Below, one piece after another: positions 1-54,414 of a stretch of 54,414 bases of DNA. The notes beneath the pieces are model-generated. The model saw nothing but the letters and a program-made list of their open reading frames with translations. It made no database searches and had not been told where the DNA came from. The position numbers were made by a program, and so were the translations under genes. Each line of letters begins with the position of its first letter. Positions within the stretch are counted from its first letter, which is position 1. The stretch comes from Kofleriaceae bacterium (lineage in GTDB: Bacteria; Myxococcota_A; Polyangia; Haliangiales; Haliangiaceae), in assembly GCA_022842285.1 (NCBI GenBank), contig JALHPV010000013.1:1-54414 (forward strand), written 5' to 3'.

Positions 1-292
1 TGCGGTCGTCGGGCGTGGCCGTCGCCGGAACGACGACCGGGGCGATGATCCCGCGTGCGAGGCCGACGAGCACGAGCGCGACCGGGATGGCGGCCACCCG
101 CATCGCTGCGATCCGCCACGCGCCGAGCATCGCCAGGCCGCCGAGCGCATAGAGCCGCGTGGCCTCGCCGCCGAGCGCCGCGTCCACCGGGTCGATGCGG
201 CCGGTCGCCGCAGTGCCGAGTGCGACCCCGCCGGCCAGCAGCGCCGCGGCCGTCAGCGGCGTGAGCGGACGGAACCCGAGCGCGACCGACAT
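1..292 (-). CDS. N-terminal part of an unknown membrane protein, cut by the window edge
   Basis: An open frame on the minus strand runs from ATG at 292 to the left edge without a stop. The visible 97 residues start MSVALGFRPLTPL and hold about three hydrophobic, Ala/Leu/Val-rich stretches (around residues 8-27, 45-60 and 65-90), so this looks like the start of an integral membrane protein, possibly a transporter. It is divergent from the gene beginning at 386, which leaves about 90 bp for both promoters. The family cannot be named from this part. Confidence is limited because the frame is incomplete and high GC makes chance open frames common. Confidence 0.5.
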   Translation of the reverse strand, partial: MSVALGFRPLTPLTAAALLAGGVALGTAATGRIDPVDAALGGEATRLYALGGLAMLGAWRIAAMRVAAIPVALVLVGLARGIIAPVVVPATATPDDR

Positions 293-385
293 GGGGCTGC
301 CTATCGCCGCCTTCCGACCGGGGTTGCTCACTATCGCCGGGGCGGACGTTGTGTTGGTGCGACGGGGGTTTTACGCTTCCGTCCC

Positions 386-1075
386 ATGGGGTTGCCGCCT
401 CGGGTCATTGCACCCGCGTACCTGGTTCTCGCGCTCGGAGCGGGCACGGCGATGGCCGGTGGAGTCGCGGGGAAGGTCGAAGTACCGGCCGCTCCCGCAC
501 GCGCCGCCGTGTCGAACAAGGGGTTCCTCGACCGCGTCGAGAATCCACTCGCTCCCGTGAAGCCGGTGGCGACCACCCCGCAGATGCTGGTCGTGCTCGA
601 GGGGCCCCCGCCCGCAGGAGGCACGCCCGTGCAGGTCGTGTGGGAACTCGTCGGTGAGTCGTTCGCGAAGCCGGTCATCGGCGCGCAGGTCGGTGCGAAG
701 GTCGAGATCAAGAACACATCGCGAACGCCGCGGAGCCTGGTGGCCAAGGGCCAGCCGAAGCTGATCGAGGGCGGGCCGCTCAATCCCAGTGGCGTGCGGT
801 CGTTCCGGGTGGATGCGGCGGGCCTCATCGAGGTGGGCGACAGCGATGCGCCGCACCTGAAGGGGACGGTCGTGGTGGTGGCGTCGCCGTACTTCGCGAC
901 GGTGGATGCGGCCGGGAAGTTCGATCTGGGCGAGGTGCCGGAGGGGACCTACAAGCTGCAGGTGTTCTACGGCACCGGCTGGATCGATCAGCCGGAGCAG
1001 CAGGTCGTCGTGCCGGCGAAGGGCAAGGCGGAGGTCACCGTGAAGATCCCGGCGGGCTACCCGCTGAAGAAGTGA
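386..1075 (+). CDS. Secreted cupredoxin-like / carboxypeptidase-regulatory-like protein
   Basis: 229 residues. The N-terminus has a signal peptide (hydrophobic LVLALGAG, probable cleavage after AMA near residue 23), so the protein is exported. Residues about 65-155 read as an all-beta domain like the blue-copper/methylamine-utilisation-type fold (VGAKVEIKNTSRTPRSLVA), but I see no clear Cys/His/Met copper set. Residues about 160-225 look like an Ig-like carboxypeptidase regulatory domain (GKFDLGEVPEGTYKLQVFY). ATG 386 gives a good signal peptide. It ends 7 bp before the next gene, so the two are probably co-transcribed. Binding partner and role are unknown. Confidence 0.75.
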   Translation: MGLPPRVIAPAYLVLALGAGTAMAGGVAGKVEVPAAPARAAVSNKGFLDRVENPLAPVKPVATTPQMLVVLEGPPPAGGTPVQVVWELVGESFAKPVIGAQVGAKVEIKNTSRTPRSLVAKGQPKLIEGGPLNPSGVRSFRVDAAGLIEVGDSDAPHLKGTVVVVASPYFATVDAAGKFDLGEVPEGTYKLQVFYGTGWIDQPEQQVVVPAKGKAEVTVKIPAGYPLKK

Positions 1076-1082
1076 GGCAGCG

Positions 1083-2870
1083 GTGTTCTGGTCCAAGATC
1101 TGGTTCTTTCTCATCGCGCTCGCGGCCACGGCGGCGCTGGCGCTCGCGCTTGCGTTGCCGCGTCCCGCGGCCCGGGCCCAGGCGACCGAGGAGCAGCGCC
1201 GCCTCGGCGTGGCGTGCGACGTCGTCGACATTCTGTTGACCGACGACGCGCGCAATCGCGTCGAGGTGACCGGGGCATTCGCGCGCACCGGCACCGTGGT
1301 CTCGGCGCTGGAGACCGCGTCGGCGGCCGAGAAGCTGGACGACGTGCGCATGAAGCAAGTGCGCTCGGTCGGCGAGGAGGTCGTGAAGACGATCGAGGGC
1401 CGCAAGCCCGACTTCGCGATCCTGCTCGACCGACGGGGCCGCGTGGTCGCGAACGTGAACATCGACCAGGACGAGTACGGCGACACGCTTGCGGGCCGTC
1501 CGCTCGTCGACGATGCGCTCGCGGGCTACCTCCGCGACGACATCTGGGTCTTCAACAACTCGATGTACTTCGTGGCCGCGTCGCCGGTGATCAAGCGCGA
1601 TGCGACGGTCGAGTATGTCGGCGCCGTGCTGCTCGGTCACAAGGTGACGAACGAGCTCGCGCAGAAGCTCGCCGGGTCGGTGGGCGTCGACGTGGGCTTC
1701 TACCTCGCGGGCGAGCCCGTCGCGCAGAGCCGCTCGGTGTCGTTCGACAAGGCGACGATGCAGAAGGCGATCGGCGCGCTCTCGAGCGGCGACCCGGCGC
1801 GTGACTGTCAGGCGAGCAAGCCGACGCCCGTGCGCGCCGGCAAGGAGAACATCACCGCGATCGTGGCGCGGCTCCCCGGCGAGGCGGCGACCAAGCAGGG
1901 CTACTTCACGATCTTCGCGGCCCAGCCGGTCGACCCGGGGTTCCTCGGCACGTTCAAGCGCCTGACCAAGGACGACCTGACGGGCGACTTCCCGTGGGTG
2001 CTCGTCGGGGGCGGCTTCGTGCTCGCGCTGGCGATCGGCATCGGACTCATGCTCGTCGAGACGGACCGGCCGCTGCGTCGCCTCACGGCGGACGTCGTCA
2101 AGCTCGCGAAGGGCGAGACGGAGCGGCTCGCCGAGGACGCGCATCCGGGCAAGTTCGGATCGATCGCGCGCAGCGTGAACATTCACATCGACAAGCTCGG
2201 CCGCGAGGCGAAGACGGCCAAGAAGGATCTCGATCAGCTCCTGGGCCCCGCGCCCGAGGGCAGCCTCGGCACGATCGACCTCCTCGCGACCGCGTTGCCG
2301 AGCGTGCGCCCGGGGGGCGCGGGCCCAGCCACGCCGCCGCCACCGAGCGAGTTCCGCTTCGGTGATTCGGGGAGCAGTCCCGCTCGTGGCACGCCCGTCG
2401 TGCCGCCCGCCGCCACCGCCAAGACCCCGCCACCGGTCTCGTTCAAGAACATCGGTACGCAGCCAGGCGTCGGTGGGGGGGCTGCGCCCGTCGCGGCCCC
2501 GCCGCCGCCCAAGCCGCCGCTACCGCCGCCACCGCAGACGGGGCCGATGGCCGTGCAGAAGGCGCCGCCGCCGCTGCGCCTCGACGACGACATCCTCGGT
2601 GGCAACGCCGAGCCATCGACCGTCGGCGCGGCGCCCACGCCGCCGCCTCCGGCTGGGGGCTACGATCCGTACTTCAAAGAGGTCTACGACCAGTTCATCG
2701 CGATGAAGCAGGCCTGCAACGAGCAGACGTCGGGCCTGACCTTCGAGAAGTTCGCCGACAAGCTCGTGCGCAACCGCGATGACCTCAAGGCCAAGACCGG
2801 CTGCACCGAGGTGAAGTTCACCGTCTACGTGAAGGACGGCAAGGCCGCCCTCAAAGCGACGCCCGTCTAA
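1083..2870 (+). CDS. MXAN_5187-like membrane sensor with HAMP domain
   Basis: 595 residues. TM1 at about 4-26 and TM2 at about 302-324 bracket a roughly 270-residue extracytoplasmic region that resembles single-Cache sensors (FAILLDRRGRVVANVN). A HAMP-like linker follows (about 325-380), then a 130-residue Pro/Ala-rich disordered stretch with PPPP runs, then a compact C-terminal domain (about 530-595: YFKEVYDQFIAMKQ, GLTFEKFADKLVRNRDDLK). The layout matches the protein I remember as the MXAN_5187 family of myxobacteria. There is no kinase, cyclase or methyl-accepting domain, so output must go through the C-terminal domain to an unknown partner. The gene follows the secreted protein gene by 7 bp. 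Start is GTG or ATG near 1083. Confidence 0.75.
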   Translation: MFWSKIWFFLIALAATAALALALALPRPAARAQATEEQRRLGVACDVVDILLTDDARNRVEVTGAFARTGTVVSALETASAAEKLDDVRMKQVRSVGEEVVKTIEGRKPDFAILLDRRGRVVANVNIDQDEYGDTLAGRPLVDDALAGYLRDDIWVFNNSMYFVAASPVIKRDATVEYVGAVLLGHKVTNELAQKLAGSVGVDVGFYLAGEPVAQSRSVSFDKATMQKAIGALSSGDPARDCQASKPTPVRAGKENITAIVARLPGEAATKQGYFTIFAAQPVDPGFLGTFKRLTKDDLTGDFPWVLVGGGFVLALAIGIGLMLVETDRPLRRLTADVVKLAKGETERLAEDAHPGKFGSIARSVNIHIDKLGREAKTAKKDLDQLLGPAPEGSLGTIDLLATALPSVRPGGAGPATPPPPSEFRFGDSGSSPARGTPVVPPAATAKTPPPVSFKNIGTQPGVGGGAAPVAAPPPPKPPLPPPPQTGPMAVQKAPPPLRLDDDILGGNAEPSTVGAAPTPPPPAGGYDPYFKEVYDQFIAMKQACNEQTSGLTFEKFADKLVRNRDDLKAKTGCTEVKFTVYVKDGKAALKATPV

Positions 2871-2899
2871 CCTGGGGACCCTCTACCCGATCTAGCTAG

Positions 2900-4336
2900 C
2901 TAGGACGAGGCGATCAAGCGCTCGCGGAGGCGCTGCGAGACGGCGAGGGCCTGCGCCGTCGTCGGGCGGCGGGACGGATCCGGATCGCCGATGCGCAGGA
3001 GGTGCGCCTGGATGTCGTCGGCGACCGACGGGGCGCTTGCGAGGATCTCGGGCGGCAGGAGGAAGTCTTCCGCCTTGCGCGCGCCGGACATCAGCACCTC
3101 GCGCGACCACGGCGTGCGGGCCATGAGGTTCTCGAAGAGGACGACGGCGGACGCGTAGACGTCGGCGGCAGGTGAGACCTCGCCGCGGCGCTGCTCGGGA
3201 GACATGTAGGCGATCGTGCCGATGGCCTCGATCGCCTTGGGGCGCTGGTCGGGGCTCGCCGAGGCGCGGCCCGCTTCGTCGGGGAGGTGGGCGACTCCGA
3301 AGTCGCCGAGCATGACCTCGACGCCCGGCAGATCGACGTCGCGGCGAAACATGAGGTTGGCGGGCTTGAGGTCGCAGTGCACGATGCCGCGCTTGTGGGC
3401 CGCGGCGAGGGCGGACAGCACCTGACCGTGACGCTCGATGGCGCGGCGGAGCGGACGCGGACCCCGCTCGCGGAGGACGTCCTTGAGGGTGCCGCCGGCG
3501 GCGAGCTCCATCACGATGCGGCGCGAGGCTTCGTCGAGATCGAGGACGGCGACGACGTTCGGGTGGCGCAGCGACGCCATCACGCGGGCCTCGTGGAAGA
3601 AGCGAGCGAGCTGGTCGGCGCGCTCGGTGCTCGCGAGGTGGGGGTGCAAGAGCTTCACGGCGACGTCGCGCTCGAGCTCCATGTCGCGCGCGAGGTACAC
3701 GACGCCCGTCGCGCCGCGGCCGAGCTCGCGCACCAGGCGATAGCGGGCCCCGGCGGTGATACCAGCGACGTCGCCGGCGGCGATCGTCTCACCGGCGACC
3801 GGGGCCGCGCGCCCGACCTGCTGCCGCAGGCGCTCGACGCGTACGCGCACGTTCGGGTAGTCGACGTCGCGACCGAGCACGGCCTCGTAGTGGCGGAGCG
3901 CGCGCTCGGCGTCGCCTCGACGGCGGGCGTGCTCGGCGAGCAGGTAGTGCGCCCGGAGCGAGTAGCGCGGATCGGTGATGAGGCCCTCGAGGTGAGCGAT
4001 GGCGGAGTCGAGCTCGCCGCGCTGCTCGTAGCGTTCGACGAGCTGCGCTCGCAGCGGGGCGGTGGCGGTGGCGGGCACCTCGGGGACAGAGAGCAGCTTT
4101 TCCATCCATTCGATCGCGAGGCGCTCGTGGCCCGAGCCCCATACGCCGTCGATGCGCTTCAGCACGTCGGGCGAGCTGACCTCGTCGCGGCGCCGGCCCG
4201 CGGCCAGGTCATCGACGAGCACGGCCAGGAACGCCTCGTCCTCGCTGCCGAGGTGCTTCGGCTCGGGCGCCGCCGGCAGGGCCGGCGGTGGCGGCGCCTT
4301 CTTGCCTCCACCGAAGAGCTTGTTCCAGATGCCCAT
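2900..4336 (-). CDS. Ser/Thr protein kinase with N-terminal TPR-like helices
   Basis: 478 residues, soluble. Residues about 90-190 form TPR-like helical repeats (RYEQRGELDSAIAHLEGLI, ARRRGDAERALRHYEAVL). The kinase domain spans about 199-475: glycine loop GRGATG at 206-211, VAVK lysine at 228, catalytic loop HCDLKPAN at 320-327, DFG at 345-347, MSPEQ near 388. The catalytic loop has Cys where most have Arg (HCD, not HRD), so activation-loop phosphorylation may not control it in the usual way. It is the last gene of a three-gene unit: its ATG overlaps the TGA of the FHA gene (TGATG). Partners are probably the FHA protein and TPR lipoprotein encoded upstream. Confidence 0.9.
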   Translation of the reverse strand: MGIWNKLFGGGKKAPPPPALPAAPEPKHLGSEDEAFLAVLVDDLAAGRRRDEVSSPDVLKRIDGVWGSGHERLAIEWMEKLLSVPEVPATATAPLRAQLVERYEQRGELDSAIAHLEGLITDPRYSLRAHYLLAEHARRRGDAERALRHYEAVLGRDVDYPNVRVRVERLRQQVGRAAPVAGETIAAGDVAGITAGARYRLVRELGRGATGVVYLARDMELERDVAVKLLHPHLASTERADQLARFFHEARVMASLRHPNVVAVLDLDEASRRIVMELAAGGTLKDVLRERGPRPLRRAIERHGQVLSALAAAHKRGIVHCDLKPANLMFRRDVDLPGVEVMLGDFGVAHLPDEAGRASASPDQRPKAIEAIGTIAYMSPEQRRGEVSPAADVYASAVVLFENLMARTPWSREVLMSGARKAEDFLLPPEILASAPSVADDIQAHLLRIGDPDPSRRPTTAQALAVSQRLRERLIASS

Positions 4337-5517
4337 CAGGCCACTTCGATCTCGTCACCATCGACGACGAGGCGGTCGCCGCGGATGAGCTGTACGCGCA
4401 CGTCGCCGAGCGGCTCGGCGTTGAAGGCGACCGACTTCGCGGCGCCGCGCCCGAGCAGCGGCCGCCCGCGATGGAAGAGCAGGTCGAGGACGAGGTCCGA
4501 CGGCGCGAGGTCGATGGGACTGCCTTCGGTGCCCGCGATGAGCACCGCGCCGCGATCGAGGCCGTTGTTGGCCCGGATGATCAGCACACCGCCCGCGAGC
4601 TCGAAGTCGAGCTGGCAGTCGTCGCCGAGGCCGAAGCGACCCTTGCCGGCGAGCGGGACGCGTCCGGCGAGCGGCATGCCGGCGAGCGTCGTCCCGTTGC
4701 GCGAGTCGAGATCGCGCAGCACGAAGGCGCCGTTCACGATCTCGATCTCGGCGTGCTGCCGCGAGACGCCACCGGCGCGCAGCATGAGATCGCAGAGCTG
4801 ATCGCGGCCGAGCACCAGCTTGTCGGCGGCGCACACGACGATGGCTGGCTTGCCGCGGCGCCGCAGCTCCACGCGCCCGGCCGAGAGGAGCTGCGTGTCG
4901 AGCTGATCGAGCAAGCGCCGGTACTCGCTCGCGGCGGCGCCGGCGGCGATGGCCCGGACGAGCTCGGAGCGCGCATCGTCGCGGCGACCGACCCGCATCG
5001 CAGTCTCGTAGCCGGCGAATGCATCCTTCTCCTCGCGCGCCGCGCTCTGAGCGGCGTCGTCGGCGGAGAGGGCGACTTCCATCTTCTCGACGAGGCCGCC
5101 CGCCGAGTACGCGTTCGCCGCGCCGAGGTGATCGCCGATCGCCTCGAGCGCCATGCCGGCCGTGAGGTGGTCGTCGCCGGCCACGAGGAGCGCCGACGCT
5201 TCGCGCACCCGCGCCCGATCGCGCTCCGTGGCGATGCCCTCTGCCTTCGCCGCTTCCCACAGGGCCTTGCCGAGCGCGGCCGACGCCCGCTTGATGAGCT
5301 CCGGATCCTCGGCGGCCCAGCGCAGGGCATCGCGGAGAGCGGCGAGCTCGGCGTTGCGGCTCGGGGCGCGCGCCGCCCGGGCGAGATGCATGCGTACGGC
5401 GGCGGCGTGCTCGCCCGCGAGCCCATAGCGCTCCGCGGCGGCGTCGACGTTCCCCGCGGCCTCGGCGGCGACGGCCGCGCGGTAGTCGCTCGAGAACATG
5501 CGCCGCAGAAAGCTCAT
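4336..5517 (-). CDS. FHA-domain protein with helical N-terminus
   Basis: 393 residues, no signal peptide. The first about 200 residues are Ala-rich helices, possibly degenerate TPRs (AAEAAGNVDAAAERYGLAGEHAAAVRMH). A forkhead-associated phosphothreonine-binding domain lies at about 220-300 with the signature segments LVLGRD, VSRQHAE and DLDSRNGT. A second beta-rich segment (about 310-393) may be another FHA-like or capping fold. FHA domains read phosphothreonine, and the very next gene is a Ser/Thr kinase with overlapping start, so the pair is probably kinase and reader. The start at 5517 overlaps the upstream lipoprotein stop by 4 bp (ATGA). Confidence 0.88.
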   Translation of the reverse strand: MSFLRRMFSSDYRAAVAAEAAGNVDAAAERYGLAGEHAAAVRMHLARAARAPSRNAELAALRDALRWAAEDPELIKRASAALGKALWEAAKAEGIATERDRARVREASALLVAGDDHLTAGMALEAIGDHLGAANAYSAGGLVEKMEVALSADDAAQSAAREEKDAFAGYETAMRVGRRDDARSELVRAIAAGAAASEYRRLLDQLDTQLLSAGRVELRRRGKPAIVVCAADKLVLGRDQLCDLMLRAGGVSRQHAEIEIVNGAFVLRDLDSRNGTTLAGMPLAGRVPLAGKGRFGLGDDCQLDFELAGGVLIIRANNGLDRGAVLIAGTEGSPIDLAPSDLVLDLLFHRGRPLLGRGAAKSVAFNAEPLGDVRVQLIRGDRLVVDGDEIEVA

Positions 5518-7310
5518 TGCGTAGGGAGCGGCGAGCCGAACCGCGCCTGATAGTCAGCGGCGAGCTTCTCGAGGGCCGCCTGGTTCTTGGCCCGGGCGTA
5601 CGCCTTCGCGAGGGTGCGCCAGGCCTGGCCGAGGTCGGGGTCGACCTTGATCGCTGCCTCGAGCTTGGCGATGCCGGCCTTGGTGCCGCTCGCATCGCGG
5701 AGCGCGATCACCCCCGAGAGGTAGAGCGCCCACGACTCGTTCGGATCGGTCTTCAGCGCCTTCGCGCACGCCGCCTTGGCCTCGGGAAGCTTGTCCGCGC
5801 GCAGGTGCAGGTCGCACCGCGCCGCCGCGAGCCCCGCCGCGCCTGGCCACCGCTTCTCGGCGGCATCGAGCGTCCTGCCGGCCTCCGCCGACTTGTTCGC
5901 ATAGATCTGGTCGAGCGCGCCGCGCACCGCCGCCACGAGGAGCGCTTCCTCCTCGGGCTTGATCTTCATGCCTTTGGGCACGCCGTAACGCGCCCGCTTC
6001 TGCGTGACCTCGATGGCGATCGGATCCTGCTCGAGCCCGGCCGCCGTGAGCGCCTCCTCGGTCCACGTCAGAGCTCCCATGCGCTGGTAGAGCGAGATCA
6101 CGGCGCGCCACACGTCCGGACCACCCGCCGGGAGGTTCGGGATCTTCTGCGCGACGAGGAGCAGCTGCGCACGCGTGCTGGCGACGTCATCCACCTTGGA
6201 GAACGCGTCCGCGAGGAGCAGATGCACGCCCGGATCACCCGGGGCCAGCTCCGAGACCTTCGCGCACGCGGTGAGCGTCGCCGGATCCTTCACGCCCGGC
6301 GCCATGATGTGTAGCTGGCACCGCATCTGGTGCATCGTCGCGTTGCCCGGGAACGCCGCGAGCAGGTTGTCTAGCTCGGCGAGGGCATCGGGGATCTTGC
6401 CCTGGCGGGCGAGCAGCTCGATCCGCTCGAACTGTTGCACCGCCGCCGGCGGCACGCCGACCGCAGTGCGGCCGGACTTCGTCGCGTCGACGATGGTGTT
6501 CAGCCGCGTGACGAGGTCCTCCTTGTCGGCCGGCATCCAGCCACCCCAGTCGGTCTTCTCGATGGACTCGAGCAGCGCCTTCGCGACCGTGACATTCGTG
6601 CCCCCGCCGAGACGCTCCCGGAGCGCCAGCTCGACGAGCTCGCGGTTGCGGTCGGCAAAGCTGTGCAACTTCGGCGCGTACTGGGGATGGAGGATCGACT
6701 CGGAGTCGAGCTCGGGAATCGCGCCGAGGGTGATGGCGAGGGACCGCACGAGGATCACCGTCTGCTTGTGCCGGCGATGGGCGCCGAGCACCTCCGTCCG
6801 TGCCGTCTCGCTCATGTCCGGAAGGGTCGTCGCGAGGGACTCGCGCTCGGGGTCCTCGGCCCAGCCGCGAATCACGATGTGCTTCGCGAGGGGCTCGGTG
6901 ACGGTGAGCTCGGAGAACACCGACGTCGCGCGCTCGAGCGGCGCGATGTAGCCGATGACCCACTGGACGCCGTCACCCGGATCGAGCTCGGACAGCGCCC
7001 GCAGGGCGGGCACCGCTTCGCCGACGTAGTCCCAGTCCTTGATCTCGTCGACCTTGATCTGCGCGCCCACGAACGGCGTCAGGAACTGACTCGCGTAGTC
7101 GAGCTGATCGGTGATCTCTTCCTTCCACCCCGCGCGGACGCGGGTCACCGTGTCGGCGTAGATGCGCACCGAGATCGTGCGCGGGTCACCGGTCTTGGCC
7201 TTCGCGGCCTCGAGCGTTGCGGGCAAATGCTCCGCGAGATCAGCAGCCTCGGGGTCGCGTAGTTGCGAGCCACCGCATGCCGCCAGCGCGACGAGCAGAG
7301 CCATCCGCAT
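5514..7310 (-). CDS. TPR-repeat lipoprotein
   Basis: 598 residues from ATG 7310. This start gives a lipoprotein signal (MRMALLVALAACGGS, lipobox LAAC); a longer frame reaching 7463 adds Arg/Pro-rich sequence unlike a coding N-terminus. Residues about 15-300 form a mature domain I do not recognise. Roughly 300-598 hold TPR-type helices (IPDALAELDNLLAAFPGN, AKAACAKALKTDPNESWAL, IAKLEAAIKVDPDLGQAWRTL). It is likely a periplasmic or outer-membrane lipid-anchored scaffold. It is the first gene of a coupled unit with the FHA protein and kinase, and is divergent from 7340. Substrate is unknown. Confidence 0.85.
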   Translation of the reverse strand: MRMALLVALAACGGSQLRDPEAADLAEHLPATLEAAKAKTGDPRTISVRIYADTVTRVRAGWKEEITDQLDYASQFLTPFVGAQIKVDEIKDWDYVGEAVPALRALSELDPGDGVQWVIGYIAPLERATSVFSELTVTEPLAKHIVIRGWAEDPERESLATTLPDMSETARTEVLGAHRRHKQTVILVRSLAITLGAIPELDSESILHPQYAPKLHSFADRNRELVELALRERLGGGTNVTVAKALLESIEKTDWGGWMPADKEDLVTRLNTIVDATKSGRTAVGVPPAAVQQFERIELLARQGKIPDALAELDNLLAAFPGNATMHQMRCQLHIMAPGVKDPATLTACAKVSELAPGDPGVHLLLADAFSKVDDVASTRAQLLLVAQKIPNLPAGGPDVWRAVISLYQRMGALTWTEEALTAAGLEQDPIAIEVTQKRARYGVPKGMKIKPEEEALLVAAVRGALDQIYANKSAEAGRTLDAAEKRWPGAAGLAAARCDLHLRADKLPEAKAACAKALKTDPNESWALYLSGVIALRDASGTKAGIAKLEAAIKVDPDLGQAWRTLAKAYARAKNQAALEKLAADYQARFGSPLPTQ

Positions 7311-7339
7311 CGGCTCGACTGTAGCGTAGAGTCGGGTCC

Positions 7340-7723
7340 GTGCTGGTCCTCGCCGAACGGATAAGGCCTGATAGCTCGCATGCCCGGACCTGGGCCGAGC
7401 CGAGCGCTGACGGCGCCGCGCTCCTGGTGGCGGACGACGATGGCGTCCAGGGAGTCCTGCCAATCCTCGCCGTCGACCGCGTGATGACGCGCTATGGCCG
7501 TCCGCTCGAGGACGGCCTGGCGAACGACGGCGACCTGGATGGCTCGATCGCCCTGGCCGGTGGGTACCGGCTCCGCAGCTTTCGCTTCCACGCGATCGTC
7601 GACGCCGAGGCCCGCGACTACCTGGTCTGGGAGCGCCCGGGCGAGGAGCCCCTGGCCGCGATCGCTGCCACCGTGGCCGCGGCCCTCAAGTTTCTCGTTG
7701 GAGCGGGATCCTCGAAAAACTGA
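7340..7723 (+). CDS. Small conserved-looking protein of unknown function
   Basis: 127 residues starting at GTG 7340, 29 bp from the divergent lipoprotein start. No signal peptide or membrane segment. The protein is mixed alpha/beta, with acidic segments (EPSADGAALLVADDDGV, GRPLEDGLANDGDLDGSIAL) and a C-terminal helix (PLAAIAATVAAALKFLV). The codon third-position bias and compact composition look coding, and it fills a space between clear genes. I do not recognise the family. An alternative is a shorter start, but no better internal start is visible. Confidence 0.6.
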   Translation: MLVLAERIRPDSSHARTWAEPSADGAALLVADDDGVQGVLPILAVDRVMTRYGRPLEDGLANDGDLDGSIALAGGYRLRSFRFHAIVDAEARDYLVWERPGEEPLAAIAATVAAALKFLVGAGSSKN

Positions 7724-7798
7724 GATCCTGGGCCCAAACGGGCACACTTTCAGTGGTGTGGGCGGGCTCATACCCGCGTAGATCCAGCCGGTTAAACG

Positions 7799-7814
7799 TG
7801 GCACATGGGGTGCT
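7799..7814 (+). promoter_or_regulatory. Candidate sigma-54 (-24/-12) promoter
   Basis: TGGCACATGGGGTGCT fits the RpoN pattern TGGCACG-N4-TTGCW at both key doublets (GG and GC) with the correct spacing. The predicted start of transcription, near 7825, would lie only about 3 nt before ATG 7828, and that ATG has no clear Shine-Dalgarno sequence. Either the mRNA is almost leaderless or the match is chance. Confidence 0.3.
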
Positions 7815-7827
7815 AATAGCTCGGACC

Positions 7828-8856
7828 ATGACTCGCTGGGTGATCGCACTCGTCCTCGCCATGGCCCCGGCCATGGCCTGGGCGCAGTCCGCCCCGGCTA
7901 CCCCGACGACGTCGACGCCGGCTCAGCAGGCGTCCACTGCGACCCAGAAGGCGCTGACCGCTGCGGCCAACGCCACCAAGCTCGTCAGCGAGAAGTCGTC
8001 CGCGCAGGCCGCGCTCAAGGCCCGCTACGACGGCGAGCTCAAGGTCGTCGACCGCCTCAAGCAGCAGCGCGCCTCCTGGCGCCGTGACCGCGAGCTCCGG
8101 TCGCAGCTCGCCACCGCCACCGAGACCGCCAAGGAGCTCGCCGCCCTCGACAAGGAGCTCGCCGCCGCGAAGACCAAGCTCGCGGTCGCGAAGAAGCAGC
8201 TCGTCGCCGCCATCGACGCCGAGCTCACGGCCGGAGCCTCGAACGCGCGCGCGCAGCAGCTCGCGAAGATTCGCTCCCAGTACGCGCCGGCGGCCCGGAA
8301 GGTGAAGAAGATCGTCCTCCCCGAGACCGAGATCGATCCGCTCGCGGATCCCGAGGAGCTCGACCAGCAGGCGCTCGCGCTCAAGGAAGCCGAAGCCGAG
8401 CTCGGCCGTCAGGTGAAGCAGCTCGAGGCGCAGGCCGCCGAGCTCGAGCGCCGGGCCGGCCTCCGCAAGGAGCACGACCGCACGAAGGAAGTCGCCAACC
8501 GCGATGACGACCTCCCGCGCCGCGGGAACACGGGCTCGTCGTCGGGAGGCGGTCGCGAGGCCGCGGATGATCAGCAGCCCACCGCGGGCCCCGAGGATGC
8601 GAATGGTGGCCCGCCCGCCGATCCCGCCACGCCGCAGAGCGAGTCCTTCAACGAGTCCGACGTCCGCGTCGAGCTCGCCGAGGTCGTCGACGCGACCACG
8701 ATGGAGTCCCTCGATCGCGCCCAGCGCTCCGGCGACCCAGCCACGCGTGCGAAGGCGGCCAAGGCCGCCAAGGAGTCCGTCGCCAAGCAGCTCGAGCGGC
8801 TGAAGAAGAAGCGCCAGGAGATCGAGGCGCGCGCGAAGCAGCTCCGGAAGCAGTAG
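7828..8856 (+). CDS. Periplasmic coiled-coil protein
   Basis: 342 residues from ATG 7828, which gives a clean signal peptide (TRWVIALVLAMAPAMAWAQ, cut after AWA). The mature protein is dominated by long Ala/Lys/Glu/Gln helices with heptad character at about 30-150 and 195-240 (AALDKELAAAKTKLAVAKKQ, LKEAEAELGRQVKQLEAQA), a Gly/Ser/Pro-rich linker at about 240-285, and a final charged helix (LERLKKKRQEIEARAKQLRK). It is probably an elongated envelope protein, but no domain family is evident. A possible sigma-54 promoter overlaps its start region, and a long repeat tract follows its stop. Confidence 0.75.
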   Translation: MTRWVIALVLAMAPAMAWAQSAPATPTTSTPAQQASTATQKALTAAANATKLVSEKSSAQAALKARYDGELKVVDRLKQQRASWRRDRELRSQLATATETAKELAALDKELAAAKTKLAVAKKQLVAAIDAELTAGASNARAQQLAKIRSQYAPAARKVKKIVLPETEIDPLADPEELDQQALALKEAEAELGRQVKQLEAQAAELERRAGLRKEHDRTKEVANRDDDLPRRGNTGSSSGGGREAADDQQPTAGPEDANGGPPADPATPQSESFNESDVRVELAEVVDATTMESLDRAQRSGDPATRAKAAKAAKESVAKQLERLKKKRQEIEARAKQLRKQ

Positions 8857-8899
8857 CTCGTTCCGCGGGCCGGTGACTGTCGCTCGCTATGGCGTGTCC

Positions 8900-8953
8900 G
8901 TGCCGGTGCCGGTGCCGGTGCCGGTGCCGGTGCCGGTGCCGGTGCCGGTGCCG
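8900..8953. repeat. (GTGCCG)9 hexanucleotide tandem repeat
   Basis: Nine perfect head-to-tail copies of GTGCCG, preceded by one imperfect unit (GTGTCC). It lies 44 bp after the coiled-coil protein stop, outside any credible gene. Copy-number changes here would not alter a coding frame. Confidence 0.95.
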
Positions 8954-8964
8954 AAGAATTTTCA

Positions 8965-9122
8965 ACGCCAAGACGCCATAGACGCCAAGGAGATTTTTTC
9001 GGAAGGGCACAGTCCGTGCTTGCAACCGCCGAGTTGTGGTTGTCCGAAAGCCGGACATTGCCTCTGCGGCGCGGAAGCGCCCCTGAAAACTTCTGACCTT
9101 GGCGTCGATGGCGTCTTGGCGT
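8965..9122. repeat. 158-bp imperfect inverted-repeat element (MITE/REP-like)
   Basis: Two 26-bp arms, 8965-8990 and 9097-9122, are inverted copies with a single mismatch at 8980. They enclose 106 bp that contain a small perfect hairpin (TGTCCG at 9041-9046, CGGACA at 9052-9057). There is no open frame for a transposase, so if mobile it would need help in trans. The right arm runs into the 8-bp tandem repeat and into a motif shared with the repeats near 31.8 kb. Together with the GTGCCG array this fills the 348-bp gap 8857-9204, in which I see no gene. Confidence 0.8.
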
Positions 9123-9155
9123 CTTGGCGTCTTGGCGTCTTGGCGTCTTGGCGTC
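9110..9155. repeat. 8-bp tandem repeat GGCGTCTT, 5.75 copies
   Basis: Five perfect GGCGTCTT units followed by GGCGTC. The unit belongs to the TTGGCGTC/GACGCCAA motif that also makes up the inverted arms of this intergenic element, so it looks like slippage within a dispersed repeat. Confidence 0.9.
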
Positions 9156-9204
9156 AAAACTCCGGGCGCGAGCGGGCCGGACCGGGGGCGGCGAACTCTG
9201 GAGC

Positions 9205-10332
9205 TCAGTGCGAGAAGACGACGCCCAGGTACACGAGCTCGCGCCGGTACGACGTGAACATCGTGTCGCTGCCGAAGTCGCGCCAGAGCGCGGCGCGCGC
9301 CTCCGCGGACCACGCGTCGGAGAGCGTGCGGGCGACGCGGAGCTGGACGGAGCTGCGGTTCACGTCGTCGAGCGAGGTGAACTCCTGGAACTGCAGATCC
9401 TTCTGGAGGAGCAGGCCATCGAAGTACTGGTCGATCTGGAGCGTGGCGAGCACCGACCCGATGAGCTTGGCGGGTAGCCCGATGGTGGCGGCCGCCTGGA
9501 TGCGATGGCGCACGATGGACTGGCCGAAGCTGTTCGAGTCGATGACGGTCAGGAGATAGCCGACGGCGGCGACGATGGGCCCCGTGTAGGTGAGGTCGAT
9601 GCTGGCGCGCTGGAAGCGATCGTGGCGAGCTTGCGTCGTGGCGGCGAAGCAATCCGGGCTGGGCTCGGCGTCGGGCGCGCACGCACTGGCGAGGGCCGCG
9701 CTCTCGTAGGCACGCGCTTCGAAGCCAAACGTCGCCGACAGCTCGAGGCTGCTCTCGTCCTCTTCCGTGTGCCAGAGCGGCAAGTCGAGCCGCGCGGTCG
9801 CCGCCGGACCAAACCAGTCGAACTGCGGATTTGGTTTGTACTGAAACATCCGGAGGCCCGCGGTAAGCGTGAGCGTGCGGCCGGCGGCGGCCTCGCCGCG
9901 CAGGATGAGGATGGCGTTCGCACCGGCGGTGCGAAACGTGCGCGCGCCGAGGTCGCTCGCGACGGGCAGGGCATCGGCGCCCGCGAACGACAGGCCGGCC
10001 GAGACGGGGCGTGCCCCCAGGGCATGGATGTAGCGGGCGTCCCCGGCAAGCAGGGTGACGCTCTCGCGGGGCACGTCGCCACCGGCCACGAGGCGGGCGA
10101 GCGCGGAGGCGGCGACGGCGTAGGTGCCTCCGGAGAGCTTGCCGCGGTGATCGACCCGCGCGCCGAGGCGGATGACGGGAGCGGTGGTGCGCTCGCTCTC
10201 GATGGCGGGCCCGGTGTCCACGCGCTCGACGTTGGTATCGGTCTCCGCGCCACCCTCGGCCGTGACGGTGGTCGGGCCCGCGTTTGCCGTTCCGGCCGCG
10301 AGCACGAGCAGCGTCACCGCGCGCGCCATCAT
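9205..10332 (-). CDS. Probable outer-membrane beta-barrel or surface protein
   Basis: 375 residues from ATG 10332 (a second ATG sits at 10329). This start gives a signal peptide (MMARAVTLLVLAAGTANA). The mature protein is rich in alternating beta strands with aromatic ends (LTLTAGLRMFQY, SSLELSATFGFEARAY, IAAAVGYLLTVID-like strands, RRELVYLGVVFSH at the C-terminus), as in outer-membrane barrels, although the last residue is His and not Phe. Two Cys (SACAPDAEPSPDCF) may form a loop disulfide. A longer frame upstream of 10332 is Arg-rich and unlikely coding. It may be a porin-like or structural protein; the function is unknown. Confidence 0.7.
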   Translation of the reverse strand: MMARAVTLLVLAAGTANAGPTTVTAEGGAETDTNVERVDTGPAIESERTTAPVIRLGARVDHRGKLSGGTYAVAASALARLVAGGDVPRESVTLLAGDARYIHALGARPVSAGLSFAGADALPVASDLGARTFRTAGANAILILRGEAAAGRTLTLTAGLRMFQYKPNPQFDWFGPAATARLDLPLWHTEEDESSLELSATFGFEARAYESAALASACAPDAEPSPDCFAATTQARHDRFQRASIDLTYTGPIVAAVGYLLTVIDSNSFGQSIVRHRIQAAATIGLPAKLIGSVLATLQIDQYFDGLLLQKDLQFQEFTSLDDVNRSSVQLRVARTLSDAWSAEARAALWRDFGSDTMFTSYRRELVYLGVVFSH

Positions 10333-10393
10333 GCCGCACCAGCCTAATCGAAATCGCTGCGCCTCGCGCTCACCCCGTGGTAACCACGCGCCC

Positions 10394-10732
10394 ATGCGCC
10401 GGCTGCTCGTCCTCGCCCTCGTCCTCTCGCCCCTTGCTGCGTGCAAAGGCGACCGCGACAAGTGCGAGAAGGCCGCTCGCAACTACGCGACCCTCGTCTA
10501 CTGGGGGAAGGCGGAAGAGGCGTTGAGCCGGCTGCCCGAGTCCGAGCGCGCGAACACCCGGTCGAAGATGCAGACCGAGTTCGACACCGAGCTCGAGGGC
10601 GAGATCTCGACGATCACGTCCCAGTGCGTGTCGGCCAACAACGAGGACATGGTCGACTGCATGATCAAGGCGAAGACGGCCGCGCAGGCGCTCAAGTGCG
10701 CGGGGACGATCGAACCCGGCCAGGGCGGCTAG
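10394..10732 (+). CDS. Small lipoprotein of unknown function
   Basis: 112 residues from ATG 10394. The N-terminus is a lipoprotein signal (RRLLVLALVLSPLAACKGD, lipobox LAAC). The mature part is helical and charged, with four further Cys residues (DKCEKAA, TSQCVSA, VDCMIKAK, LKCAG) that could form two disulfides. It is divergent from the beta-barrel gene (62 bp between starts) and convergent with the next gene. Confidence 0.75.
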   Translation: MRRLLVLALVLSPLAACKGDRDKCEKAARNYATLVYWGKAEEALSRLPESERANTRSKMQTEFDTELEGEISTITSQCVSANNEDMVDCMIKAKTAAQALKCAGTIEPGQGG

Positions 10733-10756
10733 CGACCTCGTTCGGAGGCCTGGTGC

Positions 10757-10775
10757 GGCCCAGCGGCCCTGGGCC
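10757..10775. terminator. Hairpin between convergent genes
   Basis: GGCCCAG and CTGGGCC form a perfect 7-bp stem with a 5-nt loop, sited in the 46-bp space between two convergent stops (10732 and 10779). There is no U-run, so termination may be weak or need Rho. Confidence 0.4.
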
Positions 10776-10778
10776 TAC

Positions 10779-12527
10779 CTAGCGCTTGCGGTGATCGCGC
10801 ACCACCGGACGCGGCGACGGCTGACGATGGTCGCGCACGACGGGGCGCGGCTGCGCGCGAGGCGCGGGGCGCGGGCCATTGACCTCCACGCTGATGCCGA
10901 CCGGGACCACGACCGTCGGGCCGGGCGCCACGGGTGGGGGCGTTCCGGCGGAGCCTTCGACGGTGACGGTGGTGGGCACCTCGACCGTGACCGTGCCCTC
11001 GACGACCGGCGGGACATACGCCGGGGCGACGGCCTGTGACGGCGGATTGTCGGCGGTGCCTGCATCCGCGAACGTGCCGGCGTCGGTCCATCCGCCGACG
11101 GTCCACTGCCAGGTGGCGCCGGTCCAGTGCCACTCGCCGGCGACCCAGATGGCGCCGTCGAAGGGCTGCGTGCCCGGATCCTCGGGCATGGGGGCGGGCA
11201 TCGGCGGCCGCTCGATCGCACCGCGCGCGACGAGGTGGGCGCGGAGACGAAGTCGGATGTCGAGGGCGGCGTCGATCCGCTGCTGGTGGATCGCGAGCTC
11301 GGCATCGCGGCGGCGCTGGAGCTCGAGCGAGGCCGATGCCTCGGCGTCGAGCCGGATCTGCTGATTGGCAGCGGCCTCCGCGGCGAGTCGCGCGCGACGG
11401 TCCGGGTCGGCGCCGATGGCGATGAGCCACTTGAAGATGAGCGTGCGCCGGAGCTGGGCCTCGGCGGTCCACGAGGACTCGAGGGCGGCCCGAGCGGTGA
11501 GCTTCGCGTCGAGCTCCGCGCGGGCGCGCAGATCGATCTCGGCCTGCGCCGCGAGTTGCCGGCCGCGGACCTGCTCGCGCTCGGCTTCGAGCTCCTTCTG
11601 CGCGAAGTAGTCGGCGCGCAGCTTGGAGAGGATCTTCACGCGCACCGCGAACGCCGCATCACGTCGAGGATCGGGCGGCGGGGGCGGGACGGCGACGACG
11701 GGCGCGGGGGCCACCTCAGCGGTGATGGCCACGGTGTGTTCGACTGACCCGCGCGGCGCGACCACGACCACGGGCGCTGGGGCAGGGTGTTCCTCCGCGC
11801 CATGCGCGATCAGCTGCGCGCGTACGCGGCCCCGCACATCGACAGCACCCGCGGCGGCGATCCGATTCGCTTCATCGCGTTCGGCGTGGAGGTCACGGCG
11901 CTTCACGAGCTGGTAGGACGCGACGACCGTCTGGTCGTCTCCGACCGCGTGGATCGCGCACGTGCTGCCAGCATCGAGCGCGAAGCGTGTCTTGGCTTCG
12001 ATCGCGCCGCCGCCCACGTCCCAGGCGGGCACGACGACATCGACGTTCGCGGCTGCCGCGCCGCCGACCGCATTGGCATCCACGCCCGCCTCGACCTGCG
12101 CCGCGCCATTGGGGCCGCGGGTACCCGCTCCGACGCGGGGAGCAAACGCCCCCACAACCGCCGAGGTCGCGCCGGCCACGCGATCCCGTTCGGCGCGGAG
12201 CTCGCGCGCGCGACGCTCCTTGTATGCCTCGAGCGTCTCGCCGACCGAGCCGTCGGCGGCCGTGCCGTCCTCACAGCGGACGTGCCAGTCGATGACCTGC
12301 GCGCGGGGGATCGCGAAGTGGAGGTTCACCTCGTAGGTGCCGGCCTCGAGGGCGAAGCCGCCGCCACCCGGGGCGGTGGTGACATCGGGCGCCACCGGGG
12401 CGTCGGAACGGGCCAGCACGGGGGCCGTGCCCTGACCGACCACCTGCATCTGGTACCGGGGACCCCCGCAGCCTGCGGCCAGCGCGAGCAAGCCGGCGAC
12501 GTGCGCCGGCAAGAATAAGCTCCTCAT
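10779..12527 (-). CDS. Large lipoprotein with Trp-rich C-terminal motif (WXXGXW-like)
   Basis: 582 residues from ATG 12527, giving the lipoprotein signal LLALAAGC (lipobox AAGC). A beta-rich domain at about 20-95 is followed by a charged helical region (about 95-200) and a long Arg/Ala/Glu-rich helix with many RRDAE/LRA repeats (about 290-450). Near residue 470-500 comes a Trp cluster (IWVAGEWHWTGATWQWT) resembling the YXWGXW/WXXGXW lipoprotein motif. The C-terminus is Pro/Val-rich and ends with two near-identical basic tails (PRPVVRDHRQPS, PRPVVRDHRKR). It is probably a periplasm-spanning lipoprotein that may contact peptidoglycan or nucleic acid through the basic tail; that is inference. 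Confidence 0.75.
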   Translation of the reverse strand: MRSLFLPAHVAGLLALAAGCGGPRYQMQVVGQGTAPVLARSDAPVAPDVTTAPGGGGFALEAGTYEVNLHFAIPRAQVIDWHVRCEDGTAADGSVGETLEAYKERRARELRAERDRVAGATSAVVGAFAPRVGAGTRGPNGAAQVEAGVDANAVGGAAAANVDVVVPAWDVGGGAIEAKTRFALDAGSTCAIHAVGDDQTVVASYQLVKRRDLHAERDEANRIAAAGAVDVRGRVRAQLIAHGAEEHPAPAPVVVVAPRGSVEHTVAITAEVAPAPVVAVPPPPPDPRRDAAFAVRVKILSKLRADYFAQKELEAEREQVRGRQLAAQAEIDLRARAELDAKLTARAALESSWTAEAQLRRTLIFKWLIAIGADPDRRARLAAEAAANQQIRLDAEASASLELQRRRDAELAIHQQRIDAALDIRLRLRAHLVARGAIERPPMPAPMPEDPGTQPFDGAIWVAGEWHWTGATWQWTVGGWTDAGTFADAGTADNPPSQAVAPAYVPPVVEGTVTVEVPTTVTVEGSAGTPPPVAPGPTVVVPVGISVEVNGPRPAPRAQPRPVVRDHRQPSPRPVVRDHRKR

Positions 12528-12702
12528 CGCCAGCGTTCGGTAGCAAACCCGCGGCCAGGATCTGGCCCCCGTATTGCGAAGGCCCGACGTCATGCAGACT
12601 AGGCCCGCATGTACTGACGCACAGTTGGACGCTTCGGCGAGGTGGCGCCCCGCGCTCGCGACCGCCATTCGTGAACGCGACGTCACGACAACCCCCACCA
12701 CA

Positions 12703-13038
12703 GTGGTCCGCCCGGCACGCTGGTTCGTGACCTTCCTGGCCTCCGCCCTCCTCGTGGCATGCGGGGGCGGTAGCCGCGGTGACACCTATGCCAAGGCGAC
12801 CGACGTCCAGGGCCAGTGCTGCAATCACCTGGAGGGCGCGGCGCGCGACCAGTGCAACAGCGAGATCGTCCGCGTCGACGACACGAACGTGGCTCAGACC
12901 TCGGTCAACCAGGACACCTACGCGTGCATCACGACCCACTTCCAGTGCGACCCGACCACCGGCCGCCCGACGCAAGCGAGCGCGCAGAAGCAGCTCGAGT
13001 GCATCCAGGATCTGGATGAGGGCGTCGCTGCGGAGTGA
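12703..13038 (+). CDS. Small Cys-rich lipoprotein
   Basis: 111 residues if started at GTG 12703; GTG 12727 and ATG 12574 are alternatives in the same frame. All give the lipobox segment FLASALLVACGGG, so lipidation at that Cys is likely. The mature part has six more Cys (GQCCNHL, RDQCNSE, YACITTHFQCD, LECIQD), enough for three disulfides in the periplasm. It is divergent from the large lipoprotein and ends 3 bp before the convergent small gene. Unknown family. Confidence 0.7.
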   Translation: MVRPARWFVTFLASALLVACGGGSRGDTYAKATDVQGQCCNHLEGAARDQCNSEIVRVDDTNVAQTSVNQDTYACITTHFQCDPTTGRPTQASAQKQLECIQDLDEGVAAE

Positions 13039-13041
13039 TCC

Positions 13042-13314
13042 TCACTTGCGGTTGGCGGCCTGCGCCGCGAGCTTGAGCTCGTCACTCGCGACGCGCAGCG
13101 CCTCCTTCGCCTTCGCGGCGTGGCCATCGAGGTCGTACTCGTTCGCCTTCTGCGCCGCTTCGACCTTGTAGAACGCCTTCAGCACGAGCTCCTGCGCCGC
13201 GTTCAGGTTCGGATGGCGGTGACCGACGTTGGTCTTCGGCGGGTTGCGTGCGCACGCGATGGTGATCGGGGTGGCGAGGGCAACGGACATGACGAGAGCG
13301 GTGAGCTTGGACAT
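13042..13314 (-). CDS. Small exported helical protein
   Basis: 90 residues. A signal sequence (KLTALVMSVALATPITIACA) could be cut by signal peptidase I after ACA, or lipidated at Cys 22 (ITIAC is an imperfect lipobox). The mature part is one or two long helices (LKAFYKVEAAQKANEYDLDG, AKEALRVASDELKLAAQAA) like the small periplasmic helical proteins of delta-proteobacteria. It ends 3 bp from the convergent lipoprotein gene. Confidence 0.7.
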   Translation of the reverse strand: MSKLTALVMSVALATPITIACARNPPKTNVGHRHPNLNAAQELVLKAFYKVEAAQKANEYDLDGHAAKAKEALRVASDELKLAAQAANRK

Positions 13315-13457
13315 GACCAGCTCCTAGAGCAGCCGCCGTGCCGCTGCGTAACTCGCGGAAACACAGAGAAAAACCAGGCGCGCGGGGGAGAACGTGTCGG
13401 CTCGAGCCTGCAGCGTGTCGGCTCCAGCCGTCGTGGTGGACCTGCTACGCTGGGCGC

Positions 13458-15146
13458 GTGGACGCCAGCCGGTATCGCGTCGTCAGACGCATCGGCGTCG
13501 GGGGCATGGCGGAGGTGCTCGAGGCGGTCGCGGTCGGAGCGGCGGGCTTCGAGCGTCGCGTCGCGCTGAAGCGCATGCTCCCGCACGAGGGCGATGCCGA
13601 ACGCGCGCACCGCATGTTCCTCGACGAGGCCCGCATCGCCTCGCACCTGCATCACGCCAACATCGTCGCCGTCCTCGACTACGGCCTCGCCGAGGGGCGG
13701 CCGTTTCAGGTCCTCGAGTACGTCGACGGTATCGATGTGCGGGCGCTCCTCGCGCGCGGCCCGCTGCCGGTCGAGCTCGCGCTGCACATCGCGCTGGCGG
13801 TCGGGCATGCCCTCGATCACGCGCACGGGGCGACGGACGCGAACGGTCAGCCGCTCGGCATCGTGCACCGCGACGTGACGCCCGCGAACATCCTCGTGTC
13901 GCGCGCCGGTGACGTGAAGCTCACCGATTTCGGTATCGCCTTCGCGTACGCGAAGTCGGAGCACACGCTCGTCGGCACGACGAAGGGCACGCCGTGGTTC
14001 ATGAGCCCCGAGCAGATGATGGGCGTCGCGACGGACGCGCGCTCGGACGCCTTCTCGCTCGGTTGCGTGCTGCACATGATGCTGACGGGCTCCTCGCCCC
14101 TCGAGCGTCCGAGCCAGCAGATCCTCGTCGCGAACGGGGCCGAGCTCGAGCTCGCCGCGGACGTGCCGGCCGACGTGCGCGCGATCATCGAGCGAGCCAC
14201 GCGCCACCACCCAGCCCAGCGCTATGCGAGCACGCGCGAGCTCGTCGCGGCCCTGGCGGCGGTCACCGCGCACTACCCCGTGGTCGATCCGCGCACGGCG
14301 CTCCGCGAATGGGTGGAGGCGGTCGAGGGCCGCCGCCCGCCGCCGCCGGCGAGCGCGAAGCCGGGCAAGCTCGATGGCCTCCTCGATCTCGCGTTGATGC
14401 TCGACGGAGCGGGGCCGCGCGAGAACGAGACGGTCTCGACGCCGACGCGGCCCGAGCGCCTGGTGTCCCGCGAGAGCGCGCACGTCACGAGTCAGGCCCC
14501 GCCTCCGCCCCGGGAGAGCGAGCCGGTCCCGAATCCGGTGCGGCCGCGGCCTTCTCGCACGCGGGCCTTCCTGGTCCTGGGCGGCGTGGGCCTCGCGGTG
14601 GTCATCGGAGTGGTCCTGCTCGTGCGGCGCCTCCGCGAGCCCGAGGTGGTGGCCGCCGTCCCGGCCGGGGATGCGGTCGTGACCGTGAGCGACGAAGCCG
14701 GTCCCGAGCCGCCCGTCGTCGCGCCGGATACGCCGGATGCGCCGGTCGCGCTCCTGACCGCGCCGGATGCCGGCGTGACCGCGGCGAAGCGTCCGCCCCC
14801 CGACAAGCGGAAGAGCCCGCCGCCACCGAACGCGGCGACGCAGCGCTGGATGCGCAACCACGGCAAGGCGGCGGCGAACTTCGCGAGCTGGATGGCCGAG
14901 AACCCGGCGGCCGCCACGGCCCTGCGCACGTGGGAAGCGAAGACAGCCCAGGGGAACGCGCTCCTCACCTGGCTCACCCAGAACATCGGCAGCACCATCG
15001 GCGACTACGCGTCGACGCATCCGCGGAGCGGGCTCGACGCGATCGCGCAGCGCCACGACTTCACCGGCCTTCGCTGGTGGGTGCGCCGGCACAACCGCCA
15101 GACGAGCAACCTCGCTCGCCTCGGCGGCAGCTTCCCGTGGCCGTAG
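13458..15146 (+). CDS. Transmembrane Ser/Thr protein kinase with unusual C-terminal domain
   Basis: 562 residues from GTG 13458 (VDASRYRVVRRIGVGGMAEV), the usual start close to the kinase fold; longer frames add Arg/Pro/Trp noise. Kinase domain about 5-270: glycine loop GVGGMAE, lysine 38, HRD at 137-139, DFG at 157-159, MSPEQ at 182-186, so it should be active. Pro-rich linker, one TM helix at about 370-391, then a Pro/Asp-rich stalk. The C-terminal 100 residues (about 460-562) form a Trp-rich helical domain (TQRWMRNHGKAAANFASWM, GLRWWVRRHN) that I do not recognise and that should lie outside the cytoplasmic membrane. Probably a sensor kinase of the PASTA-less myxobacterial type. Confidence 0.9.
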   Translation: MDASRYRVVRRIGVGGMAEVLEAVAVGAAGFERRVALKRMLPHEGDAERAHRMFLDEARIASHLHHANIVAVLDYGLAEGRPFQVLEYVDGIDVRALLARGPLPVELALHIALAVGHALDHAHGATDANGQPLGIVHRDVTPANILVSRAGDVKLTDFGIAFAYAKSEHTLVGTTKGTPWFMSPEQMMGVATDARSDAFSLGCVLHMMLTGSSPLERPSQQILVANGAELELAADVPADVRAIIERATRHHPAQRYASTRELVAALAAVTAHYPVVDPRTALREWVEAVEGRRPPPPASAKPGKLDGLLDLALMLDGAGPRENETVSTPTRPERLVSRESAHVTSQAPPPPRESEPVPNPVRPRPSRTRAFLVLGGVGLAVVIGVVLLVRRLREPEVVAAVPAGDAVVTVSDEAGPEPPVVAPDTPDAPVALLTAPDAGVTAAKRPPPDKRKSPPPPNAATQRWMRNHGKAAANFASWMAENPAAATALRTWEAKTAQGNALLTWLTQNIGSTIGDYASTHPRSGLDAIAQRHDFTGLRWWVRRHNRQTSNLARLGGSFPWP

Positions 15147-15218
15147 GCGGAACACGATGACCGTGGCGCCGCGCGCTGCGGCCGTCCGTACCGCCTACCA
15201 GGGTCCTGGGGGGACGCG

Positions 15219-16520
<1,302 letters not shown>

Positions 16521-16584
16521 GCGGCAACGGTAACACCGCGGCGGACGTCCGTTGCGCTTCGCCGCGGTCGTGTACCGTCGGGGC

Positions 16585-17376
16585 GTGCACTGGCTCGTCG
16601 TCGGTAGTGGCTACACGGGCTCGCGTCTGGTGACGGCGCTCCAGGCCGCGGGGGACCAGATCACGGCCACGCGCCGCACCGCGCACGACCGTCCGGGCGT
16701 CACGACGCTCGCCTTCGATCTGTCGCGGCCGGGCGCGCTCCCCCAGGACGCGGATGTTCTCGTCGTGCTCGCGCCGCCGGGACCGGCCCCGGGCGACGAG
16801 ATGCGCGCGCTCGTGGCCGCTGCTGGCACCCCGCGGACGGTCTACGTCTCGTCGACCGGGGTGTACGGACCGGGGGGAGGGGCCTGGGTGGACGAGTCGT
16901 GGCCGCTCGCGCCAGGTACGGCGAGTGGGGCGGCGCGGGTCGCCGCGGAGCGCGCGCTGATCGAGGTGGTGCCTGCGGACCAGCTCGTGATCTTGCGGCC
17001 GGCCGGCATCTACGGCCCGGGCCGCGGCATCGCGGAGCGGATCCGGGCGGGGACGTATCGCATCGTCGGTGATGGCCGGGCCCACATCAGCCGGATCCAC
17101 GTCGACGACCTGGTCACCGCGATCCTCGCCGCGGGCCGCGCCTCGATCGGGGGCGTGTTCAACTGCGCGGACGACGCGCCGGATCCCGTCGGCGACGTCG
17201 CGGATGCGATCGCCGATGCCATCGGCGTCCCGCGCCCGCCGCGCGTCGATGCGGCCACGGTGTCGCCCGAGGTGGCCGGCATGCTGCTGGCGAATCGCCG
17301 CATCGCGAACACGCGCCTACGTGACGTGCTCGGCGTATCGCTCGCGCATCCGACGTGGCGCGAGGCCGAAACGTAA
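16585..17376 (+). CDS. NAD(P)-dependent epimerase/dehydratase-like SDR
   Basis: 263 residues from GTG 16585, which places the Rossmann strand at the N-terminus (HWLVVGSGYTGSRL, a G-x-G-x-x-G loop). Further SDR features are the VYVSSTGVYGP strand with active-site Ser and the Tyr of VYG, the LRPAGIYGPG segment, and the RIHVDDLV segment typical of extended SDRs. The YxxxK lysine is not in the usual place (the helix reads ASGAARVAAERAL), so it resembles YeeZ-type members and may bind NAD(P) without classical catalysis. Divergent from the sigma-54 activator by 64 bp; the terminator hairpin starts in its stop codon. Confidence 0.82.
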   Translation: MHWLVVGSGYTGSRLVTALQAAGDQITATRRTAHDRPGVTTLAFDLSRPGALPQDADVLVVLAPPGPAPGDEMRALVAAAGTPRTVYVSSTGVYGPGGGAWVDESWPLAPGTASGAARVAAERALIEVVPADQLVILRPAGIYGPGRGIAERIRAGTYRIVGDGRAHISRIHVDDLVTAILAAGRASIGGVFNCADDAPDPVGDVADAIADAIGVPRPPRVDAATVSPEVAGMLLANRRIANTRLRDVLGVSLAHPTWREAET

Positions 17377-17405
17377 ACGGCCCCGAGGTCACCCCCGAGG
17401 CCGTT
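17376..17405 (-). terminator. Strong hairpin terminator of groEL (may serve both strands)
   Basis: A 13-bp stem (arms 17376-17388 and 17393-17405) closes a 4-nt loop. Read on the minus strand the outer stem is AACGGCC/GGCCGTT, the loop is GTGA (a GNRA tetraloop), and a T-rich stretch (TTTACGTTT) follows. It lies 20 bp after the groEL stop and overlaps the convergent epimerase stop. Confidence 0.75.
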
Positions 17406-17424
17406 CGAGCGAAGTCGGACTGCT

Positions 17425-19092
<1,668 letters not shown>

Positions 19093-19383
19093 TTACTTCT
19101 CGATGATTCCGAGGATCTCGTCCTCGCGAAGGATGATGTGCTCGACGCCGTCGACCTTGATCTCGGTGCCGGAGTACTTGCCGAACAGGATCCGGTCGCC
19201 CGCCTTCACGTCGAGGGCGACGATCTTGCCGTCCTCGAGGCGCTTGCCCGAGCCCACGGCGACGACGTTGCCTTCGAGCGGACGCTCCTTGGCAGAGTCG
19301 GGGATGATGATGCCACCGCGGGTCTTCTCGACCTCGGGGACACGAGTGACCAGGATGCGGTCCGAAAGCGGGCGAACGTTCAT
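19093..19383 (-). CDS. groES: GroES co-chaperonin (10 kDa)
   Basis: 96 residues from ATG 19383 ([15 protein letters not shown]). A longer frame from 19425 would begin inside the CIRCE operator and add a non-GroES N-terminus, so 19383 is chosen; GAGG lies 10 bp upstream. The mobile-loop segment ([17 protein letters not shown]) and the [11 protein letters not shown] strand are typical. It caps GroEL during the folding cycle. First gene of the groES-groEL operon. Confidence 0.97.
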
Positions 19384-19414
19384 GGTGGGTTCCTCTGGGG
19401 TGCGAAAAACTTTG

Positions 19415-19441
19415 TTAGCACTCACCCAAAGCGACTGCTAA
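19415..19441 (-). promoter_or_regulatory. CIRCE operator (HrcA binding site) upstream of groES
   Basis: The two 9-bp arms TTAGCACTC (19415-19423) and GACTGCTAA (19433-19441) are separated by exactly 9 bp. The consensus second arm is GAGTGCTAA, so there is one mismatch. It sits 31 bp upstream of the groES ATG. A weak sigma-70-type pair on the minus strand (TTGCGC at 19473-19478, TACAGA at 19450-19455, 17-bp spacer) would put the transcription start inside the operator, the usual arrangement for HrcA repression. hrcA itself is not in the window. Confidence 0.9.
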
Positions 19442-19636
19442 CGACGGCGTCTGTAAGGCCGGTAGGGTCCCGGCGCAACCCCCCAATGGGTCGAAAGTGC
19501 GGATCTATCTGGAGGTGGGATACGCAGCTCGTCCAGCGGCGGCGGGGCTGGCGAACGCCCGGTTTCGGGAGCCGTTCTAACCGAGTGTGATCAGAGGGGA
19601 ACTTGATCATCCGGGCGATCGGCTGAAGATCAAAGC

Positions 19637-20209
19637 ATGGACGTCACATTGGCCGCTTCGGTGGACGAGTACTTCCACGAGGTCGTCACCGAAGCCCTCG
19701 AAGTTGCAGAGCTGGATGCCTCGGGTCCGGCCGGCTGGTACCTGGTCTCGCTACTTGGCGACTTCACCAAGGCCCGGCTGACCGATGAACCCCTGGGCAT
19801 CAAACTGGCCCAACCGGCGATCGACACTGCCGAGCGGGTGAAGACCTTGAAGACGGTAGGCGACACGTCGCTCTATGTCGCAGGCTTCTTCGCCGAGTCG
19901 CTGAACCGCTCGCTGGTCGATGTCGACTACTACGTGGGCATCGGCCAGTCGGCGTACGGCCAGCTCGCCCGCTCCATGGGAACGAGCGGTTCGCTCAGCA
20001 CCATCTATGGAGAGCTCGCGGAGAAGTTCCCGCGCTTCGTGGACGTGCTCGGCCTCGTGCGCAAGAAGGTCCAGGTCGCGGAGCTGAACGCGACGACCGA
20101 CATCAACAAGCTCTACGAGATCTGGCTCCGTACGCGCGACGAGTGGATCGAGAAGAAGCTCGTGGCCGCGGGCGTGATCGTGGGCGTGGGAACGAAGGTC
20201 ATCCAGTAG
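19637..20209 (+). CDS. Unknown soluble protein, first of a coupled pair
   Basis: 190 residues from ATG 19637, no signal peptide or membrane segment, mostly helical (VDEYFHEVVTEALEVAEL, WYLVSLLGDFTKARL, YYVGIGQSAYGQLARSM, EIWLRTRDEWIEKKL). Well-spaced aromatic residues suggest a folded cytoplasmic domain. I do not recognise the family. The stop overlaps the next start by one base (TAGTG), so the two proteins are probably made together and may interact. The 195-bp gap back to the CIRCE site would carry its own promoter. Confidence 0.8.
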   Translation: MDVTLAASVDEYFHEVVTEALEVAELDASGPAGWYLVSLLGDFTKARLTDEPLGIKLAQPAIDTAERVKTLKTVGDTSLYVAGFFAESLNRSLVDVDYYVGIGQSAYGQLARSMGTSGSLSTIYGELAEKFPRFVDVLGLVRKKVQVAELNATTDINKLYEIWLRTRDEWIEKKLVAAGVIVGVGTKVIQ

Positions 20210-20850
20210 TGACGAGCACGCTGGCTCGCGTCCAGCGCGGGCTCGAGTCGCTCTACCGCATCGACAGCGGTGTCGATGTGGCCGACTTCGTCGTGGGGCC
20301 CGACGTGCGTGATGGCGTGCTCGGCGGCGATGCCCGGCGTCCCCGCGAGCAGCTCCTCGTGCACGAGCACGGCGGCGAGCTGGCGCTGGCGCTCTTCATC
20401 GACCCGCACGCGCTGGCCAACCTCGCCGCGAACGACCCGGCGCGCCAGCTCGGCGATCACAACCTCGGTGACTTCTTGCTGGTCGTCGAAGGCGTCAGCC
20501 ACTTCATCTACGCCGTGCTGTGCGCCCGCGCGGAGCGGCCCATCACCCAGCTCGAGCTGGAGCTGCAAGCCGAGGTCGACAAGTACGTGACGTGCCTGCT
20601 CGTCACCGATCCGAGCCAGTCGGAGGCGTTGCGCCGGCGCCTGTTTGGCGACGCGCTGTACGAGCCCGATCTGGATCGCGACGAGCAGGACCGCTATCGC
20701 GCCGCCAACGACAACGCGCATCGCTACAGCAGCTACCTCGAGCAGACGTTCGTCGCGCGCCGGCGGATTCCCGAGATGCTCGCCGAGCTCCGCCGCTTCT
20801 ATCGCCACGGGCTGGCGGCCAAGCTGGCCACCATCGCCCGCGCGGCCTGA
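20209..20850 (+). CDS. Unknown soluble protein, second of a coupled pair
   Basis: 213 residues from GTG 20209, overlapping the upstream TAG. Mostly helical and acidic, with a beta-containing N-terminal half (REQLLVHEHGGELALALFIDP, LGDFLLVVEGVSHFIYAVL) and a helical C-terminal half (ELELQAEVDKYVTCLL, YSSYLEQTFVARRRIPEMLAEL). His/Asp/Glu residues are frequent but no metal motif is clear. Together with the gene at 19637 it forms a two-gene unit of unknown role beside groESL. Confidence 0.8.
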   Translation: MTSTLARVQRGLESLYRIDSGVDVADFVVGPDVRDGVLGGDARRPREQLLVHEHGGELALALFIDPHALANLAANDPARQLGDHNLGDFLLVVEGVSHFIYAVLCARAERPITQLELELQAEVDKYVTCLLVTDPSQSEALRRRLFGDALYEPDLDRDEQDRYRAANDNAHRYSSYLEQTFVARRRIPEMLAELRRFYRHGLAAKLATIARAA

Positions 20851-20943
20851 GCGCCCTCGGCCGAGGCTGACCGGATCGTCGGGCGGCGCGTGGTCCCGGC
20901 GGGCGGCGTGACGTCTCGAGTGAAGGTGCCACCTCCCTTCTCG

Positions 20944-21507
20944 ATGATCGTCACGACCAGCGCCCTGGCGGTCTCCATCGCCACCGGCTGCACGGTCAAC
21001 GAGAGTCACTTGCAGCGCGAATGCCGGGCTGCGGCGGAGAACGTGCTCGACGTGCTCGTCGCCGCAGAGCCCCCGATCAAGCAGGTCGACCGATCGGAGT
21101 TCGGGGAGCTGGAGGCTGCGTTCGAGGCCACGTGCGTCGAGACCCGCTGGAGCCGCGCGGCCCGCCGATGTATCAGCTGGGCCACCGACAAGACGGAGCT
21201 CCGGGCGTGCGAGAAGCGCTGGACCGCCAGGCAGCGCGCAGAATTGCAGCTCGAGCTCGACGCGATGTCCGAGGACCTCGACCGTCAGAAGGTGGTCCGG
21301 ATCGGCCGGCGCATGGACCAGATCCGCGACGCCATCTGTCACTGTCCCGACGCCGCGTGCGCCGACCGCGGCCTGGCGACCCTCGCGGCCTACACGCGAT
21401 CGCTGAAGTTCTGGACCCCCGACGTCGACCGCGAGGCCTATGCAGCGCGGATGACCGCCTATCGCGACGAGATCGCGGCGTGCGCCCACGCGGCCCGCGG
21501 CTCGTGA
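20944..21507 (+). CDS. Small exported Cys-rich protein, probable lipoprotein
   Basis: 187 residues from ATG 20944; GTG 20926 and GTG 20890 are in-frame alternatives. The N-terminus MIVTTSALAVSIATGC is signal-like with an imperfect lipobox (ATGC). The mature part is helical with about eight Cys in a scattered pattern (LQRECRAAA, ATCVETRW, RRCISWA, LRACEKRW, CHCPDAACAD, AACAHAA), as seen in many myxobacterial secreted proteins. Unknown function. Ends 30 bp before the convergent PDZ protein gene. Confidence 0.65.
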   Translation: MIVTTSALAVSIATGCTVNESHLQRECRAAAENVLDVLVAAEPPIKQVDRSEFGELEAAFEATCVETRWSRAARRCISWATDKTELRACEKRWTARQRAELQLELDAMSEDLDRQKVVRIGRRMDQIRDAICHCPDAACADRGLATLAAYTRSLKFWTPDVDREAYAARMTAYRDEIAACAHAARGS

Positions 21508-21517
21508 TCCGAGGTGC

Positions 21518-21535
21518 TCACCGCGGCTGCGGTGG
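21518..21535. terminator. Hairpin between convergent genes
   Basis: CACCGC and GCGGTG make a perfect 6-bp stem (plus one wobble) with loop GGCT, centred in the 30-bp space between the convergent stops at 21507 and 21538. No U-run is present. Confidence 0.4.
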
Positions 21536-21537
21536 AA

Positions 21538-24531
21538 TCACGGCGCGGCCAGGGTGACCGCGACGGATGCGTTGCGCGCCAGGCCGAGGGTGAGAACCGT
21601 GCCCACGGGGGCGCGCATGAGCATGACCGCCTGCGCCGCGTTCTCGCCGCGGATATCGACGCCATCGATGCTGGTGATGATGTCGCCGACCTCGAGCTCC
21701 GTCTTCGCTGCGGGGCCATCGGGCTCGATGAAGCTGACCTCGAAGATGCGCTGATCCTCCTCGGTGTCGGGCGGCTGTTGCTTGAATTTCACGCCCAGGC
21801 GACCGACGATGTCGCCCGGCTTCGTGCGCCTCTTCAGGATCGTGAGGTCGCCGAGGTCGACCACGCCGGTACCCGAGATGGTCCGGGTCACGGAGAGAAA
21901 GCCATATTCGCTCTCGCCGTAGTCCTTCGGGAAGCCGCGGAGCGATACCTTGCCGGGCGGCGCCTTCTTCACCGTGAACCTGCCGTCGGCGCCTGACGTC
22001 GCGTCTGCCTCCTCGTCGGAATCACCCATCGAGAAGGAGAACGAGCCGCCACCTTGCGATGGCATCGCCATCACGCGGATGCCGGGCACGGGGGTCTTCG
22101 TCGTGAGCTCGACGATCCGACCCTTCAGGGTGAGCAATTCAGCCAGCGCGATCGACAGGCCCGTCTTGGTCTCGCCCTCGGCGAGATCGAGCTCGATCAT
22201 CGCGTTGCCCCCGGCCGCATTCGCCGAGACCTTGAAGTGACCAGCAGGCAAGTCCGAGATCGTGAACTTGCCGTCGGTCATGAAGAACTGCTCCTCGCGC
22301 GACACACCGGTCTTCGCGTCGGAGACGGCCACGCTGACGAGCGGCGGCATGCCGCCCGTGCGCGTGACGGTGCCCGAGAGCGAGCCCGTCGCCTTCAGCG
22401 GGAGCTTCACGCCCGTCGCCCCGACGGCTACGTGCTCGGCCACGGTCTCTCCGCCGCCCTTGCGATACGCCCGCAGCGTGTAATTGCCGGGCGAGAGGTT
22501 CGTGACCGTGAACGTCCCGTCGGTCGCCGTCAGACTCGGCTTGTCGTCGGACCAGCGCGCGTAGGCGCGCGTGCCTTGGGCCGTCGAGCCGGCCGCGTCG
22601 CTCTCGCGCGTCGCCGTCACGTACGCGTCCGTGATCGGCACGTTCTTCGTATCGGTGACGATACCCGTGATCGATCCGGTCTCCGCCTCGACGACGAGGT
22701 TCACGGTGGTGGTCGCGTTCACCTTCACCGTCGCCGGCTCGCCCTGGCGTGCGTCATCGTTCGAGCCCGGCTTGCGGAGTTGCTGCAGCCAGCCGCGGGT
22801 CGCGACCACGCGGTACGTGCCGGGATTCAGGCCCTCGATGCGGTAGGCCCCGGCGGCGTCGGTGCGGTTCTCCCGGCCGCTGAAGCGCATGCGCTGAGCG
22901 CCGCTCGTGGCCATGATCGTCGCGTTCGCCACGGGCTTGCCCGTCTCGTCGGTGACCGTGCCCGCGATCGAGCCCCCGGCGGCGAGCACGAGGTCCTTCG
23001 TGATCGTCTCGAGTCCCGGCACCTCCACCGGGTAGCCCTCGGTCGGCGCGACGCCCGCATCGGTCAGGACCTCGAGCTTGTACGTGCCCGCCTTCAGGCC
23101 CGCGAGCACGTACGCCCCATCGGGCTCACTCAGATCGCCGCTGTACGACGCGCGGGACCGCGCATCCCCGCCGGTGCTGCGCGCGAACACACTCGCGCCT
23201 TCGACCGGCTTGCCGACCGCATCGAGCACGCGGCCCTTCACCGTCGCGCCGTCGTCGACCTCCCACACGAGGCCCGTCACGTCCTTCGTCGCCACGACCA
23301 CGGGGGCATACTTCGCGCGGGACTGCTTCCCCTCGCACCCGACGTTGATGCTGTACGTGCCGGGCAATACGCCGTCGGCGCGCCACACCTTGTCCTCGCC
23401 CTGCTCGAGGTTCGCGGACTCGTTCTGGCTCGTATCGATCATCTCGATCCACGCGGCCTCGCATGGCTCCTTCGTGCTCGCGACCAGCACCGTCCCGCTC
23501 ACGTGGAACGCGGGATAGGCCTTGATGACGATGCCGTCGACGCTCTGTCCGAGGCCAACCAGCACCGAGCCGTCGGTCCGCCCGTAGCCATGCTCCGCCT
23601 TCGCGAAGACCGAGTAGCGACCAGGGGTCAGGCGCGCGATCCGGAACGTGCCCGCGGCGTCGGTCGTCACCGTGGCGGTGTCCCCGCTGCTCCAGGGCGA
23701 CCACTCGCTGCCCTCCAGCGACACGGTGGCGCCCGCGATCGGTGCGTTCGTCCTGGCATCCACGACCGTGCCCGCCAGCGCCGACTCCGGCGTCAGCAGG
23801 ATCTCGACCTGGCCTGGTGCACGTGCGGTCGCCTCTCCGTCCGCGTACCCATCCGCGCGGGCGCTGACCTGCGTGCTCCCCGGATCCGCCCACAACGTGA
23901 AGGCCCCGGCCTCGTCCGTCTCGACGGGGGGGCCGTCCACGCTGCGGCCCCACCGTCCACGCGTGCTCGTCACCTTCGCCTTCGCGATCGGCCCGCCCGT
24001 CAGGTCCAGGACGACGCCCGTGACTTGCACGCCACCCGGGCGCAGCACGATGTCGAGGCCCGCCTTGCGCTCGCCCGCCTTCAGCTCGACCGGACGCCGG
24101 CGCTTGGCGCCCGTCTGCGCGTACTGCCCGGGCCGGAACGTCGGCGCCGCGGCACTGACGTGGTAGCTCGCGGGCAAGAGCTTCTCGATGACGTACGTGC
24201 CGGCGGCGTCCGTCGTCGTGCAGGTCGGCTCGCGAAACAGCTCGTCGTCGATCGACGCCGCATGGCCGGAGGCGCACACCTGCGCGTTCGCGACCGGCCC
24301 GCCGCCCTCCTGCGTGACCGTCCCGGCGAGCGCCCCGCGCTGCACGGTCGCGGGATCGACGCGCGGCCGCACGATCACCGCCTGGCCCGCGCCGCTCGTT
24401 TCTCCACCGCTGCCGCTCGCCGACGTGATCGGGGAGGATGGTGTGGCGTGATCGCCCGACCGTCCGCGCCACCACCACACCACGAGCAGCGCGACCACGA
24501 GAGCCCCCACGATCGGCAACGCGCGCTTCAT
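21538..24531 (-). CDS. Membrane-anchored multi-Ig (carboxypeptidase-regulatory-like) protein with C-terminal PDZ domain
   Basis: 997 residues. One N-terminal TM anchor (about 7-23, rich in Val/Leu/Trp) places the rest in the periplasm or cell surface. From about 60 to 890 there are eight or more tandem beta-sandwich units of the carboxypeptidase-regulatory/CnaB type, each with segments like GTVTDETGKPVANA, DAAGAYRIEGLNPGTYRV and GSITGIVTDTKNVPITDA. A PDZ domain closes the protein (about 905-990: GPAAKTELEVGDIITSIDGVDI, AVMLMRAPVGT). PDZ domains usually recognise C-termini of partners or proteases, so this may be a long adaptor; no protease domain is seen. Its minus-strand neighbour upstream (24673-26388) is a lipoprotein gene 141 bp away. 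Confidence 0.88.
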   Translation of the reverse strand: MKRALPIVGALVVALLVVWWWRGRSGDHATPSSPITSASGSGGETSGAGQAVIVRPRVDPATVQRGALAGTVTQEGGGPVANAQVCASGHAASIDDELFREPTCTTTDAAGTYVIEKLLPASYHVSAAAPTFRPGQYAQTGAKRRRPVELKAGERKAGLDIVLRPGGVQVTGVVLDLTGGPIAKAKVTSTRGRWGRSVDGPPVETDEAGAFTLWADPGSTQVSARADGYADGEATARAPGQVEILLTPESALAGTVVDARTNAPIAGATVSLEGSEWSPWSSGDTATVTTDAAGTFRIARLTPGRYSVFAKAEHGYGRTDGSVLVGLGQSVDGIVIKAYPAFHVSGTVLVASTKEPCEAAWIEMIDTSQNESANLEQGEDKVWRADGVLPGTYSINVGCEGKQSRAKYAPVVVATKDVTGLVWEVDDGATVKGRVLDAVGKPVEGASVFARSTGGDARSRASYSGDLSEPDGAYVLAGLKAGTYKLEVLTDAGVAPTEGYPVEVPGLETITKDLVLAAGGSIAGTVTDETGKPVANATIMATSGAQRMRFSGRENRTDAAGAYRIEGLNPGTYRVVATRGWLQQLRKPGSNDDARQGEPATVKVNATTTVNLVVEAETGSITGIVTDTKNVPITDAYVTATRESDAAGSTAQGTRAYARWSDDKPSLTATDGTFTVTNLSPGNYTLRAYRKGGGETVAEHVAVGATGVKLPLKATGSLSGTVTRTGGMPPLVSVAVSDAKTGVSREEQFFMTDGKFTISDLPAGHFKVSANAAGGNAMIELDLAEGETKTGLSIALAELLTLKGRIVELTTKTPVPGIRVMAMPSQGGGSFSFSMGDSDEEADATSGADGRFTVKKAPPGKVSLRGFPKDYGESEYGFLSVTRTISGTGVVDLGDLTILKRRTKPGDIVGRLGVKFKQQPPDTEEDQRIFEVSFIEPDGPAAKTELEVGDIITSIDGVDIRGENAAQAVMLMRAPVGTVLTLGLARNASVAVTLAAP

Positions 24532-24672
24532 GGGGCGACCTTACTATTGCGGCCGTGCATGTAGTCCCGCCATGACACGGCTGCCGCGAACCAGTTGCGA
24601 TCGAGCCGCGAGGTCACGTGCACGACACCGCGCGCGGTTCGACGTGCACGCGGGCCCTCATGGGCACGGGCG

Positions 24673-26388
24673 CTACTGCAAGCGCACGCGGACGAAGCGA
24701 CCGCCGGCATCAGGCGCGACATCCGCCGGGACGCCGAGCCCGGGCAGGGCAGGAAGGGAGATCGTGCTGCCGGCCAAGAGATCACTGGCCGCGGCGGCGA
24801 TGCGACCGCCGACGAGGTCCTCGATCGACTCGTCGTCGCCATCGATGATCTCGGCGAGGAGGGTGACCTTTGACGTCGTGCGCACCACCGTGGGGACGAG
24901 GGTGCCGGCCGTGGGGACGAGATCGAGATCGAGGATCAGGTGCACGCCGAGGGTGAGCACGGGGGCGCCGGCGGCGGTGAGGTCGACGCGCAGGTCGCCG
25001 AGCTCGACCCGCAGGTCGGCGCCGTCGACGTCGGGCGTGGCGCGCACGACGGCCGGGAGCTCGCCGGTGATGCTGACGTCGAGCATCGTCACGCCCGGGA
25101 AGCGCTCGGTGAGGCCCGGGAGCAGGATCTCGAGGAGGGAGAGCTCGACCTGCTGGAGGTTCGGCCGCTCGACGCCCCCGGCCCGCCAGGCGGAGAAGAG
25201 GGACTGCGCGATGAGGTTCGAATCGAGGACGAGCTCGTCGGCGCCGGGCGCGACGACAGGGCCGGCCAGGAGTGGGGCGCCGGGGGCGGCGAGGGTGCCG
25301 GTGCCCTGCGCGGAGGCGGCGATGCGCGCGACGAGCTGGTCGCCCATCGGCTCGAGCGCGGCGAGGCAGAGCGCGAGGTCGACGGGGCGATCGAGGAGCG
25401 AGAGCGTCGAGCGGTTGTCGAAGACGGAGATGTTGGCCAGCTTCTCGGTGAGGAGCTCGTCGGCGCGCGTGCGCAGCTCGGTGACGATCTGGGCGCGGGC
25501 TTCGTCGGCCTTGTTGCCGCTGAACAGCTGGATGATCCAGTTCTGGAGCGGCCCCCCGAGGCCCCACACGCCGAACCGCCAGCCCTGCATGGTCACGGCG
25601 GGCGGGGTGTGATCGAAGCTGGTGATGCAGGCGCCGTCGGTCGGCGCGCGGGCATCGAGACGGGTCCAGACGTCGAGGCTGCCGGCCATCTCGCCGCCGA
25701 TCGGGATCAGGCGAAGCGGGCCCTGGCACTGGCCTTCGAAGTAGACGTAGAGCTGCGGCACGCGAATGTGGAGCCAGAGCTCGGCGTCGTCGCGGACGAG
25801 GTCGGCGGTGACCGCGCCCTGCCGGGCGGAGACGGGCCAGGTCACGCACTGATCGTCCTGCGAGAGGATGTCGCGCGCGAGGATCTCGCCGGCGACATCG
25901 ACGCTCGTGACGTCACCGGTGAGGCCACCTGACATCTCTGCGAGGATCGCATCGGTGAGGATGACGGCGGCGGCGTCGCGATTCGCCGTGCCCTCGGGGA
26001 GGTAGTCCAGGGCGATGAGCGAGCGGTGCGCCTGGCGGGCATGGCCCGCGGTGTCGCGCGCGACGATCGGAACCACCTGCAGGCCTGGCCCGACGGGCAC
26101 CTCGGCGGTGAAGGCGTCGCCCGTCAGCGTGGCGGGGGCACCGGCGACATCCACACCGGCGAGCGGCTCGCTCGAGCGCACGGTGCCGCTGACGGTCCAC
26201 GTCGTCGTCCCCGCAGGGACGAAGCGATCGAAGGACGGGTCGACGTCGATGCGCCACTCACCCGGCGCGAGCGGACCATCGTCGCCGCCGTCCAGGTCGC
26301 CATCCGTGGGCGCCCCGTCGTCGCCGCTCCCCTCGATTCCACCACCACAAGCGGCGAGCACCATCGCCGCGAACGCGAAGCTTCGCAT
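24673..26388 (-). CDS. Large lipoprotein of unknown function
   Basis: 571 residues from ATG 26388 with a strong Shine-Dalgarno (GAGGAGG). Lipobox LAAC (MVLAACGGG), then a Gly/Asp-rich flexible linker (about 18-42). Residues about 45-120 look like an Ig-like domain; 120-571 is a long alternation of strands and amphipathic helices (RAQIVTELRTRADELLTEKL, VELSLLEILLPGLTERFPGV, LTLGVHLILDLDLVPTAG). The pattern of a curved strand-helix repeat is vaguely like lipid-binding TULIP proteins, but that is only an impression. Four Cys (QCVTW, GQCQGP, ACITS, LCLAA). The gap to the multi-Ig gene (24532-24672) holds no gene I can support. Confidence 0.78.
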   Translation of the reverse strand: MRSFAFAAMVLAACGGGIEGSGDDGAPTDGDLDGGDDGPLAPGEWRIDVDPSFDRFVPAGTTTWTVSGTVRSSEPLAGVDVAGAPATLTGDAFTAEVPVGPGLQVVPIVARDTAGHARQAHRSLIALDYLPEGTANRDAAAVILTDAILAEMSGGLTGDVTSVDVAGEILARDILSQDDQCVTWPVSARQGAVTADLVRDDAELWLHIRVPQLYVYFEGQCQGPLRLIPIGGEMAGSLDVWTRLDARAPTDGACITSFDHTPPAVTMQGWRFGVWGLGGPLQNWIIQLFSGNKADEARAQIVTELRTRADELLTEKLANISVFDNRSTLSLLDRPVDLALCLAALEPMGDQLVARIAASAQGTGTLAAPGAPLLAGPVVAPGADELVLDSNLIAQSLFSAWRAGGVERPNLQQVELSLLEILLPGLTERFPGVTMLDVSITGELPAVVRATPDVDGADLRVELGDLRVDLTAAGAPVLTLGVHLILDLDLVPTAGTLVPTVVRTTSKVTLLAEIIDGDDESIEDLVGGRIAAAASDLLAGSTISLPALPGLGVPADVAPDAGGRFVRVRLQ

Positions 26389-26434
26389 CGTCTCCTCCTC
26401 GGGGGCGGAGAATGCGGCGCTTGTTGACTCGGAG

Positions 26435-27289
26435 TCAAGAGAGGACGCGGTTGTCGATCAAGCGCGTGGTCCCGACGAAGGCGGCGATCGCCAGCACGGC
26501 CGGCCTCGCGAGGGTGGTCAGCGGGGTGAGCTCGGTGGCGTCACGCAGCTCGACGTAGTCGATGCGGGCGAGGGCTTCCGCCTCCAGGGGCGCGCGGGCG
26601 GCGGCGATCAAGGCCTCGGCGGTGCGCTCCCCGGCCTTGAACTTCGCCTCGGCGGCAGCGAGGCCGGCGGACAGGGCGCGGGCGGCCACGCGCTCGTCGG
26701 GCTTGAGGTACGCGTTGCGCGAGGAGAGGGCGACCCCGTCCGATTCGCGGACGATCGGCACGCCGACGATCTCGATGCCGAAGTCGAGGTCGCGCGTCAT
26801 GCGACGCAGGATCGCGAGCTGCTGGAAGTCCTTCTCGCCGAAGACGGCGATGTGCGGCAGGGTCGCGTGGAAGAGCTTCGCGACGACGGTGGCCACGCCC
26901 GCGAAGTGACCCGGGCGCGATGCGCCGCACATCGGCTGCTGGAGCTCGCGGACCTCGATGAAGGTCTGCGCGCCCGCGGGATACATCGCATCGACCGTCG
27001 GGCAGTACGCGAGGTCGATGCCGCAGGTCTTCGCCAGGGCAAGGTCGCCGGCTTCGTCGCGGGGATACTTCGCGAGGTCCTCCTGGGGGCCGAACTGCGT
27101 CGGGTTGACGAAGATCGTGAGGATCACGATGTCGGCCTGGGCCCGCGCGGCGCGGAGCAGCGTCAGGTGTCCTTCGTGGAGGGCGCCCATCGTCGGGACG
27201 ACCGCGATCTTCTTGCCATCGCGGCGCAGGTCCTCGGAGCGGGCGCGCATCGCGGCGGGTGTGCGCAGGATCTCGAACGGGATGGTCAC
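26435..27289 (-). CDS. panC: Pantothenate synthetase
   Basis: 284 residues from GTG 27289, the normal length. The enzyme joins D-pantoate and beta-alanine with ATP through a pantoyl-adenylate, the last step of vitamin B5 synthesis for coenzyme A, in the cytoplasm. Hallmarks: VVPTMGALHEGHLTLL with the HxGH nucleotide motif, FVNPTQFGPQEDLAKYPR, AGVATVVAKLF, FGEKDFQQLAILRRM, and SSRNAYL in place of KMSKS. All conserved catalytic residues I know are present. No panB or panD is visible nearby. It lies between two unrelated envelope genes and may be transcribed with the zinc-ribbon gene 56 bp upstream. Confidence 0.97.
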   Translation of the reverse strand: MTIPFEILRTPAAMRARSEDLRRDGKKIAVVPTMGALHEGHLTLLRAARAQADIVILTIFVNPTQFGPQEDLAKYPRDEAGDLALAKTCGIDLAYCPTVDAMYPAGAQTFIEVRELQQPMCGASRPGHFAGVATVVAKLFHATLPHIAVFGEKDFQQLAILRRMTRDLDFGIEIVGVPIVRESDGVALSSRNAYLKPDERVAARALSAGLAAAEAKFKAGERTAEALIAAARAPLEAEALARIDYVELRDATELTPLTTLARPAVLAIAAFVGTTRLIDNRVLS

Positions 27290-27345
27290 GGGCGGAGCCT
27301 ACCGCGCCTGGGCTGCCAGCCGAGCGGTGCGAGGCCCGGTCGCGA

Positions 27346-28344
27346 TCAGCAGCTGATGGCGGTCATGCAGTCCTGCACGCTCATCGCCATCGATGACAGG
27401 AACGACGCATCGAACGGGTCGTCGATGTCGTTGCCGAGGTCGTCGCACGAGAGCTGGTCGATCTTCGCGAGGCAACGCTTCGCGGCCGCGCAGGTCGGGG
27501 GCGGATCGACGCTGGCCATGGACGACGTCAAGGCGGAGCAGGTCGCCGACGTGATCGCATCCTTCGAGCACGCGGTCATGCGGTCGCAGGCGTGCTTCGC
27601 CATCGCGACGATCATCGCCGTGCCGTTCGTGCTGAATGGATTGCGGAGGTTCTGCCCGAGCGACGGATCGGGGATGACGAGGTCGTCGATGTCGGGCGGC
27701 TGCACCTTGCCCGGCGGCGTGGGGGCCGGCGCGAAGGGATTCGGCTTCGCGGGGGCGGGCGTGGGGGTGCCCTGAGCGAGCGGACCCGGATCGGGAGCGG
27801 GGACGGCGCTCCACGGATCGGTCGTGGGTCCACCCGGCGCGGCCTTCGGATCGGTGTTCATGCGATCGGGGGCGGGCGGCGGATCGAAGCGCCCGGCGTC
27901 CTTCGCGGCGGCGTCGCTCGGGATCACGAGGAGCACCACCGCCACCGCGATCGCCGCCAGCGCGAGGCCGATGACGATGTACGGCCACGTCGTGCGGCGC
28001 GCGGAGGTGCCCGAGGCTTCCATGCGCCCGGTCGGACGGGGCGGGAGGATCGGGTTTGACTCGTCGGCGCTGATCGGCACGGTGACGACCGCGTGCGGCT
28101 TCGCCTGCGCGACCGTGTTCGGCGCGGTCACCGGCAGCGGGATGACCACGGCCGGTTCCTGCTTCACCGGTGCCAGCGACGGCAGCCCACTGCTGGCGGC
28201 CGGGCGAGCGGAGCGCGAGGCCGTCAGGTCGGCCTTGCAGTGTTTGCAGCGGCCGGCGATCGGATGGATCAGGCCACCACAATGCGAGCAAGCGACCCGG
28301 GGATCTTCGGGACGTGCAGACGAGCGTGCCGCAGCCATGTTCAT
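27346..28344 (-). CDS. Zinc-ribbon membrane protein with Cys-rich extracytoplasmic domain
   Basis: 332 residues from ATG 28344 (ATG 28338 is an alternative). A cytoplasmic zinc ribbon at about 19-36 (CSHCGGLIHPIAGRCKHCKA, two CxxC pairs) is followed by a disordered Pro/Ala linker, one TM helix at about 120-143, a second Pro-rich stretch (about 155-230), and a C-terminal helical domain (about 240-332) with eight or nine Cys (HACDRMTACSK, ATCSAL, TCAAAKRCLAK, LSCDD, DCMTAISC) that should form disulfides outside the cytoplasm. The architecture links a metal-binding cytoplasmic end with an oxidised outer domain; function unknown. Divergent from cstA (58 bp between starts). Confidence 0.8.
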   Translation of the reverse strand: MNMAAARSSARPEDPRVACSHCGGLIHPIAGRCKHCKADLTASRSARPAASSGLPSLAPVKQEPAVVIPLPVTAPNTVAQAKPHAVVTVPISADESNPILPPRPTGRMEASGTSARRTTWPYIVIGLALAAIAVAVVLLVIPSDAAAKDAGRFDPPPAPDRMNTDPKAAPGGPTTDPWSAVPAPDPGPLAQGTPTPAPAKPNPFAPAPTPPGKVQPPDIDDLVIPDPSLGQNLRNPFSTNGTAMIVAMAKHACDRMTACSKDAITSATCSALTSSMASVDPPPTCAAAKRCLAKIDQLSCDDLGNDIDDPFDASFLSSMAMSVQDCMTAISC

Positions 28345-28402
28345 CGATGCTGCCAGGGAAACCGTCCAACGGCCACCCGAATTCCGTTAGCCTTCCGCGC
28401 GC

Positions 28403-30076
28403 ATGAGCCTGCCCGTGATCGCCGCGGTCGTCGTCGCCGTGCTGGTGCTCGGCTACCGCTTCTACGGCCGCCTGATCGCGCGGCAATTCGCGCTGTCGGA
28501 CGCTCCCGACACCCCCGCACATCGGCACGGGGACGGGATCGACTTCGTCCCCACGAACCCCTTCTACCTGTTCGGCCAGCACTTCAGCGCCATCGCCGCC
28601 GCAGGGCCGATCGTCGGGCCCATCCTCGCCACGCAGCAGTTCGGCTGGGGCCCAGCCCTCCTGTGGATCGCGATCGGCGTCGTGTTCATCGGCGCGGTGC
28701 ACGACTTCACGACGCTCGTCGCCAGCGTGCGCCACGAGGGCAAGTCGATCGCGGAGGTCGTGAAGCACTCGCTCGGGCGGCGCGCGTGGATCGCGATCCT
28801 CATCTTCATCTGGCTCGCCCTCGTCTACGTGATCGTCGCCTTCGTCGACATCACGGCGGGCACGTTCGTCACCGGCGACAGCGACGCGGCCGGGCTCACG
28901 TTCCGCTTCAACCAGGGAGGCGCCGTCGCGATCGCGGGCGTGATGTACCTCGGGCTCGCGCTCGTGATGGGCGTCGTCCAGCGACTGTGGAAGCCGCCGC
29001 TGTGGCTCCTCTCGGTGATCTTCGTCCCGGCCACGTTCGCGCTCGTGTGGCTCGGCACCAAGCTGTCGACGGTCCTCGTCCTCGACTGGTCGACGTGGGT
29101 GATCATCATCATGGCGTACTGCTTCGTCGCGTCGCTGACGCCGATGTGGCTCCTCTTGCAGCCGCGCGGCTACCTCGGCGGCTTCGTGCTGTACGCGGCG
29201 CTCGCCGTCGGCACGCTCGGCATCTTCTTCGGCGGCTTCGAGATGCAGCAGCCGGCCTTCCGCGGCTTCACGTCCGCAAACGGCGCGAGCCTGTTTCCGT
29301 TCCTGTTCGTGACGATCGCGTGCGGGGCGTGCAGCGGCTTCCACGGGCTCGTCTGCTCGGGCACGACCAGCAAGCAGATCGATCGCGAGAAGCACTGCCA
29401 CCCGATCGGCTTCGGCGCGATGCTGCTCGAGGGCTTCGTGGCGGTGATCGCCGTGGCGACGGTCGCGATCGTCGCCGATACGGGCGGCAAGCCGGGCGCG
29501 CCGAATGCGATCTACGCGCAGGGCGTCGGGGCGTTCCTGAACAAGCTGTTCGGCATCGACCCGTACATCGCCACCACGTTCGGGGCGATGGCGCTCTCGA
29601 CGTTCATCTTCGACACGCTCGACTCGGCGACCCGCCTCGGCCGCTACATCCTGCAGGAGCTGTGGGGGCGCACCGATCGCCTGACCGCGCTGGTCACCAC
29701 GAGCGTCACCGTCCTCGTGCCGCTCGCGTTTCTCCTCGGCGCCAAGAAGGGCAGCTTCTCCGCCTTCTGGCAGCTCTTCGGCACCTCGAACCAGCTCCTG
29801 GCCGCCCTCTCGCTGCTCGCTGTCTCCGTGTGGCTGCGGCGCATGCGCAAGCCCGTGTGGTTCACGCTCGTGCCCATGATCTTCGTGATGGCGGTGACGG
29901 TGACGTCGCTGGTGATGCAGCTCCGTCCGCTGGTCGTCGCGGCCGTCGGCAGCGCCTCGTGGATCAACGCGCTCGTCTCCCTCGTCCTGCTTGGACTCGC
30001 GGTCACGCTCGTGGCGTATGCCGTACGGGCGTGGCGGGAGCCTGCCCACATGGGTCCTACATCAGGGCCAACGTGA
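28403..30076 (+). CDS. cstA: CstA-family peptide/pyruvate transporter
   Basis: 557 residues from ATG 28403, with about fourteen hydrophobic segments, so an integral inner-membrane protein. Family segments are clear: LVLGYRFYGRLIARQ, VPTNPFYLFGQHFSAIAAAGPIVGP-like region, HDFTTLVASVRHEGKSIAEV, CGACSGFHGLVCSGTTSKQI, and LFGTSNQLLAALSLLAVSVW near the C-terminus. CstA (carbon starvation) members import small peptides or pyruvate when carbon is scarce. It is shorter than E. coli CstA (701 residues, from memory) at the C-terminal end, like many CstA homologues. Expression may be starvation-linked in a developmental bacterium; that is inference. Divergent from the zinc-ribbon gene. Confidence 0.92.
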   Translation: MSLPVIAAVVVAVLVLGYRFYGRLIARQFALSDAPDTPAHRHGDGIDFVPTNPFYLFGQHFSAIAAAGPIVGPILATQQFGWGPALLWIAIGVVFIGAVHDFTTLVASVRHEGKSIAEVVKHSLGRRAWIAILIFIWLALVYVIVAFVDITAGTFVTGDSDAAGLTFRFNQGGAVAIAGVMYLGLALVMGVVQRLWKPPLWLLSVIFVPATFALVWLGTKLSTVLVLDWSTWVIIIMAYCFVASLTPMWLLLQPRGYLGGFVLYAALAVGTLGIFFGGFEMQQPAFRGFTSANGASLFPFLFVTIACGACSGFHGLVCSGTTSKQIDREKHCHPIGFGAMLLEGFVAVIAVATVAIVADTGGKPGAPNAIYAQGVGAFLNKLFGIDPYIATTFGAMALSTFIFDTLDSATRLGRYILQELWGRTDRLTALVTTSVTVLVPLAFLLGAKKGSFSAFWQLFGTSNQLLAALSLLAVSVWLRRMRKPVWFTLVPMIFVMAVTVTSLVMQLRPLVVAAVGSASWINALVSLVLLGLAVTLVAYAVRAWREPAHMGPTSGPT

Positions 30077-30231
30077 GTGCTTGGCGCTCCTCGCCCACCT
30101 AAGTATACGTTTGTTATCGAGAGGTTGCGTCCTTTCGCGGGCAGTGCTCACGGCTGTGGGCAGCGGGGGCGTGTGTCATCGCGCACTTGCGTGAGCGTTG
30201 GGTTGGCCAGCTAGTTGCTGACCACGCGCGC

Positions 30232-31614
30232 GTGGGGAAACGCGCGCTCGCGTGGTCGTTCATTGCTGTCTCGGGTTCGGCCGTTGGCGCCTGCGGTGTG
30301 GAGCCGCAAACGGGTGCCGATATGGATCCCCACCTCGCCGTCACCGAGCAGGCGGCGACCGTCTGCGGCGACGGACCGACGGTCAAGGGCATCGACGTCT
30401 CGCGCTGGCAGCAGGACATCAACTGGACGGCCGTCGCCGGTGATGGCGTCGAGTTCGCGTTCATCCGCGCCTCAGACGGCCTCAACACCCCCGACACGAA
30501 GTTCGAGCAGAACTGGGCGGGCGCGAAGGCGAACGGCATCCTCCGTGGTGCCTACCAGTACTTCCGCCCGAACCAGGATCCGATCGAGCAGGCCGACCTG
30601 CTCCTCGCGAAGATGGGCCCCCTCGAGCCGGGCGACCTCCCGCCGGTGATCGACATCGAGACGATGGGCGGCATGTCGCAAGCCGTCGTGCAGCAGCGCG
30701 CCCGCGCGTGGATCGAGCACGTCAAAGCCGCCACCGGCATGCAGCCGATCATCTACACGGGCTTCTACTTCTGGCGTGACGAGGTCGGCGCCCCCGACTT
30801 CACCGACGCGCCCCTCTGGCACGCCCAGTACACGACCGCCCCGTGCCCGAACATCCCGCCCCCGTGGACCGACTGGGCGCTGTGGCAGTTCACCGACTCG
30901 GGCCCGGTCGCCGGCATCACCACCGGCGGCGTCGACATCAATCGCTTCAACGGCACGCGCGACGACCTGCTCGCCCTCGCGCGCCCGATCGGCCCCGCGG
31001 CATCGTGCGTCGCGCTCCCTGCCGAGGGCGGCGTCATCGACGACGGCGATCCGTGCTTCACGAAGGGCGGCCCGTCCGCCTCGCTCCGGCCGATCACCGA
31101 CGCCGGCCACGACGGCGACCTCGTCTGGACGTACACGACCGCCTCGCTCGCCGAGGCGAACTTCGCGCAGTGGAACATCCACCTCGCCGAGGCCGGCTCC
31201 TATCAGGTCGAGATCCACACGCCTGCCGCCTATGCGAAGTCCCGGCAGGCTCGCTACGACATCCTCGCCAACGGCGTCGGCATCGAGGTCACGCTCGATC
31301 AGACCGCCGTCGACGGCTGGCAGTCCCTCGGCACCATCGACTTCGCCGCCGGCGGTGACCAGTGGATCCACCTCGGCGACAACACGGGCGAGCCCGGCAC
31401 CGATCGCATCCAGCTCGCCTTCGACGCCGTCCGCGTGACCCGCGTTGTTCCCGGCGACTCTGGCGAGCCCGAGGAGCCCGATGACGGCCTCGCCGTCGAC
31501 GACCCGACGCCGGCTGGAGGCGATATCAATGGCGGCTGCAGCACTGGCGGCGCATCCGCCTCGCCGCTCATCGCGCTCGGCCTCCTCGGTCTCCTGCGCC
31601 GCCGCAAGCGCTAG
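30232..31614 (+). CDS. GH25 muramidase-like lipoprotein with golvesin-like domain and MYXO-CTERM-like tail
   Basis: 460 residues from GTG 30232; a TTG at 30187 in frame is less likely because it lengthens the signal. The signal ends in VGAC (lipobox-like, Cys 21). A glycoside hydrolase family 25 domain at about 52-265 contains KGIDVSRWQQDINW, FAFIRASDG, PPVIDIET with the acidic pair, and LWQFTDSG, so cleavage of peptidoglycan glycans is expected. About 290-405 resembles the golvesin C-terminal-like beta-sandwich (WNIHLAEAGSYQVEIHTP, FDAVRVTRV). The last 25 residues are Cys-Ser-Thr-Gly-Gly, a hydrophobic helix and RRRKR, a MYXO-CTERM-type sorting tail. Having both an N-terminal lipid signal and a C-terminal anchor is unusual. 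Confidence 0.88.
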   Translation: MGKRALAWSFIAVSGSAVGACGVEPQTGADMDPHLAVTEQAATVCGDGPTVKGIDVSRWQQDINWTAVAGDGVEFAFIRASDGLNTPDTKFEQNWAGAKANGILRGAYQYFRPNQDPIEQADLLLAKMGPLEPGDLPPVIDIETMGGMSQAVVQQRARAWIEHVKAATGMQPIIYTGFYFWRDEVGAPDFTDAPLWHAQYTTAPCPNIPPPWTDWALWQFTDSGPVAGITTGGVDINRFNGTRDDLLALARPIGPAASCVALPAEGGVIDDGDPCFTKGGPSASLRPITDAGHDGDLVWTYTTASLAEANFAQWNIHLAEAGSYQVEIHTPAAYAKSRQARYDILANGVGIEVTLDQTAVDGWQSLGTIDFAAGGDQWIHLGDNTGEPGTDRIQLAFDAVRVTRVVPGDSGEPEEPDDGLAVDDPTPAGGDINGGCSTGGASASPLIALGLLGLLRRRKR

Positions 31615-31633
31615 TGACGATCACGCGCGGCCG

Positions 31634-31762
31634 ATGGACTGGTTTCGCTGCTCCTTCTGCGACGCGCATCGCGCCGACCGCAGCTCCATCGTGACGGGGC
31701 CGCGCGTGTTCATCTGCGATCGCTGCGTCGCGCATGCTCTCGCGATCGTCGAGCCTCGCTAA
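31634..31762 (+). CDS. 42-residue orphan ClpX-type C4 zinc finger protein
   Basis: ATG 31634 to stop 31762. The whole protein is one zinc-binding domain of the ClpX N-terminal type: CSFC (residues 6-9) and CDRC (29-32), separated by 19 residues with the typical GPRVFICDRCV segment. ClpX uses this domain to dimerise and to bind adaptors and some substrates, but here the ATPase is missing. It begins 20 bp after the muramidase stop. It could be a remnant, a Clp modulator or part of an antidefence/toxin pair; no test is possible from sequence alone. Confidence 0.7.
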   Translation: MDWFRCSFCDAHRADRSSIVTGPRVFICDRCVAHALAIVEPR

Positions 31763-31824
31763 CGGCTGGCCATCGCGACTCAGATCTCGAACCACCGAGC
31801 TCGCCGCAGGCCAACAAGCGGACC

Positions 31825-31996
31825 GCGCGAAGCGCGCCCCAAAACCTTCTGACCTTGGCGTCCTCCGCGGCCTTGGCGGTGAAACTCCGGGGTCGCGAGT
31901 GGAACCACTATGTGCAGCGCGAAGCGCGCAAGAAACCCTTCTGACCTTGGCGGTCCCTGGCGACTTGGCGTTCAAAACTCCGGGAGGGCGCGAGTG
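31825..31996. repeat. Two direct copies of a dispersed intergenic repeat
   Basis: Copies begin at 31825 and 31917 (92-bp period), each opening with GCGCGAAGCGCGC, then CTTCTGACCTTGGCG (31846-31860 and 31938-31952), a variable TTGGCG-containing stretch, AAACTCCGGG (31882-31891 and 31975-31984) and GCGAGTG. The CTTCTGACCTTGGCG and AAACTCCGGG blocks recur at 9090-9104 and 9157-9166. The rest of the 270-bp gap 31763-32032 holds no gene I can support. Confidence 0.85.
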
Positions 31997-32032
31997 AACA
32001 ACCACCGAGCCTCAGGAGCGCAGCCGACCAAG

Positions 32033-33163
32033 TCAGCGGCGGGCCATCGCGCCGCGCATCATGTCGGTGAAGCCACCCTGGCCTTCGCTGAGCATGCTGT
32101 CGAGCTCGGCGCCGACGCCCTTCACGTTCTTGCGAGCGGGGAAGGCGAGGACCTGCGCGAGGCTGATGACGACGAAGAGGCTCATGCGCGTGGCGGCCAT
32201 CGCGAGCCAGCCCGACGCGCCGAAGCCGAGCACGCCGAGGCGGAGGAACGTGCCGAGGGGTTCGGGGACGTCGGTGAAGATGCGGCGCGCGGGGGGCCCG
32301 GCGGCCTTGACGCGCTCGAGGGCGCGCGTCGTCGGGACGTTGGGCTTCGGGAGCTGGAGCTTCGATGACTCGGCGAGGAGGGCCACGACATCGCGCGCCT
32401 TCTGCGGGCGCTTGTCGGGATCGGGGTCCGTCATGCGCGTGAGGACGGAGCGGAAGCCGGCATCGAGAGCGGGGAGGTGCTTCGCGAGGTCCATCGCGAG
32501 GCCCTTGCGCGGGACGTCCTCGGGCTCGATGCCGCCGGCGAGGGCGACCATCGTGGCGCCGAGCGCGTAGATGTCGGTGGCGGGCGTGGCCTGGCCGTGG
32601 AGCTGCTCGGGCGCCATGTAGCCGTAGGTGCCGACGATCGTGGAGCCACGATCGGTGCGGGCGTCGGTGACGCCGCCGAAGTCGACGAAGCTGACCTTGC
32701 CGTCCGGCGACCGGACAATGTTGGAGGGCTTGAGGTCGCGATGGATGACGGCGGGGACGCGCGTGTGGAGGTAGTCGAGGATCTCGAGCGAGCGGATGAG
32801 GATGTCGCGGAGCTGGAGCTCGGAGATGCGGCGCCGCGCCGCGAGCTGGCGAAGGTTCTCGCCGGGCACGCGCTGCATGACGAGGTTGAAGGTGCCGGGG
32901 GGCTCCTCGAGGGATGCGAAGTGCCGCGGGACGCCGCTGTGGCGGAGCTGGGAGAGGACCTTGGCCTCGCGCTCGAAGAGCTCGAAGGACTTCCAGGTCT
33001 GCGCGGGAGTCAGGCGCTTGACGATGACCTCGCGGTCGTCGGCGCCCTTCGCCTTCATATCGATGGCAAGGAAGACGTCGCCCTGCGAGCCCTTGCCGAG
33101 CTTGGGGCCCAGGCGATAGCGGCCGCCGAGGAGCGGGCCGTCGAAGCCGGGGACCGAGGACAC
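32033..33163 (-). CDS. Ser/Thr protein kinase with C-terminal membrane hairpin
   Basis: 376 residues from GTG 33163. Kinase domain about 14-265: GKGSQGD loop, lysine 49 (EVIVK), HRD at 141-143, DFG at 161-163, MAPEQ at 183-187; all active-site parts are present. After a Pro/Arg linker there are two adjacent hydrophobic segments (about 303-323 and 326-342) and a short cytoplasmic tail, so the kinase is probably held on the inner face of the membrane with no external sensor. It starts 24 bp after the stop of the TonB-like gene, so both may be one transcript. Substrates are unknown. Confidence 0.9.
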   Translation of the reverse strand: MSSVPGFDGPLLGGRYRLGPKLGKGSQGDVFLAIDMKAKGADDREVIVKRLTPAQTWKSFELFEREAKVLSQLRHSGVPRHFASLEEPPGTFNLVMQRVPGENLRQLAARRRISELQLRDILIRSLEILDYLHTRVPAVIHRDLKPSNIVRSPDGKVSFVDFGGVTDARTDRGSTIVGTYGYMAPEQLHGQATPATDIYALGATMVALAGGIEPEDVPRKGLAMDLAKHLPALDAGFRSVLTRMTDPDPDKRPQKARDVVALLAESSKLQLPKPNVPTTRALERVKAAGPPARRIFTDVPEPLGTFLRLGVLGFGASGWLAMAATRMSLFVVISLAQVLAFPARKNVKGVGAELDSMLSEGQGGFTDMMRGAMARR

Positions 33164-33187
33164 CTCCGGGGTTGTAGCAAACTGGGG

Positions 33188-34222
33188 TCAGTCGGCGTAC
33201 GGAGCGAACGCGCCCTTCGAAGTGCGCTTGCGGTTGAACGCCGCGAGCTCCTGCTCGGTGTAGGCGTCGGCGCTGTCGGCGGGGAAGTGCTTGAGGATGG
33301 CGCCGAGGACGAGCGTGCGCGCGACGAAGCCGGCGCCGACCGCCTCCTCCGACTCGGTGCCCGGTTCGTCGGCATCGATCGACTCGTCCCACATCTCGAA
33401 GAGCGCCTGCTTCAGCTCGGCGGCATCGGTCTTCGTCGCGAAGAGCACCGCGAGGTTCTTGCGCACGATCTGCGGCGTGCGGGCGTACTGCTTCTTCTTG
33501 TGCGCGACGCCCATCTCGTAGCGCTCCTCGCGGGTCGCATCGAGGATCACGCGCTTGCGGTGGGCATACGGATCTTCGCCGCGCGCCCGCATGATCATGT
33601 CGGTCACATCGAACCGTCCGACGACGATCGGGAGCGGGAAGACGTGGGTGACCTGCACCAGGGGCGCGTCCTCGATCTCGACGGAGCCATCCTCGGCGAC
33701 GTGGACGGTGAAGACATCCTGGTCGCTTTCGTGACGACCTCCACCGACGGGCCGCAGGTGGCCGGACGTCGGGACCTCGGGCGGCGGCGGCGCGCCGGGC
33801 GGCAGGTCGTAGGCGGCGGTGTAGCCCGGCTCGGGGCGCTGGGGCCCGGTGCGCATGGCGAGCGGGTTCTGGCGAGGTGGCCCCGCGGGCGGCGCGTCCA
33901 CGGCAGGCGGGCCGTCGACCGGCGGCCGATCCTCGACACGTGGGCTCTCGGTGGCCGACCGGCCGGTCGAGATGGATCGCGGCGATCGGGCCGCGGCCGT
34001 CGGCGCGGAGCCAGCGACTACCGCGGCCGTCGGGAGTGCCGGGTCGGGGGGCGGCGCGGGGAGGAAGACGATCTCGATGGGCGTCGGCTCGACCAGCGCG
34101 AGGGGCGCGGGTGGAGCTTCGAGCTCGCGGTCCGGGTGGACCGGGGCGTGGGTGACCGCGTATGCGACCGCGAGGCCGTGGACCACGACCGACAGGCCGA
34201 TCCCGAGGTGGAGCGGTCGCAC
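33188..34222 (-). CDS. TonB-like anchored protein of unknown function
   Basis: 344 residues from GTG 34222. A short N-terminal TM helix (about 5-24) is followed by a long Pro/Ala-rich periplasmic linker (about 30-150), as in TonB and in gliding-motility AgmX/PglI-like proteins. The C-terminal domain (about 165-344) is mixed: strands (VFTVHVAEDGSVEIEDAPLV) and long helices (RKRVILDATREERYEMGV, RKNLAVLFATKTDAAELKQ), ending FAPYAD. I recognise the architecture but not the C-terminal family. Divergent from the ECF sigma gene (97 bp), and followed by the kinase gene, which could modify it. Confidence 0.75.
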   Translation of the reverse strand: MRPLHLGIGLSVVVHGLAVAYAVTHAPVHPDRELEAPPAPLALVEPTPIEIVFLPAPPPDPALPTAAVVAGSAPTAAARSPRSISTGRSATESPRVEDRPPVDGPPAVDAPPAGPPRQNPLAMRTGPQRPEPGYTAAYDLPPGAPPPPEVPTSGHLRPVGGGRHESDQDVFTVHVAEDGSVEIEDAPLVQVTHVFPLPIVVGRFDVTDMIMRARGEDPYAHRKRVILDATREERYEMGVAHKKKQYARTPQIVRKNLAVLFATKTDAAELKQALFEMWDESIDADEPGTESEEAVGAGFVARTLVLGAILKHFPADSADAYTEQELAAFNRKRTSKGAFAPYAD

Positions 34223-34245
34223 GCGAATATGACCAGTATCCCCCT

Positions 34246-34275
34246 GAAACCGTTGCCCGGCACCACAATCGTGTC
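34246..34275 (+). promoter_or_regulatory. Candidate ECF-type promoter of the sigma gene
   Basis: A GAAACC box at 34246-34251 and a CGTGTC box at 34270-34275 lie about 18 bp apart and 45 bp before the sigma ATG, similar to ECF promoters with GAAC/CGTC boxes. It suggests autoregulation, but such short matches are common in GC-rich DNA. Confidence 0.3.
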
Positions 34276-34319
34276 CAAGGCCCCGACACCTCGGGCGGGC
34301 GGGATGACAGGAGAGGTTG

Positions 34320-34940
34320 ATGCCCTTGTTCGCACGGTTATTTCGGCGAGGTGGAGGCGGCGACTTGCGCGCGGCTCAGGCGGGCGATCGCGACGCGATC
34401 GGGCGCTTCTACGACGCCCATGTGGACGCCCTGTACACGTTCGTCTTCTACCGGGTCGGCCGTGACGCCTCCCTGGCCGAGGATGTCGTCCAGGAGACGT
34501 TCGCGAACGCGCTGTCGCGCAAGGCCGACTACGACCCCGACCGCGGCTCGGTCGGGAGCTGGCTCACCGTCCTGTCGCGCAACGTCATTCGCGACCACCT
34601 GAAGGCCCACAAGCGGAGCGACAACCTGGCGGCGACCTGGGAACGGATCGACGCGACGCTCGCGCAGACGTTCGCGGCGATGGCCGAGCTACCGCTGCCG
34701 GGCGAGGTGCTGGAACGCGCCGAGACCCGCGACCTCGTGCACATGGCCGTCGCGAATCTGCCCGAGCAGTACCGGTCGGTGCTGACGCGCAAGTATGTCG
34801 ATGGCGAGAGCCTCGAGACCCTCGCGGGTGAGCTCGGCATCTCCGTCGGCGCCACCAAGTCTCTCCTCGCGCGCGCCCGCCGCGCCTTCCGCGACACGTT
34901 CGCGACCCTCTCTGTCTCGTTCTCCGAGGTGTCCCCATGA
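34320..34940 (+). CDS. ECF-type RNA polymerase sigma factor
   Basis: 206 residues from ATG 34320, with AGGAG 7-8 bp upstream; a TTG at 34317 is in frame but weaker. Region 2 (about 20-90) has DAIGRFYDAHVDALYTFVF, EDVVQETFANAL and VGSWLTVLSRNVIRDHLK; region 4 (about 138-195) has LPEQYRSVLTRKYVDGESLETLAGELGIS-type helices with a clear HTH. Such factors direct RNA polymerase to a small regulon and are normally held by a membrane anti-sigma factor. Its stop overlaps the next start by 4 bp (ATGA), and that gene encodes a FecR-like membrane protein, the likely regulator. Confidence 0.93.
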   Translation: MPLFARLFRRGGGGDLRAAQAGDRDAIGRFYDAHVDALYTFVFYRVGRDASLAEDVVQETFANALSRKADYDPDRGSVGSWLTVLSRNVIRDHLKAHKRSDNLAATWERIDATLAQTFAAMAELPLPGEVLERAETRDLVHMAVANLPEQYRSVLTRKYVDGESLETLAGELGISVGATKSLLARARRAFRDTFATLSVSFSEVSP

Positions 34941-37900
34941 CGAAGCTTCCCGACGACCAGGTCCTCGAGCGCAATGTCTCCACGCTGCTGGAGTCGGGCG
35001 GCGAGACGCCGCGCATCAGTGCAGCGGCCCGGACACGCATTCGCGCCGAGCTCCAGCACACGCACGGGCAGCCGACGGCCGCGCGGAGCAAGCTGCGCAT
35101 ACCACTGCTCGCGGTGGGCGCGGGGCTCGTGGCGACCGCCGCGGCCGCCCTCGTGATCTCGAAGCCGGGCGATGGCGCTGGATCGGGCGCCGGCGTCGTC
35201 GTCGCGGGCACGGATGCCAACCAGCTCGCCGATGGCACCACGTGGACGGCGGGCCCGGGCGGTACGCTGGCCGTGATCGGGGACCGGCGCGTGCGCGTCG
35301 AGGGCCCGGTGCTCCTCGATGTCGCGCCCGGCAAGGGGCAGTTCGTGGTCGAGACCGCGCGCGGGACCATCAAGGTCATCGGCACGCGCTTCCTCGTCGA
35401 TGGCGCCAAGGACAAGACCACCGCCGCCGTGGTGCGCGGCGTGGTGCAGCTCGCCAGCCGCGATGGCGAGGTCACGCTCCATGCGGGCGAGCAGGGCATC
35501 GCCGAGCCAGGGCGCCCACCGAGCCGCGGGCCGGCGCCGCGCCTGTCGAGCCTCGTGTCGTGGGCGAAGCAGGCCCGCCGCAAGGCGGAAGCAGACGTGC
35601 AGCCGATCCGGAACGGGACGCTGTTCGCGCGCGAGCCGAACAACCCGCACGTGCCCGAGTCGCCGCTGCCGATCGCGAAGCTGACCGTCGACGTCGTCGT
35701 CGAAGATCAGGTCGCGCGCGTCGCGCTCGATCAGACGTTCCACAACCCCGCGCCGCAGGTGATGGAGGGCATGTATCGCTTCGCGATTCCGCCCGACGCG
35801 GCCCTGCAGCGCCTCGCGATGTACGTGAACGGCACGCTCACGGAGAGCGCCGTGGTCGAACGCATGGCCGCGCGCCGGATCTACGAGGACGTCGTCTATC
35901 GCCGCCTCGATCCCGCGCTGCTCGAGTGGGCCGGGACCGGACGCCTGAACCTGCGCGTCTATCCGCTGCCCCCGCGCCAGGACAAGCGCCTGTTGCTCGC
36001 GTACACGCAGAGCCTCCCGAAGCTCTACGACGACTACACCGTGACGGTGCCGCTGCCCGAGGTGGATCAGCCGGTCGGCGAGCTCGACTTCGCGGTGCGG
36101 ATCGCGGGCTGCTCGAACTGCGAGGTCACCTCGCCGAGCCATGACGTGAAGGTCTCGCGCGAGGGCGACGATGCCCGCGTGGCCTACACGCAGAAGAGCG
36201 TACGCATCGGCGACTCGCTGGTGCTGCATGTTCGCGACACGCGGCGCACCGCGACGGTGGCCACGGAGGGGCCCTACCTCCTGGTGCGCGCCCGGCCCGA
36301 GCTGCCGGCGGCGCAGAAGGCGTACCGGCCGCGCACGTGGATCATCCTCGACGATGTGAGCGCCTCGCGCGGCACGATGGAGCTGCGGGCGCAGTCGGAT
36401 CTCGTCGACAACTTCCTCACCGAGCTGGATGAAGCCGATCGCGTCGCCGTCGTGGCGTTCGACACGGCGCCTCGCGTGGCGCTGCCGCTGACGCGCGTCG
36501 ACGCCGTGGATCGCCGTGCGGTGCGGACCGCGCTCACGGCGGAAGGGGGCGTGGGAGCGACCGACGTGGCCGCGGCTCTCGCGAAGGCGACGGAGCTCCT
36601 GGCCGGCGTCGCCCCCGATGACGCGATGGTCGTGTACCTCGGCGACGGCGTCATCACGGCGGGCGCGCGCGACCTCGAGTCGCTGCGCACCCAGCTCCGC
36701 GGCAAGGCGAAGTTCATCGGGGTCGGCATCGGCGATGGCCCCGACACGCAGACCCTCGCGGCCCTCGCCGCGGCCACGGATGGTTACTCGACGACGATCG
36801 ACCTCGCCGACGACGTGGGCTGGCGCGCCTTCGACCTCGTGGCCGCGCTCCATACCACGCGTGTCGTCGGACTCGCCGCGACGCTCGTCGATGGCAACGG
36901 CACGGCCCTTCCGGCGAACGTGTACCTGGGCCGCTCGCAGCTCGGCGACGGCGAGGAGCTCGAGGTCGTCGGCAAGCTCGACGGGACGGCCCGGGCGGCC
37001 GCGCTCCAGCTCACGGGCACCGTCGACGGTCAGCCGTGGAGCCAGCGCGTGGTGCTGAACGGTGCGGCCACGAACGCCGGCTACCTGCCGCGCCTCTGGG
37101 CCCAGCGTCACCTGGCCGCGCGCATGCTCGCCAAGCACGAGCCGGTGCAGCTGGCCGCGTGCAGTGGCGATGCGTGCCCGACCGAGGCGGAGGTCCGCTC
37201 GGAGCGGAACGAGAAGATCCGGCAGGAGGTCGTCGCGCTCGGCAAGGAGTACTTCCTCCTGTCGCGCCACACGTCCCTCCTCGTCCTCGAGGACGACGCG
37301 ATGTACGCCAAGTACAACGTCAAGAAGGGCGAGGGAGACACGTGGGCGCCCTACGCCGCGCCGGCGACAATTCCCGTCCCGACGACGTTCGTGCCGACCG
37401 TCGATGTCGCCGTCGACGCCGAGCTGACGCGCTCGCCGCTCCAGCTCTTCTACGACTACGCCGCCTTCGACAACCAGCGGTTCGAATCCCGTCGCAGTCG
37501 TGGCGGCGGGGTCGACGACGCGATGGCCTTCGACCTGGCCGGGCCGGTGGTTCCGCTGACGGATTCGCCCCGCAGCGGTGATTCCGACCGCGAGCCCGCC
37601 CCGGCGCCGTCCAGGCCGCAGGGCGAAGTGGTGGCCGCGACGGCGGCGACCGAGACCAAGGCGGATGTGCAGACGATCGACGTCGTGCGGAAGCGGACAT
37701 CGGCGGAGCCGGACACTGGGGACGACTGGACGGGCGCGGACAAGGCGGCCGACCGGATCTCGGTGGACGAGCTCGTCGGGGGCGCGCGGGACCCGCAGGG
37801 CTTCGGCACCGGCAGCGCGAGCTTCGGCGCCGGGGGCAGCATGGGGCGTGCGAAGAACAAGCGGTCCTACGCTCACGTGTACGGACAGACCATCCAGGCC

Positions 37901-40186
37901 GTCCGCCTCACGTACCCCAACGATGCCAGCTTCAATGATCTGACGGCCTTCGTGCCGGCCCTCGTCACCGACGGGGCGGACCTCCTGCGCCAGGACATCG
38001 TCGACCAGGGTGGGGTGAAGGCGCATGCCATCGACCCGGCGGCGCAGCGCCTCCTGGCGGCGGCGCGCGCCGCGTTGCCGGCGGGTGTGTACCGCTGGGG
38101 AGATCGGGAGATCGCGGTCGACAGCGCGCGCCGCTTCGGGTGGAAGCGCACGACGAGCACGGGCCTCGGCGAGACCGCGTCCTACGATGGCTCCACCTTC
38201 ACGCGCCGCTACGCCGAGCTCGGTCTCGACGTGACGCGCGCCTACTCCGAGGACGATATCGCGCTCGCGTTCGCGTACTTCCCGCTCTGGATCGCGGAGC
38301 CCGCGCACTACGCCCGCTACTTCGAGGTGGGCGCGCAGGGGACGCGCGAGGTCACGCTCTCGCGCATGACCCGCGGTGCGAAGCAGGTCGTGTACGTCCT
38401 CGCGTTCGACGACCAGTCGCACCTCGTCGCCATCCGCGACGGTCACGGGCGGGCGCTGTTCACGGCGACGTGGAGCGGCGCGCAGCTGTCGGGCATCACG
38501 TCCAGCGGTGAGGCGATCGACGTCGGCTTCTCCGGGCAGCCGCTCGGCGACGTGGCGAGCTGGGCCCATGGCTCGACGAACCCCGGCGTGGTGGTGAGCC
38601 TCCCTGGCCATGTCGTCGCGTACTGGGACGCGGCCGTGAAGAAGCTCGCCGTGGGCTCGGCCGAGTGGCGCCACGCGCAGCGCCAGCGCATGGTCGCGCT
38701 CGCCGCGGTCGGGCAACCCTACGAGCTGCGCAGCACGATCGAGCTGCTCGCCGCGAACGGCGGGGTCGAGCTCGGCGACGCGGTGCTGGCGAGTGGAGGC
38801 ATCCTCCAGCTCGAGGAGGGCAAGCGCGCGCCGCTCCTCGCCGCCATCTCGCGCACGCCGGTGGGCGTGTACCTCGGCGCGATGCGCTTCGGCGACAGCG
38901 GCATGTCGATCGCGAAGGCGGAGGTGACCTCGGGCCTGATCGGCGGCCTGTGGCAGCTGCGGGAGGCGACGGCGCTCGCGTACAACCAGAAGTGGACGGC
39001 GGCCGCGGATCGCCTGCTCGGCATCGAAGCGCGCGCGCTCGACTTCCGCCTCGTCGGCGCCTCGATGCTGACAAACCAGTACAACGCGCCGGCGATCGAG
39101 GTCGCGCGGGCGTGGGACGCGGCTGCCGTGGGCCCGTACAAGAACACGGCGCGGGCGGCGGCGGCGATGGCGTTCCTGTATCGCGGGGACAACGAGACGG
39201 GGACCGAGCGCCTCCTCCAGCTCGCGACGGACCTCGACCTCCGCGCCGCGCCGCCCCAGCTCACCGGCTATCAGTACGCCGTCCAGCAGTCGCGCCGCGG
39301 TCCGGCGGGCTGGCAGATGATCTGGAACACGGTGAAGGACAAGGTCCTCGCCGGCGGAAGCCTCGAGCACGTGCTCGCAATCCTGCCGCTCGCCCAGCAG
39401 GCGAACGCGAGTGACGTCTCGCTGATCCTCGCGAAGGCCGCGACGCTCGCCGCTGACGACCCCGAGATGCTCGCGATGCTCGCCGAGCTCGGGGTCTCGA
39501 TGGGCCAGGTCGAGTGGGCGCAGAACCTCGTCCAGCCGCTCCTCGCCAGGTCGCCGACGAGCGCGCTCCACCGCGTGGCGGCCACCATCGCACAGCGCCA
39601 GTCGCGCACCGCGGACTCGCTGCACCACCTCGAGGAGGCCTTCCGCCTGGCCGATCCGTCCGAGACCCTCAGCCTCACGTGGCTGCGGAGCGAGCTTCAG
39701 ACCATCATCGAGCAGGCTCGCCAGATCGCGACGGCCGCCTCGGGCCAGGCGCGCACCGATGCGATCGCCAAGCTGATGAGCTGGGCCAGAACGTGGCGCG
39801 AGCTCGACAGCGCGAACCCGCGGATCGACGGCCTCGTCGGCAACGCGCTGCTCTCGCTGGGGGAGACGGCCGAGGCGTGGCGCCAGCTCTCCACCATCAT
39901 CGAGCGCGACCCGATGGACGGCGCGAACTACATGATGGTCGCGGAGGTGTTCGAACAGCGCGGTCGCGTGGCCGAGGCGATCGACCTCTGGCAGCAGGCC
40001 CTCATCCTCGACCAGACGAACCCGACCCCGCGGATGCGCAAGGCCCAGGCGCTCATCACCGTCGGCCGCACCGCCGAGGGCGACCAGCTCCTCGCCGAGA
40101 TCGCGAACCGCAAGTGGCACGTCCGCTGGGACAACGTGATCTGGCAGGTCAAAAACATGCAGCAGCGGGCGGCGGGTCCGCGCTGA
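34937..40186 (+). CDS. Giant FecR-like / VIT / vWA / TPR membrane protein
   Basis: 1749 residues, translationally coupled to the ECF sigma factor. A short cytoplasmic N-terminus (1-52), one TM helix (about 54-75), then a FecR-like beta domain (about 100-190: GQFVVETARGTIKVIGTRFLV-like). A VIT domain follows (about 242-385, with ARRIYEDVVYRRLDPALLEW and YPLPPRQDKRLLLAY), then a vWA domain (about 466-630) with an intact MIDAS start D473-V-S475-A-S477 and later GDGVITAG. The middle (about 700-1250) is beta-rich and unassigned with a Cys pair (GDACPTEA). The C-terminus (about 1440-1745) has TPR-like helices. The N-terminal tail may be the anti-sigma contact and the outer domains the sensor; this is inference. 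Full length, no frameshift. Confidence 0.9.
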   Translation: MTKLPDDQVLERNVSTLLESGGETPRISAAARTRIRAELQHTHGQPTAARSKLRIPLLAVGAGLVATAAAALVISKPGDGAGSGAGVVVAGTDANQLADGTTWTAGPGGTLAVIGDRRVRVEGPVLLDVAPGKGQFVVETARGTIKVIGTRFLVDGAKDKTTAAVVRGVVQLASRDGEVTLHAGEQGIAEPGRPPSRGPAPRLSSLVSWAKQARRKAEADVQPIRNGTLFAREPNNPHVPESPLPIAKLTVDVVVEDQVARVALDQTFHNPAPQVMEGMYRFAIPPDAALQRLAMYVNGTLTESAVVERMAARRIYEDVVYRRLDPALLEWAGTGRLNLRVYPLPPRQDKRLLLAYTQSLPKLYDDYTVTVPLPEVDQPVGELDFAVRIAGCSNCEVTSPSHDVKVSREGDDARVAYTQKSVRIGDSLVLHVRDTRRTATVATEGPYLLVRARPELPAAQKAYRPRTWIILDDVSASRGTMELRAQSDLVDNFLTELDEADRVAVVAFDTAPRVALPLTRVDAVDRRAVRTALTAEGGVGATDVAAALAKATELLAGVAPDDAMVVYLGDGVITAGARDLESLRTQLRGKAKFIGVGIGDGPDTQTLAALAAATDGYSTTIDLADDVGWRAFDLVAALHTTRVVGLAATLVDGNGTALPANVYLGRSQLGDGEELEVVGKLDGTARAAALQLTGTVDGQPWSQRVVLNGAATNAGYLPRLWAQRHLAARMLAKHEPVQLAACSGDACPTEAEVRSERNEKIRQEVVALGKEYFLLSRHTSLLVLEDDAMYAKYNVKKGEGDTWAPYAAPATIPVPTTFVPTVDVAVDAELTRSPLQLFYDYAAFDNQRFESRRSRGGGVDDAMAFDLAGPVVPLTDSPRSGDSDREPAPAPSRPQGEVVAATAATETKADVQTIDVVRKRTSAEPDTGDDWTGADKAADRISVDELVGGARDPQGFGTGSASFGAGGSMGRAKNKRSYAHVYGQTIQAVRLTYPNDASFNDLTAFVPALVTDGADLLRQDIVDQGGVKAHAIDPAAQRLLAAARAALPAGVYRWGDREIAVDSARRFGWKRTTSTGLGETASYDGSTFTRRYAELGLDVTRAYSEDDIALAFAYFPLWIAEPAHYARYFEVGAQGTREVTLSRMTRGAKQVVYVLAFDDQSHLVAIRDGHGRALFTATWSGAQLSGITSSGEAIDVGFSGQPLGDVASWAHGSTNPGVVVSLPGHVVAYWDAAVKKLAVGSAEWRHAQRQRMVALAAVGQPYELRSTIELLAANGGVELGDAVLASGGILQLEEGKRAPLLAAISRTPVGVYLGAMRFGDSGMSIAKAEVTSGLIGGLWQLREATALAYNQKWTAAADRLLGIEARALDFRLVGASMLTNQYNAPAIEVARAWDAAAVGPYKNTARAAAAMAFLYRGDNETGTERLLQLATDLDLRAAPPQLTGYQYAVQQSRRGPAGWQMIWNTVKDKVLAGGSLEHVLAILPLAQQANASDVSLILAKAATLAADDPEMLAMLAELGVSMGQVEWAQNLVQPLLARSPTSALHRVAATIAQRQSRTADSLHHLEEAFRLADPSETLSLTWLRSELQTIIEQARQIATAASGQARTDAIAKLMSWARTWRELDSANPRIDGLVGNALLSLGETAEAWRQLSTIIERDPMDGANYMMVAEVFEQRGRVAEAIDLWQQALILDQTNPTPRMRKAQALITVGRTAEGDQLLAEIANRKWHVRWDNVIWQVKNMQQRAAGPR

Positions 40187-40208
40187 CCTCTGGGGGTACA
40201 GTGCGGCC

Positions 40209-42347
<2,139 letters not shown>

Positions 42348-42426
42348 GCTAAGGTCGGGCCGCAAAGGGTGCAGCGGTGATCGCTGCAGGACCTGCCGAC
42401 GGTCGGGCCGCCGCGGCGGAGTCGTC

Positions 42427-43431
42427 GTGTCCTCGCAGTCCATCGTTCGCCGCCTCGTCGGTCCGTTCCAGCGCTTCCTCCAGGTCGAGGCCGCGTCCGG
42501 CATCGTGCTCATCGCCGCCGCCGCGGTCGCGATGGGGTGGGCCAACTCGCCGTGGTCCGCGAGCTACGCGGTCCTCCGTGGCAGCTCCGCGCACACCATC
42601 ATCGAGCTCTCGATGGGAATCTTCTTCTTCGTCGTCGGCATGGAGCTGCGGCGGGAGATGCGCGACGGGGAGCTGAGCACTACGCGGCAAGCGGTCGCGC
42701 CGGTCGCCACCGCCCTCGGCGGCATGCTCGTACCCGCCGGCATCTACGCGGCGCTGAACGTGGGCCGGGCCGGGAGCGGCGGCTGGGGCGTGCCGATGGC
42801 GACGGACATCGCGTTCGCGGTCGGCGTGCTGACCTTGCTCGGCAATCGGGTGCCCGCATCGGCGCGCATCCTCCTGCTGGCACTGGCCGTGATCGACGAT
42901 GTCGGAGCGGTCATCGTCATCGCCGTGTTCTACGCGGGCGACATCCTGCTGCACGGCGTGGTGATCGGCGGCGTCGTGCTGGGCCTCGTGCTGCCGCCCA
43001 TGCCGCGTCTGCATCACACGCTGCACCAGTGGGTCGCCTTCCTCGTGATGCCGGTGTTCGCGCTCGCCAATGCGGGCATCGAGCTCGGTCACGCGTCGCT
43101 CACCGGGGATGCCGCGTTCGTGTTCCTGGGAATCGTGCTGGGCCTCGCCCTTGGCAAGCCCCTGGGCATCCTCGCCGCGTACCGGATCGTCGGGGCTCGC
43201 ATCGGGAAGGCGACCGCCGTCGTCGGGATCTCCGGCGGGATCGGCTTCACGATGTCGCTGTTCATCGCGCAGCTCGCGTTCCCGCCCGGCCCCCTCCTCG
43301 ACACCGCGAAGCTCGCGATCATCGTCGGGTCGGTGATCGCGGCCGTCGTGGCGCTCGGCGTGGGGCGGCTGGTGCTCACTCCCCCCGCGGGTTCTCCTGC
43401 GTACACACCGGAGGACGCTCCGGCCAATTGA
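42427..43431 (+). CDS. nhaA: NhaA-type Na+/H+ antiporter, internally shortened
   Basis: 334 residues from GTG 42427, against about 388 in E. coli. Core ion-site residues are kept: ATDIAFAVGV (Asp 127, like Asp133), VIDDVGAV (Asp 157-158, like Asp163-Asp164) and LGKPLGI (Lys 244, like Lys300). Compared with E. coli from memory, about 45 residues covering TM VI and TM VII are absent: FYAGD is followed almost directly by LLHGVVIGG, which aligns with the VHATLAGVIVG segment of TM VIII. The beta-hairpin between TM I and II is also missing. The frame is intact with no stop, so this is a deletion and not a sequencing break in frame. Convergent with the kinase-ATPase gene. Confidence 0.85.
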   Translation: MSSQSIVRRLVGPFQRFLQVEAASGIVLIAAAAVAMGWANSPWSASYAVLRGSSAHTIIELSMGIFFFVVGMELRREMRDGELSTTRQAVAPVATALGGMLVPAGIYAALNVGRAGSGGWGVPMATDIAFAVGVLTLLGNRVPASARILLLALAVIDDVGAVIVIAVFYAGDILLHGVVIGGVVLGLVLPPMPRLHHTLHQWVAFLVMPVFALANAGIELGHASLTGDAAFVFLGIVLGLALGKPLGILAAYRIVGARIGKATAVVGISGGIGFTMSLFIAQLAFPPGPLLDTAKLAIIVGSVIAAVVALGVGRLVLTPPAGSPAYTPEDAPAN

Positions 43432-43447
43432 CGGAGCAGACGACGAA

Positions 43448-46400
43448 TCAGATCGGCGCGAGCATCGCGGTCGTGCGCTCGGGACTGACGACGTGCTGCG
43501 ACGTCATGAAGGTGTCATCGGGGGTAGTCCCGGAGAGTTCGGCCAACCGGCGGCGGGCGGCAGCGGCGTGGAGGGCCATGGACGCGGCATCGAAGCCGGT
43601 CGCCGCCTCTGCGAAGCGAGCGGTGGCGGTCGCCTTGTCACCGCGAACCGCCGCGACGCAGGCATGGATGAGCGTGGCGAGCGGGGCGGACCACGACCGC
43701 TTGTCACCCGCGATCGTCCGGGCGTCGGCGAGAGCCGCCGCGAGCAGCGCGGCCTGGTCCGCGGCGCCGACCGCAGCACGCAGCGCGGCCCGGGCGCGAA
43801 CATCCAGCAGGATCGTGCGGGCATACGAGATCCGCAGCACCAGCGACTGGGAGGCCTCCTTCCATTCGCGCGCCAGCCGGTCGAGGGCGCCGCGACCGTT
43901 GCCCTCGTAGACGTCGATCTGGGCCTCGGCGCGGAGGGCGTACATGTGCTGGACGTGAAAGCGCTGCGGCGTCCAGCGCTCGAGGGCGGTCTTGACCTCC
44001 TGGCGGGCCGCGAGCGAATCATCGGCGGCGAGGCGCACGAAGGGGAGGGCGGCCGTGCGGAGCGTCGTCGAGAGGTAGTGGTTGCCACGCTCCTCCCCGT
44101 CGCGAATCGAGCGCATCAGGAACTCCTCGAGCTCGGGGAACCGCCCGACCCAGTGCAACGCCTCTCCGATCCACTGGTACATGAGGTTCACTTCCGCGAA
44201 CTCGCTCATGCCGTGCTTCTGCGCGGTCGCGAGCGCTTCGTGCGCCCTGTCGATGCTCAGGGCGTACTGGCCCTTGAGGAACGCGGCGGTGGCGCGCCCC
44301 GCGACGAGGAGCGAGCGCAGGTGCGGATTCTCCACGCGTGACCCGAGCTCCTCGGCCGTGGCCAGCAGGGCATCGCCCTTCGCGATCGAGCGGCCGCCGC
44401 CGAGGGCGAGATAGCCCGCCTCGGTCACGAGGGAGCGGGCGATGCGATAGCGCTCGCCGGCGCGGAGCGCGAGCCGGAAGCCGCGGACCTGGAACGAGTG
44501 GCCGCGGATGTTGTCGATGGGCGCGAGGGTGGTGGCGGCGTAGTACTGCACGTCGATCTGCGCGAGCTGACTCTGCGGGACCTCCGTGGCATCGCGCTCC
44601 TTGAAGCCGAGGCCGCGCACGGAGAGCAAGGCGCGCTGCGCGACGATCGAGAGCAGGGCCTTGCGCGAGGTCTCGGGATACGCGACCCCCTGCGTGGCGA
44701 GCACCGCACGCAGCTCGGCGATGCCCTGCTCGAGCTGGCCCGCATGAAGCAGCGCCTGCACCGCGCGCGCCCGGAGATCCAGTGCTTCGGCGACCGGCGC
44801 CCCGACCGCCGCCGCGAGCAAGGCGCGCCCCGCCTCACCGCCGCGGCCCGCCTTGGCGAGCACGGCGCCGAGCGCGACCTGGATCTCGCGCACCTTCGGC
44901 CCGGGCGGCGCGAGCTCGATCGCCATCTGGTAGAGGCGGGCGGCGCGGTCGAACGCGAAGATCTTCGTCGCGGAGGCCGCAGCCTCGGCGGCGTGGGCCG
45001 CGGCCTCCTCGTGGTGACCCGCGCCGGCGTGGTGGACGGCGAGCGCCTCATGATCCGCGCGGCCACTCGCGTCGAGCGCTCGCGCGAGGTCACCGTGCAG
45101 CTGCTTGCGGCGACCGGTGTCGAGCCCCGACAACACCGTGTCGCGGACGCGGTCGTGGTAGGGCTCGATGCGATCGAGCTTCCGCACTCCCGTCGTGCGC
45201 GCGAAGTTCTGCGTGCGGAGCTGGGCCGCTACCTGCGTGAAGCTACCGACCGCGATGCCCGCGGCATGCGAGCACGTCTCCTGGTCGAGTGGGGCGCCGG
45301 CGATCGCGAGGAGCTCGAGGACACGCATGGGCCCGGCCTCGAGCTTCGCGAGACGATTGCCGAGCGCCTCGACCAGCGAGAAGTGCTGGATCGGTGCGGC
45401 GTCGCGGTCCCGGACGGCCGTGTAGCGAACGAGCTCGTCGACGAACAGCGGGTGGCCGTTCGCCTCGCGGGCGATCTCGAGCGCACGATTCGGCGAGACG
45501 CCGCTGCGGGCGAGCAGGACCTTGGCCAGCTCCGTCGTCTGCGCCGTGGGCAGCGGCTGGACCGCGATCTGGCGGATCTCGCCGGGCAGGTTCTCGAGGC
45601 GCGCGCGGATCCCACTCGGATCCTCGCCCGCCTCGCGCCAGCTCGCGAGGAAGAGGAACGGCGGCGCATCGGGTGGCCGCAAGAGCTCGGAGAGCAGCGC
45701 CAGGCTATCGGCGTCGGCCCACTGGAGGTCGTCGATGGCGACAATCACCGTGCGGCGGTCACAGAGGCGCGCCAGGAGCTCGCGCAGCGCGGAGAACAGG
45801 CGCGCACGCTGCTCCTGCGCATCGCGCACCGGGCGGCGCGGCGTGTTCGCGAACACGTGGACGCGCGAGAGCACGGGGAACACCTGCAGGAGCAGATCCG
45901 CCCACTGCGGCGTGAGCGCGGCTGCGAAGGCCTCGGGCAGACGCTGCACGTAGTTCGCGAGCTCGTCGATGATGCCGTCCACCGCCTTGTACGGCACGGC
46001 CTCGCGCTCGTAGCAGCGGCCGGCGAGCACGACGACCTGGTCGTCCATCGTGAAGCGCCGCGTGAATGCTCGGACGAGGGCGCTCTTGCCGATTCCGGAC
46101 TCGCCGTGCAGGTAGACCGTGACCTGCTGCCGGTCCTGCACGGCGGCGAAGGCGCTCGCGAGCGTCTCGAGCTCCTGCTCGCGGCCGATGAACGGCGAGC
46201 TCTGGGATCGCGTCGAGATGGGCTCGGCCATCGCATCGGCGGCGATGCCGAGGCGGCGCTGGATGGCGCGGCCCGACGGCCGCTGCGTGGGGTCGAAGCG
46301 CAGGAGCTCCATGGCCAGCTCGTCGAGGTCCGCGGGCATTCCGTTCCAGGTGGTCGACGGCGACGACGGCGCGACGCGCTGCTTGTCCATCAGGACCTGG

Positions 46401-47221
46401 AGGTTCGGGCCGATGTACGGCGGCACGCCGACGAGCGCTTCGTACAGGACCACGCCCACGCTGTACCAGTCGGCCTCGGGCCCCACGCGCCCACCGAGGG
46501 CTTGCTCCGGCGCCATGTAGAGCGCGGTCCCGACGACACTCGAGTCGCTGTCGCTCTCGCCGGTGCTGCGATCGAAGTTGGTGGCGAGGCCGAAGTCGAG
46601 GATCACCACGCGGTCGTCGTCGGTGACCATGATGTTCGACGGCTTCACGTCGCGGTGAATCTTGCCGGCGCCATGCAAGGCGAGGAGCCCCCGCACGAGC
46701 TGGGCCATCGCTGTCCGCAGGCGCGCCTCGTCGAAGACCAGCTCCGCATCGCGCGGTGCGCCGCCCTGGGCCCGCGCTTCCTGCGCGCGCTCCTTGCTCG
46801 CGTTCATGAGCTGGACCGTCGCGAAGCTCGGCAAGGGCGCGGTGTGGAGCAAGGGCGCGCCCGTGTCGGCGATCGGCGAGACGGCGTCCGGATCCGACCA
46901 GCGCGGGCGCACGTACTTCAGGAAGTCGACGCCGCGGATCAGCTCCATCGTGAAGAACCAGACCCCGTCCTCCTCGATGAGCTCGCCGAGGTTGACGAGG
47001 TTCGGATGCTGGATGTCCTGCAGCGTGCGGAACTCCTGCTTCATGCGCAGCACGCTCTCGCCGTCGCGCGTGCGCAGCGTCTTCAGCGCGACGTGGGCGT
47101 TCTTCTCCGTGTCGAGCGCCTCGTACACGACGCCCATGCCGCCGGCCCCGATGCGTCGCACCACCTTGAACCGCTCGGTGCCGAGGAAGCCCTCGGGGCT
47201 CGCCGTCGCGCGCCGCCTCAC
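43448..47221 (-). CDS. Ser/Thr kinase fused to AAA-type (STAND-like) ATPase and helical repeats
   Basis: 1257 residues from GTG 47221. Kinase domain about 15-325: GAGGMG loop, lysine 47, HRD at 189-191, DFG at 209-211, MAPEQ near 236. An insert of about 60 residues lies before the catalytic loop. ATPase domain about 340-650: FIGREQELETL, Walker A GESGIGKS (373-380), Walker B VIVAIDDLQWAD (about 500). The C-terminal half (about 690-1257) is TPR-like helical, so the whole resembles PknK-type kinases with a MalT-like AAA module, but there is no C-terminal HTH. It overlaps the DyP gene by 4 bp (GTGA), and is the last gene of the long minus-strand run. Confidence 0.92.
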   Translation of the reverse strand: MRRRATASPEGFLGTERFKVVRRIGAGGMGVVYEALDTEKNAHVALKTLRTRDGESVLRMKQEFRTLQDIQHPNLVNLGELIEEDGVWFFTMELIRGVDFLKYVRPRWSDPDAVSPIADTGAPLLHTAPLPSFATVQLMNASKERAQEARAQGGAPRDAELVFDEARLRTAMAQLVRGLLALHGAGKIHRDVKPSNIMVTDDDRVVILDFGLATNFDRSTGESDSDSSVVGTALYMAPEQALGGRVGPEADWYSVGVVLYEALVGVPPYIGPNLQVLMDKQRVAPSSPSTTWNGMPADLDELAMELLRFDPTQRPSGRAIQRRLGIAADAMAEPISTRSQSSPFIGREQELETLASAFAAVQDRQQVTVYLHGESGIGKSALVRAFTRRFTMDDQVVVLAGRCYEREAVPYKAVDGIIDELANYVQRLPEAFAAALTPQWADLLLQVFPVLSRVHVFANTPRRPVRDAQEQRARLFSALRELLARLCDRRTVIVAIDDLQWADADSLALLSELLRPPDAPPFLFLASWREAGEDPSGIRARLENLPGEIRQIAVQPLPTAQTTELAKVLLARSGVSPNRALEIAREANGHPLFVDELVRYTAVRDRDAAPIQHFSLVEALGNRLAKLEAGPMRVLELLAIAGAPLDQETCSHAAGIAVGSFTQVAAQLRTQNFARTTGVRKLDRIEPYHDRVRDTVLSGLDTGRRKQLHGDLARALDASGRADHEALAVHHAGAGHHEEAAAHAAEAAASATKIFAFDRAARLYQMAIELAPPGPKVREIQVALGAVLAKAGRGGEAGRALLAAAVGAPVAEALDLRARAVQALLHAGQLEQGIAELRAVLATQGVAYPETSRKALLSIVAQRALLSVRGLGFKERDATEVPQSQLAQIDVQYYAATTLAPIDNIRGHSFQVRGFRLALRAGERYRIARSLVTEAGYLALGGGRSIAKGDALLATAEELGSRVENPHLRSLLVAGRATAAFLKGQYALSIDRAHEALATAQKHGMSEFAEVNLMYQWIGEALHWVGRFPELEEFLMRSIRDGEERGNHYLSTTLRTAALPFVRLAADDSLAARQEVKTALERWTPQRFHVQHMYALRAEAQIDVYEGNGRGALDRLAREWKEASQSLVLRISYARTILLDVRARAALRAAVGAADQAALLAAALADARTIAGDKRSWSAPLATLIHACVAAVRGDKATATARFAEAATGFDAASMALHAAAARRRLAELSGTTPDDTFMTSQHVVSPERTTAMLAPI

Positions 47222-48684
47222 GCTCCGTGCTCGCGGGCGATGTACTGCAAGGCCGCCAGGCCCGGGAGGAAGAAATAGCCACCCCCGACGAGGGTCGTGA
47301 ACTGCGGCAGGTGCTTGTACTTCCTGCGCACCGGCCGCGCCGGGCAGGTGAACTCGTCATTGATGTTCGGGTCGGGGTACTTGCGGCGGCCGCCGATGAC
47401 CGGGTCACCGTCCTTGTAGAGCGTGCCGAACACCGGCGACTGGATCCACGCCCGCTGGACGAACTCGAACTGGCGACCGATGTGACTGACGAGGCAGATG
47501 AAGTGGAGGCCGCGGCGCTCGTCCTCCGTCGGCACCGCCTTCGCGAGCATCTCCCGGGGATCCATGGACGGGTCGTAGCGATGGCCGAACGTGCGCGCCC
47601 GCCGCAGCATCTGGTGCTTGCGAACCATCTGCTCCGATTGCTCCTCCGAGCGGCCTGCGCCCAGCTGGTCGCGGGGGCTCGCGCGCCGGATGTGCGATCC
47701 GATCGGGCAGGCGAGGCCGTCCGGGTCCTCGTGGGCGTAGCGGAACGCGTTCTCGTTGCTGCTCTGCGCGGTGCTGCCGTCGGGATGGGTGACCAGCGGT
47801 GCCCCGTTCGGCCAGCGCCCCACCATCTTCGCGGCGAGCGTGATCGGCGCGACGCCGCCCTCCCGCGACTTCTCGGCCATGTAGCGCCAGAATCCGGGCA
47901 CGTCCTGTTCGAGCTCGCGCACCACGAGGTATGTGCCGTTCTTGCCGAGATCGGCAGCGGGGTGCGCGGGATAGGACACGTTCTCGACGGTGGGCGGCAG
48001 GTCCGCGGCCCCAGGCGCGGAGAGCGGAACGGTCGGGCTCTCGCTGTACGTCTTGTGCTCGTTGAGATAGCCGAGGACGAACTCGCCCGGTGCGATCGGC
48101 GTGGTCCAGAACTCGTTGCCATCGCGCTTGCCGAACTCCGCGACGGGGGGCGTCGAGATGCCGTCGCGGAACCCGAAGTGCTCCTTCTGATCGGGAATCT
48201 GCCGGGTCTCCTGCCGGCCGTTCTCGATCAAGCGCAAGCCCGCGCCGTACGCGGCCTCCTGGCGGCGGAGCTCGGCCTCGAGGCGGCGGTCGCTGACCGC
48301 GTAGACCATGAGCATCACGTGCGGTCGCTCCGCATGGCCCCATCGCCACTTCTCGGGGGCGTTCTCGAGATCGTCTCCCAGGGACGTCGAGCGCGACGGC
48401 TCGTCCATGCCCTCGAGGAACTCGCGCGAGAACGTGGCCAGCACCTCGGCGGGGAGCTGCAGCTCGCGCAGGCCGTCCGCGGTCAACGCCACGTGAAGCG
48501 CGACCTCGCGTGCACTCGCCGGCTTCTCGGCGGGGGTGACCTCGAGCGTGCGCAGGTACCGCCGGGCCGCCGCCCGATCCGTGATGCGCAGGAGATGAAA
48601 CTGCGCGCACGGGAGCCCACCGTACCCGCGCACGATGAGCCCCTGCATGTCGGCCCGGTCGAGGACTACAGGAGCGTCAGCCAC
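47218..48684 (-). CDS. DyP-type haem peroxidase
   Basis: 488 residues from GTG 48684 (VADAPVVLDRAD). DyP enzymes oxidise dyes, lignin-like phenols or protein targets with H2O2, some after export or encapsulation. Hallmarks: GFRDGIS (the GxxDG motif with the catalytic Asp), the haem-ligand segment GSHIRRASPRD (proximal His), and the late GGGYFFLPG strand. It has no Tat or Sec signal, so it is cytoplasmic or carried by a partner. The start overlaps the stop of the membrane protein gene by 19 bp, and the stop overlaps the kinase start, so expression is coupled on both sides. Confidence 0.93.
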   Translation of the reverse strand: MADAPVVLDRADMQGLIVRGYGGLPCAQFHLLRITDRAAARRYLRTLEVTPAEKPASAREVALHVALTADGLRELQLPAEVLATFSREFLEGMDEPSRSTSLGDDLENAPEKWRWGHAERPHVMLMVYAVSDRRLEAELRRQEAAYGAGLRLIENGRQETRQIPDQKEHFGFRDGISTPPVAEFGKRDGNEFWTTPIAPGEFVLGYLNEHKTYSESPTVPLSAPGAADLPPTVENVSYPAHPAADLGKNGTYLVVRELEQDVPGFWRYMAEKSREGGVAPITLAAKMVGRWPNGAPLVTHPDGSTAQSSNENAFRYAHEDPDGLACPIGSHIRRASPRDQLGAGRSEEQSEQMVRKHQMLRRARTFGHRYDPSMDPREMLAKAVPTEDERRGLHFICLVSHIGRQFEFVQRAWIQSPVFGTLYKDGDPVIGGRRKYPDPNINDEFTCPARPVRRKYKHLPQFTTLVGGGYFFLPGLAALQYIAREHGA

Positions 48685-50024
48685 TGCGAGGCCTCCTTCT
48701 CGCCGGGAGTGGCAACCGCGATGCCGTTGCGAATCTCGCGACTGCGATTGATGTTGTCCACGCTCAGGTGGGCGTACGGGCAGAACCACAGCTCGGTGAC
48801 CTGCTGGTTCGTGTTCACGACGTTGATGAAGCCGTTGGGGTCGGCGATCGCGCCGTCGAGGATGATGCCGCGCGTCTTGGGATACCCGTAGCCCCACCCG
48901 AAGGTCAGGTTGATGTTGACGGCCTGCGCGCTGTTGTCGACGAAGTCGCGCACGTACGGCTCGGCCGCGTTCGTGAAGTTGGAGATGAACACGAGGCGGC
49001 GACTCCGATCGACGGGGACCCACCGCGCCGTCGCGACCGTGGGGATATTGAGCGAACCGTAGATGGGCAGCCCTTCGGCGGCGCGCGCGATGATCCAGAG
49101 GGCGAGCGTCAGGACGAACGGTCGCGTGTCGCCCTCTTTGAGGGGCGCGGACGCCGTCATCTCGTTGATGACGGGATTGCACTGCGAGGCCGCGAGCGCG
49201 CGGGCGTACTCGTCGGGTGGTCGCCCGGCGACGAAGGTCTGGCGCCGCTCCGCCTCGAAGACACCGGCGAGCGCGACTACGAGCACCGCCACGAAGGCGA
49301 AGAGCCCGAGCCAACCCAGCCCGACCGCGACCTCGAGCGCTGGCCACGTGCCGAAGGGAAGCATGGCCGTCCCCACGACGAGCCCGGCGAGATAGGGCAC
49401 GAGCAGCGTCGCGAGGCGGATCGTCCGCCGGTGCCGCGCCCAGAAGGCGCTCGCGGGGCGACGGTCGGGGACGAGCGCCCACCGGAGGTCGGCCCGGCTC
49501 CCGACGAACGCCCGGATCGCGGCATGGATCGCCGTCGGCGTCGAGGGGAGCTCGTCGTCCCGCTGCGCGCGGTCGATGAAGTCCTCGATCTCCGTGCGGA
49601 GCTTGTCGTGGGCCAGCACGTCAGCGCGCGTCAGGTCGTGCATGCCCGAATAGAACGTCTCCCACTGGCGATGCCGGGCGAGGAACTCGGCGAGGTCCAC
49701 ATCCGAGGCGTCGGGCGCGAAGCCCTGGCAATGCGCGAACAGCTCGCGCAGCCCGGAGCCCGCGACACGAACGAGCTCGTCCACGTGCACGTCGTCGGGA
49801 CCACAGAAGCTCGTCGCGACCATGAGTGTCGCCGGCAGGGGCTCCGTCCCCCACGATGTCGCGGGGAGCACCGTGCCCGTCGCGAAGTGCAGGCTCGGCA
49901 CGTCGACGAACGGGAGCCGCCTCGGGGTGGCTCGGAAGGTGCGGAGAAGCGCGCTCACCGCGTCCGCATGGCCCGGCCGGATGGGCGCGAGCACCGTGTA
50001 TCCGGCGTGGACCTTGTGCGCCAT
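48666..50024 (-). CDS. Membrane protein partner of the DyP peroxidase, unknown family
   Basis: 452 residues from ATG 50024 (MAHKVHAGYTVLAPIRPGH). Residues about 1-120 suggest a ferredoxin-like alpha/beta fold (IRPGHADAVSALLRTF, ELFAHCQGF) like the halves of DyP and Abm-type proteins, but no haem residues are seen. Two TM segments lie at about 210-235 and 240-265. The C-terminal half (about 300-452) has a beta-rich domain (RRLVFISNFTNAAEPYVRDFV, LTFGWGYGYP, ELWFCPYAH). It starts 2 bp after the SDR stop and overlaps the DyP gene, so it probably works with the peroxidase at the membrane. A longer frame to 50516 adds Arg-rich noise. Confidence 0.78.
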   Translation of the reverse strand: MAHKVHAGYTVLAPIRPGHADAVSALLRTFRATPRRLPFVDVPSLHFATGTVLPATSWGTEPLPATLMVATSFCGPDDVHVDELVRVAGSGLRELFAHCQGFAPDASDVDLAEFLARHRQWETFYSGMHDLTRADVLAHDKLRTEIEDFIDRAQRDDELPSTPTAIHAAIRAFVGSRADLRWALVPDRRPASAFWARHRRTIRLATLLVPYLAGLVVGTAMLPFGTWPALEVAVGLGWLGLFAFVAVLVVALAGVFEAERRQTFVAGRPPDEYARALAASQCNPVINEMTASAPLKEGDTRPFVLTLALWIIARAAEGLPIYGSLNIPTVATARWVPVDRSRRLVFISNFTNAAEPYVRDFVDNSAQAVNINLTFGWGYGYPKTRGIILDGAIADPNGFINVVNTNQQVTELWFCPYAHLSVDNINRSREIRNGIAVATPGEKEASQWLTLL

Positions 50025-50026
50025 GG

Positions 50027-50830
50027 CTAGCCGATCATGCGCTTGGCGAGCCGACGGGCGAGGCGCTGGAAGGCTTGCGGCGCGGCTCGCTTGAGGCGCC
50101 AGCCCCACGTGACATCGAGCATCGGCGTGATGTGCAGCGTGCCCGCCGCGCAGCCATCGAGGGCCGCGCGCGCCACGTCCTGCGCCGTCGCGCCACCCTT
50201 GGCGACGAGCCGCATGGCCGCCTGGTGCAGCTTGCCGTCCGTCGAGGTGCGCGGTGACTTCGTGAGATTCGTCGGGAAGAAGCTCGGGCAGAGCACGCTG
50301 ACGCCCACGCCGTCGCCCGCGAGATCGGCGTACATCGTCTCCGAGAGGGCGACGACGGCCGCCTTCGTCAGGTTGTAGGGCGCCATCTGCGGCATCGCGA
50401 TGAGGCCCGCCGCCGACGCGACATTCAGGATGTGACCGTGGCGCTGCGCCCGCAGCCGGGGCGTGAACACGTGGCAGCCGTGAATCACGCCGTAGACGTT
50501 CACGTCGATGCACCACTTCCAGTCGGCCATCGGGACCGCGCCGACCTGGCCCACCACCGCCACGCCGGCGTTGTTCACGACGAGGTCGACACCGCCGAGT
50601 GTGGCCTCGGCCGCGTCGGCCAGCCGCTCGACAGCGGCGAGATCCGTGACGTCACACTGGACCGCATGCGCGCGCTCGCCGAGCCGCGCCGCGGTGGCTC
50701 GGGCCGCGTCGAGGTTGATGTCGGCGGCGATGACCGCCCCCCCGCGGGCCACGATCTCGTCGCACAGCGCCGCTCCCAGACCCGAACCGGCTCCGGTGAC
50801 CACCGCGCGCCAAAGGCCCCCATGCCCCAC
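50027..50830 (-). CDS. Short-chain dehydrogenase/reductase (SDR)
   Basis: 267 residues from GTG 50830; the reader should note that there is no clear Shine-Dalgarno there. Classical SDR features are complete: TGAGSGLG cofactor loop, VVNNAGVAVV, active-site Ser in ASAAGL, and YNLTK (catalytic Tyr and Lys). NADP(H) or NAD(H) oxidoreduction of an alcohol or carbonyl is expected; the substrate is unknown. It begins 17 bp after the kdpE stop and ends 2 bp before the membrane-protein gene, joining the K+-regulation genes with the peroxidase genes in one possible transcript. Confidence 0.93.
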   Translation of the reverse strand: MGHGGLWRAVVTGAGSGLGAALCDEIVARGGAVIAADINLDAARATAARLGERAHAVQCDVTDLAAVERLADAAEATLGGVDLVVNNAGVAVVGQVGAVPMADWKWCIDVNVYGVIHGCHVFTPRLRAQRHGHILNVASAAGLIAMPQMAPYNLTKAAVVALSETMYADLAGDGVGVSVLCPSFFPTNLTKSPRTSTDGKLHQAAMRLVAKGGATAQDVARAALDGCAAGTLHITPMLDVTWGWRLKRAAPQAFQRLARRLAKRMIG

Positions 50831-50847
50831 GGTTCGAATTTACACGG

Positions 50848-51534
50848 TCAGGGCTCGCGAAAGCGGTAGCCGACGCCGGCTTCGGTGAGCAGCCAGTGGG
50901 GGCGCGCAGGATCCGCCTCGATCTTCTTGCGCAGGGCGCCCATGTGGACGCGCAGGTAGTGGTTCTGCTCGACCGCGTTCGGCCCCCACACCGCGACGAG
51001 GAGCTGGCGGTGCGTCAGGACGCGGCCGGGCTGGCGCGCGAGCTCGACGAGGAGCTTGAACTCGATGGGGGTCAGGTGGACCTCTCGCCCCTCGACGGTC
51101 ACCGCATGGCGGGGCTGGTCGATGCGGATCGCACCCACCGCGATGATCTCGTCGACCGCCGGACCGGCCCGGTGCCGCAGCGCCACGCGGATGCGCGCGA
51201 GCAGCTCGCCGGCACCGAAGGGCTTCGTCAGGTAGTCGTCAGCACCGGCATCGAGAGCCGCGACCTTGTCGCCTTCCTGACCACGCGCAGAGAGGACGAT
51301 GATCGACGGCCGGTTCTCGGCGGGGATGGCGCGCAGGACCGCGAGGCCATCGCCGTCCGGCAGGCCGAGGTCGAGCAGCACCGCGCTCGGGTGCAGGCGC
51401 GCGATCGTGCTGATCGCCTCGGCGACCGTGCCCGCCTCCGCGATCGCGTAGCCGTGCCCGGTGATGACGGTGCGGAGGAACTTGCGGAGCTGCGCGTCGT
51501 CGTCGACGACGAGGATGGTCGAGCCAATCGTCAT
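50848..51534 (-). CDS. kdpE: KdpE-like response regulator
   Basis: 228 residues from ATG 51534. Receiver domain about 5-120 with acidic DDD at 11-13, phospho-acceptor Asp 55 (LLDLGLPDGDG) and the conserved Lys of YLTKPF. OmpR-type winged helix at about 135-226; the segment NAVEQNHYLRVHMGALRKKI and the end GVGYRF are specific to KdpE. It would bind DNA when phosphorylated by the histidine kinase encoded just upstream (ATGA overlap). No kdpFABC genes are visible; a kup gene lies two genes upstream instead, so it may control Kup. Confidence 0.93.
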   Translation of the reverse strand: MTIGSTILVVDDDAQLRKFLRTVITGHGYAIAEAGTVAEAISTIARLHPSAVLLDLGLPDGDGLAVLRAIPAENRPSIIVLSARGQEGDKVAALDAGADDYLTKPFGAGELLARIRVALRHRAGPAVDEIIAVGAIRIDQPRHAVTVEGREVHLTPIEFKLLVELARQPGRVLTHRQLLVAVWGPNAVEQNHYLRVHMGALRKKIEADPARPHWLLTEAGVGYRFREP

Positions 51535-53105
51535 GGCAGCTCCACGCGCACGCAGGCGCCCGGTCCACCGTCGGGTGGCGGGATGAAGGCCACCGTGCCG
51601 CCGTGGGCCTCGATGATCGCGCGCACCACCGCGAGCCCGAGGCCGGCGCCGGGGGCCGTCGAGGCCCGCTCGAACTTGTCGAACAGGCGCGCCTCGCGGC
51701 CGGGGGGCACGCCTGCGCCGTGGTCGCGAACCTCCAGCTGGACGCGCGGGCCCTCGGCGCGGGCCCGCAGCTCGAACGGCGGGGCCCCATGCTTCATCGC
51801 GTTCTCGAGAAGGTTGATGAGCACCTGTTCGAACAGTACCGGATCGACGTTCACGGAGAGCTCGCTCGGGATGGCGAGCACGACTTGCTGGTCACCGAGC
51901 TGCGTCTCGAGGCGGGTGAGGGCGGCACCGACGAGCTCCTCGACGGGGACCAGCTCCCGGTGAGGGACGAGGCCGCTCTCGACGCGCGTGAGTTGCAAGA
52001 GGTTGCCGAGGATGCGCTCGAGCCGGCGGGCGTCGTCGACGATGGACGTCAACAGCTCGGCCCGCGTCTCCGGCGAGAGCGTCGCCGAGGTGTCGCGCAG
52101 GGTGGTCGCGGCGCCGGTGATGACGGCGAGGGGCGTACGCAGATCGTGCGAGACCGCGGACAGCAACGAGCTCCGCAGCTCCTCGGTGTGCGCGTGCAGA
52201 GCCGACTCGCGCGCCGCGTCGGCGGCCGCGACTCGACCGAGAGCCAGGCCTGACTGCCGCGCGAAGGACTCGAGCACCGGCAGCGACGCTCCGCCCCGGC
52301 GTCGCGGATCCTCGCGCCCTTGCACGGCGATGACGCCGACGGTGGACTCACCTGCGGCGAGGGGAACCGCGAGCACGCGCGCCCCCGGAAGGGTGCCGGT
52401 GCCGAGCCCCGCCGCTTCGCCGTGATCGAAGGCCCAGCGCACCACCGCCTCCTCCTGGCTCGCGAGCGGCATGAGCCCGGCAGCGGCGACGAGCGAGCCG
52501 TGCTCGGGGACGAGCACGGACGCGGCGACGGGGAACACGCTCTCGAGGTGCCGCACGGTGACGGCCGCGACATCCCCGGTCGTAGTGGCGGCGGCGATGT
52601 CGCGCGTGAAGGCGAGCAAGGCGGCGGTGTTGCGTTCGCGAATGATCGCATCGCGCTCCTGGCCGCGGAGCCGCGTGGTGAGCGTGCTGATCACGAGCCC
52701 GGCCGCGAACATCACCGCGAAGGTAAGCAGCGAGCGCGCATGGGTCACGGCGAAGGTGAATCGCGGCTCCACGAAGCAGAAGTCGAACGCGGCCACGGCG
52801 AGCGTCGAGGCCACGAGCGCCGGTCCGAGTCCGGCGAGCGAGGCGATCGCGATCGCGATCAAGTACAGCATCGTCATGTCCGCCTGCGTGGCGACCGGAT
52901 GCAAGGCCAGGCCCGCGGCCGTGACGATCGCGATGGCGGCGACGGCCCAGACGTAGCTCGACGCCGCCGCCTTGTCCGCAGTGGCGCGCGCCCGCGCCGG
53001 CGTCGGCGCGCTGTCGAGCGGCGCGATCATCTGGTGGGTGCGTGCTTCGTGCGCGAGCAGGGCAGCCACATCGGGCCGGTCGGCGCGCGCATCGTCGCTG
53101 CCCAT
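51531..53105 (-). CDS. kdpD: KdpD-like sensor histidine kinase lacking the N-terminal Kdp and USP domains
   Basis: 524 residues from ATG 53105; a longer frame to 53210 adds Arg/Ser noise. After about 48 residues come four TM helices (about 51-69, 76-95, 97-112, 121-143), the KdpD-type DUF4118 membrane domain with FDFCFVEPRFTF. A GAF-like domain (about 155-290) is followed by HisKA with phospho-acceptor His 320 (SAVSHDLRTPLAV) and HATPase (LLENAMKHG, DHGAGVPPG, GAGLGLAVVRAI). E. coli KdpD is about 894 residues with an N-terminal Walker-type domain and a USP domain; both are absent here. Overlaps kdpE by 4 bp. Confidence 0.92.
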   Translation of the reverse strand: MGSDDARADRPDVAALLAHEARTHQMIAPLDSAPTPARARATADKAAASSYVWAVAAIAIVTAAGLALHPVATQADMTMLYLIAIAIASLAGLGPALVASTLAVAAFDFCFVEPRFTFAVTHARSLLTFAVMFAAGLVISTLTTRLRGQERDAIIRERNTAALLAFTRDIAAATTTGDVAAVTVRHLESVFPVAASVLVPEHGSLVAAAGLMPLASQEEAVVRWAFDHGEAAGLGTGTLPGARVLAVPLAAGESTVGVIAVQGREDPRRRGGASLPVLESFARQSGLALGRVAAADAARESALHAHTEELRSSLLSAVSHDLRTPLAVITGAATTLRDTSATLSPETRAELLTSIVDDARRLERILGNLLQLTRVESGLVPHRELVPVEELVGAALTRLETQLGDQQVVLAIPSELSVNVDPVLFEQVLINLLENAMKHGAPPFELRARAEGPRVQLEVRDHGAGVPPGREARLFDKFERASTAPGAGLGLAVVRAIIEAHGGTVAFIPPPDGGPGACVRVELP

Positions 53106-53118
53106 ACGCTCCGGCGTA

Positions 53119-53346
53119 TCACGTCCGGTTGTCGGGGCGCACGTGGGCGCGCGGCAACCGGCGCTGGGGGCGGCGGAGCGACACGACGAGGCCGATGAGC
53201 GCCGCGGCAAAGAGGAGGAGCGTGAGCGTGCTGCCCCCGTCGAAGGGGCTGCGCGCGATGGTCACGTCCAGAAGCACGGGCGCGCTGACGATGGCGATCA
53301 CGCCGTATACGAGGCGCTCCTCCGTTCGAATGTCCTCCTCGCTCAT
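53119..53346 (-). CDS. Small two-helix membrane protein between kup and kdpD
   Basis: 75 residues from ATG 53346 (MSEEDIRTEERLVYGV). Two hydrophobic helices (about 12-29 and 41-57) joined by a short loop, with a basic tail (RRPQRRLPRAHVR). It is longer than KdpF (about 29 residues) and does not look like it. It sits 55 bp after the kup stop and 13 bp before kdpD, so it is part of the same transcript and might modulate Kup or the sensor kinase. Confidence 0.75.
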   Translation of the reverse strand: MSEEDIRTEERLVYGVIAIVSAPVLLDVTIARSPFDGGSTLTLLLFAAALIGLVVSLRRPQRRLPRAHVRPDNRT

Positions 53347-53401
53347 CGCGTTCCAACGATGCCGCACCTCGCATCAAGGCCGCGTAAAGGCGGGATCAAG
53401 A

Positions 53402-54414
53402 CTAGAGCTCGATCTGGACGCCGAGCTCGACCACGCGGTTGGGCGGGAGGTTGAAGAAGGCGCTCGGCGGGCGGGCGTTGCGGGCCAGGAACGCGAACAG
53501 GAGCTTGCGCCACTTCGCCATGCGCACCTTGCCGACCGTGATGAGCGTCTGACGTCCGAGGTAATACGTCGTGGTCATCGGCGTCGTGTCGATGCCCTTC
53601 GCATACGAGAGGAGGAGGGGCACATCGGGGTCCTGCATGAAGCCCACCCGCGCCAGGACCCGGAAGAAGCCGTGGCCGAGCTCGGTGACGGTGACGTTCG
53701 ACGCGAGGTCGACCTTCGGCTCGTTCTCGGTGTGAATCGAGAACAGCACCACCTGGGGGTGCAGCACCTGGTTGTGCTTCAGGTGGTGCATCAGCACGTT
53801 CGGAATGCCCTCGGGGTTCGACGTCATGAAGACCGCCGTGCCCTTCACGCGCGCGGGCTTCATCGCTTCCAGATCGGCCATGAAGATGTCGTCGGGGATC
53901 GAGCCCTGGTCCATCAGCGCCGATAGCTCGCGGCGGCCGCGCCACCAGGTGGTCATCACGACGAACACGATGACGCCGACCGCCAGGGGGAACCAGCCAC
54001 CGTCGAGGATCTTGGCCGCGTTCGCGCCGAAGAAGGCGAAGTCGATGGCGAGGAACGGGATCAGGAATGCCAGGGCCTTCGTCTGCGGCCAGTCCCATCG
54101 CACCCGGGCGACGACGTAGAACAGGTAGGTGGTGATCGCCATCGTGCCGGTCACGGCGATGCCGTAAGCGGCGGCGAGCCCCGTCGAGGAGCGGAACTGA
54201 AGCGTGACGGCGATGCAGCCCGCCATCATCAGCCAGTTCATCTCGGGGATGTAGATCTGTCCCCGGGCGCGCTCCGACGTATGGACGATGGTCACGCGCG
54301 GCCAGAAACCGAGTTGCATGGCCTGTTGCGTGAGCGAGAACACGCCCGAGATCAGCGCCTGCGACGCGATGATCGCCGCCATCGTCGCGAGGATGATCAT
54401 CGGCCACAGCATCC
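53402..54414 (-). CDS. kup: Kup-type potassium uptake protein, 5' end cut by the window edge
   Basis: The C-terminal 337 or so residues of a Kup/HAK/KUP-family K+ importer. The visible part includes SQALISGVFSLTQQAMQLGFWPR, RGQIYIPEMNWLMM and ILDGGWFPLA-like segments of the membrane core (about six TM helices), then the cytoplasmic tail (NPEGIPNVLMHHLKHN, GFFRVLARVGFMQDPDVP, TTYYLGRQTLI, NRVVELGVQIEL), all typical of Kup. It imports K+ with protons at the inner membrane. The start lies beyond 54414. First visible gene of the minus-strand run that continues through kdpDE. Confidence 0.95.
   Translation of the reverse strand, partial: MLWPMIILATMAAIIASQALISGVFSLTQQAMQLGFWPRVTIVHTSERARGQIYIPEMNWLMMAGCIAVTLQFRSSTGLAAAYGIAVTGTMAITTYLFYVVARVRWDWPQTKALAFLIPFLAIDFAFFGANAAKILDGGWFPLAVGVIVFVVMTTWWRGRRELSALMDQGSIPDDIFMADLEAMKPARVKGTAVFMTSNPEGIPNVLMHHLKHNQVLHPQVVLFSIHTENEPKVDLASNVTVTELGHGFFRVLARVGFMQDPDVPLLLSYAKGIDTTPMTTTYYLGRQTLITVGKVRMAKWRKLLFAFLARNARPPSAFFNLPPNRVVELGVQIEL

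What the first reader, a model, noticed from the sequence alone, without database searches (positions are those of the whole stretch)
34320..40186. ECF sigma factor coupled to a giant FecR-VIT-vWA-TPR membrane protein
The two genes overlap by ATGA. Known ECF systems pair a sigma factor with a small anti-sigma factor or FecR. Here the partner is 1749 residues: a short cytoplasmic tail, one TM helix, a FecR-like domain, a VIT domain, a vWA domain with an intact DVSAS metal site, and C-terminal TPR-like helices. A trypsin-inhibitor-type VIT/vWA sensor linked to a sigma factor suggests a cell-surface adhesion or proteolysis signal that releases the sigma factor. An ECF-like promoter before the sigma gene hints at autoregulation.
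Basis: partly seen in the sequence, partly recalled or inferred. Interest (0 to 1): 0.7.

Follow-up and report, generated by a model that had tools for sequence, protein, structure and literature searches.

The report
Sigma factor with ITI-like membrane sensor
A soil myxobacterium-like bacterium and many of its relatives couple a gene-switching sigma factor to a giant membrane protein whose outer part resembles a human blood and matrix protein (inter-alpha-inhibitor heavy chain), and the switch has its own promoter signature that also precedes genes for secreted proteins in relatives.

Summary
A 206-residue ECF sigma factor (34320-34940) overlaps by ATGA a 1749-residue protein (34937-40186): short cytosolic tail, TM helix, FecR, VIT and vWA domains, C-terminal TPR superhelix. 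The model's closest solved structure is human inter-alpha-inhibitor heavy chain 1; its FecR part resembles a solved putative anti-sigma factor. The vWA metal site is kept in 27/27 orthologs. The sigma gene sits directly upstream in all 32 genomes (two classes) where both flanks are held, even where other neighbours differ. A second, class-wide clade pairs other ECF genes with zinc-type (Hx3Cx2C) anti-sigma/FecR/VIT/vWA/TPR proteins; FecR-VIT-vWA lipoproteins lacking an anti-sigma end have no ECF neighbour (17/17 against 0/23). New here: CGACAC-N16-GACA precedes the sigma gene in 28/28 loci, and at family level lies 7-12 nt before starts of secreted or lipoprotein genes. Best reading: an autoregulated ECF/anti-sigma system whose periplasmic VIT-vWA-TPR sensor controls exported-protein genes. 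The regulatory roles and signal are inferred, not shown; 'trypsin inhibitor' does not imply proteolysis sensing. I found no description of such a sensor in the open papers searched, but the main ECF classification paper could not be read.

The parts
34284..34309 (+). Promoter-like motif CGACAC (-35-like, 34284-34289) - 16 nt - GACA (-10-like, 34306-34309)
   Evidence: Exact spacing 16 in 28/28 sigma loci, no other spacing from 10 to 23; background 0.0011 per 260 nt; strict form occurs in the own genome only here and at one other place
34320..34940 (+). ECF sigma factor, 206 aa (sigma2 and sigma4, no sigma3)
   Evidence: Pfam, NCBIfam and PDB sequence matches
34937..34940 (+). ATGA overlap of sigma stop and giant start
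   Evidence: RTGA 4-bp overlap in 25 of 28 loci of this clade and 9 of 17 loci of the zinc-type clade
34937..40186 (+). Giant membrane sigma-regulator-like protein, 1749 aa
34937..35092 (+). Residues 1-52: cytosolic two-helix tail, motif VLExNVxxLL...PxIxxxARxRIxxxL
   Evidence: Helices 6-19 and 29-43 predicted (modest confidence); conserved N13, L17, A31, R34, L39
35093..35161 (+). Residues 53-75: single Ala-rich TM helix
   Evidence: Sequence; helix 59-73 in the model at low pLDDT
35225..35536 (+). Residues 97-200: FecR domain
   Evidence: Pfam FecR 4.6e-7; structural match to 4m0n/4m0h
35381..35386 (+). Gly149-Thr150 in V(L/I)GTRF, candidate self-cleavage bond by analogy with FecR/FoxR
   Evidence: G 25/27, T 26/27; analogy from PMC9249621; position equivalence not tested
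35678..36004 (+). Residues 248-356: VIT domain
   Evidence: Pfam 3.2e-20; ITIH1 match Z 24.6 over residues 242-790
36326..36856 (+). Residues 464-640: vWA domain; MIDAS D473/S475/S477, T542, D570
   Evidence: Pfam; CLCA1 VWA Z 20.6, rmsd 2.1; MIDAS 27/27
37424..37885 (+). Residues 830-983: low-confidence, poorly conserved linker
38084..38533 (+). Residues 1050-1199: confident beta-rich domain of unassigned family
   Evidence: Model pLDDT about 85-97; not searched alone
38615..40174 (+). Residues 1227-1746: helical repeats ending in a TPR superhelix
   Evidence: Pfam TPR 1635-1724; TPR structures rank first
33188..34222 (-). Divergent neighbour: TonB/TolA-like short-TM protein with SxxxH in the TM, Pro-rich, 344 aa; possible accessory
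   Evidence: Beside the pair in 14 of 16 family loci and SxxxH in 14/14; no Pfam match; not found beside the pair in 10 loci of other families

Best explanation
The pair is an autoregulated ECF sigma factor and its membrane-bound regulator. The giant's two-helix cytosolic tail holds the sigma factor, in the manner of class II anti-sigma factors such as CnrY; one TM helix links it to a periplasmic FecR domain; outside lie an ITI-heavy-chain-like VIT-vWA unit with a metal site and a TPR superhelix that bind a protein or envelope ligand. Ligand binding, or loss of it, alters the FecR domain, the tail is released by stepwise proteolysis or a conformational change, and the free sigma factor transcribes its own operon and a small lineage-variable set of exported-protein genes from CGACACCT-N13-TGACA promoters. 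Shown here (sequence, comparative or predicted-structure evidence): the pair, its conservation, the domains, the metal site, the motif and its distribution. Inferred: sigma binding, direction (anti or pro), ligand, proteolysis, and that this sigma factor reads this motif.
For: Sigma directly upstream in 32/32 genomes with no exception, including other families and another class where kinase, helicase and the TonB-like gene are gone. RTGA overlap in 25/28. Domains. An unrelated-looking second clade repeats ECF + zinc anti-sigma + FecR + VIT + vWA + TPR, and the ECF gene is present in 17/17 loci with an anti-sigma-like N-terminus and 0/23 without (Fisher below 1e-9). Motif CGACAC-N16-GACA in 28/28 sigma upstream regions, only at spacing 16. 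Strict motif in the order: 40 sites against 2 for the reversed control. Other sites precede signal-peptide or lipoprotein genes, start codon mostly 7-12 nt on; one target family carries it in 4/4 genomes that have the gene, across two genera. CnrY embraces sigma with two helices (PMC4598750); CnrH is among the sigma factor's solved matches.
Against: No binding or expression data. The tail is modelled at modest confidence and without the sigma factor. Sigma and giant distances correlate (r 0.93) but so would any co-inherited genes. In the window's own genome no second convincing target was found, and most homologs of two target families lack the motif. The motif differs from textbook ECF promoters (AAC / CGT type), so it could be an operator for another regulator. 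Reversed-pattern controls are imperfect in coding DNA: genomes without the pair hold about 0.19 strict sites each against 0.035 for the control.
Confidence: 0.75

Rival explanations
1. The giant is a FecR-type positive co-activator: its released N-terminal fragment (pro-sigma) is required for sigma activity, rather than an inhibitor.
For: FecR domain present; E. coli FecR needs its N-terminal ~59 residues for sigma activity and a ~50-residue fragment has pro-sigma activity (PMC7406223; PMC9249621). The tail is also about 50 residues, and a Gly-Thr bond resembling the self-cleaving one of FecR/FoxR is kept in most orthologs.
Against: No TonB-dependent receptor in the immediate neighbourhood; the sister clade has the Hx3Cx2C motif typical of inhibitors.
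Confidence: 0.2
2. The direct-repeat-like motif (GACA...GACA, 22 bp apart) is an operator for another regulator, and the sigma factor uses a different promoter.
For: CGACAC and TGACA read as a direct repeat; -10-like element is unusual for ECF promoters; in the window it ends only 10 nt before the start codon.
Against: Spacing is that of ECF promoters (16 between the elements, as in TGAAAC-N16-CGTA of SigW, own knowledge) and is invariant; presence follows the sigma gene across families; no other regulator gene accompanies the pair in all loci.
Confidence: 0.15
3. The genes are merely neighbours in one operon and the giant is a structural envelope or adhesion protein under sigma control, with a FecR-like fold but no role in regulating sigma.
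For: FecR-VIT-vWA proteins also exist as lipoproteins without any ECF neighbour.
Against: ECF neighbours occur only with forms that have an anti-sigma-like cytosolic end (17/17 against 0/23), in two clades of the family.
Confidence: 0.08

Closest known systems
FecI/FecR-type cell-surface signalling (E. coli FecR, P. aeruginosa FoxR)
   Same: ECF sigma gene followed by a one-TM regulator with a periplasmic FecR domain and a ~50-residue cytosolic tail; conserved Gly-Thr within the FecR domain
   Different: 1749 aa instead of ~320; VIT, vWA and TPR added; no TonB-dependent receptor gene beside it; targets are not iron-uptake genes as far as seen
CnrH/CnrY (class II anti-sigma)
   Same: Very short two-helix cytosolic tail before one TM helix; CnrH is a (weak) match of the sigma factor
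   Different: CnrY is small and senses through a separate CnrX; here the sensor is fused
Class I (zinc, Hx3Cx2C) anti-sigma factors
   Same: The sister clade L056-L059, L086-L101 carries this motif next to its ECF gene, with the same FecR-VIT-vWA-TPR outside
   Different: The window's protein lacks the motif
Inter-alpha-inhibitor heavy chain 1 (ITIH1)
   Same: VIT-vWA fold over residues 242-790, Z 24.6; metal-site Asp/Ser/Thr set
   Different: 15% identity; membrane protein with FecR and TPR; no ITI C-terminal domain detected
TIGR03788 marine sortase-target VIT-vWA proteins
   Same: Best NCBIfam match, VIT-vWA
   Different: 121 bits against a cut-off of 552; TPR C-terminus instead of a sorting signal

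Membership tests
ECF sigma factor (sigma-70 family group 4) | sigma2 and sigma4 domains, no sigma3 | tested here: met
   Pfam r2 30-99, r4_2 138-189 and TIGR02937 above cut-off
Membrane regulator encoded with its ECF partner | Co-encoded, co-conserved with the sigma gene | tested here: met
   32/32 genomes
Class I anti-sigma factor (ASDI) | Hx3Cx2C zinc motif (typical but not universal) | tested here: not met
   Absent from residues 1-52 of the window protein; present in the sister clade
Class II anti-sigma factor (CnrY-like) | Two short helices embracing sigma2 and sigma4 | tested here: inconclusive
   Two helices predicted and conserved; complex not modelled
FecR family | Periplasmic FecR domain after one TM helix | tested here: met
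FecR family (cell-surface signalling) | Partner TonB-dependent receptor nearby | tested here: not met
   Immediate neighbours are a kinase, a TonB/TolA-like protein and a helicase; receptors elsewhere not excluded
FecR family | Gly-Thr self-cleavage | not testable with these tools
   GT kept in most orthologs; cleavage needs experiment
ITI heavy chain | VIT + vWA with MIDAS | tested here: met
ITI heavy chain | ITI C-terminal domain | tested here: not met
   No such Pfam family among the 18 listed matches
TIGR03788 sortase target | Score over curated cut-off | tested here: not met
   121.3 against 551.65 bits
Named ECF group of the current ECF classification | Match to group profile | not tested
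   Profiles and paper not held

The most novel reading that the evidence does not exclude
A class-wide bacterial receptor family in which an integrin/ITI-like metal-dependent vWA head plus a TPR superhelix, acting as an anti-sigma factor, senses a protein or matrix ligand at the cell envelope and switches on leaderless transcripts for secreted proteins; the sensing head has been joined to sigma control at least twice through different anti-sigma ends.
Probability: 0.25. Interest if true: 0.8.

Novelty: new variant of a known kind. Interest (0 to 1): 0.6.

Why it matters
Most ECF systems of large myxobacterial genomes have no known signal. This one gives a defined sensor architecture, a defined promoter sequence and candidate target genes, so its signal and output can be tested directly. 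It would also add an ITI-heavy-chain-like VIT-vWA module, best known from animal plasma and matrix, to the parts list of bacterial transmembrane signalling. The ECF-free lipoprotein relatives suggest how a secreted binding protein could be turned into a receptor by gaining an anti-sigma end.

Tried and rejected
Chance neighbourhood conservation as the cause of the pair: rejected, since the pair stays when the other neighbours change. A reported ECF hit near L102 (no anti-sigma end) was inspected and is a primary-type sigma C-terminus, not an ECF. Relaxed motif hits in the window's genome: mostly inside coding frames, none convincing. Motif conservation before most HEAT-protein and L211-type homologs: not found. 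Sequence-only PDB search of the FecR domain: no significant match, 4m0n at E 0.46. One genome-contig scan gave only one named relative, a 3.2-kb MAG contig. The zinc-type clade does not use the same motif at its sigma genes (1 stray hit in 17 loci). Literature: five searches on VIT/vWA with anti-sigma terms gave no such system.

Full report
CHECK. The sigma ORF (34320-34940) and the giant ORF (34937-40186) are as described, overlapping in ATGA. Pfam gives sigma2 and sigma4 for the first and FecR, VIT, vWA and TPR, each above cut-off, for the second. Models built from 27 aligned orthologs are good (mean pLDDT 81.6 and 82.9). The N-terminal half best matches human inter-alpha-inhibitor heavy chain 1 (Foldseek 1e-29; Z 24.6 over 516 residues, rmsd 6.7, 15% identity), and the list includes the putative anti-sigma structures 4m0n/4m0h, which support the FecR fold. 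The C-terminal half is a low-confidence linker, a confident beta-rich domain and a helical-repeat superhelix whose last part matches TPR structures. The vWA metal-site residues are kept in 27/27.

ORGANISM. The contig belongs to a 7.9-Mb draft genome. A same-genus genome holds a contig identical in length and match to JACCTC010000116, a 'Deltaproteobacteria' metagenome-assembled genome. Another genome of the same class has one contig of 14,782,125 bases, the published size of Sorangium cellulosum So0157-2 (PMC3696898), so the class is most likely Polyangia (inference).

GENE PAIR. Orthologs of the giant were found in most genomes of the genus and in scattered families of the class, plus one in another class. 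In all 32 genomes where the upstream DNA is held, the gene directly upstream is the sigma ortholog (49-89% identity). Kinase, TonB-like gene and helicase are syntenic within the family only. The RTGA overlap is kept in 25 of 28 loci.

SECOND CLADE AND NATURAL CONTROL. The class also holds 1.2-1.6 thousand-residue FecR-VIT-vWA-TPR proteins. Those with an Hx3Cx2C or similar cytosolic N-terminus before a TM helix have an ECF sigma gene directly upstream (17/17), often again with the 4-bp overlap. Those that are lipoproteins, have a signal peptide, or have only a Pro-rich end before the TM have none (0/23 with at least 1.1 kb of upstream DNA held; Fisher 2e-11 as first counted, 2e-10 allowing one exception; the strict regex alone, 15/15 against 3/25, gives 2e-8 — its three exceptions are two degenerate motifs with a real ECF and one that one search shows is not an ECF). 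The N-terminal classes were assigned partly by eye.

PROMOTER MOTIF. Upstream of the sigma gene, CGACAC-N16-GACA occurs in 28/28 loci, at spacing 16 only; the background is 8 hits in 1.9 Mb. Consensus CGACACCT-N13-TGACA. In the window it lies at 34284-34309, 10 nt before the start codon.

CANDIDATE REGULON. In the order the strict motif has 40 sites against 2 for the reversed pattern. By my count, family genomes with the pair hold about 23 sites besides their own sigma promoter in 23 genomes, against about 54 in some 283 class genomes without it (Poisson 3e-10; the coding-sequence background is not fully controlled). Of these extra sites, about 16 precede genes with signal peptides or lipoboxes as read by eye: two tandem secreted Cys-containing proteins (L192), a nuclease-domain lipoprotein (L195, SNase 1.5e-15), HEAT-repeat proteins (L199, L201, L213), small CRC-type secreted proteins (L206, L208), a paired family (L202, L209), Cys-rich lipoproteins (L204, L211), and others (L205, L207, L214, L217). 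Start codons mostly follow the motif by 7-12 nt, which would give nearly leaderless transcripts if GACA is the -10 element (inference). For the L217 family all four genomes with the gene carry the motif upstream, across two genera; one of the four is a variant that the strict search had not listed, and in another (L236) a small lipoprotein ORF lies between motif and gene. The HEAT and L211 families keep it only in close relatives. In the window's own genome only the sigma promoter is convincing.

MECHANISM. See best explanation. The tail (two predicted helices, about 50 residues) is too short for class I and resembles class II, where two CnrY helices embrace sigma2 and sigma4 (PMC4598750). FecR-type regulators are processed by self-cleavage at a Gly-Thr bond, then Prc and RseP, giving anti- or pro-sigma fragments (PMC9249621); the giant keeps Gly-Thr in V(L/I)GTRF in most orthologs. 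Whether this is the equivalent bond was not tested.

KNOWN OR NEW. Searches of the open literature found no VIT/vWA anti-sigma system; [quoted passage not shown] The main ECF reclassification paper is not held, so prior listing of this group cannot be excluded. I file it as a new variant of ECF/anti-sigma signalling.

Noticed in passing
33188-34222 (-): Divergent neighbour with a TonB/TolA-like N-terminus (SxxxH inside the TM, Pro-rich stretch) and an unassigned C-terminal domain; SxxxH kept in 14/14 family loci. Could energise or report to the giant.
   Followed up: partly
L056-L059, L086-L089, L091, L093, L095, L098, L101, L104, L123, L126, L127: A broad second family of ECF + zinc-type anti-sigma-FecR-VIT-vWA-TPR pairs; the window's own genome has one too (L056, G000:C30).
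   Followed up: partly
L192:294-1659: Two tandem, related secreted Cys-containing proteins, each with its own copy of the promoter motif 10 nt before the start codon.
   Followed up: partly
L254:1447 and L265:840 (reverse): HEAT-repeat genes with a CGATACCT-N13-TGACAC variant at the place of the motif, perhaps a related sigma specificity.
   Followed up: no
38084-38533: Confidently modelled beta-rich domain between linker and helical repeats with no family assigned; not folded or searched alone.
   Followed up: no
30187-31614 (+): Looks like a secreted GH25-type lysozyme with a MYXO-CTERM-like tail (reading of the sequence only).
   Followed up: no
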